Of a stretch of DNA of 36,732 nucleotides, positions 1 through 36,732 are shown piece by piece. Source of the stretch: Alphaproteobacteria bacterium (GTDB taxonomy: Bacteria; Pseudomonadota; Alphaproteobacteria; Rickettsiales; VGDC01). Under the pieces are notes generated by a model. It was not told where the DNA came from. It made no database searches and was given only the letters and a program-made list of their open reading frames with translations. The position numbers were made by a program, and so were the translations under genes. The stretch spans positions 1 through 36,732 of the forward strand of contig JAKUPQ010000017.1 in the NCBI GenBank assembly GCA_022450665.1. Direction: 5' to 3'. Positions within the stretch are counted from its first letter, which is position 1. Every line of letters begins with the position of its first letter.

Positions 1-332
1 AAGATGTTGAGCGCGGTCAGGTTCTTTGTAAGCCTGGTTCGATCAAGCCTCACACCAAGTTTACCGCAGAAACCTATGTGTTGAATAAAGAAGAAGGTGG
101 TCGTCACACCCCGTTCTTCAGTAACTATCGCCCACAGTTTTATTTCCGTACCACCGATGTAACCGGTTCGGTGAAATTGCCTGAAGGTACCGAAATGGTA
201 ATGCCTGGCGATAATATCACCATGGAAATCACGCTGATTGCACCGATTGCTATGGATGAAGGTTTGCGCTTCGCTATCCGCGAAGGTGGACGCACCGTAG
301 GCGCAGGTGTTGTGGCTAAAATTATTGAGTAA
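1..332 (+). CDS. tuf: Elongation factor Tu, C-terminal part (5' truncated)
   Basis: EF-Tu is the GTPase that delivers aminoacyl-tRNA to the ribosomal A site. Only the last 109 codons are present, reading from base 3. They cover the end of domain 2 and all of domain 3, with family blocks [41 protein letters not shown] and the C-terminus [17 protein letters not shown]. The G domain lies outside the window. The gene ends 24 bases before rpsJ on the same strand, the usual tuf-rpsJ junction of the alphaproteobacterial str/S10 region. Identification is secure; which tuf copy this is cannot be told. Confidence 0.97.
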
Positions 333-356
333 TATGGATTGAGTTAGGGCTTTATC

Positions 357-677
357 ATGGATAACCAGAAAATTCGCATTCGACTGAAGGCTTTTGATCA
401 TCGCGTATTAGATCAGTCGACCAGCGAAATTGTTAACACAGCGAAGCGCACAGGTGCGCAGGTAAATGGTCCTGTACCATTGCCGCGCCGCATGAATAAA
501 TTTACTGTGTTGCGTTCGCCTCATATTGATAAAAAATCTCGCGAGCAGTTTGAGATTCGTACACATAAGCGTTTGATTGACATTGTTGATCCTACCCCAC
601 AAACGGTAGATGCGTTGATGAAGCTGGATCTTGCTGCTGGTGTGGATGTTCAGATTAAACTGGAAGGAGCCGCATAA
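357..677 (+). CDS. rpsJ: 30S ribosomal protein S10
   Basis: S10 is a small-subunit head protein and, as NusE, a partner of NusB in transcription antitermination. The 106-residue product matches the usual length and shows the family block [13 protein letters not shown] followed by RTHKRLIDI in the middle of the chain. The ATG is the only plausible start after the tuf stop. It opens the S10 cluster; its stop overlaps the rplC start by one base (TAATG), which suggests translational coupling. Nothing unusual is seen. Confidence 0.98.
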
Positions 678-1399
678 TGCGTACCGGTCTTATTGCAGAA
701 AAAATCGGCATGAGCCGCGTGTTTACTGATATTGGTGAGCATGTGCCAGTGACTGTTCTTAAAGTGGATTCTTGTCAGGTGATCGCGCAGAAAACGCACG
801 ATAAAGACGGATATGATGCCGTCCAGCTGGGTGTGGGCGAAGCCAAGGTAAAGAATGTAAGTAAACCTATGCGCGGGCATTTTGCTAAAGCTAAAGTAGC
901 GCCCAAACGCAAGGTTGCTGAGTTTCGTGTTACCTCTGATAACCTGCTTGATTTAGGTGCAGAGCTGTCTGCAAAGCATTTTGTTGTAGGTCAATATGTA
1001 GATGTTTCAGCAACTTCTATTGGTAAAGGCTTTGCTGGTGCCATGAAGCGTCATAATTTTGCTGGACTTGAGGCATCACACGGTGTAAGTATCTCGCACC
1101 GTTCACACGGATCCACCGGTCACTGTCAAGATCCAGGCCGCGTTTTCAAAGGTAAGAAAATGGCTGGACAGCTTGGTAATAAGAAAGTGACAACTCAGAA
1201 CCTTTTGGTTATGGCGGCGGATGAAGAGCAGGGTGTTATCATGCTCCGTGGTGCGGTACCAGGATCTAAAGGATCCTACGTTATGATTTCCGACGCAATC
1301 AAGCGTGCATTGCCTTCTAGCGCTCCGGTGCCAGCGGCATTTATAGGTGCAAATGATGCGAAGGCAGCAGATGAAGCTACTGCAGAGACGTCCGCATAA
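677..1399 (+). CDS. rplC: 50S ribosomal protein L3
   Basis: L3 is an early 23S rRNA-binding assembly protein whose central loop reaches towards the peptidyl transferase centre. The conserved block is visible at about residues 140-170 ([21 protein letters not shown] region), including the Gln that is methylated in E. coli L3. At 240 residues it is roughly 30 longer than E. coli L3; the extra part is an Ala/Glu-rich tail (after AFIGAND) of the kind common in alphaproteobacteria. An AAGGAG Shine-Dalgarno at 663-668 supports the ATG at 677. A 109-base gap, unusually long for this cluster, separates it from rplD. Confidence 0.98.
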
Positions 1400-1427
1400 A
1401 CGGAGCAGTCTGCGGAGGTTTCCGTTT
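1398..1427 (+). other. Stem-loop across the rplC stop codon
   Basis: AAACGGA (1398-1404) is the exact complement of TCCGTTT (1421-1427). The 16-base interval contains a small GCA/TGC sub-stem and a purine run GGAGG. A pyrimidine-rich stretch follows. It begins inside the rplC stop codon and sits in the longest gap of the S10 cluster, upstream of rplD. It could be an attenuator, an RNA processing site or a leader for L4-type feedback. The 7-bp outer stem is modest and no function is demonstrated. Confidence 0.35.
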
Positions 1428-1508
1428 CTTCTTTGAAAATGGATTCATTGAAGACTGAAAATGTTAACCACGCTGATGCGTGAAACGAGAGCAAACAGGG
1501 TAAGCCCT

Positions 1509-2129
1509 ATGAAAGCAAAGATTGTAAATCTTGATAACAAGGCATCGGGAGAATTAGATCTCGATAAGGCTGTATTTGGCGTGCCTGTACGTGCTGATAT
1601 TCTGCAGCGTGTTGTAGAGTGGCAACGTGCAAAGGCTCGTGCTGGCACTCACAAAACCAAAGGTATTAGTGAGATCAGCGGTACGACCAAAAAACCATTT
1701 CGCCAAAAAGGCACCGGTAATGCACGTGCAGGTAGCTTGCGTTCTGCGCAGCGCCGCGGCGGTGCAACAATATTTGGCCCTGTGGTACGCAGCCATGCTT
1801 ATAGCTTACCTAAGAAAGTGCGCAAATTAGGTTTGAAGACAGCGCTTTCTTCTAAATTAGCTGACGGCAAGTTGTTTATACTTTCAGATGCGGATATCAA
1901 AGATATCAAAACAAAAGATCTTGTTGGTAAGTTTGATGCACTTGGTTTTACGAAGCCGTTGTTCATTGATGGAGAAGCGGTAAACGAAAATTTTGCTAAA
2001 GCTGCTCGTAATATTAAAGGTGTGGATGTATTGCCTCAGATGGGCGCGAATGTTTATGACATACTTCGCCATTCTGAATTGGTTCTTACACAAGATGCCG
2101 TTAAACTTTTGGAGGCTCGTCTGAAATGA
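1509..2129 (+). CDS. rplD: 50S ribosomal protein L4
   Basis: L4 binds 23S rRNA, lines the exit tunnel and in E. coli represses its own operon. The core shows [13 protein letters not shown] and the FGP block of the extended tunnel loop (about residues 60-90). The reading frame is open from an ATG at 1461, but that would add 16 non-conserved residues and has no ribosome binding site. The ATG at 1509 gives the family N-terminus [10 protein letters not shown] and 206 residues, the usual length, so I chose it. Its last four bases overlap rplW (ATGA). Confidence 0.96.
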
Positions 2130-2449
2130 GTAAGAAAAAAGCAACAGCTAAGGCCGACGTAAAAGCTTTTCATTACGATGTTTTGCAGGCGCCGGTGATT
2201 ACAGAGAAATCTACAATGGCCTCAGAGCATGGAAAGGTTGTTTTCCGTATCGGCCGCAATGCCACAAAGCCACAAGTTAAAGAGGCGGTGGAGGCATTGT
2301 TTAATGTTGATGTTATTGGTGTAAACACTGCGCTGATAAAAGGAAAAACCAAAGTGTTCCGTGGACGGAAAGGTGTTCGCTCCGACTACAAAAAAGCAGT
2401 CGTGACGCTGAAAGAAGGCCAGTCCATAGATTACGCAGCGGGAGTATAA
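2126..2449 (+). CDS. rplW: 50S ribosomal protein L23
   Basis: L23 lies at the polypeptide exit and is the docking site for trigger factor and SRP. The 107-residue product has the family signature [13 protein letters not shown] near residue 25 and the [17 protein letters not shown] block near the C-terminus. The first about 18 residues form a Lys/Ala-rich extension. Its ATG overlaps the rplD stop (ATGA), a classical coupling arrangement; rplB follows after 4 bases. Confidence 0.97.
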
Positions 2450-2453
2450 GTAG

Positions 2454-3290
2454 ATGGCTTTGAAAAAATTTAAACCTACAACGCCTTCACAGCGCGAACT
2501 GGTATTAATAGACCGCTCTGCTTTGTGGAAAGGTAAGCCTGTTAAAGCGCTTACAGAGGGCTTGTCTAAAACCGGTGGCCGCAACCATCATGGTCGCAAT
2601 ACAGCGCGTCGTGTTGGTGGTGGTCATAAGCGCAGTTACCGCTTGATTGACTTCAAGCGTCGCAAGTTTGATATGGTTGCTACGGTTGAGCGTATTGAAT
2701 ATGATCCGAATCGCTCTGCATTTATTGCTTTGCTAAAATATGAAGACGGTGAATTGTCTTACATCTTGGCGCCACAGCGCCTCGCAATTGGCGATAAAGT
2801 TGAAGCAGGTGTACAGGTAGATATTAAGACCGGCAATGCTATGCCGTTAAAAAATATTCCTGTTGGCACTCTGGTACATAATGCTGAGATGAAGCCTTTA
2901 AAGGGTGGACAAATCGCCCGCTCTGCCGGTACCTATGTGCAGGTAGTGGGTAAAGTTGCGGGCAACGTGCTGCTGAAGTTGCGTTCTGGTGAATTGCGTT
3001 TGGTGAATGGCGAATGCATGGCAACTGTTGGTTCCGTGTCTAACCCTGATCAGCAAAATACCAACTTAGGTAAGGCAGGGCGCAAGCGCTGGCTTGGTAA
3101 ACGTATGACGGTTCGCGGCGTAGCCATGAACCCGATCGATCACCCGCATGGTGGTGGTGAAGGCCGTACTTCTGGTGGTCGTCACCCGGTTACACCTTGG
3201 GGTAAGTCAACTAAGGGTAAGAAAACCCGCTCGAATAAGGCAACGGATAAGTTTATTGTTCGCAGCCGTCATCGCGCGAAGAAAAAGTAA
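2454..3290 (+). CDS. rplB: 50S ribosomal protein L2
   Basis: L2 is a primary 23S rRNA-binding protein needed for subunit association and peptidyl transferase activity. The 278-residue chain has the OB/SH3 core and the hallmark [13 protein letters not shown] near residue 225, containing the conserved His near the active site. The C-terminus is the typical basic tail ending RHRAKKK. A GGGAG at 2440-2444, inside the end of rplW, supports the ATG. Both position and length are normal. Confidence 0.98.
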
Positions 3291-3309
3291 GTTAGTAGAG
3301 GATAGCATA

Positions 3310-3588
3310 GTGGCTAGATCTGTTTGGAAAGGTCCGTTTGTAGACGGATATATGTTGAAAAAAGCGGAAGATGCGCGTGCATCGTCGCGTAATCAGGTGG
3401 TAAAAACCTGGTCGCGTCGCTCGACCATTCTCCCGCAATTCGTTGGCGTCACCTTTGGTGTCTATAACGGCAACAAGTTTATACCTGTTCTTGTAACCGA
3501 AGATATGATCGGTCATAAGCTCGGTGAATTTGCTCCCACCCGTACGTTTTACGGTCACGGTGTGGATAAGAAAGCCAAAAGGAAGTAA
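3310..3588 (+). CDS. rpsS: 30S ribosomal protein S19
   Basis: S19 forms a head complex with S13 and contacts the 50S subunit. The frame is open from 3148 inside rplB, but the real start is the GTG at 3310: it gives the family N-terminus [18 protein letters not shown] and exactly 92 residues, and an AGAGGA motif lies at 3296-3301. [11 protein letters not shown] is visible near the C-terminus. The GTG start is easily missed by longest-ORF callers. It lies 19 bases after rplB and 5 before rplV. Confidence 0.96.
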
Positions 3589-3593
3589 TTATC

Positions 3594-3974
3594 ATGGGTA
3601 AGAGCGCACAACCTCGTCAACTGCCAGATAACGAAGTGAAAGCGGTGTTAAGCCGTCTTCGTGGTAGCCCGATTAAGCTGAATGATGTCGCTACATTAAT
3701 ACGCGGCCTGCATGCAAGTGAAGCGGTGAAGCAACTAACATTTAGCAACCGTCGCATATCTAATGATGTGTTGAAATGCCTTAAATCGGCAATTGCTAAT
3801 GCAGAAAACAACCATAATCTTGATGTTGATAATTTGTATGTCGCGGAAGCTTATGTGGGTAAAAGCATGGTGATGAAGCGTATGCGTGCAAGAGCGCGTG
3901 GACGCGCTGCACGGATTTTAAAACCATTTAGCAACCTGACAATTGTCGTACGCGAAGAGAAGGAGTCTGCCTAA
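3594..3974 (+). CDS. rplV: 50S ribosomal protein L22
   Basis: L22 spans the 50S subunit and its beta-hairpin forms part of the exit tunnel near the macrolide site. The 126-residue product has [19 protein letters not shown] followed by the hairpin block [14 protein letters not shown]. The spacing to rpsS is 5 bases with AAGGAAG as ribosome binding site inside the end of rpsS. The stop codon shares one base with the rpsC start. No unusual residues are seen. Confidence 0.97.
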
Positions 3975-4654
3975 TGGGACAGAAAGTTAATCCAATCGGC
4001 CTGCGCCTTGGCATAAATAAAACATGGGATTCGCGTTGGTTCGCTAACGACAAAGACTTTGCTAATAAGCTTCACGAGGATTTGCAAATCCGCAAGCATA
4101 TAAAAAAGCGCTTGGCTTCAGCTGGCGTAAGTAAGGTAGTTATTGAGCGCCCAAGCAAAAAAGCTTATATTTCAATATTTACCGCACGTCCTGGTATTGT
4201 TATCGGTAAAAAAGGCGGTGATATTGAAAAAGTGAAGCAAGAAATTGCTAAAATTACTAGTGACGAAGTGCATTTAAATATTGTAGAAGTGCGCAAGCCT
4301 GAAATCGATTCGACATTAATCGCTGAGGGTATTGCCCAGCAGCTTGAGCGTCGCGTTGCTTTCCGTCGTGCTATGAAGCGCGCTGTACAATCAGCTTTGC
4401 GTCTTGGTGCACAAGGTATTCGTATTAATGTAAGTGGACGCCTTGGCGGCGCTGAAATTGCACGCATGGAATGGTATCGTGAAGGCCGTGTGCCATTGCA
4501 TACTCTACGTGCTGATGTGGATTATGGTGTGGCTGAAGCACATACGACTTTTGGTGTTATTGGCATTAAAGTCTGGGTGTTTAAAGGCGAAGTTTTGGAT
4601 GAGCGCGATGAGATTGAAACACGCGCCTCGACCAAAGTTGAAAATGTAGGTTAA
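3974..4654 (+). CDS. rpsC: 30S ribosomal protein S3
   Basis: S3 is a head protein at the mRNA entry tunnel. The 226-residue product begins [14 protein letters not shown]. It carries the KH-type RNA-binding core with the GxxG loop in [14 protein letters not shown] at about residues 75-88, and the C-terminal domain with the [22 protein letters not shown] block. The start overlaps the rplV stop by one base and is preceded by AAGGAG (3960-3965). Length and order are normal. Confidence 0.98.
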
Positions 4655-4680
4655 TTTTATAGGATTGAGGGATAACGGTT

Positions 4681-5100
4681 ATGCTGACCCCCAAAAGAAC
4701 AAAATATCGTAAAGCGTTTAAAGGTCGTATCCATGGCAATGCTAAAGGTGGCAGTACGCTAAACTTCGGCCAACATGGCTTGAAGGCAATCGAGCCAGAA
4801 CGTATTACCGCACGCCAAATTGAGGCTGCGCGTCGTGCAATCACACGCCATGTGCGTCGTGTTGGGCGTCTTTGGATACGTGTATTTCCAGACCTTCCAG
4901 TTACCAGCAAACCAGCTGAAGTGCGCATGGGTAAAGGTAAAGGATCTGTGGATTATTGGGCATGCAGAGTCAAGCCAGGCCGCGTGTTATTTGAGATTGA
5001 TGGTGTTAGTGAAGAGTTGGCGCGTGAAGCTTTTGCCCGTGCAGCAGCTAAGTTGCCGGTAAAAACTAAATTTGTGACCCGTATTACGGAAGAGGTGTAA
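4681..5100 (+). CDS. rplP: 50S ribosomal protein L16
   Basis: L16 is a late-assembly protein near the A site and the central protuberance. The 139-residue product starts [15 protein letters not shown] and has the family signature [21 protein letters not shown] around residues 80-100. The Arg corresponding to the hydroxylated residue of E. coli L16 would lie near this block. It is 26 bases after rpsC and 1 base before rpmC, so rpmC is very likely translationally coupled to it. Confidence 0.98.
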
Positions 5101-5101
5101 G

Positions 5102-5296
5102 ATGAAAGCGTCTGAGCTCCGTGGAAAAACTGCTGACGAATTAAAAGGTCAGTTAGTGGACTTGAAAAAGGAATTGTTCAACTTGCGCTTCCAAAAGGCG
5201 ACAGGTGAATTGCAGAATACTGCACGTTTCCGCCAGGTGCGCCGTGATGTGGCGCGTGTAAAAACCCTGCTCGCTGAAAAGCAGGCCGCCGCGTAA
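5102..5296 (+). CDS. rpmC: 50S ribosomal protein L29
   Basis: L29 is a small two-helix protein next to L23 at the exit site. The 64-residue product, of normal length, has the pattern LRGKTADEL near the start, [13 protein letters not shown] in the middle and [14 protein letters not shown] at the end. The ATG follows one base after rplP, with a GAAGAGG-type binding site inside the end of that gene. Confidence 0.97.
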
Positions 5297-5319
5297 GCGT
5301 TGTAATTGAGGAGAATAAT

Positions 5320-5553
5320 ATGCCTAAGCGTATTTTACAGGGAACAGTGGTAAGTGATGCCGCCGATAAAACAATTTCTGTTTTAGTAGAGCGCCGTATT
5401 AAGCACCCATTGTATAAAAAAACCATCCGCCGTAGCAAAAAATATGCTGCGCATGATGAGCAAAATACAATTAAGACCGGTGATGTAGTGCGCATTGAAG
5501 AATGTCGCCCCATTTCGAAAACTAAAACATGGCAGGTTGTCTACGACGCATAA
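5320..5553 (+). CDS. rpsQ: 30S ribosomal protein S17
   Basis: S17 is an OB-fold primary 16S rRNA-binding protein. The 77-residue product begins [19 protein letters not shown] and contains the family block [20 protein letters not shown] and [21 protein letters not shown] motif lies just upstream of the ATG. It closes the S10 cluster proper; rplN (spc cluster) follows after 32 bases without an evident terminator, so read-through is likely. Confidence 0.97.
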
Positions 5554-5585
5554 GCGCTTAGACCCTATTTGACGGAGATAGTCAC

Positions 5586-5954
5586 ATGATACAGATGCAA
5601 AGTAATTTGGATGTTGCGGATAATTCCGGCGCCAAACGGGTACAGTGCATTAAAGTGCTTGGTGGATCGCACCGCAAAACCGCTTCTGTCGGTGATGTTA
5701 TCGTTGTATCCATCAAAGATGCGATACCACGCGGTAAAGTAAAAAAAGGTGAAGTGCATAAGGCTGTTATAGTGCGCACCTCATCACCACTTTTACGCAG
5801 TGATGGTACGTCTATCCGCTTTGATAAAAATGCTGCGGTAATTATCAATAAGCAGAATGAGCCTATCGGAACACGTATTTTTGGTCCGGTAACGCGTGAA
5901 CTACGTGCAAAAAAATATATGAAAATTGTTTCTTTAGCGCCAGAAGTGTTGTAA
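5586..5954 (+). CDS. rplN: 50S ribosomal protein L14
   Basis: L14 lies at the subunit interface and is the binding site of the silencing factor RsfS. The 122-residue product, the canonical length, shows [17 protein letters not shown] at the start, [11 protein letters not shown], and the signature AVIVRT. It is the first gene of the spc cluster. The 66-base gap to rplX contains only weak inverted C/G runs that do not form a convincing structure. Confidence 0.98.
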
Positions 5955-6020
5955 AAGATTGTCCCCTCTACTGAGTGGGATAAAACACGGGGCTAAGATT
6001 GTTAAGTTTAGGTAAGTTAA

Positions 6021-6344
6021 ATGGCACAGAAGCTGAAAATCAAAAAAGGCGACAATGTAGTGGTTACTGCAGGTCGCGACGCCGGTAAAAAAGGTAGCGT
6101 TGTTAAGGTGCTGCCTAGCGATAATCGCGTTATCGTGCAAGGTGTGAATATGGTAAAGCGCCATACAAAACCAAGCATGGCGGGTCCAGGCGGTATACAG
6201 GAAAAAGAACTATCCATTCACATATCGAATGTTGCTATCGCAGACCCCAAGACTGGCAAACCATCCCGCGTAGGGTATAAGTTCCTTAAGGATGGCAGTA
6301 AAGTCCGCGTTGCTAAAGCATCGGGTGAAGTAATTGACGCATAA
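6021..6344 (+). CDS. rplX: 50S ribosomal protein L24
   Basis: L24 initiates 50S assembly. The 107-residue product has the KOW motif at the N-terminus ([20 protein letters not shown]) and the [12 protein letters not shown] block typical of the family. The ATG at 6021 gives the standard start. It belongs to the spc cluster between rplN and rplE. Confidence 0.97.
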
Positions 6345-6372
6345 GTAATTTACAAAGAATAGAGTGTACGCC

Positions 6373-6942
6373 ATGGCTACTAAGAAAGCTGAAAATACGA
6401 ATAAAGCTCGTTTACATGCAATGTATGAAAGTGATATTCGCGGATCTTTGCAAAAGCAGTATAACTATAAAAACCCTATGCAGGTTCCACGTTTAGAGAA
6501 AATTGTTCTCAACATGGGTGTGGGTGAAGCAGTTGCTGATAGTAAGGCGATCAACGGTGCAGTAGAAGAAATGGCACTTATTACTGGTCAAAAACCTATT
6601 ATTACACGCGCAAAAAAGTCGGTTGCCGGCTTTAAAATCCGTGAAGGTATGCCTTTGGGTTGTAAAGTAACTCTGCGTAGTGCGCAGATGTATGAATTTT
6701 TAGATCGGTTGGTAAACATTGCCTTGCCACGCGTGCGTGATTTTCGCGGTGTAAGCGGTAAGAGTTTTGATGGTTGCGGAAACTACTCGCTTGGTATAAA
6801 AGAGCAGATTGTATTTCCAGAGATCAATTATGATAAAGTAAGTCAGGTGCGCGGTATGGATATTACATTTGTGACCACCGCAGCAAACGATGAAGAAGCA
6901 AAAGCATTATTGACCGGCTTTAATATGCCGTTCCGTAAATAA
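6373..6942 (+). CDS. rplE: 50S ribosomal protein L5
   Basis: L5 binds 5S rRNA and the P-site tRNA in the central protuberance. The family blocks are [36 protein letters not shown] and the C-terminal [10 protein letters not shown] longer frame opens at a GTG (6364), but a GAG motif at 6362-6364 is correctly spaced for the ATG at 6373, giving [15 protein letters not shown] and 189 residues; I prefer this. The about 10-residue N-terminal extension relative to E. coli is common in alphaproteobacteria. Confidence 0.96.
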
Positions 6943-6979
6943 GTTAAATGTGACTTAGTATTAAGAAGCGAGGTATCCC

Positions 6980-7285
6980 TTGGCTAAGGTGAGTTCTGTA
7001 GAAAAAAATGCACGTCGCGTTCGTATGCATAAAAAATATGCTGATAAACGTATAGCATTGAAAAAAGTTGTAATGAGTAAAGATACGCCCATTGAAGAGC
7101 GTTTTGAAGCTCAATTGAAATTGGCAGAATTGCCCCGCAACAGTGCTAAAAATCGTCAGCGTAACCGCTGTGGTTTGAGTGGCCGCCCGCGTGGTTTCTA
7201 CCGTAAGTTTAAATTGTCGCGTATTGCGCTGCGTGAACTGGCCTCAAGTGGTCAGATTCCCGGCATGATCAAGTCGAGCTGGTAA
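6980..7285 (+). CDS. rpsN: 30S ribosomal protein S14
   Basis: S14 is a head protein near S3 and S10. At 101 residues it is the long, zinc-independent form: the CxxC pairs of the short form are absent. The C-terminal block [20 protein letters not shown] is clear. The start is a TTG at 6980 ([10 protein letters not shown]), preceded by GCGAGG; no ATG would preserve the conserved N-terminus. It lies 11 bases before rpsH, whose AAGGAG overlaps the rpsN stop. Confidence 0.96.
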
Positions 7286-7296
7286 GGAGAGCACCT

Positions 7297-7695
7297 ATGT
7301 CGATGAACGATTTGTTATCCGATATGCTAACGCGCATTCGCAATGGCCAAAATGCTAATTTAGCGCAAATCACTTGCCCTGCTTCGAATTTGCTGGCCAA
7401 TGTATGCGCCGTTTTGAAAAAAGAAGGTTACATTGTAGACTTTAGCAAAACAGAGCCCAAAGGCGGGAAATCTGATATCGTGATTGATCTGAAATATTAT
7501 GAAGGTGAAGCGGTTATTAAGGAAATTAAACGTATTTCCAAGCCAGGACGCCGTAATTATTCAAAAATTAATGAGCTGCCACAATACTATAATGGCCTTG
7601 GCATCGCAATCTTATCTACCCCACGTGGTGTGATGTCTGATTATGATGCCCGTCTGGCTAATGTAGGTGGTGAAGTGCTCTGTAGCGTATTCTAG
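7297..7695 (+). CDS. rpsH: 30S ribosomal protein S8
   Basis: S8 is a primary 16S rRNA binder in the platform and, in E. coli, the translational repressor of the spc operon. The 132-residue product has MSMNDLLSDMLTRIRNGQ at the start and the signature GIAILSTPRGVMSD near the C-terminus. The AAGGAG at 7285-7290 is strong. I could not identify an S8-binding mimic in the upstream gaps with confidence. Confidence 0.98.
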   Translation: MSMNDLLSDMLTRIRNGQNANLAQITCPASNLLANVCAVLKKEGYIVDFSKTEPKGGKSDIVIDLKYYEGEAVIKEIKRISKPGRRNYSKINELPQYYNGLGIAILSTPRGVMSDYDARLANVGGEVLCSVF

Positions 7696-7704
7696 GAGAG
7701 TAAG

Positions 7705-8238
7705 ATGTCGCGTATTGGTAAACTTCCTATTACGGTTCCATCTGGTGTACAAGTTGATATTAAAGATCATCTGGTAACCGTTAAAGGACAAAAAGGCGAA
7801 TTAAAGCAAAAGATTGTAGGGGATGTTAGTGTAACCATCAATGATGGTGAAATTAATGTGAAGCCTGCAAATGATACTAAGCGCGCACGCGCTATGTGGG
7901 GTATGTCGCGCACGTTAATTAACAACATGATCACTGGTGTTACCGATGGCTTTACCAAGCGCTTGGAGATTCGTGGTGTTGGTTTTCGCGCCTCTGTAGA
8001 TGGCAAAATCCTTAATTTATCGCTTGGGTTCAGCCACGAAATAAAATATGCAATTCCTGAGGGCATTTCCATTGTTGCTGAAAAACCTACTTTGTTGGTT
8101 ATTTCCGGCACAGATGCGCAAAAAGTAGGCCAGACTGCCGCATTGCTACGTAGCTTGCGCAAACCTGAGCCATATAAAGGTAAGGGCGTACGTTATGAGA
8201 ACGAACGCGTAATCATGAAAGAGGGCAAGAAGAAGTAA
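7705..8238 (+). CDS. rplF: 50S ribosomal protein L6
   Basis: L6 lies near the sarcin-ricin loop and the factor-binding site. The 177-residue product begins [15 protein letters not shown]. It shows the two alpha/beta repeats of the family, with [16 protein letters not shown] and the C-terminal [15 protein letters not shown] signature. AGGAG spans the end of rpsH; the stop overlaps the rplR start by one base. Confidence 0.98.
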
Positions 8239-8603
8239 TGGCTACTAACTCCAATCAACTTTTTGAGCGCCGCCAACGTCGCGTGCGCCACAGCCTCCGC
8301 CAAAAAGGCAATGGTCGTATCCGCCTTTCGGTTTTCCGCTCGGGTAGGCATATTTATGCGCAGCTGATTGACGATGTGCAAGGCAAAACCCTTGCTGCAG
8401 CATCTACTGTGGATAAAGATCTTAAGGGCAAGTTAAAAACTACAAGCACAGTTGAAGCTGCAAAGGCAGTGGGTGAGCTGATTGCTAAGCGTGGTAAAGC
8501 TGCGAAGGTGAACGACGTAGTATTTGACCGAGGTGGTTTTATTTATCATGGTCGCGTGAAAGCGCTGGCTGATGCAGCCCGCGAAGGCGGTTTGAATTTC
8601 TAA
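8238..8603 (+). CDS. rplR: 50S ribosomal protein L18
   Basis: L18 binds 5S rRNA together with L5. The 121-residue product has [18 protein letters not shown] and ends [25 protein letters not shown], both characteristic of the family. The ATG overlaps the rplF stop by one base; rpsE follows after 21 bases. Normal in every respect. Confidence 0.97.
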
Positions 8604-8624
8604 TTATAGGTTTTAGGCACTAAC

Positions 8625-9182
8625 ATGGCACGTAATAACGCAGCACAGCAGTCGCAGCATGAAAACAGCGATTTGATTGACAAACTGGTTTCCATTAACC
8701 GCGTAGCTAAAGTAGTAAAAGGTGGCCGTCGCTTCGGCTTCGCTGCTTTGGTTGTTGTGGGAGATGGTAAAGGCCGGGTAGGCTATGGCTCAGGAAAAGC
8801 AAAAGAAGTAAGCGATGCTGTACGTAAAGCTACGGAATCGGCTAAAAAGAACATGGTGCGTATCTCTTTGCGCGAAAACCGCACGTTACACCATGATGTT
8901 GCTGGCCGCTTTGGCGCAGGTAATGTGTTGATGCGTGCAGCGCCTCCAGGTACTGGTGTGATCGCAGGTGGTCCTATGCGCGCTATTTTTGAAGCCTTAG
9001 GCGTGCAAGATGTGGTAGCGAAATCTAACGGTACCAGTAACCCGTATAATATGGTTAAGGCAACATTTGAAGCCCTGCAAACCATGCGTTCCCCTAAAGC
9101 AGTAGCGGGTAAACGTGGTTTGAAGATCGGTGAGATTGTTAGCCGTCGTGAATCAACCGGCAAAACTGCCGCAAACGATTAA
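8625..9182 (+). CDS. rpsE: 30S ribosomal protein S5
   Basis: S5 sits at the mRNA entry channel and affects decoding fidelity. The 185-residue product has the double-stranded RNA-binding-like domain with [19 protein letters not shown] at about residues 45-63, then the C-terminal domain with [20 protein letters not shown]. It lies 21 bases after rplR and 10 before rpmD in the standard order. Confidence 0.98.
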
Positions 9183-9192
9183 GGGGTAAGTC

Positions 9193-9396
9193 ATGGCTGC
9201 AGCTAAAAAACAAGCCGCTGGTAAAATTAAAGTAACGCAAACAGGTAGCCCCATCGGTCGCCCTGCGAAGCAGCGCGCTACACTTAGAGGCCTTGGCCTC
9301 AACAAATTGCGTCGTTCTAGTGAGCTGGAAGATACTCCAGCTGTGCGCGGAATGATAAAAACCGTTCACCATTTGGTGCAAGTAGAAGAAGCATAA
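9193..9396 (+). CDS. rpmD: 50S ribosomal protein L30
   Basis: L30 is a small 50S protein. The 67-residue product has the family core [19 protein letters not shown] followed by [10 protein letters not shown] and [16 protein letters not shown]. The AAGGGGTAAG upstream is a good ribosome binding site. The N-terminus carries a short Ala/Lys-rich extension. It lies between rpsE and rplO as in other proteobacteria. Confidence 0.97.
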
Positions 9397-9437
9397 TTTC
9401 TTTTGCCAGAGAATATAGTTAATTAAAGGTTTTAGCC

Positions 9438-9911
9438 ATGAAGCTGAATGAAATTAAAGATAATGAAGGCGCACGCAAAGGCCGTATGCGCATTGGACGC
9501 GGTATTGGTAGCGGCAAAGGTAAAACCGGTGGCCGTGGTGTAAAGGGACAAAAATCCCGTACCGGCGTCAGCATTAATGGATTTGAAGGCGGTCAAATGC
9601 CTTTGTTCCGTCGCTTACCTAAGCGCGGCTTCAAAAGCATTAATCGTAAAGCCTACGAAGTCATCAATCTTTCTGATCTTCAACGTCTCGTTGATGAGAA
9701 AAAAGTGGATGCCTCCAAGCCTTTGAATAGTGAAATTCTGCAACAGGCAGGTCTGGTGCATAACAATAAATTTGGCGTTAAACTGCTGGCTAAAGGCGAA
9801 CTTAAAGCGAAAGTTACTGTAGAGGTGGCTAAAGCCTCTGCTGCTGCGCAAGAAGCCGTAAAAAAAGCTGGTGGTAAAGTAGTTCTTCCAGAAGCAAAGA
9901 AAGCCGCATAA
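9438..9911 (+). CDS. rplO: 50S ribosomal protein L15
   Basis: L15 is a late-assembly protein with a long glycine-rich N-terminal tail. That tail is obvious here ([20 protein letters not shown] at about residues 22-42), followed by [17 protein letters not shown]. The 157-residue length is normal, and the C-terminus is Ala/Lys-rich. It precedes secY by 61 bases. Confidence 0.97.
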
Positions 9912-9972
9912 GGTTTTTTAAGCTTCTGGCTACTCTTCTCCCTCCCGCCGCAACCTCCTAGCAGGTGGAAAC

Positions 9973-11319
9973 ATGACATCTTCCGCAGAGCGTCTCGCCG
10001 CTAACATGAATCTTGGTGCCTTTGGTAAAGCAGATGAGCTTAAGAAGCGTCTGTGGTTTGTTATTGGTGCATTAATTGTGTACCGTATTGGTACTTATAT
10101 TCCTCTGCCTGGCATCGATCCTAATATGCTTGCCGAAATTTTCCGTCAACAAGGCGGTGGAATTTTGGGAGTGTTTAATATGTTCTCGGGTGGTGCGTTG
10201 GGGCGGATGTCAATCTTTGCGCTAGCTGTCGTACCCTATATTTCCGCATCCATTATCATGCAGCTCATGACGGTAGTTTCTCCCCAAATGGCTGCAATGA
10301 AAAAAGAAGGGGAGGCCGGCAAGCAGAAAATTAATCAATATACTCGTTATGGAACGGTTGTGCTTGCAGCTCTGCAGGGTTGGGGCATTGGAGTTGGTTT
10401 AGAGAACATGACAGCCGGTGGAGATTCCGCTGTATTAATGCCAGGATTCTTATTCCGCTTCACAACAGCACTGACACTCGTTGGTGGCACAATGTTCTTA
10501 ATGTGGCTGGGTGAACAAATTACCTCACGCGGTATAGGAAATGGAATTTCGCTTATTATTTTCGCAGGGATCGTTGCAGAATTTCCCGGAGCATTATATC
10601 AAATGCTTGCCGGCGCGCGCAGCGGTTCTGGTATGTCCATTGAGCTGGTATTGATCGTCATTGCGATTGCCGTAGGATTAGTTCTATTCATCGTATTTAT
10701 GGAGCGCGCACAGCGCCGTTTGGTGGTGCAATATCCAAAACGCCAAGTGGGGAATAAGCTTTATCAAGGTGAGAAATCTCATTTGCCGCTAAAACTCAAT
10801 ATGGCAGGTGTTATTCCACCTATATTTGCCAGCTCTATTCTGATGTTTCCCCTTACTATTGCCAGCTTCAACTCCGGCGAAAGCTCCGGCTGGTTGCAAT
10901 GGATTACATCATATATTTCTCATGGGCAGCCTTTATATGTGGCGCTGTATATTGCCATTATTATATTCTTTAGCTTCTTTTATACTGCGGTGGTATTCCC
11001 CCCGAAAGATGCCGCAGATAATTTGAAAAAGAATGGCGGATTTATTGCAGGGATACGTCCAGGGAAAAATACAGAAAATTATATTGATTATGTACTTACG
11101 CGCCTTACCACGGTTGGAGCTTTATATATTGCCTTTGTATGCGCCGTACCAGAATTACTGATTTCGAATTATAATGTGCCTTTTTATCTTGGTGGCACCA
11201 GCCTGCTAATTGTGGTGAATGTTACCATGGACTTTGTGAGTCAAGTACAGTCGCACTTGTTTGCACATCAATATGAAGGTCTGTTGAAAAAATCAAAACT
11301 ACGTGGCAGACGCGCATGA
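9973..11319 (+). CDS. secY: Protein translocase subunit SecY
   Basis: SecY is the channel of the SecYEG inner-membrane translocon. The 448-residue product has ten hydrophobic segments. Family blocks are [14 protein letters not shown] (end of TM1), [23 protein letters not shown] (plug and TM2 region), [18 protein letters not shown] (TM5) and [11 protein letters not shown] in the cytoplasmic loop before TM9. The ATG is preceded by AGGTGG. The last four bases overlap adk (ATGA), implying coupling. Confidence 0.98.
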
Positions 11320-11978
11320 ATCTTATACTTCTTGGCCCTCCAGGTGCTGGCAAAGGTACACAGGCAAAGTTTTTGCAGGATAAGCACCAATTGGCGCATT
11401 TATCGACTGGGGACATGTTGCGGGCTACGGTGGCATCCGGCTCTACTATGGGTAAAAAGTTACAAGATATTATGTCCAGCGGAAATTTAGTGCCTGACGC
11501 AATTATGGTGGATATGATCCGTGACCGCATTGCACAAGATGATTGTAAACATGGTTTTATACTCGATGGGTTTCCTCGCACTATCGCGCAAGCCGAAGCG
11601 CTTGATGATATGCTGGAACGTGAGAACCGCGCATTGAACCATGTTATCGAGCTGAAGGTGCGCGATGATGAAATGGTTGAAAGAGTATCAGGACGGTTTG
11701 CTTGCGCTGTATGTGGAGAAGGCTACCACGACAGTTTTAAGCAACCGAAAGAAAAAAATGTCTGTAATATTTGTGGAGCAGTAGAATTTACGCGCCGCAA
11801 AGACGATCAACCTGAAACGGTGAAGCGCCGGTTAGAATCGTATCACCAGCAGACAGAGCCGTTATTGCCATATTACCAAAAACGCGGCGTTTTGCGTAGC
11901 GTGGATGGCATGGCAGACATAGAAGAGGTTACAAGGCAAATAAATGCGCAACTAAGCGCTAAAGCTATTGACTTGTGA
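11316..11978 (+). CDS. adk: Adenylate kinase, zinc-type LID
   Basis: Adenylate kinase interconverts ATP + AMP and 2 ADP. The P-loop GPPGAGKGT is at residues 7-15, the AMP-binding region includes STGDMLR, and FILDGFPRT is intact. The LID holds a tetracysteine site (C130, C133, C150, C153), so this is the zinc-binding long form. Its position directly after secY is typical of proteobacteria. The start overlaps the secY stop by four bases. The 220-residue length is normal for the long form. Confidence 0.97.
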
Positions 11979-12006
11979 CCAAATGTGCGTATTATCGTCC
12001 ATCTTC

Positions 12007-12024
12007 GCCAACTGACATGTTGGC
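12007..12024 (+). other. Small hairpin in the adk-rpsM gap
   Basis: GCCAAC and GTTGGC form a perfect 6-bp inverted repeat around a 6-base loop. A T-run lies about 20 bases further on and is too distant for an intrinsic terminator. The 106-base gap may carry an alpha-cluster promoter or leader. Function unknown. Confidence 0.25.
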
Positions 12025-12084
12025 TGATGGTGCTAATTATGCAAATTTTTTAGTACTGATGAACTAGATTTTGGGAGTATGACT

Positions 12085-12453
12085 GTGGCTCGTATCGCAG
12101 GGGTAAATATACCGACAGCTAAACGCTTAGATATTGCATTGACGTATATCCATGGAATTGGACGCGCCAAGGCGAAAGAAATTTGTTTGAAAACAAATCT
12201 TCCAGTGGATAAGCGCGTGAATGAACTCACTGAAGATGAAGTGATTAAAGTGCGCGAAACCATTGACCGCGATTATACCGTAGAAGGTGAATTGCGCCGT
12301 GAAGTGGGTATGAACATTAAGCGTTTGATGGATCTGGGTTGCTATCGCGGCCTCCGTCACCGTCGTCGCTTACCTGTTCGGGGACAGCGTACCCATACAA
12401 ATGCACGTACGCGCAAGGGCAAAGCGAAGCCCATCGCTGGTAAAAAGAAATAA
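12085..12453 (+). CDS. rpsM: 30S ribosomal protein S13
   Basis: S13 is a head protein forming bridges to the 50S subunit. The product has [16 protein letters not shown] (helix-hairpin-helix) and the C-terminal [21 protein letters not shown]. An ATG at 12079 is in frame, but GGGAG (12073-12077) is only one base from it and seven from the GTG at 12085. That GTG also gives the canonical N-terminus [11 protein letters not shown] and 122 residues, so I chose it. It opens the alpha cluster. Confidence 0.95.
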
Positions 12454-12473
12454 GCTGAAAGTAGGTTAAAATT

Positions 12474-12866
12474 ATGGCTAAGCAGGAAGCGAAACGCGTT
12501 AAGCGCCGCGAACGTAAAAATATCACTTCAGGTGTGGTGCATGTGAACGCCTCGTTCAATAACACCATCATTACTATCACAGACATGCAAGGCAATGTGA
12601 TTTCCTGGTCTTCTGCCGGCTCACAAGGCTTCAAGGGCTCGCGCAAATCTACACCATACGCTGCGCAAATGACCGCAGAAGATGCAGGTCGTAAAGCTCA
12701 GGATCATGGTTTGATGAATGTTGATGTATTAGTAAAAGGCCCTGGTTCAGGACGCGAATCAGCTTTGCGTGCTTTGCAGGCTATTGGTTTTACCGTTTCG
12801 TCAATTAAAGACGTTACGCCAATTCCGCATAATGGTTGCCGTCCACCTAAACGCCGTCGCGTATAA
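12474..12866 (+). CDS. rpsK: 30S ribosomal protein S11
   Basis: S11 is a platform protein near the mRNA exit and E site. The 130-residue product has the family core [20 protein letters not shown], then [19 protein letters not shown] and the C-terminal block [18 protein letters not shown]. It follows rpsM by 20 bases. In E. coli rpsD would follow; here rpoA comes next, the alphaproteobacterial arrangement. Confidence 0.98.
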
Positions 12867-12955
12867 GTGGAAACTGCGGTGTGGGACGCTACGCCACTAA
12901 GACTAAATGCGAAACCGTATAAAGATATATACTCTATAAGCTAGGGATGGGTGCT

Positions 12956-13972
12956 GTGATTAGCAAAAACTGGAAAGAATTAATTAAACCTTCGAAACTC
13001 GTTATTGAGCCAACCAAACGCAATCAAAATGAATCGGTTGTTGTTGCGGAGCCTTTAGAGCGCGGCTTTGGTTTGACACTCGGTAATGCGCTTCGTCGCG
13101 TATTGCTTTCTTCACTGCAAGGCGCTGCCATCACCTCTATCAAGATCGATGGTGTGTTGCATGAGTTTTCATCTATTCCTGGTGTGCGTGAAGACGTGAC
13201 AGATGTAGTGTTGAATCTCAAAACTTTAGCAATTAAAGTTGGTAGCCCTGAGCGCAAAAAACTGACGCTGAAAGCTACTGGCCCTTGCGAAGTAACTGCA
13301 AGCATGATCAGCTGCCCCGCCGATGTAGAAATTATCAATGGCGAGCAAGCAATCTGTACGCTTGATAAAGGCGCTAAGATTGATGTAGAAATGACCGTGG
13401 ATACTGGCAAAGGCTATGTTCCTGCTTCGCAAAACCGCCCTGAAGATGCACCAATCGGGCTGATACCTGTAGACGCACTTTACAGCCCTATCAAACGCGT
13501 GTCTTATAAGGTAGAGAACAGCCGCGTAGGCCAAGTGACCGATTATGATAAATTGTCATTGTTTATTGAAACAGATGGAACTGCCGATGCGGAAGACGCT
13601 GTAGCATTTGCTGCACGTATTTTGCAAGATCAACTACAGCAATTCATTAATTTTGAAGAGCAAGAAGTTGAAGAGCAGAAGAAAGAATCTGATGAATTGC
13701 CGTTCAGCCCCTATTTGCTGAAGAAGGTAGAAGAATTGGAGCTTTCTGTACGTTCGGCTAACTGCCTTAAAAATGACAATATTGTGTATATTGGTGATTT
13801 GGTGCAGAAAACCGAATCTGAAATGTTAAAAACACCAAATTTTGGTCGCAAGTCACTTAATGAGATTAAGGAAGTGCTGCAAAGCATGAATTTGCGCTTT
13901 GGTATGGATGTTTCAGGCTGGCCGCCAGAAAACATTGAAGAATTGGCTCGCAAATACGAAGAGCCCTATTAA
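12956..13972 (+). CDS. rpoA: RNA polymerase alpha subunit
   Basis: Alpha initiates assembly of RNA polymerase and contacts promoter UP elements and activators. The N-terminal domain shows [21 protein letters not shown]; the C-terminal domain (about residues 255-338) has [15 protein letters not shown] and [12 protein letters not shown]. An ATG at 12947 is in frame but only one base after the AGGG. The GTG at 12956 is nine bases after it and yields [15 protein letters not shown], matching the alphaproteobacterial start, so I prefer 338 residues. The gaps on both sides (89 and 103 bases) are long for this cluster. Confidence 0.95.
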
Positions 13973-13990
13973 ACCTCTGGGTAGCACTCG

Positions 13991-14007
13991 AAAAGCTACA
14001 AGCTTTT
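13991..14007 (+). other. Weak AT-rich hairpin between rpoA and rplQ
   Basis: AAAAGCT-ACA-AGCTTTT is a 7-bp inverted repeat with three more T residues after it. It resembles a weak intrinsic terminator or attenuator. The stem has only two G-C pairs, and rplQ is expected to be co-transcribed, so partial termination at best is inferred. Confidence 0.3.
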
Positions 14008-14075
14008 TTATGTTGCCTCTAGTATGCAAACGAAGATCGCAGTCTAAACTGCGTTATAAGTGAAAGGAATGAGCC

Positions 14076-14519
14076 ATGCGTCACAACATGAGCGGACGTA
14101 AGCTGAATCGCACCAGTTCACATCGCAAGGCGATGTTTATGAACTTATCTAATGCGCTGATTAAGCATGAGCAAATCACAACAACGTTGCCAAAAGCAAA
14201 AGAGCTACGCCCTTTTGTTGAGAAGTTGATTACATTGGGTAAGCGTGGAGATCTGCATGCACGTCGTCAGGCGTTGTCGATTTTGCAAGATAAAGCAATG
14301 GTTGAAAAATTGTTTGATGCTTTGGCAAAGCGCTATAAAGAGCGCAGCGGCGGTTATAGCCGTGTGTTAAGAGCTGGATTCCGCTATGGTGATAATGCTC
14401 CTATGGCGATTATTGAATTTGTTGATCGCGATGTGGATGCTAAGGGCAAGGATTCTGGCCCTGTCTTTGATGAGGAAGAAGTAGACGCAGGCGCAAATAA
14501 GAAAACTGCCGCAGCCTAA
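14076..14519 (+). CDS. rplQ: 50S ribosomal protein L17
   Basis: L17 lies near the exit tunnel. The 147-residue product starts [21 protein letters not shown] and contains [25 protein letters not shown] and [20 protein letters not shown]. It is about 20 residues longer than E. coli L17, with an acidic tail ([10 protein letters not shown]) typical of alphaproteobacteria. GAAAGGA precedes the ATG. It is the last gene of the alpha cluster and is followed by a strong terminator. Confidence 0.98.
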
Positions 14520-14550
14520 CAGGCATATAAAACGGTTTTATTGATTGATA

Positions 14551-14585
14551 GAAACGGCTTCTTTTTAAAGGAGCCGTTTCTTTTT
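14551..14585 (+). terminator. Intrinsic terminator after rplQ
   Basis: GAAACGGCT (14551-14559) pairs perfectly with AGCCGTTTC (14572-14580). The stem can extend inward by TCTTT/AAAGG (one G-T pair), giving up to 14 bp. Five T residues follow at 14581-14585. This is a textbook rho-independent terminator closing the ribosomal superoperon. Confidence 0.9.
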
Positions 14586-14706
14586 GCGCGGTATTTTAGA
14601 TAGCAGTGATATACCAATGCAAATTGACTGGTAATATATCGACATAGAGTTCAGATGGATATTATAGAATGCATGTGTAATTTTATGCTATAGATGCAAC
14701 ATAACA

Positions 14707-16392
14707 ATGTCCTTTAAATACATGCCGCGGCATCTTTTACACGTGATTGAGCGTTATAATAAAGGTGATTATACAGTTGCAAGGCATGGCCTTGAAAAAT
14801 TGGTGTGTAGTGACACAACTCAACACGAAGCATTCTATTTATTAGGAAAAATTTATGTAAAACTGGAAAAGCATGAAGCGGCTGTTACAGCATTTCGGAC
14901 TTGTTTGGAGATTAGAAGTGATCTGAGCCAAGTGTGGAATGATTTGGGCAGTTGCTGCATGAAAATGCAAACATACAGCCGCGCCGCAATGGCATTTGAG
15001 CAGGCACATTATTATGCACCGGAAAACGCCCAATATTGTTGCGACTTAGGTAAAGCGCATCGCATGCTGAATAACTTTGAGGAGGCCAAGCACGCTTTGC
15101 AACGCGCCGTGAAGCTGGATGACAGCTTATATGAGGCGTGGCGCAACCTGGGTTTGGTGCATGTTGCATTAGGGCAAAGCGATGCTGCATTGGCTAGTTA
15201 TGCCGAAGCGCGAAAATGCGACCCGCAGAATTCTTCCGTGCTTATTAATATTGGCAATTTACTAAAATCGCTAGGGGATAAACATCATGCCATAGCTGCT
15301 TATAAAGAGGCACTATCTTTGCAGCCTGACTGTGCTGATAGCCACCGACAGCTCTCTTTGGTAAAGGCTTATACACAGAAAGATGAAACGTTGATAGCGG
15401 ATATGACGCAACGCTATCACGAGTATCTTGCCTGCAACCAAAATGAAAGCGCTATTACTATGGGGCTTGCTCTTGCCAAAGCTCATCGCGATAGGAATGA
15501 GCAGGCGGCAGCATGGGAATATTTGCACATGACGCGACGGGCAATGCGTGAAAAATATTTGTATGATGGTGCTGCTGTAGCGCAGTGGTTCGATGCGATT
15601 ATGACTGCATATTCTGCACCCATGCAATTAGGTGTTGCCACCGACAACCAGTGCTCAGACAGAGAGTTCTCACCAATTTTTATTGTGGGTATGCCACGTT
15701 CTGGCACATCGTTGATTGAGCAAATTCTTGCAAGCCATCCGCAAATTTATGGGGCAGGGGAATTAAATGACATACAAATTATTGTGCAGCGAACATGGCC
15801 ACAACTGACAGGTGCATCATATCCGAAGAATGCAGAAAAGATTCAACCTGAGCAGTTAGAGCAATTAGAAGCTGAATATCTCAATCGAATGAAAGCATAT
15901 GCGTTCCCGCCTTCACAGCGGATAACGGATAAAATGCCAGGAAATTTCCGGTATTTGGGTGTGATCTATCAGTTGTTTCCTCAAGCGAAAATTGTACATT
16001 GTGTGCGCAACCCACTGGATAATTGTGTGTCGATTTATCAGCATTATTTTGCCGATAGACACCGTTATGCCAATGATTTGAACGATTTGGCCGATTATTA
16101 TAAGATTTACCAAGAGCTTATGGCGCATTGGCATTCGGTGTTGCCTGAGAATGTGATATTAGATGTATCTTATGAAGACTTGGTTTCTAATCAGCGATTC
16201 CATACGCGCCGTTTACTAGACTTCTGTAACATTTCGTGGGATGATGCCTGCCTTGCGTTTCATAAAACACAGCGCCAAGTAACAACTGCTAGCGCTGTGC
16301 AGGTGCGCCAGCCTCTATATGCCTCGTCGGTTAACCGGTGGCGTAACGAGGCTGAATATGTGCAGCCGTTAGTGAATGCATTCAAAGTGTAA
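14707..16392 (+). CDS. TPR-repeat sulfotransferase family protein
   Basis: Predicted cytoplasmic transferase of the PAPS-dependent sulfotransferase family; the acceptor is unknown. Residues about 40-240 are a run of TPR helices (AFYLLGKIYVKLEKHEAAVTAF and following repeats). The sulfotransferase domain starts at about 320, with the 5'-phosphosulfate P-loop FIVGMPRSGTS at 325-335 and the 3'-phosphate block VRNPLDNCVSIY near 430. No clear Shine-Dalgarno precedes the ATG at 14707; ATG 14722 is an alternative. The stop falls just upstream of the Mla permease, with its 3' end 22 bases before the chosen mlaE start, so they are probably one transcript. TPR-sulfotransferase fusions are known in alphaproteobacteria. 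Confidence 0.88.
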   Translation: MSFKYMPRHLLHVIERYNKGDYTVARHGLEKLVCSDTTQHEAFYLLGKIYVKLEKHEAAVTAFRTCLEIRSDLSQVWNDLGSCCMKMQTYSRAAMAFEQAHYYAPENAQYCCDLGKAHRMLNNFEEAKHALQRAVKLDDSLYEAWRNLGLVHVALGQSDAALASYAEARKCDPQNSSVLINIGNLLKSLGDKHHAIAAYKEALSLQPDCADSHRQLSLVKAYTQKDETLIADMTQRYHEYLACNQNESAITMGLALAKAHRDRNEQAAAWEYLHMTRRAMREKYLYDGAAVAQWFDAIMTAYSAPMQLGVATDNQCSDREFSPIFIVGMPRSGTSLIEQILASHPQIYGAGELNDIQIIVQRTWPQLTGASYPKNAEKIQPEQLEQLEAEYLNRMKAYAFPPSQRITDKMPGNFRYLGVIYQLFPQAKIVHCVRNPLDNCVSIYQHYFADRHRYANDLNDLADYYKIYQELMAHWHSVLPENVILDVSYEDLVSNQRFHTRRLLDFCNISWDDACLAFHKTQRQVTTASAVQVRQPLYASSVNRWRNEAEYVQPLVNAFKV

Positions 16393-16414
16393 ACTACAGA
16401 TTACGGAGCCTGAT

Positions 16415-17581
16415 TTGACGGCTGATTCCGCCTCTTTATCTACAGATATGCTGACGCCGGAAATTTCTTATGCACAGGCTAAGGAAGGGGTGATGCATGT
16501 GCGCTTTAGTGGCGATTGGTTGATGCTGTCAGGGAACATACCTCCATCTGAAACACTCAAAAAAATGATTTGCGATCCACAGCGCAAGACATCGCGTTTG
16601 TTATTAGAGCTGGACGAAGTGCGCCAATGGGACACTTCGTTGGTTTCTTTGTTATATAGCCTGATAAAATGTGCAAAAGATGCTGAAGCTGAATTTGCAT
16701 GGAAAGGCGCGCCAAAGGGAATTGAAAGCTTGTTGGAAATGGCAATACAGTCAAAAGCAACACAAAAAAATGATAGTGTGCATCGTGCCGAATTGCCAGA
16801 AAAGCTTGGAGGGTTGGTATTATCTGCCCATGAGGTAACCGACCGTGTGCTGACATTCATTGGCGAAGTGGTGCTTTCTTTCGGACGGCTTGTAAAACAT
16901 AAAGCGTATTTTCGCCGAGTGGATTTTTTTGATGCCGTGACCGAGGTCGGCCCCCGCGCTTTACCTATTGTAACGCTTATAAGCTTTTTAGTGGGAATGA
17001 TCCTTGCATTTGTGGGGGCAATGCAGCTGCGTCAATTTGGAGCGCAAGTATTTGTGGCGAATTTGGTGGGCATTGCCATGGCGCGTGAAATGGGCGCTAT
17101 GATGACGGGTATTGTGATGGCAGGGCGCACGGGGGCATCTTACGCTGCACGGCTGGGCACTATGCAGGTGAATGAAGAAATTGATGCGCTGCGCACCAAT
17201 GGTATTAATCCTATGGATTTTCTGACGCTGCCGCGCTTGTTGGCGCTAATGCTGATGATGCCTTTATTGGCCATATATTCTGTAGCAATGGGAATTGTGG
17301 GAGGCATGACTATTGGTGTATTAATGCTGGATTTGTCACTGGTGGAATATTGGCACCAAACGATGGAGGCCGTTCCGCTCAACCATTTTTGGGCGGGGCT
17401 AATTAAAAGCGTGGTATTTGCATTGGTGGTTGGTATTGCCGGTTGCTATCATGGAATGCGATGTGGACGTAGCAGCGAGGCTGTAGGGCAAGTTACTACT
17501 CGTGCTGTGGTGAGCGGCATTGTATTTATTATCATGACAGATTCCCTATTGACGGTGGTTTATGATGTCATTGATTTCTAA
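16415..17581 (+). CDS. mlaE: MCE/Mla-type ABC permease with N-terminal STAS-like domain
   Basis: Inner-membrane permease of an Mla-like phospholipid transporter. Residues about 20-115 form a soluble domain resembling STAS (MlaB-like), and the MlaE domain follows from about 155: DAVTEVGPRALPIVTLISF, GAQVFVANLVGIAMAREMG, AGRTGASYAARLGTMQVNEEIDALRTNGI. The frame is open from an ATG at 16376 inside the sulfotransferase gene, but GGAG at 16405-16408 is six bases before an in-frame TTG at 16415, which I prefer (388 residues). The 3' end overlaps the ATPase gene by 20 bases. The fusion replaces a separate mlaB. Confidence 0.9.
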   Translation: MTADSASLSTDMLTPEISYAQAKEGVMHVRFSGDWLMLSGNIPPSETLKKMICDPQRKTSRLLLELDEVRQWDTSLVSLLYSLIKCAKDAEAEFAWKGAPKGIESLLEMAIQSKATQKNDSVHRAELPEKLGGLVLSAHEVTDRVLTFIGEVVLSFGRLVKHKAYFRRVDFFDAVTEVGPRALPIVTLISFLVGMILAFVGAMQLRQFGAQVFVANLVGIAMAREMGAMMTGIVMAGRTGASYAARLGTMQVNEEIDALRTNGINPMDFLTLPRLLALMLMMPLLAIYSVAMGIVGGMTIGVLMLDLSLVEYWHQTMEAVPLNHFWAGLIKSVVFALVVGIAGCYHGMRCGRSSEAVGQVTTRAVVSGIVFIIMTDSLLTVVYDVIDF

Positions 17582-18377
17582 TAAGGCACTACCAAAGAAT
17601 GCCGAAAACACGCCTATTGTCGTGGAAAATTTAACCATGGCATATGGCGAAAAGGTAATTCAGAAGAATTTGAACTTTACGGTGAATAAAGGTGAAACCT
17701 GTATCATTATGGGCGGATCAGGCTGCGGAAAAAGTACCTTAATGCGCCATTTAGTAGGCTTAAAGATGCCAGCAGAAGGAAAGGTGTTTTTGCAAGGAAT
17801 GAGCTTATGGGATGCGGAAGAAGACGAACGCAACCGTTTGCTGAGGCATATTGGCGTAATGTATCAGGCAGGGGCGCTATGGAGTTCGATGACACTAGAA
17901 GAAAATCTCGCACTACCATTGCAGCGCTACACTAAGCTGGGCAAAGGCGAAGTGAGCGATATGGTGGCATTGAAGCTAGCCTTGGTGGGATTGGCAGGAT
18001 TTGAAGGCTATTATCCTTCAGAAATTTCCGGTGGTATGCAAAAAAGGGCTTCCATTGCACGGGCGATGGCGCTGGATCCGGATATTGTTTTTTTTGATGA
18101 ACCTTCCGCAGGATTGGATCCTATCACGTCGCGCCAGCTCGATGAGTTGATTATTGAGCTGCGTGAAAGCCTGCACACCACATTTGTGGTGGTGACACAT
18201 GAACTGCAAAGCATCTTTACTATTGGCACAGATAGTGTTTTTTTGGATGCGCAAACCAAAACTATGATTGCCCAGGGTCACCCGAAGCAACTATTAGAGG
18301 AATCGGATAATCCGAAGGTAAGAGAGTTCTTATCACGGGGTGAAACAAAGAAAGAGCAGGCCAGCTATGGCGGATAA
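17562..18377 (+). CDS. mlaF: Mla-type ABC transporter ATP-binding protein
   Basis: ATPase powering the MCE/Mla phospholipid transporter. All catalytic elements are intact: Walker A GGSGCGKST at 51-59, the Q-loop in YQAGALWSSM near 101, signature SGGMQ at 156-160, Walker B IVFFDE at 175-180, D-loop SAGLD and the H-loop His at 213. The 271-residue length is typical. The start lies inside the 3' end of the permease gene; the 3' end overlaps the MCE protein by 11 bases, which implies tightly coupled expression. Confidence 0.95.
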   Translation: MMSLISNKALPKNAENTPIVVENLTMAYGEKVIQKNLNFTVNKGETCIIMGGSGCGKSTLMRHLVGLKMPAEGKVFLQGMSLWDAEEDERNRLLRHIGVMYQAGALWSSMTLEENLALPLQRYTKLGKGEVSDMVALKLALVGLAGFEGYYPSEISGGMQKRASIARAMALDPDIVFFDEPSAGLDPITSRQLDELIIELRESLHTTFVVVTHELQSIFTIGTDSVFLDAQTKTMIAQGHPKQLLEESDNPKVREFLSRGETKKEQASYGG

Positions 18378-19314
18378 AAAGAAAAAAAGTGCAAAATTGA
18401 TCGGCACATTTGTTGTGGGTGGTATTGTGTTGTTTTTGGCGGGTTTAATCGCCTTTAGCAGTTCCAGCTTATTTTCACGACGTGTTGAATTTGTGATGTA
18501 TTTTGATAGTTCTTTGAAAGGGCTAGATATTGGCTCGCCTGTGTCGTTTCGTGGGGTGCAGATTGGCCATGTAACGAATATTGTGATGGAAATAGACCGT
18601 GAGCGCAAAAAGGTTTTAACCCCAGTATATGTGGTTATTGAGCCAGAAAAATTCAAAGGTAAAGGACTTACTGACCAAATTAGCCTGTTAGCAGAACCGC
18701 CGATTAAGAGCATGGTGGAAAAAGGTCTGCGTGCGCAATTGCAATCGCAAAGTCTGATTACCGGTCAAATGAATGTGGAGTTGGAATTTCGCCCCAGTTT
18801 TCCTGCGCGGTATCGTAAGGATGAGCCGGGTGGCGTTGATGAAATTCCTACCATTCCCTCTCAGTTTGACAGAGTCCAGGGAGCAGTAGAAACCATTCTA
18901 GAAAGCTTTAGGAAACTCGAATTGCAAAAACTGGCAGACACTACGGTTGGCACTATGGAAACTGCTCACGCTGCCGCTTATGAGTTTTATACACTGCTGC
19001 ATAAGTTGAATGCGCGTATTGATCCTATTCTTGCGAATGTAGATGGCGCATCAGAAGAAGGGCGTAAAGCGCTTGTAGAGTTGCAAAAGACGCTTAAAGA
19101 GCTGAACGTCTCTGCAGATAAAGCAACTGCAATGTTTGCGGCAATTGATAAAGAGGTGGCTTCTGTATCGCCCGCGCTAAATAAAGGGGTGGAAAACGCA
19201 CGTACAGCATTTGACGAGGTGGCAACGGCGATGCGCGCTATGCGTGAACTCGCGGATTATCTGGAAAGAAACCCGGATGCATTGCTGACAGGCAAACAAC
19301 AAAATCGGAGATAG
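18367..19314 (+). CDS. mlaD: MlaD-family MCE-domain protein
   Basis: Substrate-binding MCE subunit anchored in the inner membrane with its domain in the periplasm. A basic N-terminus (MADKKKKSAK) precedes one membrane helix at about residues 11-32, then the MCE domain from about 39 (RRVEFVMYFDSSLKGLDIGS, SFRGVQIGHV). The second half is predominantly helical. The frame extends up to ATG 18340 inside mlaF; ATG 18367 gives the usual positive-inside start and is preferred, giving 315 residues. It is followed after 2 bases by a lipoprotein gene. Confidence 0.92.
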   Translation: MADKKKKSAKLIGTFVVGGIVLFLAGLIAFSSSSLFSRRVEFVMYFDSSLKGLDIGSPVSFRGVQIGHVTNIVMEIDRERKKVLTPVYVVIEPEKFKGKGLTDQISLLAEPPIKSMVEKGLRAQLQSQSLITGQMNVELEFRPSFPARYRKDEPGGVDEIPTIPSQFDRVQGAVETILESFRKLELQKLADTTVGTMETAHAAAYEFYTLLHKLNARIDPILANVDGASEEGRKALVELQKTLKELNVSADKATAMFAAIDKEVASVSPALNKGVENARTAFDEVATAMRAMRELADYLERNPDALLTGKQQNRR

Positions 19315-19316
19315 AC

Positions 19317-19952
19317 ATGAAGGCATATTATGCGTGGATAGCGGCATTGCTTTTGGTGGCGGGATGTAATACCCCAGCATTAGATAATCTGGGAAATATT
19401 GGTAAAGAAAGCGACCCTACACGATTTTATACTTTGCGGGCGATAGAGCAGGCGATGCCTGAAGGTGCAGCTGCTATGCCTTATACGTTGGTAGGGGTGG
19501 GGCCGGTGATGGTAACTGATTATCTGGATCGCTCGCAAATCGTTATTCGAGTAACGGATAATCAATTAGAGCTATCTGAATTTGACCGTTGGGCGGGAAA
19601 TCCTGATAAAGAAATTCAGCGTGTATTGGCTGCTAATTTGGCAACGCTTTTAGGCACATCGCGTATTACAACCTATCCATGGAAAACGGCAATAGTACCG
19701 GAAATCAGCGTGGAAGTGAATGTAGAGCGTTTTGAATATGCTTATACAGGGGAAACGTGGCTGGTTGCGAACTGGCAAGTGTTTACGCAAGATGGCAGAA
19801 ACATTGTTGCCTTTCAGCGCAGTGAACTTAAACGCGCGTCGGGGAAAGAGTATAATGAAATTGCTCAGGCCTTGAGTGAGCTGGTAGCTGATTTATCTAC
19901 ACAAATAGCAAGCGAGATTCGCAAGACAGCAGCACCGAGTACGGTGAGATAA
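19317..19952 (+). CDS. ABC-type transport auxiliary lipoprotein (PqiC-like)
   Basis: The 211-residue product has a lipoprotein signal peptide with lipobox LVAGC (Cys at about 17). The body has the pattern of the ABC-transport auxiliary (PqiC-like) family: YTLRAIEQ, VGVGPVMVTDYLDRSQIVIR and FDRWAGNPDKEIQRVLAANLATLLG. Such proteins are outer-membrane partners of MCE systems. It is the last gene of the operon. No mlaC or mlaA homologue is present nearby. No terminator is obvious in the 86 bases before the next gene. Confidence 0.88.
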   Translation: MKAYYAWIAALLLVAGCNTPALDNLGNIGKESDPTRFYTLRAIEQAMPEGAAAMPYTLVGVGPVMVTDYLDRSQIVIRVTDNQLELSEFDRWAGNPDKEIQRVLAANLATLLGTSRITTYPWKTAIVPEISVEVNVERFEYAYTGETWLVANWQVFTQDGRNIVAFQRSELKRASGKEYNEIAQALSELVADLSTQIASEIRKTAAPSTVR

Positions 19953-20038
19953 ACTTTCTTTGCGCAAGTCACACGATTGTAATACATGTTTGCTATAATT
20001 TCTTTATTAGAAAATTCTGTAGCAATGATTGAGCAATA

Positions 20039-21013
20039 ATGTCTAAAGAGCGCAGTAAGTTTAGTTTTATATACCTACCTAAAGGGGCAGAAAAAGATAT
20101 TCCGCTGCCTACTCGCGCCGTGATGGCTAAGCGCGGGGTTCGCCATGCACATTTGATTGATGAGGAATCGCACCCAGATTTAAAAGAAACAATAGATGGA
20201 ATTGCTACTAAAGCCGAAGTCAAGGGGTTAAACTCCTACCTTCTTCAAGGTAAAAAATTAGGAGAAAATTCTTTTGGTTTTAGCTTTGGAAAGCCAGTAC
20301 TTGGTGTATCTGAAACCGCGTTAGATTTATTTAATAGTAAAGAAACCTCGGCAGTTATCGCGCATGAAATGGGGCATATTAAAAATGGTCTCAAGGAGCG
20401 GGCGCTTATTTCTGTTGAAGGTATAGTTGGCGCAGCAGCAGGGTGGTTTGGCGCAGAAATAGTAAAAGATGTATTTGAAAAACCCTCTCCTAAGCCTAGA
20501 GATATTTTAGCTGATAAAGATGGTTCAGATACGATGTTGCTTAAATATGTTGGAGTTTTAGGAGGAGCAGCGCAAGGTAGCTTACATGCTGCGCGAGAAA
20601 ATGAACTTAAAAATGATCGATTCAGCGCCAGCATAGAAGAAGGAAATGGTGTGGCGCTGATGAGTGCTGCAAGCAAGGCTCTGCGCATACCACATGAGAA
20701 ACTCAATGGCAGCAATATAGCGTCTTCTATTAAAAGCGTATTTTCAGCCCACCCTTCTTTAAGAAACAGAATGAAAGCTTTGGATGTTACACCGGAAGAC
20801 ATTGCCGAGTTTCAGGCAAAGCATGATGATGGGCAGAAGCGAGAACCTGTTATACCTCAACAACCTGAGTCTAATTCGCAAGCGGTGTCTCCTGACCATC
20901 TTAAAAAAGATAACGATGAAAGAATTGGCCATGACGCATCGGATAAAGGCGGTGAAAAACCACAATGGCGAAGCCGTGTGGAGCAAGATGCTGCGGCGGA
21001 TATTACGAGATAA
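20039..21013 (+). CDS. M48-like zinc metalloprotease, soluble
   Basis: A predicted gluzincin protease: HEMGH at residues 109-113 supplies two zinc ligands and the catalytic Glu. ENELKND at 187-193 fits the downstream ExxxD motif, with E189 as third ligand. M48 proteases often carry flanking membrane helices; here only one weakly hydrophobic Gly/Ala stretch (about 122-142) is seen and there is no signal peptide. The last 60 residues are polar and probably disordered. The Shine-Dalgarno is weak. The stop is one base from the stop of the convergent ankyrin gene. The substrate is unknown. Confidence 0.75.
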   Translation: MSKERSKFSFIYLPKGAEKDIPLPTRAVMAKRGVRHAHLIDEESHPDLKETIDGIATKAEVKGLNSYLLQGKKLGENSFGFSFGKPVLGVSETALDLFNSKETSAVIAHEMGHIKNGLKERALISVEGIVGAAAGWFGAEIVKDVFEKPSPKPRDILADKDGSDTMLLKYVGVLGGAAQGSLHAARENELKNDRFSASIEEGNGVALMSAASKALRIPHEKLNGSNIASSIKSVFSAHPSLRNRMKALDVTPEDIAEFQAKHDDGQKREPVIPQQPESNSQAVSPDHLKKDNDERIGHDASDKGGEKPQWRSRVEQDAAADITR

Positions 21014-21014
21014 A

Positions 21015-21434
21015 TTATTTGCGTGAAATACGCACTAAACTAAAGATTTTTACCAATTCTTGGTGGCCTGCCATTTCGGCATAAATCTTAGGTTCCACCC
21101 CCATGTCGTCTTTTGATTCAACATTTGCATGTGCTAGCAAAAGTGCTTCGGTAATAGGCACATTGCCTTGCTGTGCTGACCAATGTAGTGGTGTGCGGCC
21201 AAAGTTATCACGCACATTCGTAGGTATGCGCAAATCATTAAGGGCAAACTGCACCATCTGCTTATTGCCAGATTTTACTGATAGATGCAGAGCAGTTTCT
21301 CCCCCGTTGTTAGCGGCGGTGCTTTCTGCGCCTTCGGAAAGGGCATTGCGTGCGGCTTCGATATCGGCATTCTCGCAGGCCAGCAAGAAGCGATCGTTAA
21401 GATTCTCATCTGTTTTAGTAACCTTATAATTCAT
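21015..21434 (-). CDS. Small ankyrin-repeat protein
   Basis: The 139-residue product has about three ankyrin repeats: FLLACENADIEAARNALSEGA, the clear consensus GGETALHLSVKSGNKQMV, then FGRTPLHWSAQQGNVPI and a degenerate final repeat. There is no signal peptide or membrane segment. Ankyrin repeats mediate protein binding; the partner is unknown. It converges on the M48-like gene with a one-base gap and no terminator between them. Confidence 0.85.
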   Translation of the reverse strand: MNYKVTKTDENLNDRFLLACENADIEAARNALSEGAESTAANNGGETALHLSVKSGNKQMVQFALNDLRIPTNVRDNFGRTPLHWSAQQGNVPITEALLLAHANVESKDDMGVEPKIYAEMAGHQELVKIFSLVRISRK

Positions 21435-21901
21435 TACGAGCTTTCATCGTTAGCGTGAGTAGTAACCGTAGCATAGCACAGATAATTTTTTTATTATATT
21501 ATCCTCTGATTGTGCAGAGTGAATGAATATATGACGCAGATTGGCCTTGATATGCTACGAGTAGTAATATTAGTTGCAGGCGAGAGGTGGAGCTCTGAAT
21601 TATATTTGAAGATTTACTCTGTAAAAAAGTTCTCATACATGCTCCTTAATCGCCGTTATATGCCCTGACAACCTCCGCAAATGCTATGGGTATGATTAAA
21701 TTTATCAAAGATTAATTAATATATTCTTACTCTTTGCTAAAATACAATCTATTCGCGGGAAAGTGTTGGCAGAACTTTACACGCTAAGAAACAAAAATTA
21801 TTTTCGGTGCGTTAATAGTTCATTAATACATAAATGGTAGTTTGTTTCTTCTGCTTTGTTTTAAATAGAGCATAAACTAAGAATTTTACGCGGAGGTTAC
21901 C
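21435..21901. other. 467-base intergenic region, no supported gene
   Basis: AT-rich interval between the 5' ends of the ankyrin gene (leftward) and a small plus-strand gene (rightward), so it must hold both promoters. A 45-codon ATG frame at 21531-21668 has no ribosome binding site and a low-complexity product, and I do not call it. No hairpin, tRNA or repeat stood out. Confidence 0.5.
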
Positions 21902-22168
21902 ATGCAAAATACTACCAGAGAAATTTTGTTGCGCCATCCTGCCTATACACTGGAGCTGCTAAAAAACTGGAGCGAAACCGGTGAGCCGCGCCATGCATTT
22001 ATGATGCATCCTGCAATTGAGGGGCGTCGCAATGCGCACCAAGAAGGTGTTAATCTGATGATGGGTGAAGGGCATGATGTTTCGCGCCGCGATATGCATT
22101 ATGCTATTTATCTTTTTCAAAAATTCCACATGACTCAGCCAGAAATTGCTCAGGCTGGAAATAGTTGA
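21902..22168 (+). CDS. Uncharacterised 88-residue protein
   Basis: I do not recognise this family. A consensus GGAGG (21892-21896) precedes the ATG and an intrinsic terminator follows, so it looks like a genuine monocistronic gene. The product is His- and Met-rich (HAFMMHPAIEGRRNAH, GEGHDVSRRDMHYAIYLFQKFH) without a signal peptide or membrane helix. The helical pattern suggests a small globular protein. The His residues are not in a standard metal motif. Confidence 0.7.
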   Translation: MQNTTREILLRHPAYTLELLKNWSETGEPRHAFMMHPAIEGRRNAHQEGVNLMMGEGHDVSRRDMHYAIYLFQKFHMTQPEIAQAGNS

Positions 22169-22192
22169 TCTTTTCATTTTCTCTAGATTACT

Positions 22193-22227
22193 TGCTCTGC
22201 ATTCATGCGTTTGCAGAGCATTTTTTT
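22193..22227 (+). terminator. Intrinsic terminator of the 88-residue gene
   Basis: TGCTCTGC (22193-22200) pairs perfectly with GCAGAGCA (22213-22220) around a 12-base loop. Seven T residues follow at 22221-22227. It starts 25 bases after the stop codon. Confidence 0.88.
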
Positions 22228-22260
22228 GTTATGATAAAGATAGTTATTGAGGGGGCATAA

Positions 22261-22290
22261 AAAAACCCGCCTGCAAAGAGGCGGGTTTTT
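22261..22290. terminator. Bidirectional intrinsic terminator
   Basis: AAAAACCCGCC (22261-22271) and GGCGGGTTTTT (22280-22290) form a perfect 11-bp stem with flanking A and T tracts. It works in both directions, insulating the plus-strand gene from the minus-strand Flp pilin, whose stop lies 25 bases to the right. Confidence 0.9.
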
Positions 22291-22314
22291 AAATCTATTT
22301 TATCCGAAGCTGGC

Positions 22315-22476
22315 TTATACCATTTTATCGGAAGCAGATTTGAAGGTAGATTGCAATTTGCCACCAAGAGTGGTCATAGCTGCAATTGCAGCAACTGCGA
22401 TAAGCGCGGCGATAAGGCCGTACTCAATTGCGGTTGCACCGGATTCGTCGTTCATTAGATTTTTTATCATTTTCAT
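22315..22476 (-). CDS. flp: Flp/Fap-type pilin, 53 residues
   Basis: A gene below the usual ORF size cut-off. The product is a class IVb Flp prepilin: a short N-terminus MKMIKNLMNDESG, then ATAIEYGLIAALIAVAAIAA, the processing-site-plus-hydrophobic-helix pattern with Glu at +5 after the expected G/A cleavage. The mature pilin would be about 40 residues. AAGGAG lies 9 bases before the ATG on the minus strand, and a terminator follows. Flp pili are assembled by Tad machinery; no tad or cpa gene is in the window. Confidence 0.92.
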   Translation of the reverse strand: MKMIKNLMNDESGATAIEYGLIAALIAVAAIAAMTTLGGKLQSTFKSASDKMV

Positions 22477-22779
22477 GATGTCTACTCCTTAGATGTAGAA
22501 ACGGCCAAAATTTTCTGGCTTTTTATACGATGAAATTATGTGGTTTATACCAAGCATATTTCATTACTCAACACGCTGGAGTCTTCCAGCTAACTATAAT
22601 AGTAGCAGACAGATAGAAGTATAGCAAGAGCAATTTGGCAAATAATGCATGAAAAAACAGTGGCTTTTTAAGTAAAATTTTAATTAATTTGATATTAAAG
22701 TTTATTAAAAGCACCTTTTTTATGCGCATTAAGATTAAATTAAACCTTAGTTGTTATACTTAATATGTGAGGTATGAGA
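22477..22779. promoter_or_regulatory. Divergent control region between two Flp pilin genes
   Basis: About 300 AT-rich bases separating divergent pilin genes. It contains a perfect 6-bp inverted repeat, GCTGGA-GTCT-TCCAGC (22575-22590), directly followed by TATAAT (22595-22600), which can be read as a -10 on either strand. No convincing -35 accompanies it. The inverted repeat next to a -10 is operator-like, but this is inference. Confidence 0.45.
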
Positions 22780-22944
22780 ATGCGTGTAATATTACATGAT
22801 TTATTCAAGGATGAAACAGGAGCAAGTGCCATAGAATATGGCTTTATTATGCTGTTGATCGCTGTGGCATGTATAGCAGCTATCACCCGTCTAGGTACCC
22901 AGACGAGTGATTTTTTTACTACTGCTGGAAATGCGTTTGGTTAG
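22780..22944 (+). CDS. flp: Second Flp/Fap-type pilin-like protein, 54 residues
   Basis: Also below the usual ORF cut-off. The product has a short basic leader MRVILHDLFKDETG, then ASAIEYGFIMLLIAVACIAAI, matching the Flp cleavage site and helix with Glu at +5. GAGG at 22769-22772 is seven bases before the ATG at 22780; the in-frame ATG at 22774 is too close. The tail (TRLGTQTSDFFTTAGNAFG) differs from the divergent neighbour, so it may be a distinct or minor pilin. Its stop is 4 bases from the convergent gene at 22949. Confidence 0.88.
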   Translation: MRVILHDLFKDETGASAIEYGFIMLLIAVACIAAITRLGTQTSDFFTTAGNAFG

Positions 22945-22948
22945 CCGT

Positions 22949-23419
22949 TCAATTATTTCCCTGCCAATGATTAACTAATAATTCAAGTCCATGCATGGCA
23001 GGGATATTTTTTAGTTCGGATTTCGTTAAGTGCTTATAACTAGGATCGTTGAACACACATAATCGCAACGTGCCTATCAAAAAACCTTTGCTGTGTAGTT
23101 TAGCGCTAATAGCTTTATATTCGTCATGATATTTTTTTCTCCATTCAGGCTCTTCGAGGTTGGGTGGGCAATATTGCGAATGCTGGGTGAGATCGACAGC
23201 CTTAGTAAATGGGGTGCCATAGCGCAACTCATACAGCCAACGAAGATGCAATGCGCACCACAAGTGGCGATCGTTAATAAACTTATTCTCAAATAAATAA
23301 TCGATAGTTTCACTTGTTGCCTTTACGGCACGTTTGGCGGTTAATTCCGGGGTGCCATGGTCTGTGGCTGCCCTTTGTACGGCAGGTCTGCCCCGCTTAC
23401 TACGAAAACCTTTACGCAT
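22949..23419 (-). CDS. Uncharacterised 156-residue protein
   Basis: I cannot assign a family. The N-terminus is very basic (MRKGFRSKRGRPAVQRAAT), with a KRGRP element reminiscent of AT-hook-like DNA binding. The rest contains a Trp/Tyr-rich segment (HLWCALHLRWLYELRYG) and no membrane helix. AAGGAG precedes the ATG. It is the second gene of a minus-strand pair, 20 bases after the 175-residue gene, so they are probably co-transcribed. Because packaging genes lie further along, phage-related DNA handling is conceivable but unproven. Confidence 0.65.
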   Translation of the reverse strand: MRKGFRSKRGRPAVQRAATDHGTPELTAKRAVKATSETIDYLFENKFINDRHLWCALHLRWLYELRYGTPFTKAVDLTQHSQYCPPNLEEPEWRKKYHDEYKAISAKLHSKGFLIGTLRLCVFNDPSYKHLTKSELKNIPAMHGLELLVNHWQGNN

Positions 23420-23439
23420 AACATTCTCCTTGGATATAT

Positions 23440-23967
23440 TTATAAACAGCGTGAAGCGCTTTGCGTGGCCTTAGGGTGAATTAGGATTTGAGAGTAATCT
23501 GATTTGGAAAGCAGAGGAAGGGGGGTAAAATTAGTGTGTGGTCGTGAAGGTTGGTTTTTTGGAGTGGTCGGTATGTAATACTTGCGTTCAAGTTTTGAAG
23601 GTAGGGCTTTTGATGCTGCACGTTTTTCTGCCATCCCCTGCCGCCAAACACATCCGCGTTCTATAGCAGCCATCGCCTTGTGACGTATGACTTGGGGATC
23701 ACGACCGGCGTTTTGGCATACGGTAATGAAATCTTCGCTATTGCCTAATAGCCAGCGAATTGCCTTTGCCTTCTCATGCTGGGCTTCTGGCTTGCGAGAC
23801 TCGCTTCCTGCGTCCATCAGGGCTTGGGTTATAACGGCTGTCCATAATGCAGTTTCACCCTTAACCGGGTTGAAAGCGTCTTGATCAAATGCATCGCATT
23901 CCCGTTTTGAAACAGAAAACTTGGATAAATCCTGATTTTGCTTTGTGTTTATGCTTTTGCCTGTCAT
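23440..23967 (-). CDS. Uncharacterised 175-residue protein
   Basis: No confident family. The central part, about residues 38-100, has the ordered pattern ETALWTAVITQALMDA, then AIRWLLGNSEDFITVCQNAGRDPQVIRHKA. I associate this layout with small alphaproteobacterial accessory or phage-linked proteins, from memory only. The last 60 residues are Pro/Ser-rich and probably unstructured. GAGGG precedes the ATG. It leads the pair with the 156-residue gene. Confidence 0.65.
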   Translation of the reverse strand: MTGKSINTKQNQDLSKFSVSKRECDAFDQDAFNPVKGETALWTAVITQALMDAGSESRKPEAQHEKAKAIRWLLGNSEDFITVCQNAGRDPQVIRHKAMAAIERGCVWRQGMAEKRAASKALPSKLERKYYIPTTPKNQPSRPHTNFTPLPLLSKSDYSQILIHPKATQSASRCL

Positions 23968-24273
23968 AATGCCCTCTATATATTGAAATTTATATATTAT
24001 ATTATGCTGGTCTCTGCGACTTCTTGTTATAAAAACATGATATATCCTAGTTTTTCTATCTGGAAGTAAAAAAATGCATTATTTACTAAGCCTCAGGTTG
24101 TATAAATAAATTACGCAGAATATTGTATCTTTACGACAGAAGTTTAACTGGTTGTGTAAGTGAAAATTTAAAATGAAATATTTTTTTAAATTGGATGAAT
24201 TTGTGATTTGATAGAACCCTCTGTAGCAAAATGATGCATAGTGTAGATATCTTTCATAAGTGGAGGGTTAGCC
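23968..24273. other. 306-base AT-rich divergent intergenic region
   Basis: Lies between the minus-strand 175-residue gene and the plus-strand mini-ORF and 310-residue gene, so it should contain both promoters. Tracts of TATATA-type sequence occur just upstream of the minus-strand gene, too degenerate to choose a -10. I see no RNA gene or strong hairpin. Confidence 0.5.
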
Positions 24274-24330
24274 TTGTCTTTAAATGCAAAATCTTTTACT
24301 GTGTTGCTATACTTTTTTGAGGGGGTGTAA
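24274..24330 (+). CDS. Possible 18-residue leader peptide
   Basis: A TTG-initiated 18-codon frame (MSLNAKSFTVLLYFFEGV) has a consensus GGAGG (24262-24266) seven bases upstream. It ends TAA, sharing its last A with the ATG of the next gene (TAATG). This arrangement suggests translational coupling or a leader peptide. Such a short frame could also occur by chance; the precise ribosome binding site and junction argue for it. Confidence 0.4.
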   Translation: MSLNAKSFTVLLYFFEGV

Positions 24331-25262
24331 TGTCACAAAAGACAGACTCAAGATCGCTTGAAATGGGTGAGTTCACCTTTCATGATGATTCACGCCATAC
24401 CAAAGTTGCACTGGGTAAAAGTTTTTCTGTAGTGAATGCGGGTGTGGGGCTTGATGGTATTAAAGCCTTGATTGATAAACCTGCACCAACTCAACAAACC
24501 TGGAATCACTCCGCAGACTTAATTGCTATGCAGGTAATCAGTCCCCGGTATGGCACATCCAGATGGAACGTAGCGTGCGAAGAAAGCATTACTTTCCCTA
24601 AACGACATCGCGCATTTGTTAGCCAAGTGGATAAACCGATAGATTATCATATCGGAGTGGATTCGCATTTAACTGTAACATGCGAGCCGCAAGATTTAAT
24701 GGAATCGCTGCCGGATTCGGTGTTTGGAATGGTGCTGGGGGTAGCCACTGGTATCAGCGAGGCAAAAAAATTGCTGCATGATGCAATGAGCCGATCTGAA
24801 AATTATAGTATCGTGCAGAAAAAACGTGAGTGGCGTGCACCACGGTTTAGCTTTTCGCTCCGCACTGCAAATGGCTCTCCTTTTGTGGAGCGCTGGTCTT
24901 TTGCTGTACAGGAATCTGCAACAGATGATAAACGTTTTCGGGTATGGATTGAGCAGCAGCGTACCGGTAAAGAAACGCATCTTATGCTGTTAGCCAATGG
25001 CGATGTAGAAGGCATGCAAGAGTTAGAAGCGTTGCCAGCGGCAATTCATGGTGCGGGACTTGGCATGCTGCTTGGTATGAACTATGCGATCGAGCATTTG
25101 GAAAAAACGCAGCAGCGCAATAGCCGTGAAGCAGAAATTATGGCAGAACACGAACAACGCATGGCTATTTTGCAATCGCTTTCGGATAAAGAAGCGGAAT
25201 TGGTGCTTGATCAATATGTAAATCAAATTCGTGAGCGCAGTAATAGCGAAGCTAATGAATAG
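24330..25262 (+). CDS. Uncharacterised 310-residue protein
   Basis: I do not recognise this protein. It has no signal peptide or strong membrane helix. The first 180 residues look globular, with SLPDSVFGMVLGVATGISEAKKLL near 130-155 and a similar Gly/Met-rich GAGLGMLLGMNYAIEHL near 240-258. The two segments may mark a duplicated element. The C-terminal 60 residues (about 258-310) are a charged probable coiled coil. GAGGGGG immediately upstream of the ATG is strong. The gene is preceded by a possible coupled leader peptide. Confidence 0.75.
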   Translation: MSQKTDSRSLEMGEFTFHDDSRHTKVALGKSFSVVNAGVGLDGIKALIDKPAPTQQTWNHSADLIAMQVISPRYGTSRWNVACEESITFPKRHRAFVSQVDKPIDYHIGVDSHLTVTCEPQDLMESLPDSVFGMVLGVATGISEAKKLLHDAMSRSENYSIVQKKREWRAPRFSFSLRTANGSPFVERWSFAVQESATDDKRFRVWIEQQRTGKETHLMLLANGDVEGMQELEALPAAIHGAGLGMLLGMNYAIEHLEKTQQRNSREAEIMAEHEQRMAILQSLSDKEAELVLDQYVNQIRERSNSEANE

Positions 25263-25275
25263 TTTTGTTTTAGCG

Positions 25276-25509
25276 TTAGTCTAATCGCTTGCTTACTTCT
25301 TTTGCAAAATCCACACGATGCATCTTTTCGCGAACTTTAATTTTTACCCGTGTTTTGCCGCCGTAGCGTGCCGGGTCGTATCCCCATTTTTCAGCTTCGT
25401 AGCGAACGATGTCTTTATCATTAACCTCCCCGCGTTTTCCTGTTTTGTTGGGCACAATTTCAAATACTTTGCGCACTGTTCCATTCAGGAGCTGATAGCT
25501 CTTACCCAT
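25276..25509 (-). CDS. Uncharacterised 77-residue basic protein
   Basis: The frame is open up to 25794, but that part is the antisense shadow of a prepilin gene. The coherent segment begins at ATG 25509 (MGKSYQLLNGTVRKVFEIVP), or ATG 25536 for nine more residues. The product is rich in Lys/Arg and ends VKIKVREKMHRVDFAKEVSKRLD. No family is recognised and the ribosome binding site is poor. It could be the last gene of the prepilin transcript that ends at 25580. Confidence 0.5.
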   Translation of the reverse strand: MGKSYQLLNGTVRKVFEIVPNKTGKRGEVNDKDIVRYEAEKWGYDPARYGGKTRVKIKVREKMHRVDFAKEVSKRLD

Positions 25510-25579
25510 GTGTATGTCTTCAGATTTGAGCGGCATAAAAAAACTTGAGCAAAAAGTTAATGAATATCTATTGCGCCGT

Positions 25580-26338
25580 TTAGAAACCCAACAAGAAAAA
25601 GAGTGGGCATAGGCGTTGACTGTCAGCGAAGTTATAATCGGCAGTGGCAGGGTTATCGGTTGTGGTGCAAGCGGTTGCGTAGGTATCGGATGCCTTAGGT
25701 GCTTTGATGATACCAGTGCCGGGTAGGCTGTCATCGAGCTTTTTGTCAATTGCGCCTGCTTCATCAGGGGTGAACATGGGATTCCGTGTGCCACCTTTTG
25801 CCCAGTTTAAAAGACCACCTACCTGTATGACATGCCCATAGTATCCAACAAAATAATAGATACTGCTGGTAATGTCGCCACATGAGCGTATAGTATACCC
25901 GCCTCCAGCAATGGGTGTTCGCGGCACATTAACACCAGGGTTGGGAACGTCGCCACCGGAAACTTCATATTCGCCGTCGATTAATTCTGCTTTTCCCAAA
26001 TGCTGGAATGCCGCCCATTGTTCATCAAAATCCGATGCACAACTTGTGTCATAGCTATTACCAATTACTCCATCGCCATCGCCATCATATGCATCGGCCC
26101 AGAAGCTAGTGGCTGTGCTGAAATCTCCGGGTAGTGCCATGTAGCGTTCTGAGAAGTTGTTTATTGCTGAGCGATACTCACTGACTTTTGAAATTGTAGC
26201 TTGTACCTCGCTGGAGCGAATCAGGCTTTTGCCCGTGAGAATTCCACCTGCAAGTAGGGCAATAATGGTGAGAACGATGGCCATTTCTACTAGTGAGAAG
26301 CCATTTTGTAAATTGCGGATGCAGGTTCTTGTTTGCAT
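25580..26338 (-). CDS. Prepilin/pseudopilin-like protein A
   Basis: Predicted substrate of a prepilin peptidase and part of a type IV pilus or type II secretion-like fibre. After the leader MQTRTCIRNLQNG comes FSLVEMAIVLTIIALLAGGIL with Glu at +5. The body has ALPGDF, a Ca-site-like YDGDGDGVIGN loop, FQHLGKAELIDGEY, IDKKLDDSLPGTG and a C-terminal cysteine pair 19 residues apart. The frame opens at 26377, but ATG 26338 removes the overlap with the upstream prepilin and starts the leader at a usual length (252 residues). Confidence 0.85.
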   Translation of the reverse strand: MQTRTCIRNLQNGFSLVEMAIVLTIIALLAGGILTGKSLIRSSEVQATISKVSEYRSAINNFSERYMALPGDFSTATSFWADAYDGDGDGVIGNSYDTSCASDFDEQWAAFQHLGKAELIDGEYEVSGGDVPNPGVNVPRTPIAGGGYTIRSCGDITSSIYYFVGYYGHVIQVGGLLNWAKGGTRNPMFTPDEAGAIDKKLDDSLPGTGIIKAPKASDTYATACTTTDNPATADYNFADSQRLCPLFFLLGF

Positions 26339-26346
26339 AAAGCGGC

Positions 26347-27216
26347 CTAATTCATTTGGGTAAAGATTAATGCACATTGACTACCTGAAGCAGTTAGATT
26401 GTATAGTGCAGTATCGGCACTACTTGTGGTGGCACAAGCATTTTTGAGATAGCCAGTGCCGCTATATGGCTCAAAACTTTGAATATAACCAAATGCGGGT
26501 TTGCCGTCATCGAATTTATTGTCGAGGCTGTAGGCATCTTCGGTGTTAAATAACGGAGTGCCGACATTGGCACCTGTGGCGCCTTGGTTTGAACTGCGAA
26601 ATAACACAATGGATAATCCTTTGTCGCCCGGATAGGTTAATAGCCCTGCAAGCGTACTGACTTTAAAATAGTCTTCTGTTGTGCCGAGAGTGGCAGGATA
26701 TAACGCGCCATTTTTATATGTTGAATCTCCGCAATGATTGCTGCTTAGGCAGGTGGCATTTTCGGCTGTACCCGCTCTTTGTCCGGTATAGCGACCAGAA
26801 AACATTTCGGCATTAGATAAATGTTGCCAGAAGCGGTGGGCTTCATAATAGGTAGTGCCATCACCCGCTGTTGTAATTCTTCCGTTACCATCGCCATTAC
26901 AGGTTTCTTTTCCAACGGAAGCGGTGGTTTTGCAGGTATCGAAATCTGCATCTGCCGCACCCCAATGCTTTGTGGCATTATATAAATCACAGGGCAGTCC
27001 GCCGAAGCGCCTATTAAAATTGTGGATTGTATCACGAAGGCTGTTTGTTTCTGCTGTGACTGACTTTAGATCGGCAGCATGTTTAAGGTTCATCCCTGCA
27101 AGTATGCCGCCAACAATGAGTGATATGATTACTAACACCACAGAAAGCTCCACGAGGGAAAAGCCTGAATATGCATTGTCTGTGCAGGATTTTTGCGGGT
27201 GTGAAATATTTAACAT
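26347..27216 (-). CDS. Prepilin/pseudopilin-like protein B
   Basis: Paralogue of the neighbouring prepilins, 289 residues. The leader ends ...NAYSG, followed by FSLVELSVVLVIISLIVGGIL with Glu at +5. The body shows GLPCDLYNATKHWG, the loop CNGDGNGRI, FWQHLSNAEMFSGRYTG, LDNKFDDGKPAFG and a final cysteine pair separated by 19 residues. It is the first gene of a minus-strand pair; its stop is 8 bases before gene A. A palindrome lies about 43-56 bases upstream of the start. Confidence 0.87.
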   Translation of the reverse strand: MLNISHPQKSCTDNAYSGFSLVELSVVLVIISLIVGGILAGMNLKHAADLKSVTAETNSLRDTIHNFNRRFGGLPCDLYNATKHWGAADADFDTCKTTASVGKETCNGDGNGRITTAGDGTTYYEAHRFWQHLSNAEMFSGRYTGQRAGTAENATCLSSNHCGDSTYKNGALYPATLGTTEDYFKVSTLAGLLTYPGDKGLSIVLFRSSNQGATGANVGTPLFNTEDAYSLDNKFDDGKPAFGYIQSFEPYSGTGYLKNACATTSSADTALYNLTASGSQCALIFTQMN

Positions 27217-27258
27217 GCATTTCTCTGTTAATGTGATGACATATAAAGTGATTATACG

Positions 27259-27272
27259 GTTAAGGACTTAAC
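27259..27272. promoter_or_regulatory. 14-bp palindrome, candidate operator
   Basis: GTTAAG-GA-CTTAAC is a perfect 6-bp inverted repeat with a 2-base centre. It sits in the 84-base divergent gap between prepilin B and the 27301 gene, where promoters for both must lie. The symmetry suits a dimeric repressor; which regulator would bind is unknown. Confidence 0.4.
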
Positions 27273-27300
27273 ATTCTATTAATGAAAGGGATTTTATAGC

Positions 27301-27705
27301 ATGGCGTGTGAATCTAAGGGGGCATTTGCCGCATGGCAAAAAACAACGCAGCAGCAACTAAAAGAATTGGCACAATTACGTCGAATTTTATCAACAGAGA
27401 GTCTGCGGCTAAAAAACATCTTAAATAAAAACTGTGCAGCGTCAGGTTTATTGGAAAAAGGGGCGCGGGAGCAGGCGGTGGCAGAGGTGATCAGGATTGC
27501 ACAGGCGTATTTGAAACTGATATCGCAGGAACAAAGCTTATATGGAGAAATATTAAAGCAATTGGAGCATGCAAACAGCAAAAAAGCTGACTCACAATTA
27601 TTAAGTGAGACAGAATGGCAAATGCTAGAAACTGCTATAGACAAGCGGAGAAAAGAGGAGCGCAGTCTAACAAATGCGGCGCAACAGGATGAAGGCGACA
27701 ACTAA
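27301..27705 (+). CDS. Uncharacterised 134-residue coiled-coil protein
   Basis: The product is largely alpha-helical with heptad-like Leu spacing (QQQLKELAQLRRILSTESLRL, and again around residues 70-90), with no signal peptide. AAGGG upstream supports the ATG. It is the plus-strand gene before the terminase large subunit, 309 bases away, which is the usual place of a terminase small subunit. A small-subunit role is only a positional guess because no helix-turn-helix is evident. A chaperone-like helical protein is an alternative. Confidence 0.65.
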   Translation: MACESKGAFAAWQKTTQQQLKELAQLRRILSTESLRLKNILNKNCAASGLLEKGAREQAVAEVIRIAQAYLKLISQEQSLYGEILKQLEHANSKKADSQLLSETEWQMLETAIDKRRKEERSLTNAAQQDEGDN

Positions 27706-27707
27706 AA

Positions 27708-27920
27708 TTAAAGTGCGCAGCTGCTTAAGCTTTGAGCATTAATTATTGTAAGAAGATAGGTAAGAATTACCAGATACGAGAAGGTAAGCGAGCGCTTAGT
27801 GCGGATGTCATCGCCATACAAGAAATTGCCAATGGCAAGGCCACCTTTTTTCATAAGCGCGGTAGCGTCTTTAATGGGGGCGGTCAGAGTTTGAGTACGG
27901 TTGGAATCTGCGTATGACAT
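27708..27920 (-). CDS. Possible 70-residue small protein with C-terminal hydrophobic segment
   Basis: The frame opens at 27956, but GGGAG about 10 bases before ATG 27920 makes that the better start (MSYADSNRTQTLTAPIKDA). The C-terminal third (SLTFSYLVILTYLLTIINA) is one likely membrane helix. It lies antisense between two plus-strand phage-type genes, with its stop 3 bases from the stop of the 27301 gene. No family is recognised; it may be a moron-type gene or spurious. Confidence 0.45.
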   Translation of the reverse strand: MSYADSNRTQTLTAPIKDATALMKKGGLAIGNFLYGDDIRTKRSLTFSYLVILTYLLTIINAQSLSSCAL

Positions 27921-28014
27921 CGATTTATTCTCCCATAATAACTTTTCTTTAGTCAAGTATAGCAGAATGAAAAGCGTTTGTGTGCAAATTTTTTATTGAG
28001 GGGCGTAATAACGC

Positions 28015-29436
28015 ATGAATGAGGAAGATCAGCTAAAAGATATTGCTGTGCGGTTGCGAAACAGCAATTTGAGAAAAAACTATGGACAGTTTTTGGAGGC
28101 GTGTTTTGCAACACTTAATCCGGCAACAGTGTATTGCCCGAACTGGCATATTGAATTGATTGGTGAATATTTGGAGGCGTGCAGGCAAGGAGAAATTACC
28201 CGGCTGATTATTAACATGCCGCCACGGGCTTTAAAATCGATTTGTGTGAGCGTTGCGTGGCCAGCGTTTTTGTTAGGTCAGAACCCTAGTGAGCGCATAA
28301 TGACGGCAAGTTATTCTTCTGGGTTGAGTGTTAAACATGCATTGGATTGCCGGCGCGTGATGCAATCTCAGTGGTATGGTGATGTGTTTCCAGACACAAT
28401 GCTGGCGCGGGATCAGAATGAAAAGCATAAATTTGCAACTACCGCTTTTGGCCATCGTATCGCAACTTCGGTGGGGGGGACGGCCACGGGTGAGGGGGGT
28501 AACTTTTTGATTATGGACGATCCGCAAAATCCATTGCAGGTAATGAGTGATGTGCAACGTACGCAAGCAAGCCAATGGTTTGATCATACTTTTGCAACGC
28601 GGTTGGATGATAAACGTAAAGGTGTGATTATTGTCGTTATGCAACGCTTGCATGAAGCAGATTTGAGCGGACATTTATTGAAAAAAGGTGGGTGGGAGCA
28701 TTTGGTGTTGCCAGCGGTGGCTGAGCGCACGAGAATTTATGACTTTGGGCAGGTGCATAAAACGCAAAAGCGTGGTGAGTTGCTACATGTTGCGCGTGAA
28801 GACAAGCGTCAGATAGAGATGATTCGAAGAGAACTGGGAAGCTTTGCATTTGCAGCGCAATACCAACAAAACCCGCTGCCACTTGATACGGGGATGGTAA
28901 AACGTCATTGGTTTTTGCGTTATGATGCTCCGCCTGAAACGTGGGATCGTGTGGTGCAGAGCTGGGATACCGCAATAAAAACCGGTGTAGCTAATGATTG
29001 CAGTGTGTGCATTACGTTTGCTGAAAAAGAAGGCAGGCACTATGTGCTGGATGTGGGGGTGATGCGTGAAGAATACCCACAGCTCAAGCGTATGGTATTA
29101 AGATATGCCAAACAATGGAATGCGGATGCCGTGTTGATTGAAGACAAAGCCAGCGGTCAAAGCCTGCTACAGGATTTAAGGAAAGATAAAGCGGCGCCGC
29201 CATTGATTGCAACACTACCCAAGCAAGATAAAGTAACGCGTTTTGCGGCGGTGTCGGCTATGATTGAAGCCGGGCAAGTGGTATTGCCACAAAATGCGGT
29301 GTGGCTGGCAGAACTGGAACATGAGCTGTTGGCGTTTCCCCAAGGCAGGCATGACGACCAAGTGGATGCGCTTTCGCAATATCTGGCATGGATTCGGGAG
29401 GCGAAAAAGTCTCAGCACCGTATACGTGGATTATGA
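28015..29436 (+). CDS. terL: Phage terminase large subunit
   Basis: ATP-driven packaging motor and nuclease that fills phage or gene-transfer-agent heads with DNA. The ATPase part has the degenerate Walker A NMPPRALKS (residues 67-75) and Walker B FLIMDD (164-169). The RNase H-like nuclease part has SWDTA (D318), LIEDKASG (E376) and GRHDDQVDALS (D447, D448, D451). All catalytic acids appear intact over 473 residues, so it is unlikely to be a decayed remnant. GAGGGG precedes the ATG. Its stop is 14 bases from the stop of a convergent prepilin gene, an unusual neighbour. Confidence 0.93.
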   Translation: MNEEDQLKDIAVRLRNSNLRKNYGQFLEACFATLNPATVYCPNWHIELIGEYLEACRQGEITRLIINMPPRALKSICVSVAWPAFLLGQNPSERIMTASYSSGLSVKHALDCRRVMQSQWYGDVFPDTMLARDQNEKHKFATTAFGHRIATSVGGTATGEGGNFLIMDDPQNPLQVMSDVQRTQASQWFDHTFATRLDDKRKGVIIVVMQRLHEADLSGHLLKKGGWEHLVLPAVAERTRIYDFGQVHKTQKRGELLHVAREDKRQIEMIRRELGSFAFAAQYQQNPLPLDTGMVKRHWFLRYDAPPETWDRVVQSWDTAIKTGVANDCSVCITFAEKEGRHYVLDVGVMREEYPQLKRMVLRYAKQWNADAVLIEDKASGQSLLQDLRKDKAAPPLIATLPKQDKVTRFAAVSAMIEAGQVVLPQNAVWLAELEHELLAFPQGRHDDQVDALSQYLAWIREAKKSQHRIRGL

Positions 29437-29450
29437 ATAATAAATAGGTG

Positions 29451-30146
29451 CTAGGGTAGCCATTTGAGTATGGCGCATTCTTTGTTGTCGTTGGTTAAAT
29501 AAGTCATTGGCGTTACACTGGTGTCCATGCATTTGCTGGCATCGCCTAATGCTGGCAAGCCGTATATATCGCCTTTACTGGCAAAGCCATCGTCTATTTT
29601 TCTATCTAATTCGAATGCTTCGCCCGGAGTGAGAAAGCCATCGTTCATAATGGCAGAAGGGACGGGCGTGGCAGCAATTAGCTGTGTGCCAGTGCGGTTT
29701 GCTTGTGTGCCATATGACACGCGCAAACCTACACCACTAATACTGGATTCAGGAACGTTAACCCCTATTTCATGCCCACTGCCATATGATCCTGTGTAGG
29801 TACCTAAAACGAGTTTTGCTTTGCTTAAATGCTCCCACACGCTTTCTTGCTCTTCGTTGCTGACATTACGGATTTGCATGTCACCATTGCCGTTAGATAC
29901 GGAGCTGCTCCACAGGTCTACGGCTTCATTGAAGTCACCAGGAGGCTTGCCATATTTTGATTTAAACAGTTGCATATTGGTTTGTGTGGTGTGCAGATCT
30001 TCGGCAAATTCCTTAAGCTCGGTGCTTCTTATCATATCGGAGCCAACCAATATGCCACCTACAAGCAATCCAGTTATAACTAAAACAATAGAAAGCTCTA
30101 CGAGGGAGAAGCCTTGGCGAAATTTAGAATGTGATGAGCATGGCAT
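29451..30146 (-). CDS. Prepilin/pseudopilin-like protein C
   Basis: Shortest of the six paralogues (231 residues). The leader MPCSSHSKFRQG is followed by FSLVELSIVLVITGLLVGGIL with Glu at +5. The body contains PPGDFNEAVDLW, a degenerate SNGNGDMQI loop, VWEHLSKAKLVLGTYTG, NVPESSISGVG, LDRKIDDGFASKG and two C-terminal cysteines 17 residues apart. It is the last gene of a four-gene minus-strand block and converges with terL. The ribosome binding site is weak, so it may depend on coupling to the upstream prepilin (24-base gap). Confidence 0.86.
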   Translation of the reverse strand: MPCSSHSKFRQGFSLVELSIVLVITGLLVGGILVGSDMIRSTELKEFAEDLHTTQTNMQLFKSKYGKPPGDFNEAVDLWSSSVSNGNGDMQIRNVSNEEQESVWEHLSKAKLVLGTYTGSYGSGHEIGVNVPESSISGVGLRVSYGTQANRTGTQLIAATPVPSAIMNDGFLTPGEAFELDRKIDDGFASKGDIYGLPALGDASKCMDTSVTPMTYLTNDNKECAILKWLP

Positions 30147-30170
30147 AAAAGGTTATCCGTGAAGTGATAA

Positions 30171-30983
30171 TCAAAAGTTATTGCGGAAAATTAAAGGACA
30201 GACATCGCTTGTTGTATTTGTCCTTATATAATTTGCGTCAAAATCTGTAACGGAACTTCCATCATGGCAATTACTTGCAGCCCATTTACTAACGATATTG
30301 CCGCGTGCGGGTAGTCCATCGTCATATTTTTTATCTAATCCCCATGCTTCATCGGCAGTAAGGAAGGCGGTGTTTGGAGTAGAGGTTGCTGAAGCTTTGC
30401 CAACAAATAATGCGTGCCCATAGCTTCCATCAAAATATTGAGCACTACTTTCAACCGCTCCTATATAAAACATCCCCCATCCTACCCCGCTGATTTGGCT
30501 TGAGGGGGCATTGGAGCCTGGCACGCCATGCCACGCGCCACCAGGACCTTGAACTCCGGTGTATGTTCCTTCGATAAGACTTGCATTGGCTAAATGTTGC
30601 CACGCACGATGGCGCTCGTGGGTTACGGTGCCATCGGTAAGGTTAGATATAGTGGTGGCACCGTCGCCATTGCAGGTTGTTGGGGTGGTGCTGGGCGTAG
30701 TTAACGCAGCACACGCAGTATAGTCACTATTTTCGGGGCCCCAAATTTCCGTGGCATTAGCTATATCGCCGGGCAATGCATTATAGCGGTCTTGGAAAGT
30801 AAGAACTGCACGTACCAAATCTTCTTTTTGTTTGGCGATGGATTGAACCTCCGCATTATGGATTAAATTACGACCCAGTAGAACGCCGCCTATCAGCAAG
30901 CCGACAACCACTAGCACGATGGATAGTTCAAGCAGGGTAAATCCGCTGGAATAGCTGCTGTGGTTACGTGAATATGGACGCAT
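30171..30983 (-). CDS. Prepilin/pseudopilin-like protein D
   Basis: A 270-residue paralogue. The leader MRPYSRNHSSYSSG precedes FTLLELSIVLVVVGLLIGGVL with Glu at +5. It shows ALPGDIANATEIWG, CNGDGATTI, AWQHLANASLIEGTYTG, SNAPSSQISGVGWG, LDKKYDDGLPARG and a C-terminal cysteine pair 22 residues apart. AGGA precedes the ATG and the gap to the upstream paralogue is 15 bases, consistent with one transcript. Its exact place (major or minor pilin) cannot be told. Confidence 0.87.
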   Translation of the reverse strand: MRPYSRNHSSYSSGFTLLELSIVLVVVGLLIGGVLLGRNLIHNAEVQSIAKQKEDLVRAVLTFQDRYNALPGDIANATEIWGPENSDYTACAALTTPSTTPTTCNGDGATTISNLTDGTVTHERHRAWQHLANASLIEGTYTGVQGPGGAWHGVPGSNAPSSQISGVGWGMFYIGAVESSAQYFDGSYGHALFVGKASATSTPNTAFLTADEAWGLDKKYDDGLPARGNIVSKWAASNCHDGSSVTDFDANYIRTNTTSDVCPLIFRNNF

Positions 30984-30998
30984 AATAATTCCTGTATT

Positions 30999-31892
30999 TT
31001 AAAATTGATCGACCAATACGATACCGCAGGTTTTGATGTCGTTTTGAACATTATAAGCAGTATCTTCAGAGCAATCGACAGAGCATGACAAGCCAATCAC
31101 CTGCATTTTCCCATTGGTGGGCAAGCCATCATCAATTTTTGCATCAAGCGTTTTGGTTTCTTGTGGGGTGAGTAGACCTTCGACGCCGTCACTCATACCA
31201 ATATTAAAATCTTCGGTGGCAGTATAGCCAGCGAATACCAACACATTGCCGCGCAGATTTTTACCTGTGCTGTCGTTGCATGAGTTGTATAGCCCCCATG
31301 TAGTGCCAATATTCCAGCCAGAAGCGCTGCTATAATCGGATTTTGGAGCATTGATGCCGAATATAGCGGTGGATCCGGCAGGGCGTAGCGGGGCAGATTC
31401 GTAGGCGGTTACAGCTGCGGAGCTATGTGCAACGCCAGTGTAGAAACCATTTATTAATTCGGCATTATTTAAATGCTGCCATGCACGGAACATTTCGTAT
31501 AGCTGGCCGGTAGTCGTGGTGTATGTGCCAGCGCCAATGCCACCAACAGAGCCATCGCCGTTGCCGTTGCATGTTGCGGTGCTGCTTTGAGTGGCGGCTA
31601 TGGTAATGCAGGTGGAAAGAGTAGCATTAAGCTGTCCCCAAATATTTTCAGCATTCGGAAAATCTCCAGCATTATATTTATAGCGATCTTTGAAAGTGCG
31701 AAGCGCCTGAGAAAGAGTTTCGCTTTCATTGGCAACAGCGCGGATTTTTGCGGAGCGAATCATATCCGCACCCACAAGCGCACCACCAATAGCAATGGCA
31801 ATAATTACCAATACAATGGCCATTTCTGCCAGTGTAAAACCCTGCGTGGTGGAGGGGGCGTTATAGGGGGGGGTAGAGGTTTTGCTTACCAT
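30999..31892 (-). CDS. Prepilin/pseudopilin-like protein E
   Basis: A 297-residue paralogue with leader MVSKTSTPPYNAPSTTQG and helix FTLAEMAIVLVIIAIAIGGAL (Glu at +5). The body has YNAGDFPNAENIWG, CNGNGDGSVGG, RAWQHLNNAELINGFYTG, LDAKIDDGLPTNG and three cysteines near the C-terminus. GAGGA precedes the ATG. A run of eight C residues on the coding strand (31866-31873) lies within codons 7-9. A slip there would shift the frame before the cleavage site, so expression could be phase-variable. Confidence 0.87.
   Translation of the reverse strand: MVSKTSTPPYNAPSTTQGFTLAEMAIVLVIIAIAIGGALVGADMIRSAKIRAVANESETLSQALRTFKDRYKYNAGDFPNAENIWGQLNATLSTCITIAATQSSTATCNGNGDGSVGGIGAGTYTTTTGQLYEMFRAWQHLNNAELINGFYTGVAHSSAAVTAYESAPLRPAGSTAIFGINAPKSDYSSASGWNIGTTWGLYNSCNDSTGKNLRGNVLVFAGYTATEDFNIGMSDGVEGLLTPQETKTLDAKIDDGLPTNGKMQVIGLSCSVDCSEDTAYNVQNDIKTCGIVLVDQF
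31866..31873 (-). repeat. Poly-C tract of 8 in the 5' end of prepilin E
   Basis: Eight consecutive G on the plus strand, C on the coding strand, inside ACC CCC CCC. Homopolymers of this type near the start of surface-structure genes are classical slippage sites, but eight is at the short end. Confidence 0.5.
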
Positions 31893-31899
31893 ATCATCC

Positions 31900-32784
31900 T
31901 CAAAAATCCGCTTTGATATAAATCTGACACACGCGATCTTTGCCGTTGGTATTGTATATTGCGTCTACATCGTTTTCGTCGGTTGCAGCACCTAAAGTGG
32001 TGAGGCTACAGCCAGCAAAAGGGTTGCCTACGCCTGTAGCATGGGGCACGACTATAGCGCCTGTAGCTGGATTTCCATCATCAAGCTTATTATCTAATTC
32101 CCATATTTCGGCTGGGGTAAAAAGCGGCGTGAAATTATTTAATGTATTCGATCCGCCCCATATGGAAAACAGATGGGTATCGTAATTGCCTTCGAATAAA
32201 TAAAACGGATCGCGCTGGGCATCTGTGCTATCGCGGAAAAAGACACGCCAGCAGCCATCGCGAAATGCGGATTTTGGACAATTGATGCCTGTTTGATGTC
32301 CTTCACCAGCGCTGGCAGTGGAGCCAACTCCGGTGTAATTGCCATCAATCATATTGGCGTTAGAAAGCTGTTGCCATGCGCGATATTCTTCGTAGCCAAC
32401 GGCGATTGCGCCATCGCCATCGCCGTTACATGTGCGTGTACCTTGGCTGGGACTGCTGCTGGTGAGTGCGGCACATGCTGCATCGCTTACGGCAGGAGAA
32501 CTGGCATTGGGCGCCATTCCCCAAATTGCGGTGGCGTCTGTAGTGTCGCCAGGCAAGTCATCATATTTTGTATTAAATGTGGATATGGCCATCTGAAACT
32601 GCTGGAATTCAGAAAAAACCTTGCGAAATTCAGTGCTGCGTAACATGGCGACGCCGCTCACAATCCCACCGGTGAGTAGTGCGAGGATGACCAAAACAAT
32701 AGATAGCTCAACCAATGTTACGCCCGATTGCTTGTAGCGCTTGCAATGGCTTGGCGAAGTTGATGGTGAAGAATGCGTTGTCAT
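31900..32784 (-). CDS. Prepilin/pseudopilin-like protein F
   Basis: First gene of the four-gene block, 294 residues. The leader is longer (about 21 residues ending YKQSG), followed by VTLVELSIVLVILALLTGGIV with Glu at +5. The body shows DLPGDTTDATAIWG, CNGDGDGAI, YRAWQQLSNANMIDGNYTG, LDNKLDDGNPATG and C-terminal cysteines 26 residues apart. AGGG precedes the ATG. The next gene follows after 7 bases. A 24-bp imperfect palindrome sits 72 bases upstream of the start. Confidence 0.87.
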   Translation of the reverse strand: MTTHSSPSTSPSHCKRYKQSGVTLVELSIVLVILALLTGGIVSGVAMLRSTEFRKVFSEFQQFQMAISTFNTKYDDLPGDTTDATAIWGMAPNASSPAVSDAACAALTSSSPSQGTRTCNGDGDGAIAVGYEEYRAWQQLSNANMIDGNYTGVGSTASAGEGHQTGINCPKSAFRDGCWRVFFRDSTDAQRDPFYLFEGNYDTHLFSIWGGSNTLNNFTPLFTPAEIWELDNKLDDGNPATGAIVVPHATGVGNPFAGCSLTTLGAATDENDVDAIYNTNGKDRVCQIYIKADF

Positions 32785-32855
32785 ATACCCTGCACAGTTT
32801 TGTGAATGTTACTGTTTGGATTGTAGGGGGTAAAGCTTAAAAATTTGTTAAATCT

Positions 32856-32879
32856 CAAACACAAATGATATTGTGCTTG
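32856..32879. promoter_or_regulatory. 24-bp imperfect palindrome, candidate operator
   Basis: CAAACACAA and TTGTGCTTG flank ATGATA; the arms match at 8 of 9 positions. It lies upstream of the four-gene prepilin block, where its promoter should be. Size and symmetry fit a dimeric regulator site. No regulator gene is present in the window, so this remains inference. Confidence 0.4.
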
Positions 32880-32919
32880 TTTTTAATGAATGTTGATGAA
32901 GTGTAGGCGTTATATATCG

Positions 32920-32939
32920 CGTTTCGCTAAGCGTAAACG
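32920..32939. other. Hairpin downstream of the 297-residue gene
   Basis: CGTTT-CGC-TAA-GCG-T-AAACG forms an 8-bp stem with one bulged base. It lies 32 bases beyond the stop of the minus-strand gene at 32972, where a terminator is expected. No T-run follows on the minus strand, so it may be a processing or 3'-end structure instead. Confidence 0.3.
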
Positions 32940-32971
32940 TTGATTATATAGGTATTGTTTAGGGGTGGGGT

Positions 32972-33865
32972 TTAGCCCGCAAAATCCGGAAGGCCGATAT
33001 TGCCGGGGCTGGGTAAGGAAACCAATAGCTGCACTGCCGTTCTGCCGTCCAGTTCTTGTGGGCGAGGGGGAGTGTAGCTGCCACGGGTGTCACTGGTGGT
33101 AGCGGTGGGATAACGGGTTTCGCCGGGCAAGATGATGCCGCCCGAAACGGAAATGCCGTTCATCATTTCGCGCATGACAAAACCGGAAGCGGGGAGAAAA
33201 ACGGGTAGTCCCAATTTACTGCCGGAGCCAATGCTGATTTCACCCGTGCAAGAGCCTTTGACACTGATTTTGGTGATGCGGGAAAAGGATTTATTGCCAT
33301 CGATACGGCCAGACTCTGCGGTGGGGCCTTGGATGTCTTCAATCATCGGGCGATCATATAAATCCACACCTTCGATGCGGAAAATGCAACTGCTATTATC
33401 TTGTGTTGAGTGGATGACAATATTGCGCGCCGTATATGGTTGTTCACCAGAGATTTTGATTTCACCGGGGGAATTCACCTGTGTTGAACGTACATAAAGA
33501 TTGGCGTTTTCTACGCGTGGCCCGCCCAAATTGACGAGATACATTGACGATTGCACCATATTGGTGATGGTAGTACCGCGATTTTGATCGAAGTAAAAAT
33601 CGCCGCCTGGTTCTTCTAGTTGAAGATTTAACAACGATCCTTTACGTAAATCTTTGGCACCATGCCAATGTAACGCAAGGTGGTCTTTACGCATGGTGAC
33701 GATAAAATCTTTGGGGCAAAGATAAAATTGCCCGTCGATACCCATGTTATGGTTAATAGCAGAGAAGAAGCTGCCTTCGTTTTTTCCGCGTGGATAGGGG
33801 ATATTGATGGTGTCGCCGCGTGGAACATCACGATCTAACATCATATTAACCGGTACATAAGGCAT
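32972..33865 (-). CDS. Uncharacterised 297-residue protein, possibly virion-related
   Basis: No family is assigned with certainty. It has no signal peptide or membrane helix and looks beta-rich. About residues 140-230 hold ARNIVIHSTQDNSSCIFRIEGVDLYDRPMIE, then a DIQGPT segment and ISVKGSCTGEISIGSGSKLGLP. This resembles the xxGxDxxGxxxxExIxGP pattern found in many phage head or tail structural proteins. That, plus terL and portal genes nearby, suggests a virion role, but the gene is on the opposite strand to both. AAGG precedes the ATG. Confidence 0.55.
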   Translation of the reverse strand: MPYVPVNMMLDRDVPRGDTINIPYPRGKNEGSFFSAINHNMGIDGQFYLCPKDFIVTMRKDHLALHWHGAKDLRKGSLLNLQLEEPGGDFYFDQNRGTTITNMVQSSMYLVNLGGPRVENANLYVRSTQVNSPGEIKISGEQPYTARNIVIHSTQDNSSCIFRIEGVDLYDRPMIEDIQGPTAESGRIDGNKSFSRITKISVKGSCTGEISIGSGSKLGLPVFLPASGFVMREMMNGISVSGGIILPGETRYPTATTSDTRGSYTPPRPQELDGRTAVQLLVSLPSPGNIGLPDFAG

Positions 33866-34032
33866 ATTTTAAACCTTGTAAGCATGAGAGAATTACTAAG
33901 CGGAGCGTAATGATATTTGGTTTATATGACAATAAGAAACCTTGTATTTGAAGAAAAAAATATACAATCGTGTTAAAACTGTCATAATATTTGGGTGGTT
34001 TTTTAGTGACCAATTTTTTTCAGGAATTTGCA

Positions 34033-34941
34033 ATGCGTAGGAAAAAATATTCCAGCCTGTGCTTATTAATGAGTTCTGTAACCATTGTTGTTGGTGCAGA
34101 TGCTGTGAATGCTGCTGTGCAAGTAGCGGAAAAGCCAATAATACTAGCGATGGGTGAAAAACAAGTGGCTCCACAGCCTCCTGAAAAAGCATCCGTGCCT
34201 GTTACCACAGAGGCTCAACCAAATCCTGATGTAAAAGACTCCGACTCTGAAAGTGCAGCAGAAGAAGCGCCTAAATATGACATTCATTACGACATGGACA
34301 TTGATGTTACGCCGGAAATGATGGAAAAATATTTAAAAGCCCAAAAAACCCACGATGAAGAAGATGATCATATGCTGGGTGACCATTTGCATGGAGAAGA
34401 ATTGCGCAATGCGGTGCCGCCTACTGAAATGTTGAAAATACGCGCAGCGGCAGAAAGTGGTGACGCTTATGCCCAAGGTGAATTAGGTGAGTTTTACCAT
34501 ATGGGAATGGGGGTTGAGCGCGATTTGCGTAAAGCATTTTTCTGGTTTCGTGAGGGTGCTGAAAATGGCGACACGAATTCGATGCGATATTTAGGCAAGT
34601 ATTACATGGGAGAATTTCCTGAGCTTAAAATCGATAAAAATCTGGATGAAGCGCAAAAGTGGCTTGTGAAGTTGGTGCGTATCGAAGATCCGATGGGTAT
34701 GGCAATGTATGGTAGATTGTTGTATCAACGTGCTCGCGAAGGTGAGAAGCATTATGAACCCGAAGCGGCATATTGGTATGATAGAGGCATGGGTGGAAAC
34801 TGGGATCCGGATTATGAGCCGCCAAGTCTTAAAGTTGATGCATCTGCTGTAGGCGATGAAGTTATGAAGACAGGTGAAGTTGACGATGATGTGACAGAGA
34901 CCGAGAATGAGCCGCTAGAACAAGCGCCGAAAAATAAATAA
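34033..34941 (+). CDS. Secreted Sel1-repeat protein 1
   Basis: Predicted exported protein: ATG 34033, with AGGA at 34022-34025, gives a signal peptide MRRKKYSSLCLLMSSVTIVVGADAVNA (the TTG at 33991 would place 14 residues before it). Residues about 45-130 are acidic and low-complexity. Sel1/TPR-like repeats occupy about 136-250, the clearest being GDAYAQGELGEFYHMGMGVERDLRKAFFWF in part. Sel1 repeats act as protein-binding scaffolds. The 302-residue product is paralogous to the next gene, sharing an HLHxEE element before the repeats. Confidence 0.8.
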   Translation: MRRKKYSSLCLLMSSVTIVVGADAVNAAVQVAEKPIILAMGEKQVAPQPPEKASVPVTTEAQPNPDVKDSDSESAAEEAPKYDIHYDMDIDVTPEMMEKYLKAQKTHDEEDDHMLGDHLHGEELRNAVPPTEMLKIRAAAESGDAYAQGELGEFYHMGMGVERDLRKAFFWFREGAENGDTNSMRYLGKYYMGEFPELKIDKNLDEAQKWLVKLVRIEDPMGMAMYGRLLYQRAREGEKHYEPEAAYWYDRGMGGNWDPDYEPPSLKVDASAVGDEVMKTGEVDDDVTETENEPLEQAPKNK

Positions 34942-35016
34942 TACAAGAGTGGTAATGGAAATTAAACACGGTGCTGTATATATTAGATAATGTAACGTGA
35001 TAAGGTGGAGGATACC

Positions 35017-36075
35017 ATGCGTGCTAAGAATGTGAAATATTGGCTATATTTGGGAGTTGCATGTGTTGCATTGAGCCCTGTAACAGCAACAGCAGAAATG
35101 CCGGAAGTTACGCATAAGCCTTTGAATGAAGAAGTGCTTATGGGGGATATGCCGCAAGACTATAAATATACAGGAAATGAGAATGTCGGTGGAGAATTGC
35201 TGAAGCGCCAGCGTGTAGAAAGCCGCGTTAAGGCATATAAAGAGCAGCTTCACACAGACGATGCCGAACATTTGCATGAAGAAAATATGGTGTCACCTGA
35301 GCAATTTAAAGATCTGGTAGCTCGCGCACAAAAAGGTGATGCAATTGCTATTGGAGCTGTAGCATATTCATATCAAAACGGCCTTGGCGGTAACGATAAA
35401 AATGAGAAAAAAGCGATTGAATGGTATAAAAGCGCTATAGAGCATGGAAAAACAGAGCATTTTTCTACGATTGGCAAAATGTATCTTGAGAACAGAAACG
35501 AGGATGTCAAGCCTGGGTTTTTTGATCAGCTGCGTAATAAAATTGCTGGCGAAGATGAAACCACAGTAGAAGATGATGACGAAAAAGCTCGCAAGTGGTT
35601 TGAGCAAGGCGTGTACGCCAAAGATTTTGATTCTTATATGCAGCTTGGCATGATGTATCGTGATGGAGCAGGTGGCTTGCCTAAAGATATGGAAAAAGCT
35701 AAATGGTATTATGACGAAGGTCTGCGGTATAAAAAAGTTTACGATGAGAGAATGATGGCCCAGGCTATAAATGCTGCACGCAAACAGGCAGAAGCTGAAG
35801 AGAGCATTGTGCAATCTAAAGCGCCACCTCGCCCGGCTGATCCTAATGTAAAGGAATTTCCAGGAGTGGTATTGGGTGAATCCTATTGTACGCTACGTGA
35901 AATGGGGTCGCCCACCACGCATTACAAGCAATTTTATGAAGCCTATTGCGGTGGGATCGAGGAGGATAGAACTGAAACTGTCCCTGCCAAAGCACGCGTG
36001 AAAGGTATGGATTGTGAGATAACAAAATGGCCGGAAAATAAAGCCGGCAAAGATTTTGAGTTACGTTGTAAGTAA
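35017..36075 (+). CDS. Secreted Sel1-repeat protein 2
   Basis: A 352-residue exported protein. GGAGG at 35007-35011 fits ATG 35017; an in-frame GTG at 35005 is rejected. The signal peptide probably ends at TATA before EMPEV (about residue 26). Sel1-like repeats run from about 100 to 235 (GDAIAIGAVAYSYQNGLGG; DSYMQLGMMYRDGAGGLPKD). A short helical linker follows. The separate C-terminal segment (about 280-352) contains four cysteines (C291, C311, C333, C351), likely two disulfides in the periplasm. It is followed by a strong terminator. Confidence 0.82.
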   Translation: MRAKNVKYWLYLGVACVALSPVTATAEMPEVTHKPLNEEVLMGDMPQDYKYTGNENVGGELLKRQRVESRVKAYKEQLHTDDAEHLHEENMVSPEQFKDLVARAQKGDAIAIGAVAYSYQNGLGGNDKNEKKAIEWYKSAIEHGKTEHFSTIGKMYLENRNEDVKPGFFDQLRNKIAGEDETTVEDDDEKARKWFEQGVYAKDFDSYMQLGMMYRDGAGGLPKDMEKAKWYYDEGLRYKKVYDERMMAQAINAARKQAEAEESIVQSKAPPRPADPNVKEFPGVVLGESYCTLREMGSPTTHYKQFYEAYCGGIEEDRTETVPAKARVKGMDCEITKWPENKAGKDFELRCK

Positions 36076-36091
36076 TATATTAAATCAGTAG

Positions 36092-36125
36092 AACGCCCTG
36101 TAGCCTAGGTTGCAGGGCGTTTTTT
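36092..36125 (+). terminator. Intrinsic terminator after Sel1 protein 2
   Basis: AACGCCCTG (36092-36100) pairs perfectly with CAGGGCGTT (36113-36121). An inner TAGCC/GGTTG extension with G-T pairs is possible. A run of T at 36120-36125 follows. It begins 17 bases after the stop codon. Confidence 0.9.
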
Positions 36126-36302
36126 ATGATTTAATATTTTTTACCTTCCGGCCAACGCATATAGCCGTAGAATGTAAATATAGCCTAGGACAACTGGGCA
36201 AGCACAACACTTACATTGATGCGACGGTTAGGGTGCATGGTTGCATTTCCTGCCAAACAGGCAAAATGAATTTCTGATTATTTCTAGTATAAGGATGTTG
36301 CC

Positions 36303-36732
36303 ATGAAAGCACCTGCTTCTCGTGTGGGATATGCTCATGCTTCCAACCCCGGTTTGTGGGCGCGGTTACGCAATGGGCTGACACGTAAAGATTCAACAAT
36401 TGACCAACAACACAAACATAGTGCAATGGATGTTCGCCGCGCATTGGGAGCGCATAGCTTTATTCATGCTCCGGGTAAGCCCGTGTGGATGGGGCGTGAT
36501 TATGAGCGTTTTGCGGATGAAGGATTTATTAAAAATGTAATAGCACATCGTGCGGTAAGCATAGTAGCAAGTGGCGCAGCACATGTGCCATGGCTGTTAT
36601 ATGATGTGCGCAGTGGAAAATCGCAACCAGTAAAAGCACATCCGGTGTTGAAGTTACTGAATCGCCCTAACCCATTTCAGGGAGGGGCAGAGCTATTTGA
36701 AAGTATTTACGCTTCGCGATTAATTGCCGGAA
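36303..36732 (+). CDS. HK97-type phage portal protein, N-terminal part (3' truncated)
   Basis: Portal proteins form the dodecameric ring through which terminase pumps DNA into the head. The first 143 codons are in the window. After a variable N-terminus, the segment FIKNVIAHRAVSIVASGAAHVPWLLYD and then HPVLKLLNRPNPFQGGAELFESIYASRLIAG match the N-terminal part of HK97-family portals. AAGGA lies before the ATG. The frame is open to the window edge. It is about 6.9 kb from terL; in most phages and gene transfer agents the two are adjacent. Confidence 0.85.
   Translation, partial: MKAPASRVGYAHASNPGLWARLRNGLTRKDSTIDQQHKHSAMDVRRALGAHSFIHAPGKPVWMGRDYERFADEGFIKNVIAHRAVSIVASGAAHVPWLLYDVRSGKSQPVKAHPVLKLLNRPNPFQGGAELFESIYASRLIAG

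Follow-up and report, generated by a model that had tools for sequence, protein, structure and literature searches.

We find an RcGTA-type head cluster interrupted by accessory genes, in which prepilin genes and GTA genes are most likely accidental neighbours, brought together by insertion; we give this reading a probability of about 0.78. It draws on gene content, on orthology, on synteny with and without the insertions, and on the lack of a cross-genome association, each directly observed. The window (the whole stretch of DNA analysed, 36,732 nucleotides) is one entire contig, C17, of a genome from the order Rickettsiales (assembly GCA_022450665.1, contig JAKUPQ010000017.1). G001 below denotes the closest relative, which is of the same family, and L numbers denote loci.

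22949..23419, minus strand: c3, conserved 156-aa protein that in the order usually lies upstream of the terminase genes
23440..23967, minus strand: c4, conserved 175-aa protein paired with c3 (43–57% identity beside terL in L048, L054, L058, L060 and L061)
25580..26377, minus strand: prepilin P1, second gene of the apparent P2-P1 operon (N_methyl 8.9e-07)
26347..27216, minus strand: prepilin P2, first gene of the same operon (N_methyl 1.2e-05)
27301..27705, plus strand: TerS, putative GTA-type small terminase (RcGTA gp1-like), 134 aa (G001 has an orthologue at this position, phmmer 3.5e-10)
27708..27956, minus strand: small hydrophobic ORF between terS and terL, 82 aa (similar minus-strand ORF in G001, L071 3537-3755, by eye)
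28015..29436, plus strand: TerL, large terminase (RcGTA gp2-type; Terminase_6C 2.6e-18; phrog_38, terminase large subunit, 1.2e-109)
29451..30146, minus strand: prepilin P3 (N_methyl 1.8e-05)
30171..30983, minus strand: prepilin P4 (N_methyl 3.9e-05)
30999..31892, minus strand: prepilin P5 (N_methyl 5.6e-05)
31900..32784, minus strand: prepilin P6, first gene of the apparent P6-P3 operon (N_methyl 4.9e-06)
32972..33865, minus strand: c16, conserved protein (80% identity in G001, 36% in L056)
33991..34941, plus strand: Sel1-repeat protein a (Sel1 7.1e-09, for 34048-34941)
35005..36075, plus strand: Sel1-repeat protein b (Sel1 8.1e-13; G001 homologue 33% identity, 5e-35)
36303..36731, plus strand: portal protein, N-terminal part (Phage_portal 7.1e-12), cut by the contig end

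Six Prepilins of a Dispersed Type IV Pilin-Like Family

A reading made from the sequence alone had described six minus-strand prepilins, two and four, flanking plus-strand terminase genes, and all six ORFs are indeed found at the coordinates listed above. The N_methyl model (PF07963) scores above the Pfam cut-off in each of them. Pairwise identity among P1-P6 is 29–38% over the whole length, so that their likeness exceeds the leader alone. P1 and P2 overlap by 31 bp and the gaps within P3-P6 are 7–24 bp, indicating two apparent operons. The sequence-only reading also held a series of motifs to be common to all six; this applies to the leader, G^[FV][ST]LxE, and to the C-terminal cysteine pair, the final Cys of which is invariant. 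The remaining motifs vary: LPGD is replaced by LPCD in P2, PPGD in P3 and NAGD in P5; WQHL by FQHL in P1, WEHL in P3 and WQQL in P6; P1 lacks YTG; and LDxKxDDGxPxxG is altered in P1 and P3.

These proteins resemble type IV and minor pilins (PF07963; TIGR02532) in the leader G^FSLVE with its cleavage motif, a predicted hydrophobic N-terminal helix, the cysteine pair and the operon layout, and assembly machinery is encoded in the genome in the form of PilB-, PilT- and PilU-like ATPases. Matches to PF00437 include the PilB-like ORF, and the PilT/PilU-like genes form a neighbouring pair on contig C2. P1-P6 differ from known pilins in the head domain (WQHL, YTG, LDxKxDDG), for which no Pfam or NCBIfam model matches outside the leader; a sequence search of the PDB likewise matched the leader only and returned no solved structure for the head. 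The predicted model has a long N-terminal helix (residues 17–67), although the AlphaFold model, made from the six window proteins, is of low confidence (mean pLDDT 59), and a Foldseek search of the PDB with this low-confidence model gave no match at E < 2.

The family has 20 matches in this genome, and other genomes have as many as 45. Other copies here adjoin flagellar, hslUV/his, glmM, signal peptidase and further cellular genes (named by eye). Phage-carried genes were considered and rejected as a description of the prepilins, since no relatives of the family were found in 50,697 phage records and IMG/VR gave a single leader-type match, to a different prepilin. These data place the prepilins in a type IV pilin-like family, expanded and dispersed across the order. 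In the prepilin tree, where most deep nodes are weakly supported, P1-P6 do not form one group, and P3-P6 are old, diverged paralogues. A recent local tandem duplication was rejected as the origin of the six genes because P3-P6 are not grouped in this tree.

The Terminase Genes Belong to an RcGTA-Type Cluster

Between P1-P2 and P3-P6 lie terL, the putative terS and the small hydrophobic ORF, and nothing else. The putative TerS has no Pfam or PHROG match above threshold, but its position, size and C-terminal motif agree with the description of a GTA-type small terminase that lacks the DNA-binding domain and is encoded beside terL (PMC6854486). In other relatives, the ORFs that precede terL are like it in the same three respects.

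The portal gene truncated at the end of the window appears to continue on contig C91, which starts with the remainder of a portal gene (L087 1-717), and we infer that C17 and C91 join within this gene. C91 carries, in order, the portal, S78 protease, HK97-type capsid, gp6-like connector (adaptor), head completion, tail terminator and tail tube genes. Apart from a single contig break within the portal, this head gene order is that of RcGTA. The tail-tip module (gp12-gp15 of RcGTA) has its counterpart on contig C23, where DUF2460, Gp84_N/BR0599 and GTA_TIM with Phage-tail_3 and Rcc01698_C score above the Pfam cut-off, and an NlpC/P60 match falls slightly under it. Since terL is present in single copy and has matches in 28 of the order's 36 genomes, and since the cluster goes on in C91 and C23, we conclude that the terminase pair is part of an RcGTA-type head cluster and not of an invading phage. 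The cluster occurs throughout the order, apparently by vertical inheritance.

Compared with RcGTA of Rhodobacter capsulatus (g1-g15), the set has counterparts to the terS-like gene, terL, portal, S78 protease, HK97-type capsid, gp6-like connector, head completion, tail terminator, tail tube, DUF2460, hub protein, NlpC/P60-like and GTA_TIM/Rcc01698_C genes. It is unlike RcGTA in being fragmented, with head and tail-tip modules on separate contigs, and in that prepilin, c16 and Sel1 genes separate terL from the portal. RcGTA typically has its head and tail genes in a compact cluster without interruptions, a feature that is not required of a GTA as such and is absent here. An RcGTA-type set is what the earlier guess of "GTA-like" DNA had anticipated; the set is RcGTA-like in gene content, which is a narrower claim than that of a working GTA. 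Kogay et al. (2019; PMC6821227) tabulated 70 Rickettsiales genomes with RcGTA homologues and no GTA head-tail cluster. As in such scattered sets of Rickettsiales and other alphaproteobacterial orders, terL is commonly found without an adjoining portal in this order as well; the present genome differs in having accessory genes between its GTA genes and a nearly complete set, although many genomes of the order have such genes singly and dispersed.

Synteny Points to Insertion of the Prepilin Operons

The distance from terL to the portal is 8.3 kb here, whereas in L048, L049, L050, L054, L059, L093 and L094 the two genes are adjacent or no more than 3.8 kb apart. Several relatives have a compact terS-terL-portal arrangement without prepilins, and in L048, L058 and L061 c3-c4 lie directly upstream of terS-terL with no prepilins between. 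G001 keeps P1, P2, terS, terL, c16 and the Sel1 gene in place. Its orthologues of P1 and P2 are each 48% identical, each with a tree support of 1.00; its terL and c16 are 23 bp apart, and the P3-P6 block is absent there. The prepilin-free compact cluster in relatives and the G001 junction indicate that prepilin operons entered the packaging cluster and not the reverse. P2-P1 have been retained beside terS since the split of the two genera, so this neighbourhood is not very recent. G001 is the sole same-family relative and is 89% complete and fragmented, with its terL split over two contigs; from this single genome, a loss of P3-P6 in G001 and a gain here are not separable.

The sequence-only reading had offered two histories, and of these the accumulation of prepilins inside a packaging cluster agrees with the compact, prepilin-free order of relatives and with a G001 that lacks P3-P6. 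The other, in which a pilin array took in phage or GTA DNA, is not supported, given the same compact order and the G001 terL, which has P1-P2 beside it without P3-P6. In its fullest form this second history has a six-gene array upstream of c16 split by an incoming terS-terL, with G001 later losing P3-P6. The six genes do lie on one strand, with P1-P2 and P3-P6 flanking terS-terL, and P3-P6, being old and diverged, are no fresh tandem duplication. We nevertheless consider it improbable: in relatives the portal follows terS-terL and c3-c4 precede them, an order that places the terminase genes in their old position, and P1-P6 do not cluster in the tree. An active prophage with the prepilins as cargo genes (morons) could account for portal, capsid and tail genes that are present and apparently intact. 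This is highly improbable, as terL is a single-copy gene matched across the order, the tail-tip genes are on other contigs, the prepilin family is unmatched among the phage records, the one leader-type match in IMG/VR being to a different prepilin, and inspection of the window ORFs by eye showed no integrase next to the cluster. With the genome assembled into 154 contigs, a mis-joined contig might have placed prepilins beside terL; but G001, an independent genome, shows the gene orders P1-P2-terS-terL and terL-c16-Sel1 as well, and there is no compositional step at the junctions, making an assembly artefact exceedingly improbable.

Under the preferred reading of insertion, the P2-P1 operon would have been inserted between c4 and terS and the P6-P3 operon between terL and c16; together with the two Sel1-repeat genes, they would now keep apart genes that lie side by side in relatives. 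Insertion between gene ends was presumably harmless. The prepilins most likely serve host type IV pili: prepilin peptidase would cut G^FSLVE behind its G, and the proteins would then be incorporated by PilB-type machinery as minor or alternative pilins. For the terminase, portal and capsid genes, the most likely product is a GTA-like particle that would pack host DNA.

Association across Genomes and CtrA-Like Boxes

A functional link between pili and packaging, also raised by the sequence-only reading, found no support in the distribution of the genes. Seven of the 28 terL-bearing genomes are without any prepilin and six of the eight terL-less genomes have prepilins, giving no association between the two (Fisher p = 1). 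Prepilins occurred near terL in 3 cases among 18 other genomes, against 1.8 expected, and both here and in relatives this family also has members at a distance from any phage gene. Relatives with such distant prepilins and with a complete terL-portal-capsid cluster elsewhere had been named beforehand as the mark of chance juxtaposition, and this is largely the pattern observed. The prepilin-packaging layout is real, but the evidence favours accidental neighbours over a joint machine.

Two exact matches to a CtrA-like box bear on this question.

27268..27282, no strand: TTAA-N7-TTAA, CtrA-like box in the divergent P2/terS intergenic region, at -66 from P2 and -33 from terS
32837..32851, no strand: TTAA-N7-TTAA, CtrA-like box at -67 from the P6 start codon

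They would fit a functional module in which a regulator such as CtrA controls prepilins and GTA genes jointly, and pili aid release by producers, or capture by recipients, of GTA particles or DNA. Consistent with this, the genome encodes ComEC and a CtrA that is 73% identical to the query, and a box lies within 250 bp of 3 of the 13 prepilin operons here against about 0.16 expected (background 0.048 per kb), where genome-wide statistics combine search counts with about 290 kb of contigs and the first box had been spotted by eye ahead of testing. Against it, the P2/terS interval of G001 has no such box, boxes upstream of terL across the order are not clearly enriched (5 seen, 3.2 expected), and genome-wide the complete CtrA consensus shows no enrichment (35 sites, compared to 52 for the reversed control). 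The literature link concerns Tad pili, which are another pilus class, and terL and prepilins each occur without the other, as described above. We regard such a module as improbable. The boxes were also rejected as evidence of conserved co-regulation, being neither kept in G001 nor clearly enriched before terL, and scans for promoters and terminators gave no more sites than in shuffled sequence. Co-regulation of the prepilin operons with GTA genes through these boxes is possible as a weak lead. It is decidedly unlikely that pilus subunits have been recruited into a GTA regulon, with CtrA acting on a single divergent region to drive both P2-P1 and terS, and on a matching box to drive P6-P3; particle-making or uptake-ready cells would then also show particular pili. 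Were the CtrA lead true, it would tie pili directly to GTA biology.

Other Genes in and around the Cluster

c3 has no Pfam match; it is matched beside terL at 27–35% identity in L048, L054, L058, L060, L061 and L066. The homologue of Sel1-repeat protein b comes after terL/c16 in G001. Relatives carry cytochrome b561 and YceI genes inserted between GTA genes. GTA clusters thus acquire host genes in their interior, prepilin and Sel1 genes here and these two in relatives, which calls for caution in inferring function from neighbourhood in such a cluster. A homologue of c16 sits between terL and the portal in L056 also. c16 is weakly similar (3e-3, 103 aa) to a protein encoded beside the major capsid gene of siphovirus MW202545, and is possibly a head-associated protein.

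Two prepilin operons flank the terminase genes

The window is contig C17 in its entirety (36,732 bases), part of a 154-contig genome of 2.48 Mb. The sequence-only reading had placed six prepilins on the minus strand to either side of a terminase; all six open reading frames (P1 to P6) were found where it had located them, and in 6/6 the N_methyl leader scored above the Pfam cut-off. Pairwise identity among them is 29–38% over the entire length. The motifs proposed to be common to all six proved mostly conserved, with exceptions in P1 (FQHL, and no YTG), P2 (LPCD), P3 (WEHL and PPGD) and P5 (NAGD). The P2 and P1 genes overlap and the gaps within P6-P5-P4-P3 are only 7–24 bp, and we therefore consider these genes to form two operons. 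The packaging genes and the features between the operons are as follows.

27301-27705: putative small terminase (terS), separating the two prepilin operons
28015-29436: large terminase (terL), in the gap separating the operons
minus strand: small hydrophobic ORF, also in this gap
from 36303: portal, truncated at the contig end

The packaging genes are an RcGTA-like gene set

The terL gene is the sole one of its kind in the studied genome; across the order, 28 of 36 genomes gave a match, most with 40–60% identity. The ORF 5' of terL, the putative terS, has an orthologue in the same-family relative G001; further relatives have ORFs matching it in size, position and C-terminal motif, in line with the description of gene transfer agent (GTA) small terminases (PMC6854486). 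Further head and tail genes were located using a chimeric query built from those of relatives. Contig C91 starts within a portal gene, followed by prohead protease, capsid, gp6-like connector, head completion, tail terminator and tail tube genes. Because one portal gene is divided over C17 and C91, with about 40 residues missing between the halves, these contigs are probably adjacent. Contig C23 encodes DUF2460, Gp84_N/BR0599, a protein with GTA_TIM and Rcc01698_C tail-tip domains, and an NlpC/P60-like protein slightly under the Pfam cut-off. By comparison with the gene order of the Rhodobacter capsulatus GTA (RcGTA), the packaging genes on C17, C91 and C23 are the RcGTA gene set.

Two more copies of the RcGTA-type tail-tip module lie in prophage-like segments of contigs C32 (L089) and C39 (L090), and C32 also carries a 609-aa ORF that by eye resembles a phage terminase, which suggests that GTA-type tails also occur in the phages of this host.

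Synteny favors insertion of the prepilins into the packaging cluster

The sequence-only reading had offered two alternatives: phage or GTA-like DNA had split a pilin array, or prepilins had accumulated within a packaging cluster. In relatives, the portal directly follows terL (L050, L093) or starts 1.8–3.8 kb downstream of the terL start (L048, L049, L054, L059, L094), the distance in the window being 8.3 kb. In L048, L058 and L061 the conserved pair c3-c4 immediately precedes the terminase genes; in the window, the c4 to terS interval is filled by P1-P2 plus a 310-aa gene, and the terL to portal interval by P3-P6, c16 and a pair of Sel1 genes. The order P1, P2, terS, terL, c16, Sel1 is the same in G001, whose P1 and P2 orthologues are 48% identical to those of the window (support 1.00). 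In G001 merely 23 bp separate the end of terL from the end of c16, and P3-P6 were therefore gained in the window genome or lost in G001. Relatives outside the family have neither prepilin block at these places, which leaves the splitting of a pilin array unsupported; the simplest reading of the gene orders, those of G001 included, is that the prepilin operons were inserted into the packaging cluster. We explain the locus as a GTA head cluster that has been broken up by genes from a dispersed prepilin family.

The c3 and c4 genes (22949-23967) encode conserved proteins that have no Pfam match; several families of the order carry them 5' of terS-terL, and they may form part of the GTA system. 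Of the genes in this neighborhood, c16 (32972-33865) is the best conserved, at 80% identity across two genera, those of the window genome and G001 (terL about 60%, prepilins 48%); its strand is opposite that of the GTA genes. In L056, too, c16 is situated between terL and portal, and its product shows weak similarity to a protein whose gene adjoins a phage capsid gene, so c16 may contribute a component of the particle.

Other insertions were found in relatives, between portal and protease (L049, L054) or between two halves of terL (L055, L056).

L049:14644-15764: cytochrome b561/YceI pair
L054:13067-14195: cytochrome b561/YceI pair
L056:9968-12246: two-piece terL
L055:3-3591: two-piece terL

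The cytochrome b561/YceI pair is a further case of host genes lodged in a GTA-like cluster; homologues also lie near terL in L065. In the two-piece terL, the ATPase part ends near query residue 303 (GGMIKLEWFGRF in L056) and the nuclease part is separate and downstream, with different intervening ORFs, of 239 and 431 aa, on the minus strand. Two terL parts lie about 7 kb apart in G012. It would be unusual for a large terminase to be divided at the boundary between its domains.

A functional link between prepilins and the GTA is unproven

It had also been speculated that pili and packaging are functionally linked. Exact CtrA-like boxes (TTAA-N7-TTAA) are present at -66 and -67, one for each window prepilin operon, the first being common to the prepilin operon and terS, and genome-wide such a box lies within 250 bp of 3 of the 13 prepilin operons (0.16 expected). 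However, the first box was spotted by eye ahead of the test, the box is missing in G001, and no clear enrichment was found upstream of terL across the order. Among 36 genomes, terL and prepilins showed no association beyond expectation (both 21, terL only 7, prepilins only 6, neither 2; Fisher p = 1). Prepilins in terL flanks were seen 3 times in 18 other genomes, against about 1.8 expected, all of a type different from the window family. With about ten prepilin loci in the genome, the chance of one falling within a 20-kb target is about 8%, which is not rare when many windows are scanned. The idea of a link is not absurd, because co-evolution and co-regulation of Tad pili and GTAs have been reported (PMC10883770), but nothing in these data requires it.

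A differing prepilin-like family (PCPA..., SYGADGHGAW-type; L070:10987-11781, L076:248-2984) adjoins terS-terL in G006; in G017, some 6 kb separate it from terL.

The prepilin family is dispersed through the genome

The family has 20 matches in the studied genome, where N_methyl proteins number 25 altogether, and 0–45 per relative (E below 1e-10). The remaining copies, single or arrayed, are found in apparently cellular surroundings, named by eye (flagellar genes, hslUV, his, glmM, signal peptidase and others). No family members were found in 50,697 phage records. Past the leader, the head domain matched no known family in a profile search and none of the solved structures; in a predicted model, the N-terminal helix spans 51 residues and the remainder is of low confidence. 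The genome also encodes PilB-, PilT- and PilU-like ATPases, a cpa/tad-like cluster, ComEC, and CtrA (best match 73% identical to a Caulobacter CtrA query). On contig C31 (L143, 6706-12719), three prepilin-leader proteins of 261, 657 and 1084 aa are arrayed behind a CtrA-like box at -57; two of these are very large, a size unusual for pilins.
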